Assembly (NCBI GenBank): GCA_021157815.1
Contig: JAGGVT010000005.1
Span: 1 to 19,962 of the forward strand
Origin: a bacterium
GTDB taxonomy: Bacteria > JAJVIF01 > JAGGVT01
Direction: 5' to 3'
Length of the DNA stretch: 19,962 nucleotides
Positions 1-19,962 of the stretch are shown here, one piece after another (position 1 is the stretch's first letter; every line of letters begins with the position of its first letter). The translations under genes were made by a program, and so were the position numbers. The notes under the pieces are model-generated. The model saw nothing but the letters and a program-made list of their open reading frames with translations. It was not told the origin of the DNA and searched no databases.

Positions 1-554
1 AATTCACTTATTAGTTCACAATTTTCATTCTTGACGCCGATCATCAGGTTTTGTGTACGTTTGCCAATCTCAAGCGGATAAACAGCTCGTCCCCCGATTT
101 TAAGCTGCTTCAATACAGGATTAGGAAACTCTTTGGTCGCGCATGTAAAAATACAAGCGTCGAAAGTGGCATCATCCGGCCAGCCATACGACCCGTCACC
201 CACACGAATATCATAGTTGGTGTAGTTAAGCTTTCTCAGCCGTTCACCCGCTGGCAGAGCCAGTTCTTCGAAAATATCCATTGAGTAAACAGTACATCCA
301 AGCTCGAGCAAAAGCGCGGTTTGGAATCCACTGCCGGTTCCGATTTCAAACACAAGTGAACCCTCACCGATTTTAAGAAGGTCTGTCATGTATGCGACAA
401 GGCGTGGTTGGGAGCAGGTTTGGCCGAATCCTATCGGCACCGGGCGATCATGATCAACACTGTCTTTTAAAACATCAGGAACAAAATCAGCCCTGTTAAG
501 GCGTTTCATCGCCTCTTCGACTCGTGGATCGATATTTTCAAACATGTCTCTCAT
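1..554 (-). CDS. pcm: Protein-L-isoaspartate O-methyltransferase, C-terminus cut by window edge
   Basis: This enzyme uses S-adenosylmethionine to methylate isoaspartyl residues in aged cytoplasmic proteins, which starts their repair. Translating the minus strand from the ATG at 554 gives 184 residues before the edge. They include the family motif GFGQTCSQP (residues 42-50), the SAM-binding motif I VFEIGTGSGFQTA (68-80) and the later GDGSYGWP segment (119-126). The family is usually about 210-220 residues, so roughly the last 30 are missing. The ATG overlaps the TGA stop of the upstream yjbQ-like gene as ATGA (551-554), so the two are probably translationally coupled; a second in-frame ATG lies at 545. 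Family identity is clear. Whether it has the stand-alone repair role is inferred from family. Confidence 0.9.
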   Translation of the reverse strand, partial: MRDMFENIDPRVEEAMKRLNRADFVPDVLKDSVDHDRPVPIGFGQTCSQPRLVAYMTDLLKIGEGSLVFEIGTGSGFQTALLLELGCTVYSMDIFEELALPAGERLRKLNYTNYDIRVGDGSYGWPDDATFDACIFTCATKEFPNPVLKQLKIGGRAVYPLEIGKRTQNLMIGVKNENCELISE

Positions 555-970
555 TCGCCGATTATGGTTAGTTGAATTCTTCTTTTACGTGCTGGAACAT
601 CAAAATCAAGAACAACTATCTGCTGCCAGGTTCCTGTAATCAGTCTGCCAGCTTTGAATGGAACAGTGGTACCGGGGCCTAATATTGTCGCGCGAACATG
701 AGACTTGCCGTTTGCATCGCCCCATGTCAGATGATGTTTGTATTCTATATCCGATGGCGCGATTCGTTCCATTGCGCTTTTCAAATCAATGACAAGATTT
801 GGCTCAAATTCAACAGTTGACACGCTTGCGGTCGAACCGATTACAAAGATATTCACTATGCCATTCGACAGTTCGGATTCCTCGATAGCATTGTTTACAT
901 AACCGGTTATGTCAACAACATCAAAATCCTGCGATGTGTCAAATTGAATCTCCTTGAAAAATACAGACAC
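551..970 (-). CDS. YjbQ / UPF0047 family protein, archaeal-like GSTA subtype
   Basis: This is a compact 139-residue protein of the YjbQ (UPF0047) family, the usual family length. Family members have been reported to have weak thiamine-phosphate synthase activity, but their true role is not settled. Visible motifs are GSTASVSTVEFEP (45-57), YKHHLTWGDANGKSHVRA (77-94), a G-x-TVPF strand and GTWQQIVVLDFD (113-124), ending in the typical I-x-GE. The usual HTSA motif reads GSTA here, so the first conserved histidine is absent, while His80 and His91 remain. That pattern resembles a subtype common in archaea and thermophiles. The GTG start at 970 is supported by an AGGAG (978-982) seven bases upstream. 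The stop overlaps the pcm start. Confidence 0.88.
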   Translation of the reverse strand: MSVFFKEIQFDTSQDFDVVDITGYVNNAIEESELSNGIVNIFVIGSTASVSTVEFEPNLVIDLKSAMERIAPSDIEYKHHLTWGDANGKSHVRATILGPGTTVPFKAGRLITGTWQQIVVLDFDVPARKRRIQLTIIGE

Positions 971-1077
971 ACTTCATCTCCTGACAAGCAATATCAAAAT
1001 TGAATATGTTCATTATAACCCCTGATGGAACATGTTACAAAGAAATGAAATAATCATGATGATATGTGAAATGCGGG

Positions 1078-2373
1078 TTAAAGATACCTTCGAGCTGTTA
1101 TGTAGTGTTTGGAGAAATAATCGGATGATAGTTTGTCTTTCTTGACCCTTCGTGAAATGCTTGAAACATGAAGAACATACCCGCCACCTATATAGAATCC
1201 CACATGGCTTATTCGTTTCCTATTTTCAGGTGAACTGAAGAAGATTAGATCACCGGGAAGGAGATTTTTTCTATCAACTTTTTTGCCCATCCTTGCCTGC
1301 TCTCTTGCTGAATGAGGGAGCGTTACGCCAAATAACTTGTATATCTTCATTGTGAATCCTGAGCAGTCAACACCTCTGGACAAACTGGAACCGCCGCGGA
1401 TACGCCTTAGGCCTTCATACTCAAGCGCTTTCCTGATCAGCCTGTCGCGCGGTGCAAGATTGCGGCTAATCAGATTGTCGTCTTCTTTAGGTTCTTTCCC
1501 GGTTTTTACAACAGGAATAAGAAGCTCATCATTGATATTTAAAATCGTGTGCCTGTTTATATTGTTAGCTCTGAATATCGCTTCTTCAGACGTATCGTAT
1601 TTCCTCGACAGTTTGGAAATGGTATCGTCTTTAATAACCTTATGTTTGACATATACTATATCTGGTTCGCCAGGAAGTTGCACATACTTCTTGATTACAG
1701 AAACTTTCTGCGACTCATCTTTGATCTTTTTAACCGGGTTCTTTTCAGATATGTTTTCATCGGGTTCAACGATGGTTTCATTTACAATTATCTCGGCACC
1801 TTCAAGCTCGGACAGGTCAAGTAAATTTATCCCCTTGATTTTATCAGCATGAACCTTTACTTGAAGAGCTTTCTTATATCCTCCGTTTGTCTCTATGGGT
1901 ATGTCCTGGTCTTCTGATAGAATATTCTCATCATTGGAAGAGACATTGGTTTTCGGAATTTTTATAATCTGCCCGATATAAATAATCGAATCCCTCTCCA
2001 GTCCATTGCATTTACAGATATCATCAACTGTGCAATCGAATTCATGCGCGATTTTTGCCAGGCAATCGTTTGGTTTAACCTCATATTCAGAAATGGTAAC
2101 CTCATCAGATTGCGATTGCTCTTCTTCTTGAACTATCTCTTCATTCTCAGGAGTTTTGGAGTAGGGGATAATCAGCCTTAATCCCTCTTTCAGTGTGAAT
2201 CCATCCTCAAAATTGTTCGCACTTATCAGGTCAGCTTCTTCAACGTGGAATTTCGCAGCAATGCCGGACAACGTATCGCCGTCTTTTACGATGTATCCAA
2301 CCTCCGTCCACGCTAACTGGGCGATTAATAGAATATATAAAGAACTCAGGAAAACCAGTTTCATAACTTTCAT
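1078..2373 (-). CDS. Secreted LysM x3 - NlpC/P60 cell-wall endopeptidase
   Basis: This is a predicted exported peptidoglycan hydrolase of 431 residues that cleaves peptide cross-bridges or stems. A signal peptide spans residues 1-23, ending near AWT. Three LysM glycan-binding modules lie at about 27-70, 97-140 and 243-288, joined by acidic, low-complexity linkers. The linker at 142-240 is long, and its 170-208 stretch could be a further small domain. The C-terminal NlpC/P60 domain (about 310-431) has the catalytic Cys337 in VDCSGF, His390 in SHVGFYIG and His402 in LHVSS, so the catalytic triad looks complete. The start at 2373 lacks a strong Shine-Dalgarno; ATG 2364 is possible and would leave the signal peptide intact. 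It lies 107 bases upstream of the yjbQ-pcm pair on the same strand, but I see no clear functional link. Confidence 0.92.
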   Translation of the reverse strand: MKVMKLVFLSSLYILLIAQLAWTEVGYIVKDGDTLSGIAAKFHVEEADLISANNFEDGFTLKEGLRLIIPYSKTPENEEIVQEEEQSQSDEVTISEYEVKPNDCLAKIAHEFDCTVDDICKCNGLERDSIIYIGQIIKIPKTNVSSNDENILSEDQDIPIETNGGYKKALQVKVHADKIKGINLLDLSELEGAEIIVNETIVEPDENISEKNPVKKIKDESQKVSVIKKYVQLPGEPDIVYVKHKVIKDDTISKLSRKYDTSEEAIFRANNINRHTILNINDELLIPVVKTGKEPKEDDNLISRNLAPRDRLIRKALEYEGLRRIRGGSSLSRGVDCSGFTMKIYKLFGVTLPHSAREQARMGKKVDRKNLLPGDLIFFSSPENRKRISHVGFYIGGGYVLHVSSISRRVKKDKLSSDYFSKHYITARRYL

Positions 2374-2664
2374 AAGTTAACTAACCCACAACCAATGATA
2401 ACAATTTCCGAAAAACTGTATCATAGTAAATGATGTCTGTAAACCTGTTAATAATATCGGCAAAAGTGCACAAATAAACGCATATATCGGGAAATTTATC
2501 AGCCATTGTGATTATATAGTAGCGTGATTAAATCCAATACATTTTCAACGTTTCATTTGCAAAACCGGAATTTTTATTTACAATTCATCAGTGTTCTCAT
2601 GTTGTGATTCTAGTGCTTACTTATTTTTATCATCCATATTCTCTTTACTGCGAGGTTTGATGTC
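2374..2664. other. Divergent intergenic region between LysM-peptidase and propeller lipoprotein genes
   Basis: This 291-base AT-rich gap separates two divergently transcribed envelope genes and must hold both promoters. I could not assign a confident -35/-10 pair on either strand. GAGG at 2652-2655, nine bases before ATG 2665, is the ribosome binding site of the lipoprotein gene. I see no RNA gene or strong hairpin here. Confidence 0.4.
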
Positions 2665-3918
2665 ATGAATCGTAAATACAATATTATAGGTCTCCTGATT
2701 TTAGTAATGCTTTTTGCCGGATGCTCTGTCCAGCAATCTGAAAACAATGCTTCTAAAAAAAACAAGACTGATAAAACACCTGCATTAAATCCAAACGCCA
2801 ACGTTGAAAGCGACTTTGGCTCACAAGGACAGCTTCTTGTTACGATGTCTGAATCCAACCAGCTTGCTCTCATTGATTTGAAAACACTGGCTATCGGTGA
2901 TGTTACTGATGTCGGAGTGAATCCGCAGGATGTTATCTTTTCACGCAACGGCCAGATGTATTTTGTCGTAATGGCTGGTTCGCCCGATGATTCCGAAACC
3001 GAAAGCCTCAGTTCACTATCCTCTAACGCGATATGGATGTGGAAAACGGACACTCACAAAATAACCGGAAAAAGCTCGGTTACTATCGGTGATAAGCCAT
3101 CGAAGTCGGTTGGGATTGGAACTGATTCCGCAGGGAACAGGCTCTATATCACCAACTCAATCCAAAACAATCTCCTGATAAAAAATCTTCACGGAGAGCA
3201 GAATGATTCGGTAACTATCGAGGTTGGAGTCGGGCCAAGAAGAGTTCTCGTTAGCAATGATGACAAGTACATCATCACAATTAATTCTGATCTTGATAAT
3301 CGCTGCGATAACGATACCGTAAGCATCATTCACCTTTTGTCGCATGATGAAATCGCCCGTGTGGAAGTTGGCGATACTCCATGGGGCGTATGTATTCATC
3401 CCAATGATGATAGATTCTATGTTTCCGTTTCAGGAAATAATGAGGTAAAGGAAATAAACATCAAGGATGGTAAAATTATTAATACATACGAAGCCGGTAA
3501 ATCACCAAGGGGTGTTGCGATTTCCGCCGATGGAAACACTCTATATGTTGCCAGTTACGAAGAGGACACTGTCATCCCGCTTGATACTAAAAACGGCAAA
3601 ACATCCGAACCTTTATCCGTTGGCAAGGGGCCTGTTGAAATCGCGCTTGAGCAGAACTCACAGATTCTCTTTGTCGCGAACAGCCTCAGCAAATCGATTA
3701 CCGTCTATAATCTCTCACAGGGCAAGGCAATTGACACAATTAAGTTAACAGCCTCACCAACGCAAATGGCGCTGTGGTCAGATGGGATTGGCAGAGCCAA
3801 ATACGATAGCGAAATTGATTCGAAAAATATAAAAGGCGCCATGCGCGATATCATTACTCCATCTGGTAAGATTAAGGTTAAACCTGGCAATACGAAACCA
3901 GTTGAAGACGGCAAGTAG
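2665..3918 (+). CDS. YVTN/NHL-type beta-propeller lipoprotein
   Basis: This is a predicted lipoprotein of 417 residues. A hydrophobic signal (7-19) ends in the lipobox LFAGC, with Cys20 as the lipidation site, followed by a polar N/K-rich tether. The rest is a chain of roughly 40-residue repeats of the YVTN class. Examples are RVEVGDTPWGVCIHPND, YEAGKSPRGVAISADGNTLY and LSVGKGPVEIALEQ, each pairing a G-x-x-P turn with a strand like LYVAS. Such repeats fold into a seven-bladed propeller, typical of extracytoplasmic binding or surface proteins; no catalytic residues are evident. GAGG nine bases upstream supports the ATG. It faces the csaB-like gene downstream on the same strand but is separated from it by a 325-base repeat-bearing gap, so it is probably monocistronic. 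Ligand unknown. Confidence 0.88.
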   Translation: MNRKYNIIGLLILVMLFAGCSVQQSENNASKKNKTDKTPALNPNANVESDFGSQGQLLVTMSESNQLALIDLKTLAIGDVTDVGVNPQDVIFSRNGQMYFVVMAGSPDDSETESLSSLSSNAIWMWKTDTHKITGKSSVTIGDKPSKSVGIGTDSAGNRLYITNSIQNNLLIKNLHGEQNDSVTIEVGVGPRRVLVSNDDKYIITINSDLDNRCDNDTVSIIHLLSHDEIARVEVGDTPWGVCIHPNDDRFYVSVSGNNEVKEINIKDGKIINTYEAGKSPRGVAISADGNTLYVASYEEDTVIPLDTKNGKTSEPLSVGKGPVEIALEQNSQILFVANSLSKSITVYNLSQGKAIDTIKLTASPTQMALWSDGIGRAKYDSEIDSKNIKGAMRDIITPSGKIKVKPGNTKPVEDGK

Positions 3919-3971
3919 ATTCAGTTTTGCCGGTTAATTCAGGCAAAATGCCGAATGGAATGGAAATTCAA

Positions 3972-4178
3972 GTAGGGGCAACATCCTGGAAGGTGTTTCA
4001 GAACCTGTCTTTTGCTGTCATCCTGAGCGAAGCGAAGGCTCTATTATCGATAGCGTGGATTAATATCATCAGGTTTAACCATCAACACAGCAGCTTATAG
4101 ATTCTTCGCTACGCTCAGAATGACAATGTATCTTATTTATCTCGGGGTTCTGAGACATGTTCTGTGCCATGCCCCTGC
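3972..4178. repeat. Nested inverted-repeat (MITE-like) element
   Basis: This element occupies most of the 325-base gap between the propeller lipoprotein and csaB. The outer pair is GTAGGGGCA (3972-3980) against TGCCCCTGC (4170-4178), 8 of 9 complementary. The middle pair is GTTTCAGAACC (3995-4005) against GGTTCTGAGAC (4146-4156), 10 of 11. The inner pair consists of 27-base arms (4016-4042 and 4099-4125), with 23 of 27 complementary, built on TGTCATCCTGAGCGAAGCGA. Short palindromes with TGAGCGNAGCGAAG cores recur in many environmental bacterial genomes. The nesting suggests one element inserted in another. The gap holds no ORF that I believe in. Confidence 0.75.
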
Positions 4179-4243
4179 AAAAAATAACAGGATAATTTTA
4201 CTTTTTCAATATATAAAAGCTCAACATATCAAAGCGGCGTTTC

Positions 4244-5338
4244 ATGAAGAAAATTCTAATCGGTGGATATTACGGTTACGGCAATACAGGCGATGAAGCA
4301 ATCCTTGAGGCTTTTACTCAGAGATTAGTGGCTTATCCCGATGTTGACATTACTGTATTATCCTCCAATCCCGGATACACATTCAAAACGCAAGGCTTAA
4401 AAGCTGTATCTCGAAACAATCCCATTTCTGTAACGAAATCGTTTATCGGATGCGATTTGTTTGTTCAGGGAGGGGGAGGATTAATCCAGGACTCCACAAG
4501 CTGGCGAAGCCCGTTTTTCTACCTCGGGCAACTTATGCTGTCTCACATTCTGGCTCGAAAAATATATATCATGGGGCAGGGAATAGGGCCGTTAAACGGA
4601 TCATTCGCACGTTTTCTAACTCGCGAACTCTTTGCTACAGCAGAGGCAATTGTTGTACGTGATTTATCCAGCCAGACATTCCTCATGGAATCACTTCCAA
4701 CTGGTTTCGATATCACACTCGCATCCGATATTGCGCTAATGCTGAAAGCCGCGCCTGATGATGTCGCTGAGGATATCCTCTATGAGGAGGGACTGCCTGA
4801 TTTGCCTGAACCTGTTTTGATTGTTTCAATCAAGGGAAACTCCAGGAACATGAAATCAATCGGGCATTATGTCACGGCTATCAACACATACCTTGATGAG
4901 GCTGGCGGCAGCGCGCTCTTTGTACCTTTCTTTCCGCAATACGATATGCCGTTCGCACAGAAAATCATGTCTGCGATAAAAGGAAATACAGGTTTGATTA
5001 GAAAGCAATATAAACCCTCTGAGATTCTTTCACTCTTTAAGATGGCGGATCATATTCTTGCCGGACGGCTTCACGCGGCGATGTTTGCCGCGTTGGCGGA
5101 AACATCATTCACAACGGTTGTATATGATCCAAAGATGAAATACTTTCTGGATATGATTGACATCAAAAGCACAATCGTAACGCCAATCATAGGGCCCAAA
5201 TCGATAGAGGAATCTCTCTTCAATGACATCGATGATTCAGAATCGATTGTTGACAGGATAAAAAAAAGACTCCCCCCACTGATAAAGCAGGCTGAGTCGA
5301 ATATTTCAAAACTATTTGAACTGCTTGATATTGATTAA
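4244..5338 (+). CDS. csaB: Polysaccharide pyruvyl transferase, CsaB family
   Basis: CsaB-family enzymes transfer pyruvate from phosphoenolpyruvate onto a sugar of the secondary cell-wall polymer, making a ketal that in several Gram-positives anchors S-layer proteins. The 364-residue length is typical. Hallmarks visible are the N-terminal GYYGYGNTGDEAI (8-20), VQGGGGLIQDSTSWRS (74-89), the GQGIGP motif (111-116), a conserved SIKGN strand (195-199) and the C-terminal GRLHA with His277. The protein has no signal peptide and is presumably cytoplasmic. The start lacks a strong Shine-Dalgarno; TATAAA at 4212-4217 is a possible -10 with no good -35. The gene converges on the lipoprotein gene ending at 5355, leaving only 16 bases between stops and no obvious terminator. 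Family assignment is firm; the S-layer link is inferred. Confidence 0.92.
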   Translation: MKKILIGGYYGYGNTGDEAILEAFTQRLVAYPDVDITVLSSNPGYTFKTQGLKAVSRNNPISVTKSFIGCDLFVQGGGGLIQDSTSWRSPFFYLGQLMLSHILARKIYIMGQGIGPLNGSFARFLTRELFATAEAIVVRDLSSQTFLMESLPTGFDITLASDIALMLKAAPDDVAEDILYEEGLPDLPEPVLIVSIKGNSRNMKSIGHYVTAINTYLDEAGGSALFVPFFPQYDMPFAQKIMSAIKGNTGLIRKQYKPSEILSLFKMADHILAGRLHAAMFAALAETSFTTVVYDPKMKYFLDMIDIKSTIVTPIIGPKSIEESLFNDIDDSESIVDRIKKRLPPLIKQAESNISKLFELLDID

Positions 5339-5354
5339 ATTGCATCCCGGCTTC

Positions 5355-7649
5355 TTACGTAATGAACTCCAGTTTAATTGAATCTATCCACCAGCCGCCC
5401 TGGCAGTTGTCTATGCCATCATCCGCCTGCTGCCTGAATTTAATCTTGATTATTCCTCCCGCGAGAGAAGGATCATCGAAAACTGAATCCCATCCGATGT
5501 AATCCGCGCCAAACGCCGGATCGATTCCCATCTCACCTGCAAACGATGGTCCCCCGGAACTTGTGGCTTCTGATGTGCTGTAAAGCTGGCCATCTGTTGT
5601 GAGAAGCTTATATTGGGAACCAATCATAGGTTTTACCCAGATATCGCAATCATCTGTAAAATCATACGGATTAAAGTCGAAAATTTCAGTGTCATACGCG
5701 TGATTAATTGTCAGACGAACAATTGAATATCCCTCCGGCATTTCTGGTACATTAATAGTCCGTGATGTAGCGAAGTTTTCACCACCATCAATGGAATCGC
5801 TATAACATCCCTGTCCCTCCGCCTGAGCGCCTGTCCCGCCTGATGACGACAAATAACCGTTGGTGATTCCCCAGAATTCATCGGGATCGAACTGCCAGTT
5901 CTCCGAGTTGTCATCAAAATCATCAAAGAAGATGATAGGGGAGAAATACTCAACCGTGAGATCAGCTGTGCATATCACACTTTGCGCATCTTCACCATTG
6001 TCCGTTAATCTCATTGCGACTAACAAATCGATATCGTTGCCTGTGTCGTTGGTATAAGGTCCAAGAGTAACCGCGGCGCCATCAGTATTGGATGCGTCAA
6101 CGTGAAAAACCTCACCGTCATAATCCATATCGAATTCGTAAAGGACAATTTCACCATCGGGGTCATTAGTGCCGGCACCCGGCTGAGCATCAACAGTTGC
6201 ACCGCCCAGGATTGAATTGCTTGACAGTGAAAGTTCGCAATTCGGAGCGCGATTACCAAGGCTTATTGTGTATTCAAAAACGCCGTAAGTCGCCCATTCT
6301 TCTGTAGTGAAAACAAATTCACCCGGATCTTCCCACGGGTAAACTCTCGGAATTGTATTTCCATTTATATTCATGTTTTTATCAGTGGGATATGAGTCAA
6401 GCACTTTGATTAATCCCGTATATGTTCCAATCGGCGCCAGTTTTGTATTTTCAATTCTGGCTAGAAACCTTAGCGGGTCCTGTTTGTTTCTTGAATACCC
6501 ACCCTGATAAGCGGCTTCAATGTCTGTAATGTCTATTGTTGTTTCAGAAATATCAGGCACTTCAATTGATATCACGGATATCGATGAATCAAAATCCATC
6601 TTTTCGATTGCATCACCAACGTCATCAACTGCAACCTTGTGATTTATATCCAGAACTTCGATATACAAATCTGCCCAACTTGTTGCATTAACATCGTCAA
6701 GATGGTTGTTGATTTCATTCAAACCGACAAGTGTCGCGGATTTCTGGCAATACTGCGGAACCCGATATCTGGGATAGAGCCATTCAGATCTTCCCGACGC
6801 TGACAAGCCGTAGGAAACATTAAGCGAATAAATAAAGGAGAAAACCTCTCCGGCATCCGCTGGAAACTGCATGACATAATCCTTGTAGTCGTAATCTGAC
6901 CCCATTGCCATTACAGTGTTGCCGGTTGGCATCGCAATATTCGTGAAACCTGATTCATTGCCAGTGGCAAAATTACCTGCTGAATAATCATCGAAATGCA
7001 GGATAAATGGGTGAAGTGTCGCATCTGTTTTAAGAATACTGTCCCATTTGCTATCAAATTCGCTCGAATATCCGCAGGCATTTAGGAGCCGCCATGCTGG
7101 TATTTTCTGTTTGAGCAATTCGAAATTCTTAAATCCACCGCCAACCACTCCGTCAGATATAATAAATCCTCTCGCGGAGAATACATGCAGGTCAAGGCGA
7201 TTGGTGGATGATGGAGGTTCTGATTTCTTTCCAGCGGCAAATGGGTGTTTAACTCCTATTGTAAGTACTGGATTCCCATTCTCGTCAAGAGCCACACCAG
7301 CCAGTTTGATACAATCCGTGCAGGGAGCTACTGCCAGAAAATTTGTAATATCCACAAGCAGTGAATCGTTCAGTGCGTTGGATGATTCTCTCAGCGGAGT
7401 AAATGACGTTTCCAGAGTATTCAGGTTAAGTTCCCCAAAGAAACACCCCAGCGTTCCAACACCACCCAGCGGTTTTCCACTGTTGTCTGTATCGCTGACA
7501 ATAAGCGGAAAAACAGGTGTGGCATCAATCCCCGACAGCACTCCTGAATCAGATCCCGGGGGCGCAATTGGGTTTGAATCCCTGGATGAGCATCCTATTA
7601 TAACCAGGAACATTAATGTGAATATGCCAATATTTAGAAGCTTTTTCAT
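5355..7649 (-). CDS. Large PKD-like lipoprotein (paralogue 1, downstream)
   Basis: From the ATG at 7649 this is a 764-residue predicted lipoprotein. The signal is MKKLLNIGIFTLMFLVIIGC, with lipobox Cys20 and a proline/glycine-rich tether. The region at about 40-300 is shared with the adjacent upstream gene: it includes a CTDC pair (110-113), the segment RLDLHVFSARGFIISDG (151-167), LHPFILHFDDYSAGNF (212-227) and YRVPQY (295-300). A PKD-like beta-sandwich lies near 467-567. A C-terminal jelly-roll-like region (about 570-764) starts with FDDFDDNSENW and ends GGWWIDSIKLEF, as in immune-inhibitor-A or MAM-like carbohydrate-binding folds. No catalytic motif is seen. An ATG at 7670 would extend it by seven residues, but the strong ribosome binding site favours 7649. 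It is likely surface-exposed; function unknown. Confidence 0.8.
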   Translation of the reverse strand: MKKLLNIGIFTLMFLVIIGCSSRDSNPIAPPGSDSGVLSGIDATPVFPLIVSDTDNSGKPLGGVGTLGCFFGELNLNTLETSFTPLRESSNALNDSLLVDITNFLAVAPCTDCIKLAGVALDENGNPVLTIGVKHPFAAGKKSEPPSSTNRLDLHVFSARGFIISDGVVGGGFKNFELLKQKIPAWRLLNACGYSSEFDSKWDSILKTDATLHPFILHFDDYSAGNFATGNESGFTNIAMPTGNTVMAMGSDYDYKDYVMQFPADAGEVFSFIYSLNVSYGLSASGRSEWLYPRYRVPQYCQKSATLVGLNEINNHLDDVNATSWADLYIEVLDINHKVAVDDVGDAIEKMDFDSSISVISIEVPDISETTIDITDIEAAYQGGYSRNKQDPLRFLARIENTKLAPIGTYTGLIKVLDSYPTDKNMNINGNTIPRVYPWEDPGEFVFTTEEWATYGVFEYTISLGNRAPNCELSLSSNSILGGATVDAQPGAGTNDPDGEIVLYEFDMDYDGEVFHVDASNTDGAAVTLGPYTNDTGNDIDLLVAMRLTDNGEDAQSVICTADLTVEYFSPIIFFDDFDDNSENWQFDPDEFWGITNGYLSSSGGTGAQAEGQGCYSDSIDGGENFATSRTINVPEMPEGYSIVRLTINHAYDTEIFDFNPYDFTDDCDIWVKPMIGSQYKLLTTDGQLYSTSEATSSGGPSFAGEMGIDPAFGADYIGWDSVFDDPSLAGGIIKIKFRQQADDGIDNCQGGWWIDSIKLEFIT

Positions 7650-7657
7650 GTTTAACT

Positions 7658-7663
7658 TCCTCC
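7658..7663 (-). promoter_or_regulatory. Shine-Dalgarno fixing the start of the downstream giant lipoprotein
   Basis: On the minus strand the six bases read GGAGGA and lie eight bases before ATG 7649. They sit inside the 24-base gap after the TAG stop of the upstream paralogue (7674-7676), and downstream of the alternative ATG at 7670. This argues for 7649 as the start and for independent translation of the second gene on a shared transcript. Confidence 0.75.
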
Positions 7664-7673
7664 AGAACATTTC

Positions 7674-9992
7674 CTACGGGCAAATAGCAATTGTTATTTC
7701 ATCAATCCACCAGCCGACCGGATATCCCGGTGTGCCGACAGCGCCTGTATTGTTGTTAATTTGTTCAAATCTGATTACAACCTGTGATTCACCTATGAAA
7801 GGTGTAAGGTCAAAAACAGTCTCAGCTGAATTTCCTGTGGTAACGAGTCCGGTGAAGCAGTTGTCCCCGTTTCTCAATCCACTTGTGAAAGTGCCGTTGT
7901 ATGTTTCCCCTGATAAAACCAAAAGCTGCGTTGGGAATGATATACCGCCATTAGTCGATACATAAGCCGCGCAGCCATCTGGCACCGGATTATCCAGCAC
8001 ATTATAGAAATGATAAACTGTCATTGACGCTTCCGTGACAGTCAGGGAACTCATGTCGATTACGGGAGAAATCAGATAATAATGGCCATCACCGGAGTAA
8101 TCGTTGCAGAATCCGGGAGGATTGCCCTGGGCTACATTATCACCTGATGTGAAGAAGCAATTTCCGCTGTAACAGACATTGTTAGCGCAGTTTGGACCCA
8201 TATTATGAACGGAAAACTCATCCCAGCCGCCGTAATAAAATCCGCTGTTATCAGTATTTTCAACCGACCAGTCATCGACAAGCCAATCGCCATCAGTGCC
8301 GCCGTCGAAATTCTCAAACAAGTTAACACAATCCGGGCACTCAACCGTTACCTGAAGGCTGTCAACTTCTTCCACATTCGGCGGTTCGCATGAATCTGTA
8401 AGCCTTAGTGCAACCGTGTAGATTACAGATTCCATTGTGGTTTCGCAGTTATCATTGAAAAATTGGTGTGATCCTGACTGGCCAATTGACGGCATTGTGC
8501 CATCTCCCCATGTCCAGTAGTATTCAGTAATCGGATCGCCTCCATTAGCGCTTGAACCCTCGGAATCAAAATTGACTATGTCCCCATTGTTGATTGTAAT
8601 TGCCGCCGATATCGGTTCGGTTATCGAGCCTGTGATTGGTCCGCACGATGTGAAAACCTCAACATCAACAGTCGTATATGTAACCCATTCATCAACCGTG
8701 AAGAAAGATTCTGTGGGATCCCCACCCGGGGGAAGCCCGTAAATAGCGTTGCCCTCAAGATTTCCAGCTCCTTTAAAAGCGTCAACAACGCCGATTAATC
8801 CCGAATATATTCCAGCATCAGCACCGGCATCATTTGTTACAACGATATCGTAAACCAGCGAGTCGATGCGTCCATCACCTGAAACGTAGAAAAGATCAGG
8901 CGATGTCGTTTCCCAAATCGGATCGGTTACGCCGGGAATTTCAACAACGAATTTGGACACAGAACTGTCAGCGGACATCTGGTCGATTTCATTGCCAATT
9001 GTAACCCCGTGGTTGATATCCTTTATTTCAAGCGTTATCGTGCAGCTGGAACCTGTATCGCCAGAAAACAATTCAGAATCATCGACGCCTGTTACCCTCA
9101 CTTCGCTTGCGGGTTTTGAATTGTACTGCGGAATTCTATATGTTGGTGTAAGCTTTTCTGTCTTTTTTGCGGAACTAATTCCATAACTTGCAGTAAGTGC
9201 ATAGAGAAAATCAAACGAACCTGTGCCGCTAAGTTCAAAGACATAATCCTGAATATCCAGATCAGACCCCATTTTCATGACAAGGTTGCCCTCTGGATTT
9301 TTCAAATCAGTAAAACCATTTTCGTTCGCGGCATCAAAATTGCCAACACCGTAATTGTCAAAGTGCAAAATATACGGATGAAGATTCGCCTCGGTCATAA
9401 GGTAATTATCCCAGTATTCATCGAACTCACCGGACAAGCCATCCCGGTTGTACAAATCAAAACCTGGGATTGACTTGCCGCTCGCGCTGAAAGTTTCAAC
9501 TCCCTCAAATCCATCTGAGATTATAAATCCGCGCACGTTGAAAACATGCAGGTCCAGACGGTTTGACGTGGATGGCGGCCCCGATAAATCACCGGGGGGG
9601 AATGGATGTCTGATTCCTATTTTCACCACCGGACGGTTTTCAGTGTCAAGCGAAATTCCGGTTATCTGCACACAGTCGGCGCATGGTGTTCCGAGCAGGA
9701 ATGATGTGCAGTCGGTTTCAGCGGAATCAGACGTACCTGCGCTGCTCGATCTAAACGGGACAAGGCTGGCATCGAGATTATCCAAATCGATATGGAAATC
9801 GTACAACCCAAGAATCCCCTCACCTGAAATCGAATCTCCCGCTCCGGCAATAATGATTCCATTATCCAATTCACCCGAATTAACCGGCGTCTGAGGTGGA
9901 TTCACGGGATTCACGCCGGATGAGGAACATCCCGCAATGATTATCAATATAAATAAGAGAGTAAGGAATTTACAAATATCGCAGGTTTTCAT
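7674..9992 (-). CDS. Large PKD-domain lipoprotein (paralogue 2, upstream)
   Basis: This is a predicted lipoprotein of 772 residues from ATG 9992, with signal and lipobox IIIAGC (Cys22) followed by a proline-rich tether. The N-terminal half matches the downstream paralogue throughout: CADC (104-107), NRLDLHVFNVRGFIISDG (144-161), LHPYILHFDNYGVGNF (204-219) and YRIPQY (285-290). A clearer PKD domain lies at about 450-550, with the signature YYWTWGDGT (491-499). The C-terminal 556-772 begins LFENFDGGTDGDW and ends GYPVGWWIDEITIAI, a jelly-roll or immune-inhibitor-A-like region. It is rich in cysteines (NCANNVCYSGNC), which suggests disulphides outside the cytoplasm. A TTG at 10004 would add four residues, but ATG 9992 directly precedes a good signal peptide and has GGCGGAA upstream. 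First gene of a two-gene operon; role unknown. Confidence 0.8.
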   Translation of the reverse strand: MKTCDICKFLTLLFILIIIAGCSSSGVNPVNPPQTPVNSGELDNGIIIAGAGDSISGEGILGLYDFHIDLDNLDASLVPFRSSSAGTSDSAETDCTSFLLGTPCADCVQITGISLDTENRPVVKIGIRHPFPPGDLSGPPSTSNRLDLHVFNVRGFIISDGFEGVETFSASGKSIPGFDLYNRDGLSGEFDEYWDNYLMTEANLHPYILHFDNYGVGNFDAANENGFTDLKNPEGNLVMKMGSDLDIQDYVFELSGTGSFDFLYALTASYGISSAKKTEKLTPTYRIPQYNSKPASEVRVTGVDDSELFSGDTGSSCTITLEIKDINHGVTIGNEIDQMSADSSVSKFVVEIPGVTDPIWETTSPDLFYVSGDGRIDSLVYDIVVTNDAGADAGIYSGLIGVVDAFKGAGNLEGNAIYGLPPGGDPTESFFTVDEWVTYTTVDVEVFTSCGPITGSITEPISAAITINNGDIVNFDSEGSSANGGDPITEYYWTWGDGTMPSIGQSGSHQFFNDNCETTMESVIYTVALRLTDSCEPPNVEEVDSLQVTVECPDCVNLFENFDGGTDGDWLVDDWSVENTDNSGFYYGGWDEFSVHNMGPNCANNVCYSGNCFFTSGDNVAQGNPPGFCNDYSGDGHYYLISPVIDMSSLTVTEASMTVYHFYNVLDNPVPDGCAAYVSTNGGISFPTQLLVLSGETYNGTFTSGLRNGDNCFTGLVTTGNSAETVFDLTPFIGESQVVIRFEQINNNTGAVGTPGYPVGWWIDEITIAICP

Positions 9993-10053
9993 GGTTTCCG
10001 CCAACCGTAAATAATTTAAACAAAATGAATGCCAAGCCTCCTCACGATATCAG

Positions 10054-10082
10054 CCATGGAAAATGCAATTACCGTTCCATGG
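10054..10082. repeat. Inverted repeat in the leader of the lipoprotein operon
   Basis: CCATGGAA (10054-10061) and TTCCATGG (10075-10082) are perfectly complementary across a 13-base loop. If the promoter at 10119-10148 is used, this hairpin lies in an untranslated leader of about 120 bases, 62 bases upstream of the start codon. It could affect RNA stability or be incidental. Confidence 0.4.
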
Positions 10083-10118
10083 ATTACGCGAGAATCCATC
10101 GAAAGCTCTAACTACATA

Positions 10119-10148
10119 ATAATACCGCAAATCATGGGGTGTTATCAA
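10119..10148 (-). promoter_or_regulatory. Probable sigma70-type promoter for the giant-lipoprotein operon
   Basis: Reading the minus strand, TTGATA (10148-10143) is followed after 18 bases by TATTAT (10124-10119); each hexamer matches 5 of 6 consensus positions. The predicted start of transcription is near 10112, giving a leader of about 120 bases before ATG 9992. This is the best promoter match in the 201-base gap between the two genes. Confidence 0.5.
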
Positions 10149-10193
10149 GCGGAATGGCTAATAACGAATATTCAATTACATTCCTGGAAGTAC

Positions 10194-10688
10194 TTATTTA
10201 ACAACCAGCACGACTAAATCCTCTTCGCCTGGATTCTCTATCTCAATTCGCTCGTTGGGAGATAGGGTTATGATGTCGTTTGTTGTGATTGAGATTTGGT
10301 TTGTAATCTCCTCGTTTTCGGGTTCATTATCATCCGACTCATCGGTGTGGTGGATTTCATAATCGCCGACAAGATTGCCTTTGCCGGACAGAACGACAAT
10401 CATCGCGGTTTTGTCGGGTGAATATTCCTCTGCTTTTTCATCCGGTTCAATTCTGATTGCACTAACAGAGAAACCATCCAAATCGAATGACTCCTCCAAA
10501 TTTTCAAGATCCAGAAGGTTAATAAGGTTTATTCCCAAGGTGTCATTTTCTGTTTCCTCAAGCGGCTCAATCTCGTACGGCACCTCCACAAATTTGCCTG
10601 ATTCCGCCCTGCATACCGGGCAGCGGTGAGGCGGTTTATCATTAATAAAGATATATCCACAAACTGCGCATTTGAATCTTGATGCCAT
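10194..10688 (-). CDS. Rubredoxin-cupin fusion protein
   Basis: This is a small cytoplasmic protein of 164 residues in two parts. Residues 5-36 form a rubredoxin-like knuckle of the kind found at the C-terminus of rubrerythrins, with Cys7, Cys10, Cys23 and Cys26 (FKCAVCGY and CPVCRA) able to bind one iron or zinc. Residues 68-164 look like a cupin barrel (FSVSAIRIEPDEKAEEYSP, IVVLSGKGNLV, DIITLSPNERIEIENPG). The H-x-H of metal-binding cupins is replaced (EEYSPDK), and an acidic D/E/N-rich insertion (about 114-130) interrupts the barrel. Non-metal cupins often have a sensing or structural role. A redox or metal-linked function is plausible but not shown. GAGG upstream of ATG 10688 supports the start. 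It is divergent from the aminotransferase. Confidence 0.75.
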   Translation of the reverse strand: MASRFKCAVCGYIFINDKPPHRCPVCRAESGKFVEVPYEIEPLEETENDTLGINLINLLDLENLEESFDLDGFSVSAIRIEPDEKAEEYSPDKTAMIVVLSGKGNLVGDYEIHHTDESDDNEPENEEITNQISITTNDIITLSPNERIEIENPGEEDLVVLVVK

Positions 10689-10712
10689 GATTATTATAAC
10701 CTCGCGTTTTTT

Positions 10713-10732
10713 CCCGGCGAAGGGACGCCGGG
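10713..10732. repeat. GC-rich hairpin repeat upstream of the rubredoxin-cupin gene
   Basis: CCCGGCG (10713-10719), a six-base loop and CGCCGGG (10726-10732) form a perfect seven-base-pair stem. The T-run lies before the stem on the plus strand, so this is not a normal terminator in either direction. It sits 25 bases upstream of the rubredoxin-cupin start and next to the 8-bp tandem array. Confidence 0.6.
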
Positions 10733-10740
10733 TTACATCC

Positions 10741-10821
10741 TTACTAACTTACTAACCTGCTAACTTACTAACCTGCTAACTTACTAACCTACTAACTTAG
10801 CTAACATACTAACTTACTAAC
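10741..10821. repeat. 8-bp tandem repeat array A (YTRCTAAC), about 10 units
   Basis: Ten head-to-tail units fit the consensus YTRCTAAC. The commonest are TTACTAAC and CTGCTAAC, and one unit is nine bases long (10797-10805). Read on the minus strand the unit is GTTAGYAR, identical to array B on the far side of the aminotransferase gene, so the two arrays are inverted relative to each other. Every unit contains a stop triplet on each strand (TAA or TAG). With a period of eight, all three frames are closed on both strands. Confidence 0.9.
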
Positions 10822-10832
10822 CAATCATAAGA

Positions 10833-10838
10833 TATAAT
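10833..10838 (+). promoter_or_regulatory. Possible -10 box for the aminotransferase gene
   Basis: A perfect TATAAT sits just downstream of tandem array A and 59 bases before ATG 10898. No TTGACA-like -35 is found at 16-18 bases; that position falls inside the repeat array. If real, the array would touch the promoter and changes in its copy number could alter expression. Confidence 0.3.
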
Positions 10839-10897
10839 GAGGAGTATTAAAAGTAGTGAGATTTATTTATTAAGAAAGCAATCAGAAGGCGATGACT

Positions 10898-12151
10898 ATG
10901 AAACCGGAAGAATACAATTTGGAAATTACTCAGAAGTATATGGACTATATAAATCCCGGACTGACTCGATTAGTTGCGTTTATGGGATTCGACAAGGTGG
11001 AGGTATCCGCTGATGGTGCAATCATACGCGACAACCTCGGCAATGAATATATCGACTGCCTTGGCGGATTCGGAGTTTATTCGATTGGGCATCGGCATCC
11101 GAGAGTGATAAACGCGCTGAAAGATCAGCTCGATAAAATGGCGTTTCCATCAAAGGTGTTACTCAATGAACCGTTGGCGCTCCTTGCGGAAAAACTTGCT
11201 GACATTGCTCCCGGCGATTTGCAGTATTCATTTATGTGCAATTCAGGTACGGAGGCAACTGAGGGAGCGTTGAAACTGGCGCGAATTAAAACGGGCAAGC
11301 CCGGTGTGATATACGCGAGCAATTCATTCCACGGCAAGACACTTGGTTCGCTTTCTGTAACTGACAGGGAGAAATACCAAAAATCATCAAGGCCGCTTTT
11401 ACCGGATGTTAAAGTTGTTAAATTCGATGATGCCGATTCACTTGCCCGTGCAATCGATAGCGACACCGCTTGTTTTATCGTTGAACCAATACAAGGTGAG
11501 GGAGGAATTTATGTTCCGTCGGATGATTACCTTCCAAAGGTTCGTCAAATCTGCGATGATAAAAACATCCTTCTAATATTCGATGAGGTGCAGTCAGGAC
11601 TCGGCAGGGCAGGGAAGTTGTTCGCATCCAATCTGTGGAATGTCGCACCCGATATCATGACACTCGCAAAAGCGCTCGGAGGCGGAATCATGCCCATCGG
11701 CGCGATTATGGGCACCCGGGATGTCTGGTCGGCTTTCGAGGAAAATCCGCTCATTCACTCATCCACATTCGGCGGAAATGAACTCGCGGCAAGAGTCGCG
11801 CTGGAAACATTAAATGTAATTATCGATGAGGACCTGCCACGCCAATCGCGCGAAAAAGGCGAATGGCTAATCCCCAAACTCAGGGAGATTGCATCTCATT
11901 ATGATGATTTAGTTACTGAGGTTCGCGGAATGGGCTTGTTTATCGGTATCGAATTCAAGGACGACGACATCGGAAACCTATTCCTCAGCACACTGGCTGC
12001 CCGAAATGTAATAGTCGCTTTCACCCTCAATTCTCCAAAAGTAATACGAATCGAGCCACCGCTAATGATTCCAATGGAATATCTTGAAACTGTTCTGGAA
12101 CGCATTGAGGAATCGCTGAAAGAGGTTCGCACTATCATGGATAGTTTGTGA
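10898..12151 (+). CDS. Class III PLP-dependent aminotransferase (putrescine/acetylornithine type)
   Basis: This cytoplasmic enzyme moves an amino group from an omega-amine such as putrescine, ornithine or a diamine to a 2-oxo acid. The 417 residues contain the class III signatures. Numbered from this ATG they are GGFGVYSIGHRHP (56-68), the phosphate-binding SGTEA (116-120), NSFHGKTLGSLS, the EPIQGEGG motif, LIFDEVQSGLGR with Asp229 for the PLP nitrogen, Lys258 in LAKALGGG as the Schiff-base lysine, and STFGGN. Motif spacing is closest to putrescine/YgjG-like enzymes, but the substrate cannot be fixed from sequence. The start is ambiguous: ATG 10892 leaves only two bases after the Shine-Dalgarno GAAGG (10885-10889), whereas ATG 10898 leaves eight and is preferred. 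Tandem arrays of opposite orientation flank the gene. Confidence 0.92.
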   Translation: MKPEEYNLEITQKYMDYINPGLTRLVAFMGFDKVEVSADGAIIRDNLGNEYIDCLGGFGVYSIGHRHPRVINALKDQLDKMAFPSKVLLNEPLALLAEKLADIAPGDLQYSFMCNSGTEATEGALKLARIKTGKPGVIYASNSFHGKTLGSLSVTDREKYQKSSRPLLPDVKVVKFDDADSLARAIDSDTACFIVEPIQGEGGIYVPSDDYLPKVRQICDDKNILLIFDEVQSGLGRAGKLFASNLWNVAPDIMTLAKALGGGIMPIGAIMGTRDVWSAFEENPLIHSSTFGGNELAARVALETLNVIIDEDLPRQSREKGEWLIPKLREIASHYDDLVTEVRGMGLFIGIEFKDDDIGNLFLSTLAARNVIVAFTLNSPKVIRIEPPLMIPMEYLETVLERIEESLKEVRTIMDSL

Positions 12152-12154
12152 AGA

Positions 12155-12330
12155 GTTAGAAAGTTAGCAGGTTAGCAGGTTAGTAAGTTAGTAAGTTAGC
12201 AGGTTAGTAGGTTAGCAGGTTAGTAAGTTAGCAGGTTAGTAAGTTAGCAGGTTAGTAAGTTAGCAGGTTAGCAGGTTAGTAAGTTAGCAGGTTAGTAAGT
12301 TAGTAGGTTAGTAAGTTAGTAGGTTGGTAG
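12155..12330. repeat. 8-bp tandem repeat array B (GTTAGYAR), 22 units
   Basis: It begins three bases after the aminotransferase stop. Twenty-two consecutive 8-bp units run without a single insertion or deletion. Most are GTTAGCAG, GTTAGTAA or GTTAGTAG; the first (GTTAGAAA) and last (GTTGGTAG) are degenerate. It is the reverse complement of array A. Runs of alternating GTTAGCAG and GTTAGTAA make a partial 16-bp higher-order period. Confidence 0.93.
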
Positions 12331-12405
12331 GTTGAAAAACCGAATTGTCTAATAACACCATGCTTAAGTGTGGTGCTGTGAATATATCTGATGTACTGTA
12401 AAATC

Positions 12406-12446
12406 TGGGTGCCGCCCACACATCACGTCTTTTTGTGATATGTGGG
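12406..12446. repeat. Overlapping hairpins downstream of the aminotransferase
   Basis: CCCACACATCAC (12415-12426) pairs with GTGATATGTGGG (12435-12446) at 11 of 12 positions, plus one G-T, around an eight-base loop. An alternative stem pairs TGGGTG (12406-12411) with the first CCCACA (12415-12420), so the two folds exclude each other. There is no T-run after the stem. It may act as a weak terminator or 3' end stabiliser for the aminotransferase transcript, or be a dispersed repeat. Confidence 0.45.
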
Positions 12447-12464
12447 TGAAATGCTTAATTATTC

Positions 12465-12495
12465 AAATTAATTCGTACCGGGTACGAATTAATTT
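12465..12495. promoter_or_regulatory. 31-bp perfect palindrome, copy 1 (candidate operator)
   Basis: The left arm AAATTAATTCGTACC (12465-12479) is exactly mirrored by the right arm (12481-12495) around a single central G. A second copy lies about 130 bases downstream, closer to the DUF2089 gene. Long two-fold symmetry with an AT-rich flank and a GTACC core fits a dimeric repressor site, but no regulator is assigned. Confidence 0.6.
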
Positions 12496-12598
12496 TATTT
12501 TACTTCAATCCGCAATCTGAATACTCTTCAAACTACCATCAAAACCCGTCATTCCGACATTCACGAAGCTAATGGCCGTAATCACTTTATCCTTTTAT

Positions 12599-12623
12599 TT
12601 AATTTGTACCGGGTACGAATTAA
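12599..12623. promoter_or_regulatory. 25-bp palindrome, copy 2 (candidate operator)
   Basis: TTAATTTGTACC, central G, GGTACGAATTAA: twelve-base arms with one mismatch, and otherwise the same as the core of copy 1. It ends 85 bases before the TTGACA of the putative DUF2089 promoter. Two near-identical copies in one intergenic region, and none seen elsewhere in the window, argue against chance. Confidence 0.6.
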
Positions 12624-12708
12624 TATTGAATATTTTAAGGCGGAAATGCATCCCGATTGATATATTTAAGCAAAAGGAAAATATATTGAATTTTATTCAA
12701 GAAAAGTC

Positions 12709-12736
12709 TTGACAATTTTGATTTAGATGTTAAAAC
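12709..12736 (+). promoter_or_regulatory. Putative promoter of the DUF2089-SHOCT operon
   Basis: A perfect TTGACA (12709-12714) is followed after 16 bases by TAAAAC (12731-12736), which matches 4 of 6 of the -10 consensus. Predicted transcription starts about 37 bases before ATG 12780. The upstream 440-base gap otherwise holds the hairpins and palindromes listed here and no gene. Confidence 0.5.
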
Positions 12737-12779
12737 ATTTAATCGTAAGGTTGAAATTATTAATGCCGAGGTAAAAAAA

Positions 12780-13373
12780 ATGAAAGAACTAATCAAAAAA
12801 TGTCCCAAATGCGGTGAGTGCCTTATCATCACAGAATATTCATGCCCATCATGCAATACTAAAATCCAGGGTGAATTCAATATCACTGAATCATCCGATG
12901 AAATCCAAACAGTATTCGACCGCCTGACTGAGGAGGAGCGATATTTCATCCTCGTATTCCTTCAGGCTGGCGGAGTAATCCAAAATGTCGAACGAGTCAT
13001 GGGCATCAGTTATCCGACAGTCAAATCAAAACTCACCGAAATTCAAAGCAAACTAAGCGGCGAAGTTAATGACTGGCATGAGTCGTCCGAATTCGACAAG
13101 AAAGCTTTCAAACAAGAGATGGAAAATCTCAAACATCGTATTAAGCATCATGTGAGAAGACAGGTTCACGATAATCTCCATCGCGGGATTGGAATCACCA
13201 TTCACCGCACAATGGGTGAATCAGATGATTTAGAACATAAATTCGACAATGATGAAAAACGTGAATCGATAAAGGAGGAAAAGAACAAGAGTATTAAATC
13301 CATTATTGACAAGCTCGAATCAGGTGAGATTGATCCTGATTCCGCGCTTGATGAAATAAAAAACACTAAATAA
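12780..13373 (+). CDS. DUF2089 family zinc-ribbon/HTH protein
   Basis: This 197-residue protein belongs to the DUF2089 family, whose members are thought to be DNA-binding regulators but are poorly characterised. A zinc ribbon uses Cys8, Cys11 and Cys22, Cys25 (CPKCGE and CPSCNT). It is followed by a conserved sigma-like helix-turn-helix region at about 43-95 (LTEEERYFILVFLQAGG, then NVERVMGISYPTVKSKL). A charged, His/Arg-rich middle section (100-145) is unusual. The C-terminus IIDKLESGEIDPDSALDEI (175-193) is a short SHOCT-like helix pair. GAGG at 12768-12771, eight bases before the start, fixes the ATG. It lies 18 bases from the next gene and is surely co-transcribed with it. The paired palindromes upstream could be its own binding sites (inference). 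Confidence 0.8.
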   Translation: MKELIKKCPKCGECLIITEYSCPSCNTKIQGEFNITESSDEIQTVFDRLTEEERYFILVFLQAGGVIQNVERVMGISYPTVKSKLTEIQSKLSGEVNDWHESSEFDKKAFKQEMENLKHRIKHHVRRQVHDNLHRGIGITIHRTMGESDDLEHKFDNDEKRESIKEEKNKSIKSIIDKLESGEIDPDSALDEIKNTK

Positions 13374-13391
13374 CAAACGAGGTATATAACA

Positions 13392-13838
13392 ATGAAAGAT
13401 GAAGTAATGAGAATTCTGAAAATGGTTGAGGACAGCAAAATCACCGCTGAGCAGGGAGCGAAACTGATTGAGGCTATCGAAACAGCTACGGCATCAAGCA
13501 GTTGGATTGATTTGAACGACCCTTCGACATACTCAGGTCCTTCGACAGACTCAGGACAGGCAGGCAAAAAGCCATCGTGGCTTTATATCATGGTTGATGG
13601 CGGTGAGCAGAGGCATGGACGCAAGAAAAGCGTTCGGGTCAGGATTCCTATCAAACTCGCGAAATGGGCTTTGAAATTTGTACCCAAAAGCGCTCACGCT
13701 GAAATGAGAAAGGAATTCGGAGAGGATTTCGATATCAGCCAGATAGGGGAAATTCTGGATGAACTACCTGTTGGCGAGGACCTTGTAAACGTTGTCGATT
13801 CCGAAGAGGGTGAAAACGTTCGCATCTTTCTTAGGTAA
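13392..13838 (+). CDS. SHOCT-like domain protein, partner of DUF2089
   Basis: This is a 148-residue protein with no signal or membrane segment. Residues 4-31 (ILKMVEDSKITAEQGAKLIEAI) are a SHOCT-like helical hairpin of the kind that precedes DUF4097-type or related regulatory domains. Residues 63-148 form a basic then acidic alpha/beta region (VRVRIPIKLAKWALKFVP, then LVNVVDSEEGENVRIFL) found after such hairpins in proteins of unknown function. A 16-residue segment, DPSTYSGPSTDSGQAG (43-58), is encoded by an 18-bp tandem repeat and looks like an inserted linker. GAGGT eight bases upstream supports the ATG. Tight spacing to the DUF2089 gene suggests a regulator and partner, possibly sensing or anti-regulator; this is inference. 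Confidence 0.72.
   Translation: MKDEVMRILKMVEDSKITAEQGAKLIEAIETATASSSWIDLNDPSTYSGPSTDSGQAGKKPSWLYIMVDGGEQRHGRKKSVRVRIPIKLAKWALKFVPKSAHAEMRKEFGEDFDISQIGEILDELPVGEDLVNVVDSEEGENVRIFLR
13521..13556. repeat. 18-bp tandem repeat inserted in frame in the SHOCT-like gene
   Basis: CCTTCGACATACTCAGGT (13521-13538) is followed directly by CCTTCGACAGACTCAGGA (13539-13556), with 16 of 18 identical, then CAGGCAGG. This resembles the TTCGACANNCTCAGG palindrome family that recurs between genes of many environmental bacteria. Here it lies inside a coding region without breaking the frame. Confidence 0.7.
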
Positions 13839-13862
13839 CGTTCTTTTCTGAATTTTACCGGT

Positions 13863-13901
13863 GTCAGAGCCCTTGATAATGGTATTGTCAAGGGCTCTGA
13901 C
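13863..13901. repeat. Near-perfect 18-bp stem hairpin (REP-like)
   Basis: GTCAGAGCCCTTGATAAT (13863-13880) pairs with 13884-13901 with a single T-G wobble and a three-base loop. It lies 24 bases after the stop of the SHOCT-like gene and may end or protect its transcript, but it lacks a T-run. A degenerate relative follows at 14024-14040 (14 of 17 bases alike), so it is probably a dispersed palindromic repeat. Confidence 0.65.
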
Positions 13902-13997
13902 CCCTATATCCCAAGTTAATTTTAAATGCCATATATAGTAAAGTTCATCTACCATCCTGTTTATGCTCCACAGCATCATTGTGCAAATAATATGAAA

Positions 13998-14040
13998 GAG
14001 TCCGACACCCTATATTAGGACACTCAAGGTGTCTGACACC
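13998..14040. repeat. Degenerate second copy of the hairpin repeat
   Basis: GAGTCCGACACC (13998-14009) can pair with GGTGTCTGAC (14028-14037) across an 18-base loop. The right arm, TCAAGGTGTCTGACACC (14024-14040), matches the right arm of the hairpin at 13863-13901 at 14 of 17 positions. The left arm has decayed. Between the hairpins, 13905-13997 is plain AT-rich sequence. Confidence 0.5.
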
Positions 14041-14138
14041 AACTTATTGCCCATTTTTCTCCTTCTGATTTTACCGAAATTAACATCAAAAACGAATCCA
14101 ATCGAACACGATATGCAACCGTTTCTCAATCCATGCCA

Positions 14139-14235
14139 GGGGCTTCGGCACCCTTGCCTGAAAAGGGGCGTAAGCCACAGTTTTTTGACAGGGGTGCTGA
14201 AGCTCCCAACTTTCCGGCAAGGGTGCCGAAGCCCC
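14139..14235. repeat. 20-bp inverted repeat with a third diverged copy
   Basis: The 20 bases at 14139-14158 are the exact reverse complement of GGCAAGGGTGCCGAAGCCCC (14216-14235). Between them, 14187-14205 (GACAGGGGTGCTGAAGCTC) is a diverged direct copy of the right arm. GC content is much higher than the surroundings. The 539-base gap 13839-14377 carries this repeat, the two hairpins before it and the sepF promoter, with no believable gene. Confidence 0.7.
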
Positions 14236-14282
14236 CGGGGAAAAATCTCCCAGAATTCCCTTATTTTTTTTAGCTCAAAATC

Positions 14283-14310
14283 TTTACAATTTGATTAAAT
14301 CTGATATAAT
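14283..14310 (+). promoter_or_regulatory. Extended -10 promoter for the sepF operon
   Basis: TTTACA (14283-14288), a 16-base spacer and a perfect TATAAT (14305-14310) preceded by TGA, giving an extended -10 (TG at 14302-14303). The expected start near 14317 leaves a leader of about 67 bases before ATG 14384. This is the strongest promoter match in the window. Confidence 0.65.
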
Positions 14311-14383
14311 CTCTATCTGGCGATTCGGGGTTCACTATTCCCGACCTGGTTGTATGCGCAGGTGGTAAATGAGGTGAATGAGA

Positions 14384-14842
14384 ATGAGCCAATTGTGGAA
14401 CACAATAAAAGATGCATTTATCCAGCTTTATGACGATGATGCAGAGCAAGTCCCCCGTAATAAAAGTAAACACACGGTTTCCAATCAACAGACACAATCC
14501 AGAGAGGTGGATACTAACTCTCCATTGCAAAAGCCGGAACAGATCGCGCTTTTAAAAATCGAATCTGTCGATATGGAATGGCTGCCCGCGAATTACCTTA
14601 AATCTGACCGGCCTGTCCAGGTTGACTTGGGTAATCTATCCGCCAAAGAACGCGACACTGTATGCAATTTCCTCTGCGGTGTGGTTTTCGCGCTCAACGG
14701 AACAGTGGAAAAGGTCAGAGAGGATATCTTCATGTTCGCCCCAAGTGAGGTCGGCATTATCACGGAGCATGAGGAGGTTTTCCCGCACGGTGAGGATGAA
14801 TTCCTGGCGGGAAATCTGAATCCTGAGGATTTGCTTGATTAA
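14384..14842 (+). CDS. sepF: Cell division protein SepF
   Basis: SepF is a membrane-bound partner of FtsZ that tethers and bundles Z-ring filaments at the septum. The 152-residue protein shows the expected plan. An N-terminal amphipathic membrane-targeting helix (MSQLWNTIKDAFIQLYDD) comes first, then a variable polar linker (19-52). The SepF core follows at about 53-127, with RPVQVDLGNLSAKERDTVC, NFLCGVVFALNGTVEKV and DIFMFAPSEVGI, and an acidic tail ends the protein. ATG 14384 is preferred over ATG 14378 because GAGGTG (14371-14376) then lies seven bases upstream. SepF is typical of Gram-positives, Cyanobacteria and archaea, which hints at lineage. It leads a same-strand series with the exported protein 15 bases downstream. 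Confidence 0.85.
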   Translation: MSQLWNTIKDAFIQLYDDDAEQVPRNKSKHTVSNQQTQSREVDTNSPLQKPEQIALLKIESVDMEWLPANYLKSDRPVQVDLGNLSAKERDTVCNFLCGVVFALNGTVEKVREDIFMFAPSEVGIITEHEEVFPHGEDEFLAGNLNPEDLLD

Positions 14843-14857
14843 AATCGCAAAAAAGCG

Positions 14858-15433
14858 ATGAAAATATACTTCAAAATAGCAATTTGTATTTTTCTTATCC
14901 TGTCATGCGGACACTCTTTTGCTTTGGACGAAGAAAATCCGCTTTATGAAGGAAAACACCTTCCGAGTTTCACACTAATCGATGGCAAAGAGAAATTTAC
15001 ATTTCCGGATGATTTTGACGGGAAACCTTTCGCGCTTTATTTTGGAAATCTAACCAGCAACGATGATGGATTCCAGTTCCTTAGCTGGGGAGGGGCGTTT
15101 ACAATCTCGCTCCGTCAAAGCGAGGATGATCTTCATGACATCTATTTCGCGGGAGTGGCATCCTTGAAAAAACGTCCACTCTACTGGATTCCAATTATGG
15201 TTAGAAAAACAATAAACGGTGAGATGAAAAAAAACGATGTCCGAGGAGAAATGTTTTATGATTTCAAAGGTGAAATATCCAGCAAATTTAAAATAAATAC
15301 AGGGGATGTTAGAGCGATTGTCGTTGACAAAAAGGGCGTGATTCGCAAGTCTTTCGATTGCAGTGTCTATGGCCTGTCGGATGAGGAAAAGGCTGAGCTC
15401 TATCAATTATTCATCGAACTTATTACGGAGTAA
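14858..15433 (+). CDS. Exported thioredoxin-fold-like protein without CxxC
   Basis: This is a 191-residue protein with a signal peptide (hydrophobic 5-16), probably cleaved after SFA at residue 22; the ILSC at 14-17 is a poor lipobox. The mature part reads like a thioredoxin/AhpC-YtfJ-like fold: GKHLPSFTLIDGKEKFTF, then KPFALYFGN, and late on VRAIVVDKKGVIRKSF followed by a terminal helix. There is no CxxC and only one cysteine (SFDCS) in the mature chain, so disulphide exchange is unlikely. It may be a structural or binding relative. It follows sepF by 15 bases with no strong Shine-Dalgarno. A small ATCGC/GCGAT hairpin (14844-14859) covers its start codon. Fold assignment is tentative. Confidence 0.6.
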   Translation: MKIYFKIAICIFLILSCGHSFALDEENPLYEGKHLPSFTLIDGKEKFTFPDDFDGKPFALYFGNLTSNDDGFQFLSWGGAFTISLRQSEDDLHDIYFAGVASLKKRPLYWIPIMVRKTINGEMKKNDVRGEMFYDFKGEISSKFKINTGDVRAIVVDKKGVIRKSFDCSVYGLSDEEKAELYQLFIELITE

Positions 15434-15452
15434 CTTGTTACGGAGTGTAGCG

Positions 15453-15542
15453 ATGAGAGATAAAATGCTTGGATGGGTACTTCTGACATGTATCGTAATT
15501 GCATTGTTTCTACACTATAGAATATACTTTCAAAGCCTGTAA
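15453..15542 (+). CDS. Possible 29-residue single-pass membrane peptide
   Basis: ATG 15453 is preceded at seven bases by GGAG (15442-15445). The 29 residues are MRDKMLGWVLL, TCIVIALFLHYRI, then YFQSL and a TAA stop. That is a charged N-terminus followed by one hydrophobic segment long enough to cross the membrane. It begins 19 bases after the preceding stop and fits between genes of the same operon. The Shine-Dalgarno lies in a TTACGGAGT motif that also occurs across the previous stop codon. It is too short for family recognition and may be chance. Confidence 0.4.
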   Translation: MRDKMLGWVLLTCIVIALFLHYRIYFQSL

Positions 15543-15586
15543 TGGGTTTGACTTTTGGGTCTAAATCTCATTAATCTTATAGTGAT

Positions 15587-17749
15587 ATGAATCTGCTTTA
15601 CCTTATCGCATTCGTTTTTGCTTTAAGCGGATGGGGCATCATGCCTTACCTGCGATTTTTCCGCACGAGTCGCGATCCGCTCGAACGCTTTCTGATTATG
15701 CAGGCAATCGGATTTACTCTTACATGGCTTTTTGTTTTTCTTCTCTGCGCGGTTCATGTCCTGCAGCCTTTCTGGATACATCTGTGGATAATTGCCGGAT
15801 GCGTCATTTACATCCTTAACTGGCGAAAAGAGGTTTACAAAGGTGTTTGGTTGACTGAGATATCTTCAGGATTCAGCAATCTGAATATCAGAGCGCTTGT
15901 TATTTTGATGTCATCACTTGCGGTTGTGTCATACTGCATCTTTTTATATCTAACATTCGCTCCTACCACAACGTGGGATCCTCTCGACTACCATTATGTC
16001 ATGCCGCGTGAATGGCTTGCAAACAGCGGATTTGTGAATCTGCCCAAAATCATGTATTCAAATTTCCCCGCGTCAGTTGAATTAATATGGCTTACCGGAA
16101 TGGCGCTTTACGGTGAGATTGTCTCGAATCATCTAACATGGTGGTTTGGATTCCTCATGGGGCTGACTCTGCTTCACATCGGCAAAAAGTGGTTCTCAAC
16201 CGTTGCCGGATGGATTGGCCTTGTTCTTTTCCTGGCGCTTCCAATTGTTTATACTGAGGAAATCCCCGGTGGAGTAATTGACCTGGCAGTTTTCACATTC
16301 AACCTTCTTACAATTCACTTCGCGCTTTTATATGCCAAAGATGAAAACCGTGAAGATGCTTTTCTGACATGCCTTTTCGCATCGAATGGCCTCGCGATGA
16401 AGCACTCATCGCTCTTGAGCCTGATATTTGCGATTGCGATTATCCTCTTTGTATTTTATAAAAAAGGCAAACTTAATGCGGGTTTGAAATCATCAGCTAT
16501 TATTTCCGCATGCGCTTTCATATTGCCTCTGCTGTGGTACATAAAGAGTTACATATATACAGGCAATCCTGTATATCCATTTATGGATTCAGTGTTCAAT
16601 CCAAACTCAAACCTGTCAATCGATATTCTCTACTGGTCGAATCCGAATTTCACATGTAACACTTTCGACTGGCTGACATACTGGTATCATGTGATAACTG
16701 ATATAGGCATGGTTCAATATAGATTCCGGTTGATAAACGGCATATATCTCGGCATGTTGCCTCTGGTTTACTGGGCGATTAAAAAACCGGGATATCATCG
16801 CGCGTTTATCGCGTATGCGTTTTCCATGATAGTAATGCTCTTATACAGCGCTCCGGGTGAACCGCGATATCAACTCGCAGCGTGGGCAGTGCTTGGAATA
16901 TCGTACGGGTTTGGTCTCTTCGAGTCAGGAATCATGCGGGATTCGACAATGAGACGCCTCATTCCACTTGCGATTATCATTCCCTTATCGATAACGCTTG
17001 TCATGTCGGTACATGAAAATCGTCATATATTTAACTATGTTTTCGGACAGGACGATTCGCGAGATTATTATCTAAATACAATGGGTGTATATCCACTGAT
17101 TGATTATATGAACACATCCACTGCTGAGGACAGTTTAATTATATGGTGCGACCCGCGTGTATATCTCTTCGACAGGGATTATATACCCGCGTATCCGTTT
17201 GATACCGGCGTTTTGCCATCATGGAGAAATGAGCCGCTGGATATCGTTCGTGAATGGAAAAATATGGGAGTAACTCATCTTGGATTTTCAATCGGCTCGA
17301 ATTACAGGGCGTGGGTTGTCGCTGTTATTCTCTATCAGGCTGAACTTGACGGCGTTGAATCCGGATATGCTTATATTGAGGACCAATTCGCTCCGGGAAT
17401 TAAATATGAGGAGGGAATGAAACTCGATTTTTCATTTGACCCGATGGACAGGCGGGTACAGCGACTGGGTCCGCTGACTCCAAGAGCGATACAACTGGCA
17501 TCCTATGCAACACGAGGCATTGATCATGTTATAAAAGACGGGTACTGGGTTTATCGGGCTGATATCGATTTGCTTATAAACGAACGCTCTGATGACATTG
17601 ATGTTATCATGATCCGAAAACTAATTGATATTGGCAGAATGGGATTTTTAAGTCCGCGAAAATCAATTGAGACTGAAGGGATTATTTATGAAATGAACTA
17701 TGAACCTCTAAAATGGCTCGACGGCCAAAACACCGGGGGGGATGCCTGA
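15587..17749 (+). CDS. GT-C-like integral membrane glycosyltransferase (paralogue 1)
   Basis: This 720-residue membrane protein has roughly a dozen hydrophobic segments in residues 1-475 and a soluble, probably extracytoplasmic, C-terminus (about 480-720). It resembles GT39/PMT-like GT-C enzymes that use polyprenyl-phosphate sugars. Motifs shared with the next gene are WDPLDYHYVMPREWL (130-144), YSNFPASVEL (157-166), the KH pair in LAMKHSS (272-273), WYIKSYIYTGNPVYPF (317-332) and GEPRYQL (424-430). The aspartate in WDPLDYH is a candidate catalytic or donor-binding residue (inference). No good Shine-Dalgarno precedes ATG 15587; alignment of its N-terminus with the second paralogue supports this start. 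Its product sugar is unknown; cell-surface polysaccharide or protein glycosylation is likely. Confidence 0.75.
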   Translation: MNLLYLIAFVFALSGWGIMPYLRFFRTSRDPLERFLIMQAIGFTLTWLFVFLLCAVHVLQPFWIHLWIIAGCVIYILNWRKEVYKGVWLTEISSGFSNLNIRALVILMSSLAVVSYCIFLYLTFAPTTTWDPLDYHYVMPREWLANSGFVNLPKIMYSNFPASVELIWLTGMALYGEIVSNHLTWWFGFLMGLTLLHIGKKWFSTVAGWIGLVLFLALPIVYTEEIPGGVIDLAVFTFNLLTIHFALLYAKDENREDAFLTCLFASNGLAMKHSSLLSLIFAIAIILFVFYKKGKLNAGLKSSAIISACAFILPLLWYIKSYIYTGNPVYPFMDSVFNPNSNLSIDILYWSNPNFTCNTFDWLTYWYHVITDIGMVQYRFRLINGIYLGMLPLVYWAIKKPGYHRAFIAYAFSMIVMLLYSAPGEPRYQLAAWAVLGISYGFGLFESGIMRDSTMRRLIPLAIIIPLSITLVMSVHENRHIFNYVFGQDDSRDYYLNTMGVYPLIDYMNTSTAEDSLIIWCDPRVYLFDRDYIPAYPFDTGVLPSWRNEPLDIVREWKNMGVTHLGFSIGSNYRAWVVAVILYQAELDGVESGYAYIEDQFAPGIKYEEGMKLDFSFDPMDRRVQRLGPLTPRAIQLASYATRGIDHVIKDGYWVYRADIDLLINERSDDIDVIMIRKLIDIGRMGFLSPRKSIETEGIIYEMNYEPLKWLDGQNTGGDA

Positions 17750-19837
17750 TTGTTTCTGATAGCGTATCCAGTATTTCTTCTCGCGGCGTTCGGAATGGGG
17801 CTACGCCTTCTAAGCCTTTTCAGATATGAACCCCAAAGCCGTCTTGCGCACTTTTTCATCGCGATTACACTAGGCTGTGCTTTTATCGGGCAATTCACTT
17901 TTCTTCTTGGCTTAATCCACCTTTTATACATCTGGATAATCTGGCTTGTATTCATCCTGATGATCCTCATGAATACAGGCATTGTGATTCTGTTTGTCCG
18001 CCATGCCAGATGGCAGGATTCATTATTCGCGATAAGAGAATGCTCGTTTATAGAACGAGCGTTCCTGTTCATGAGTTTGATTGTTCTGTTAATGCACGCG
18101 TTTTTCTCGCTCGCGCCGCAAATTAGCTGGGATGCCATGTCGCATCATTATCTGGTGCCCGAGTATTTCCTTCAGAATCATGGGACAGTTAATTTCCCTG
18201 ATGTCATATTCTCATATTACCCGTCGTTAATTGAAATGCAATACCTTGCCGGAATGGCGTTGGGCGGAGAGATAACCGCGAATCTAATCGGCAACCTTCA
18301 CGGCATTATGATGTACATCGGGATATTCGCGCTTGCAATGTTACTGGTAAACAACTGGCGCACCGGTATCTGGGGAGGCGTATGTTTACTTTGCACAGAG
18401 GGAATCCACATGCATTTCGAGGGTGGATGGAATGATCTCGGCGTTTCGGTTTTCATTGTGGCATCAATCCTGATGCTGTTTGAATATGGAAAAAGCAGGC
18501 ACAGGGGCGTATTTATTCTGTCATCGCTTCTGATGGGAGCCGCGCTTTCCTCCAAGCATTACGCGTGGATGCCGTTTGCGTTCGCGCTTTTGTTTGTGCT
18601 GTATGATTCATTCAAGAAATCCGGATTTATCCACGCGGCTAAAAACGCCGCAGTCTATTTCCTTGTCGCTTTCTCAATACCGTTGTTATGGTATGTCCGA
18701 AGTTTTATCTTTACCGGAAATCCGCTTTATCCGTTCAGCATATTCGGCTTGTTTCCCACATATCACCTTCCGCCGTTTGTGCTGACAAGCTGGGTTAATT
18801 ATGGCTTCACCAGAAATCCAATCTCTTTTCTTCTATATCCATTTCATCTTATGTTCGATTCAACCTGGATTCCTGAATTGACCGGCCGTTTGCCATATCT
18901 GTTTCTGTTTATTCCCATGACATTCGTTGACCTGGTAAAAAGGGATATACGCTCCATATGGATTTTCATATTATGGACGTTTGTCGTTATGTACTTTGTT
19001 GCGCCTTTCGAAACCAGATATATGCTTTATATAATTCCTTTCGCCGCGGTTCTAACCGGTTCAGCAGTTTACATCATGGCAAGCAAGGTCAAAACCGGAA
19101 ACAAACTGGTTCTTCCCATGGTATTTGTAATATTTCTAATACCGTTTAGTATCAACCAGAAGATATTCGAACATGACCTCAAAGATAAAACGCGTGTGAT
19201 TCTTAAAATGGAGTGGCGGAATGAATATCTGTTCAGGCAGTCGCATACATACCAAATGATATGGTGGATGAATAATCATTTACCCGATGATGCGCATATC
19301 TTGTGCCTTGAGAAGAATCTATATCGCTTGAAGCGTGATTATGTTACATGGCCCGGCATGATGGTTAAATATCCTGAGAACGCGCATGAGGCGATGGCGA
19401 AAAACCATACATATGGGAATACACATATGTTCCTCGGCGAGGGCGGAATGGCGGAGGCGTATGTGCTGTGGCATATATATCATCTGCCTGAAGATGCGAA
19501 TGGCTATGTAACGTTTTGCATTGAGGATGTTCTTCTTAATCTAAATGACAAGCCGATTCCCGATAGTTTCTGGATTCTTCGCCTTGGAATGAAGCGGGAT
19601 CTGGAGCGATGGGGCTTTGAGAAATACCAAAATGATAATGATACGCACTACAGGATAAAGCGCGCTGTTCTGGATGATACTGTCGCTAATCTAGCGGCGC
19701 TTATGCTTGTTGATTTGTTTAAGGATATGGTTAAACGGGGGTGGATTGAACTTTTGGAGGATGATGTTTTGAACATGGTGTTTAAATTCAACTATGATAA
19801 GTGGATTGCAGATACAGACATGCCGTCTAAGATTTAA
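17750..19837 (+). CDS. GT-C-like integral membrane glycosyltransferase (paralogue 2)
   Basis: This 695-residue paralogue of the preceding gene has the same layout: multiple membrane segments to about residue 475, then a soluble tail. The shared motifs are evenly offset: WDAMSHHYLVPEYFL (127-141), YYPSLIEMQYLAGMALGGE, SSKHYAW with the KH pair (269-270), WYVRSFIFTGNPLYPF (314-329) and FETRYML (420-426). It begins with a TTG at 17750, immediately after the TGA stop of the first gene and in the same frame. A G7 run (17735-17741) serves as a possible ribosome site. The N-terminal FLIAYPVF lines up with YLIAFVFA of the first, so TTG is probably the real start. The pair presumably acts in the same glycan pathway on different sugars or acceptors (inference). 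Confidence 0.75.
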   Translation: MFLIAYPVFLLAAFGMGLRLLSLFRYEPQSRLAHFFIAITLGCAFIGQFTFLLGLIHLLYIWIIWLVFILMILMNTGIVILFVRHARWQDSLFAIRECSFIERAFLFMSLIVLLMHAFFSLAPQISWDAMSHHYLVPEYFLQNHGTVNFPDVIFSYYPSLIEMQYLAGMALGGEITANLIGNLHGIMMYIGIFALAMLLVNNWRTGIWGGVCLLCTEGIHMHFEGGWNDLGVSVFIVASILMLFEYGKSRHRGVFILSSLLMGAALSSKHYAWMPFAFALLFVLYDSFKKSGFIHAAKNAAVYFLVAFSIPLLWYVRSFIFTGNPLYPFSIFGLFPTYHLPPFVLTSWVNYGFTRNPISFLLYPFHLMFDSTWIPELTGRLPYLFLFIPMTFVDLVKRDIRSIWIFILWTFVVMYFVAPFETRYMLYIIPFAAVLTGSAVYIMASKVKTGNKLVLPMVFVIFLIPFSINQKIFEHDLKDKTRVILKMEWRNEYLFRQSHTYQMIWWMNNHLPDDAHILCLEKNLYRLKRDYVTWPGMMVKYPENAHEAMAKNHTYGNTHMFLGEGGMAEAYVLWHIYHLPEDANGYVTFCIEDVLLNLNDKPIPDSFWILRLGMKRDLERWGFEKYQNDNDTHYRIKRAVLDDTVANLAALMLVDLFKDMVKRGWIELLEDDVLNMVFKFNYDKWIADTDMPSKI

Positions 19838-19888
19838 AATGGATTCCCGCTTTCGGGGCTGTTGAAAAACCCCGTTTTGTCCCAGACC

Positions 19889-19961
19889 GTAGGGGCAACT
19901 CTCCGTGGTTGCCCTGTATTTATGCCAATATTTAGGGTAGGCACAGAGACCTACCCCCTAC
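19889..19961. repeat. 73-bp MITE-like element with GTAGGGG/CCCCTAC ends
   Basis: The terminal inverted repeats are GTAGGGG (19889-19895) and CCCCTAC (19955-19961). Inside are two hairpins, GGGCAAC/GTTGCCC (19893-19899 with 19908-19914) and GGGTAGG/CCTACCC (19935-19941 with 19950-19956). The first nine bases, GTAGGGGCA, equal the outer arm of the element at 3972. It lies 51 bases after the second GT-C gene. The stretch between holds CGGGG/CCCCG followed by TTTTG, a weak terminator-like stem. Confidence 0.6.
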
Positions 19962-19962
19962 A

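Follow-up and report, generated by a model that had tools for sequence, protein, structure and literature searches.

A polar family of GTTAGYAR tandem arrays at gene borders of a bacterial draft genome

The two arrays of the octamer GTTAGYAR that flank a class III aminotransferase gene are two copies of a lineage-specific, genome-wide polar repeat family and do not form a device for the aminotransferase gene alone. They were studied in a window of 19,962 nucleotides, which is one whole contig (C31) of a 3.2-Mb genome assembled in 221 contigs. On balance, the best reading is that of a polar tandem-repeat family, driven by slippage, mostly passive and tolerated at gene borders, and we consider it reasonably probable. 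Most of the arrays are probably near-neutral passengers rather than regulators of the aminotransferase.

The two arrays in the window and the genome-wide family

A preliminary description of the window had reported an array A of ten units on the minus strand and an array B of 22 units on the plus strand. Both were confirmed by Tandem Repeats Finder, which gave for array A positions 10740-10821 with a period of 8, 10.1 copies and 2% indels, and for array B positions 12155-12333 with the same period, 22.4 copies and no indels (Table 1). Array A (81 bp) contains one 9-bp unit, which breaks its register once; in array B the 8-bp register is unbroken over the 22 units. The TGA of the aminotransferase gene ends at 12151 and array B begins 3 bases beyond, exactly as described, whereas the distance between array A and the ATG (10892) is 70 bases and not the 76 given before. 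The 5' end of array A points towards the aminotransferase gene and its 3' end towards the gene with the rubredoxin-like domain. Every unit has a stop on each strand, TAG on one and TAA on its complement, and with a period of eight all frames are closed on both strands, in agreement with the preliminary description. The aminotransferase protein is intact through its C-terminus. A search of the window against Rfam gave zero matches.

Table 1. Arrays, genes and neighbouring repeats in the window
Feature	Position	Strand	Remarks
Gene with N-terminal rubredoxin-like domain (PF21349)	10194..10688	-	array A lies in its leader, 52 bases upstream of the start
REP-like hairpin CCCGGCGTCCCTTCGCCGGG	10713..10732	-	dispersed family; 3' side of array A
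Array A, 10 GTTAGYAR units, 8 exact	10741..10821	-	Tandem Repeats Finder and unit reading
Class III aminotransferase gene (PF00202), putrescine/acetylornithine aminotransferase-like	10892..12151	+	between arrays A and B
Array B, 22 GTTAGYAR units, 20 exact, and terminal GTT	12155..12333	+	Tandem Repeats Finder and unit reading
Hairpin-like AACACCATGCTTAAGTGTGGTGC	12354..12376	+	3' side of array B
Dispersed repeat beginning with TGGGTGCCGCCCACACATCACG	12406..12454	+	3' side of array B
Near-perfect 31-base palindrome AAATTAATTCGTACCGGGTACGAATTAATTT	12465..12495		downstream of array B; more copies in the genome
Second, degenerate copy of the palindrome	~12600..12628
18-bp tandem repeat CCTTCGACAGACTCAGGT	13521..13555		within the coding sequence of a SHOCT-like DUF2089-C protein

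About 30 copies of the REP-like hairpin next to array A were matched in the first 1.17-Mb sample of the genome, and hairpins of the kind that follows array B were found after other arrays of the same genome too. Such elements are common here: approximately 55% of random 100-base intergenic pieces are repetitive, with many REP-like hairpins and other dispersed families, and the genome carries nine genes for Y1_Tnp (RAYT-type) transposases.

To determine the extent of the family, a sample of 1.45 Mb (45% of the genome) was fetched, and arrays were counted from at least three units. The sample contained 64 arrays of 3-41 units (median 15.5), but exact lengths may be wrong, since the assembly is a draft and the ends of the fetched stretches hold more than their share of arrays (17 of the 64 lie within 300 bases of an end, compared with 5% of the bases), some of these ends being artificial cuts. 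In the whole genome, exact 24-mers of the unit occur 658 times in forward and 779 times in reverse orientation; the sample holds 658 of these 1437, from which we estimate about 140 arrays genome-wide. When up to two mismatches were allowed, 890 + 1101 matches were obtained, and a reversed control pattern gave 0, which excludes chance as the source of the arrays. Of the preliminary suggestions, that of a repeat-family footprint was thus borne out. Exact 24-mers were absent from 58 other genomes, three of them of the same class, and no period-8 arrays were found in sampled contigs of same-class relatives. Among the short-period arrays of the sample (Tandem Repeats Finder, periods 5 to 9) 49 of 52 have period 8, and the period-8 members listed are all GTTAGYAR; a few period-12 arrays, of 2 to 4 copies each, were also seen. 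None of the 64 arrays lies within a called gene. Isolated units are not in excess (observed versus expected 14 vs 13.4, 18 vs 22.6, 10 vs 14.7 and 5 vs 6.5).

Outside this genome, a search with a 69-base pattern detected arrays in a dozen or so unrelated bacteria. Most of them were Pseudoalteromonas, with pure GTTAGCAA; the others included Marinomonas, Veillonella, Proteiniphilum, Desulfosporosinus and Moorena. In the Proteiniphilum contig (L040:4063-4414) two different octamer arrays, (GTTAGTAG)n and (AATCAGCT)n, adjoin each other. Neither the 16-mers nor octameric or octanucleotide repeats were matched by a literature search.

Polarity, array edges and stop codons

Genes were called in the draft genome by a simple codon model trained on its own long ORFs. 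In 42 of the 45 arrays for which both neighbours were known, the 5' end of the GTTAG strand was nearer to a gene than the 3' end (p=9e-10), the median distance to the gene being 6 bp at the 5' end and 224 bp at the 3' end. Between genes of the same direction this applied to 22/22 sense and 5/6 antisense arrays, between convergent genes to 6/6 and between divergent genes to 7/10 (counts that precede a slight adjustment for stop codons lying far within arrays). The polarity rule therefore holds independently of the direction in which the neighbour is transcribed. In all six spacers that hold two arrays, the 5' ends face outward; a tandem composite of array and hairpin at one prophage locus was kept separate in this count. 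An array begins at a stop codon or a terminator or, where the gene is divergent, about 50-120 bases ahead of it; 20 arrays face the start side of their nearest gene. The 3' ends run out into intergenic space with many dispersed repeats. A random scatter without relation to genes, which the preliminary description had named as evidence against itself, is contradicted by the orientation of the arrays and of the outward pairs. The same rule explains the inverted bracket around the aminotransferase gene, because the 5' ends of both arrays face the nearest gene; the bracketing is no special arrangement.

The edges of the arrays are also regular. The phase of the first unit is fixed, the G of GTTAG being its first base, and an oligopurine stretch precedes it: at least five of the six bases before the array are purines in 74% of the arrays, compared with 13% of random intergenic 6-mers, and no purine bias was seen after ordinary stop codons. 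At the other end, 41 of 61 arrays close with GTT after the last unit. Dispersed repeats were found in 49/59 of the 3' flanks and in 4/59 of the 5' flanks (random intergenic 100-mers, 82/150), a contrast that is partly due to the 5' flank being gene sequence.

Most units belong to four variants, which differ in the last three positions (CAG, TAA, CAA or TAG). Adjacent units are identical less often than expected (0.243 vs 0.367, z -7.1 at lag 1), and identity is above expectation for units two and four apart (z 3.5 and 3.8). The avoidance of identity between neighbours is the opposite of simple one-unit slippage; taken together, the deficit at lag 1 and the excess at lags 2 and 4 point to 16-bp steps or to the loss of perfect neighbours. 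Unit words common to different arrays do not exceed third-order Markov simulations, and the arrays are thus not recent copies of each other. For this reason we reject copying of the arrays from one another, and the inverted copies, which the preliminary description had suggested a repeat family might seed, do not look like the products of one array seeding another.

Among the sense arrays located behind a gene, 32 of 38 begin between -21 and +13 bases from its stop codon, and in 18 of the 38 the stop codon lies within the array, at offsets of -5 (11 arrays), -13 (4), -21 (2) and -8 (1). The offsets -5, -13 and -21 represent the three frames of entry into the repeat. Three further arrays begin directly after an intrinsic terminator. 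Of the earlier proposal that the arrays act as a translation barrier, the core stood, as shown by these stops in all three frames. Among the genes next to arrays are hydF and those for a transketolase, NADH dehydrogenase and kinases. Where an array ends the protein, the C-terminal domain is complete: the match to the transketolase model reaches position 625 out of 627 and that of HydF 391 out of 392, and GGDEF and MscS proteins that end in arrays are complete as well; damage to coding sequences by the arrays was therefore rejected. Taking into account the offsets of the stops and the completeness of the domains, these observations show that the arrays abut the functional edge of the gene and can take over its stop codon. 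That they press on or replace stop codons without damage to the protein may be ascribed to the units stopping every frame.

Copy-number change and the origin of the arrays

Changes in length were visible between two strains. An IMG/VR contig (L031) matches contig C167 of the genome at 99% identity or more (about 99.5%) over its length and carries prophage-like head genes. Two of the five arrays differ between the two contigs, with 6 vs 11 and 10 vs 25 units (numbers taken from draft assemblies, probably of short reads). In both cases the flanks are unchanged and the extra 5 and 15 whole units are internal, which shows that length changes by whole units inside the array while its flanks stay fixed. 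Growth restricted to the gene-facing end is not supported by this comparison. The stretch L031:1-11642, filed as a 'virus' contig, is a near-identical copy of a genome stretch with prophage-like portal, protease and capsid genes, all three of which are ended by GTTAGYAR arrays, and at one locus shared with C167 a 96-bp array-plus-hairpin unit is repeated in tandem.

Array length also varies in Pseudoalteromonas. At one orthologous site, beside what we take to be a ribosome hibernation factor gene, six genomes carry 2, 9, 18, 19, 19 and at least 10 units, the last in a contig that ends inside the array. The 5' flanks of the six array-bearing genomes are 91-97% alike at this site, and four more distant genomes have no array there. 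On the 3' side, identity falls to 0.39 in one genome, where the flank resembles that of another array locus. In these contigs (L193-L202) the 3' side of the arrays holds more word-like repeats and an array of a GACGGCT heptamer, and a 3' sequence of about 100 bases is common to several arrays with different 5' flanks, as if array and 3' sequence had moved together. The strain and species comparisons agree with the preliminary description, in which the arrays were suspected of being prone to slippage, and copy number changes in 8-bp steps between the strains as well as between Pseudoalteromonas species.

On the reading that we favour, arrays would be born at proto-sites consisting of purines followed by GTT. 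Slippage or unequal recombination would then lengthen and shorten them, for the most part by 8 or 16 bp at a time, and they would survive because no frame on either strand can be translated through a unit. Neither the polarity nor the constant phase of the two ends is accounted for by slippage alone. Moreover, if slippage were the only process, neighbouring units should be identical, yet they differ more than by chance.

Several other explanations were weighed. The arrays could be functional RNA elements of 3' ends and leaders, whose long imperfect hairpins block 3' exonucleases, end transcription or stop readthrough. The sense-strand RNA of array B folds better than dinucleotide shuffles (z -5.9), with GUUAGY pairing to itself through G-U wobble, and little folding is seen in the antisense strand of array A; the start of most sense arrays at a stop codon and the closure of all frames by each unit would also fit. 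We nevertheless regard this role as unlikely, for when the bases of the unit are rearranged, 13-34% of the resulting units equal or surpass GTTAGYAR in folding, the folding strand would be antisense to the nearest gene in the 20 arrays on its start side, the three arrays at intrinsic terminators begin after and not before them, and relatives lack arrays. Extension outward from DNA 3' ends at gene borders, by telomere-like addition, end-joining or synthesis primed by transcript ends, would leave the 5' end fixed and the 3' end free. It would accommodate the strict polarity and the outward pairs, the 5' phase fixed after an oligopurine, the unique 5' and repetitive 3' flanks, the flanks of some Pseudoalteromonas loci, which are stable on the 5' side and labile on the 3' side, and the lack of a common unit order. 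However, uniqueness is expected of 5' flanks that are mostly coding, growth between the two strains was internal with both ends unchanged, and neither a reverse transcriptase (PF00078) nor Ku was found in the genome, which is 91% complete. A telomerase-like origin and Ku end joining were accordingly rejected as specific routes, and outward extension as a whole appears improbable.

Spreading of the arrays within a mobile or composite element, mobilized by RAYT-type (Y1) transposases together with REP hairpins, is very unlikely in our judgement. The nine Y1_Tnp genes, the REP-like hairpins with GTAG/GTAA that often follow arrays, the tandem 96-bp composite, and the recurrence of a Pseudoalteromonas array with its 3' sequence behind different 5' flanks all speak for it. 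Against this, the 3' partners come from many unrelated repeat families or are missing, about 55% of random intergenic 100-mers are repetitive anyway, and the arrays have neither a common 5' flank nor a common unit order. The nine transposases may account for the REP-like hairpins, but not obviously for the arrays. The least probable of the explanations is that the arrays are protein binding sites or a polar DNA signal of the Chi or KOPS type: although the GTTAG core is conserved, with variation largely at two positions, and polarity is nearly uniform (42/45), isolated units occur at the expected rate, in contrast to Chi or KOPS, and relatives of the same class lack arrays. A Chi- or KOPS-like signal was rejected on the ground that singletons are not enriched.

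Comparison with known repeat systems

The closest known kind is that of the intergenic STRR-type heptamers. STRRs of filamentous cyanobacteria are degenerate short intergenic tandem repeats with a seven-base unit. GTTAGYAR arrays likewise consist of degenerate tandem units at many intergenic sites and vary by whole units between close relatives (6 vs 11 and 10 vs 25 between the strains, 2-19 in Pseudoalteromonas), but their period is 8, and the STRRs are cyanobacterial and of other sequence.

Oriented repeats at gene borders are known from Xanthomonas (GGGAATC) and Nostoc (GGGGA(C/T)T), where abundant intergenic heptamer arrays occur genome-wide on both strands and are discussed as quadruplexes (PMC4692102). 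They lie 0-50 bp downstream of stop codons if on the coding strand or upstream of start codons if on the non-coding one, some overlap stop codons, their length varies among relatives, they occur as single arrays and inverted pairs, and they are described there as unlinked to gene function. In both these heptamers and GTTAGYAR (42/45) the repeat strand turns its 5' end to the gene, whatever the direction of the ORF. The heptamers have G-tracts and are quadruplex-capable, whereas in the eight-base GTTAGYAR no more than two G are adjacent, where one unit meets the next, and there is thus no tract of three or more. Quadruplexes therefore cannot explain a polarity that is common to both families. 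The fixed end phase and the oligopurine start are features of GTTAGYAR that the available part of the same source does not describe for the G-rich heptamers.

TAACTGA heptamers were described by MacGregor in Beggiatoaceae, Cyanobacteria and Bacteroidetes, with about 170 sets in one genome, mostly of 2-6 copies, many singletons, and most sets ending just upstream of start codons (PMC4679880). Apart from the seven-base unit they resemble GTTAGYAR in being patchy over unrelated phyla, oriented, near gene borders, stop-bearing and without a known mobile element, and if read on the complementary strand (TCAGTTA) their gene-facing end is again the 5' end.

The (GTTAGCAA)n arrays of Pseudoalteromonas have the same unit, lie at most loci with their 5' end near gene ends or terminators, and vary in copy number at orthologous sites. 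They differ from those of the present genome in that they are few per genome, almost pure GTTAGCAA and without the terminal GTT rule. They are probably of independent origin, because same-class relatives of the genome studied here lack the repeat. REP/BIME elements are palindromic hairpin units tied to RAYT, whereas GTTAGYAR is no DNA palindrome and the REP-like hairpins are its separate neighbours. Phase-variation repeats lie in contingency genes or at their promoters and switch the reading frame or the promoter spacing, and no GTTAGYAR array is inside a called gene, the neighbours being such genes as hydF and those for transketolase; telomere-like repeats call for a genomic reverse transcriptase, for which the 91% complete genome has no PF00078 match; and the over-representation of isolated copies that characterizes Chi and KOPS is not seen here, observed and expected numbers being about equal.

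The polarity described here, found at 42 of 45 sites, belongs to an unrelated lineage and to a unit that lacks G-tracts, and its start signature is sharp. Quadruplexes are therefore not a sufficient explanation, and polarity becomes a testable question across all bacterial short tandem arrays. It is conceivable, though rather unlikely, that such polarity is general, one defined strand running 5'->3' away from the gene border whatever the unit, because an unrecognised process (e.g. 3'-end-primed synthesis and joining) builds arrays outward from fixed starts. GTTAGYAR would then be the clearest case, with its fixed end phase, oligopurine starts and outward pairs and no quadruplex potential. GTTAGYAR is in any case a repeat with stops in all frames that is able to replace stop codons without visible damage to proteins. 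The kind of repeat is known; the form it takes in this family is an octamer that lacks G-tracts and shows strict polarity, fixed ends and the frequent takeover of stop codons.
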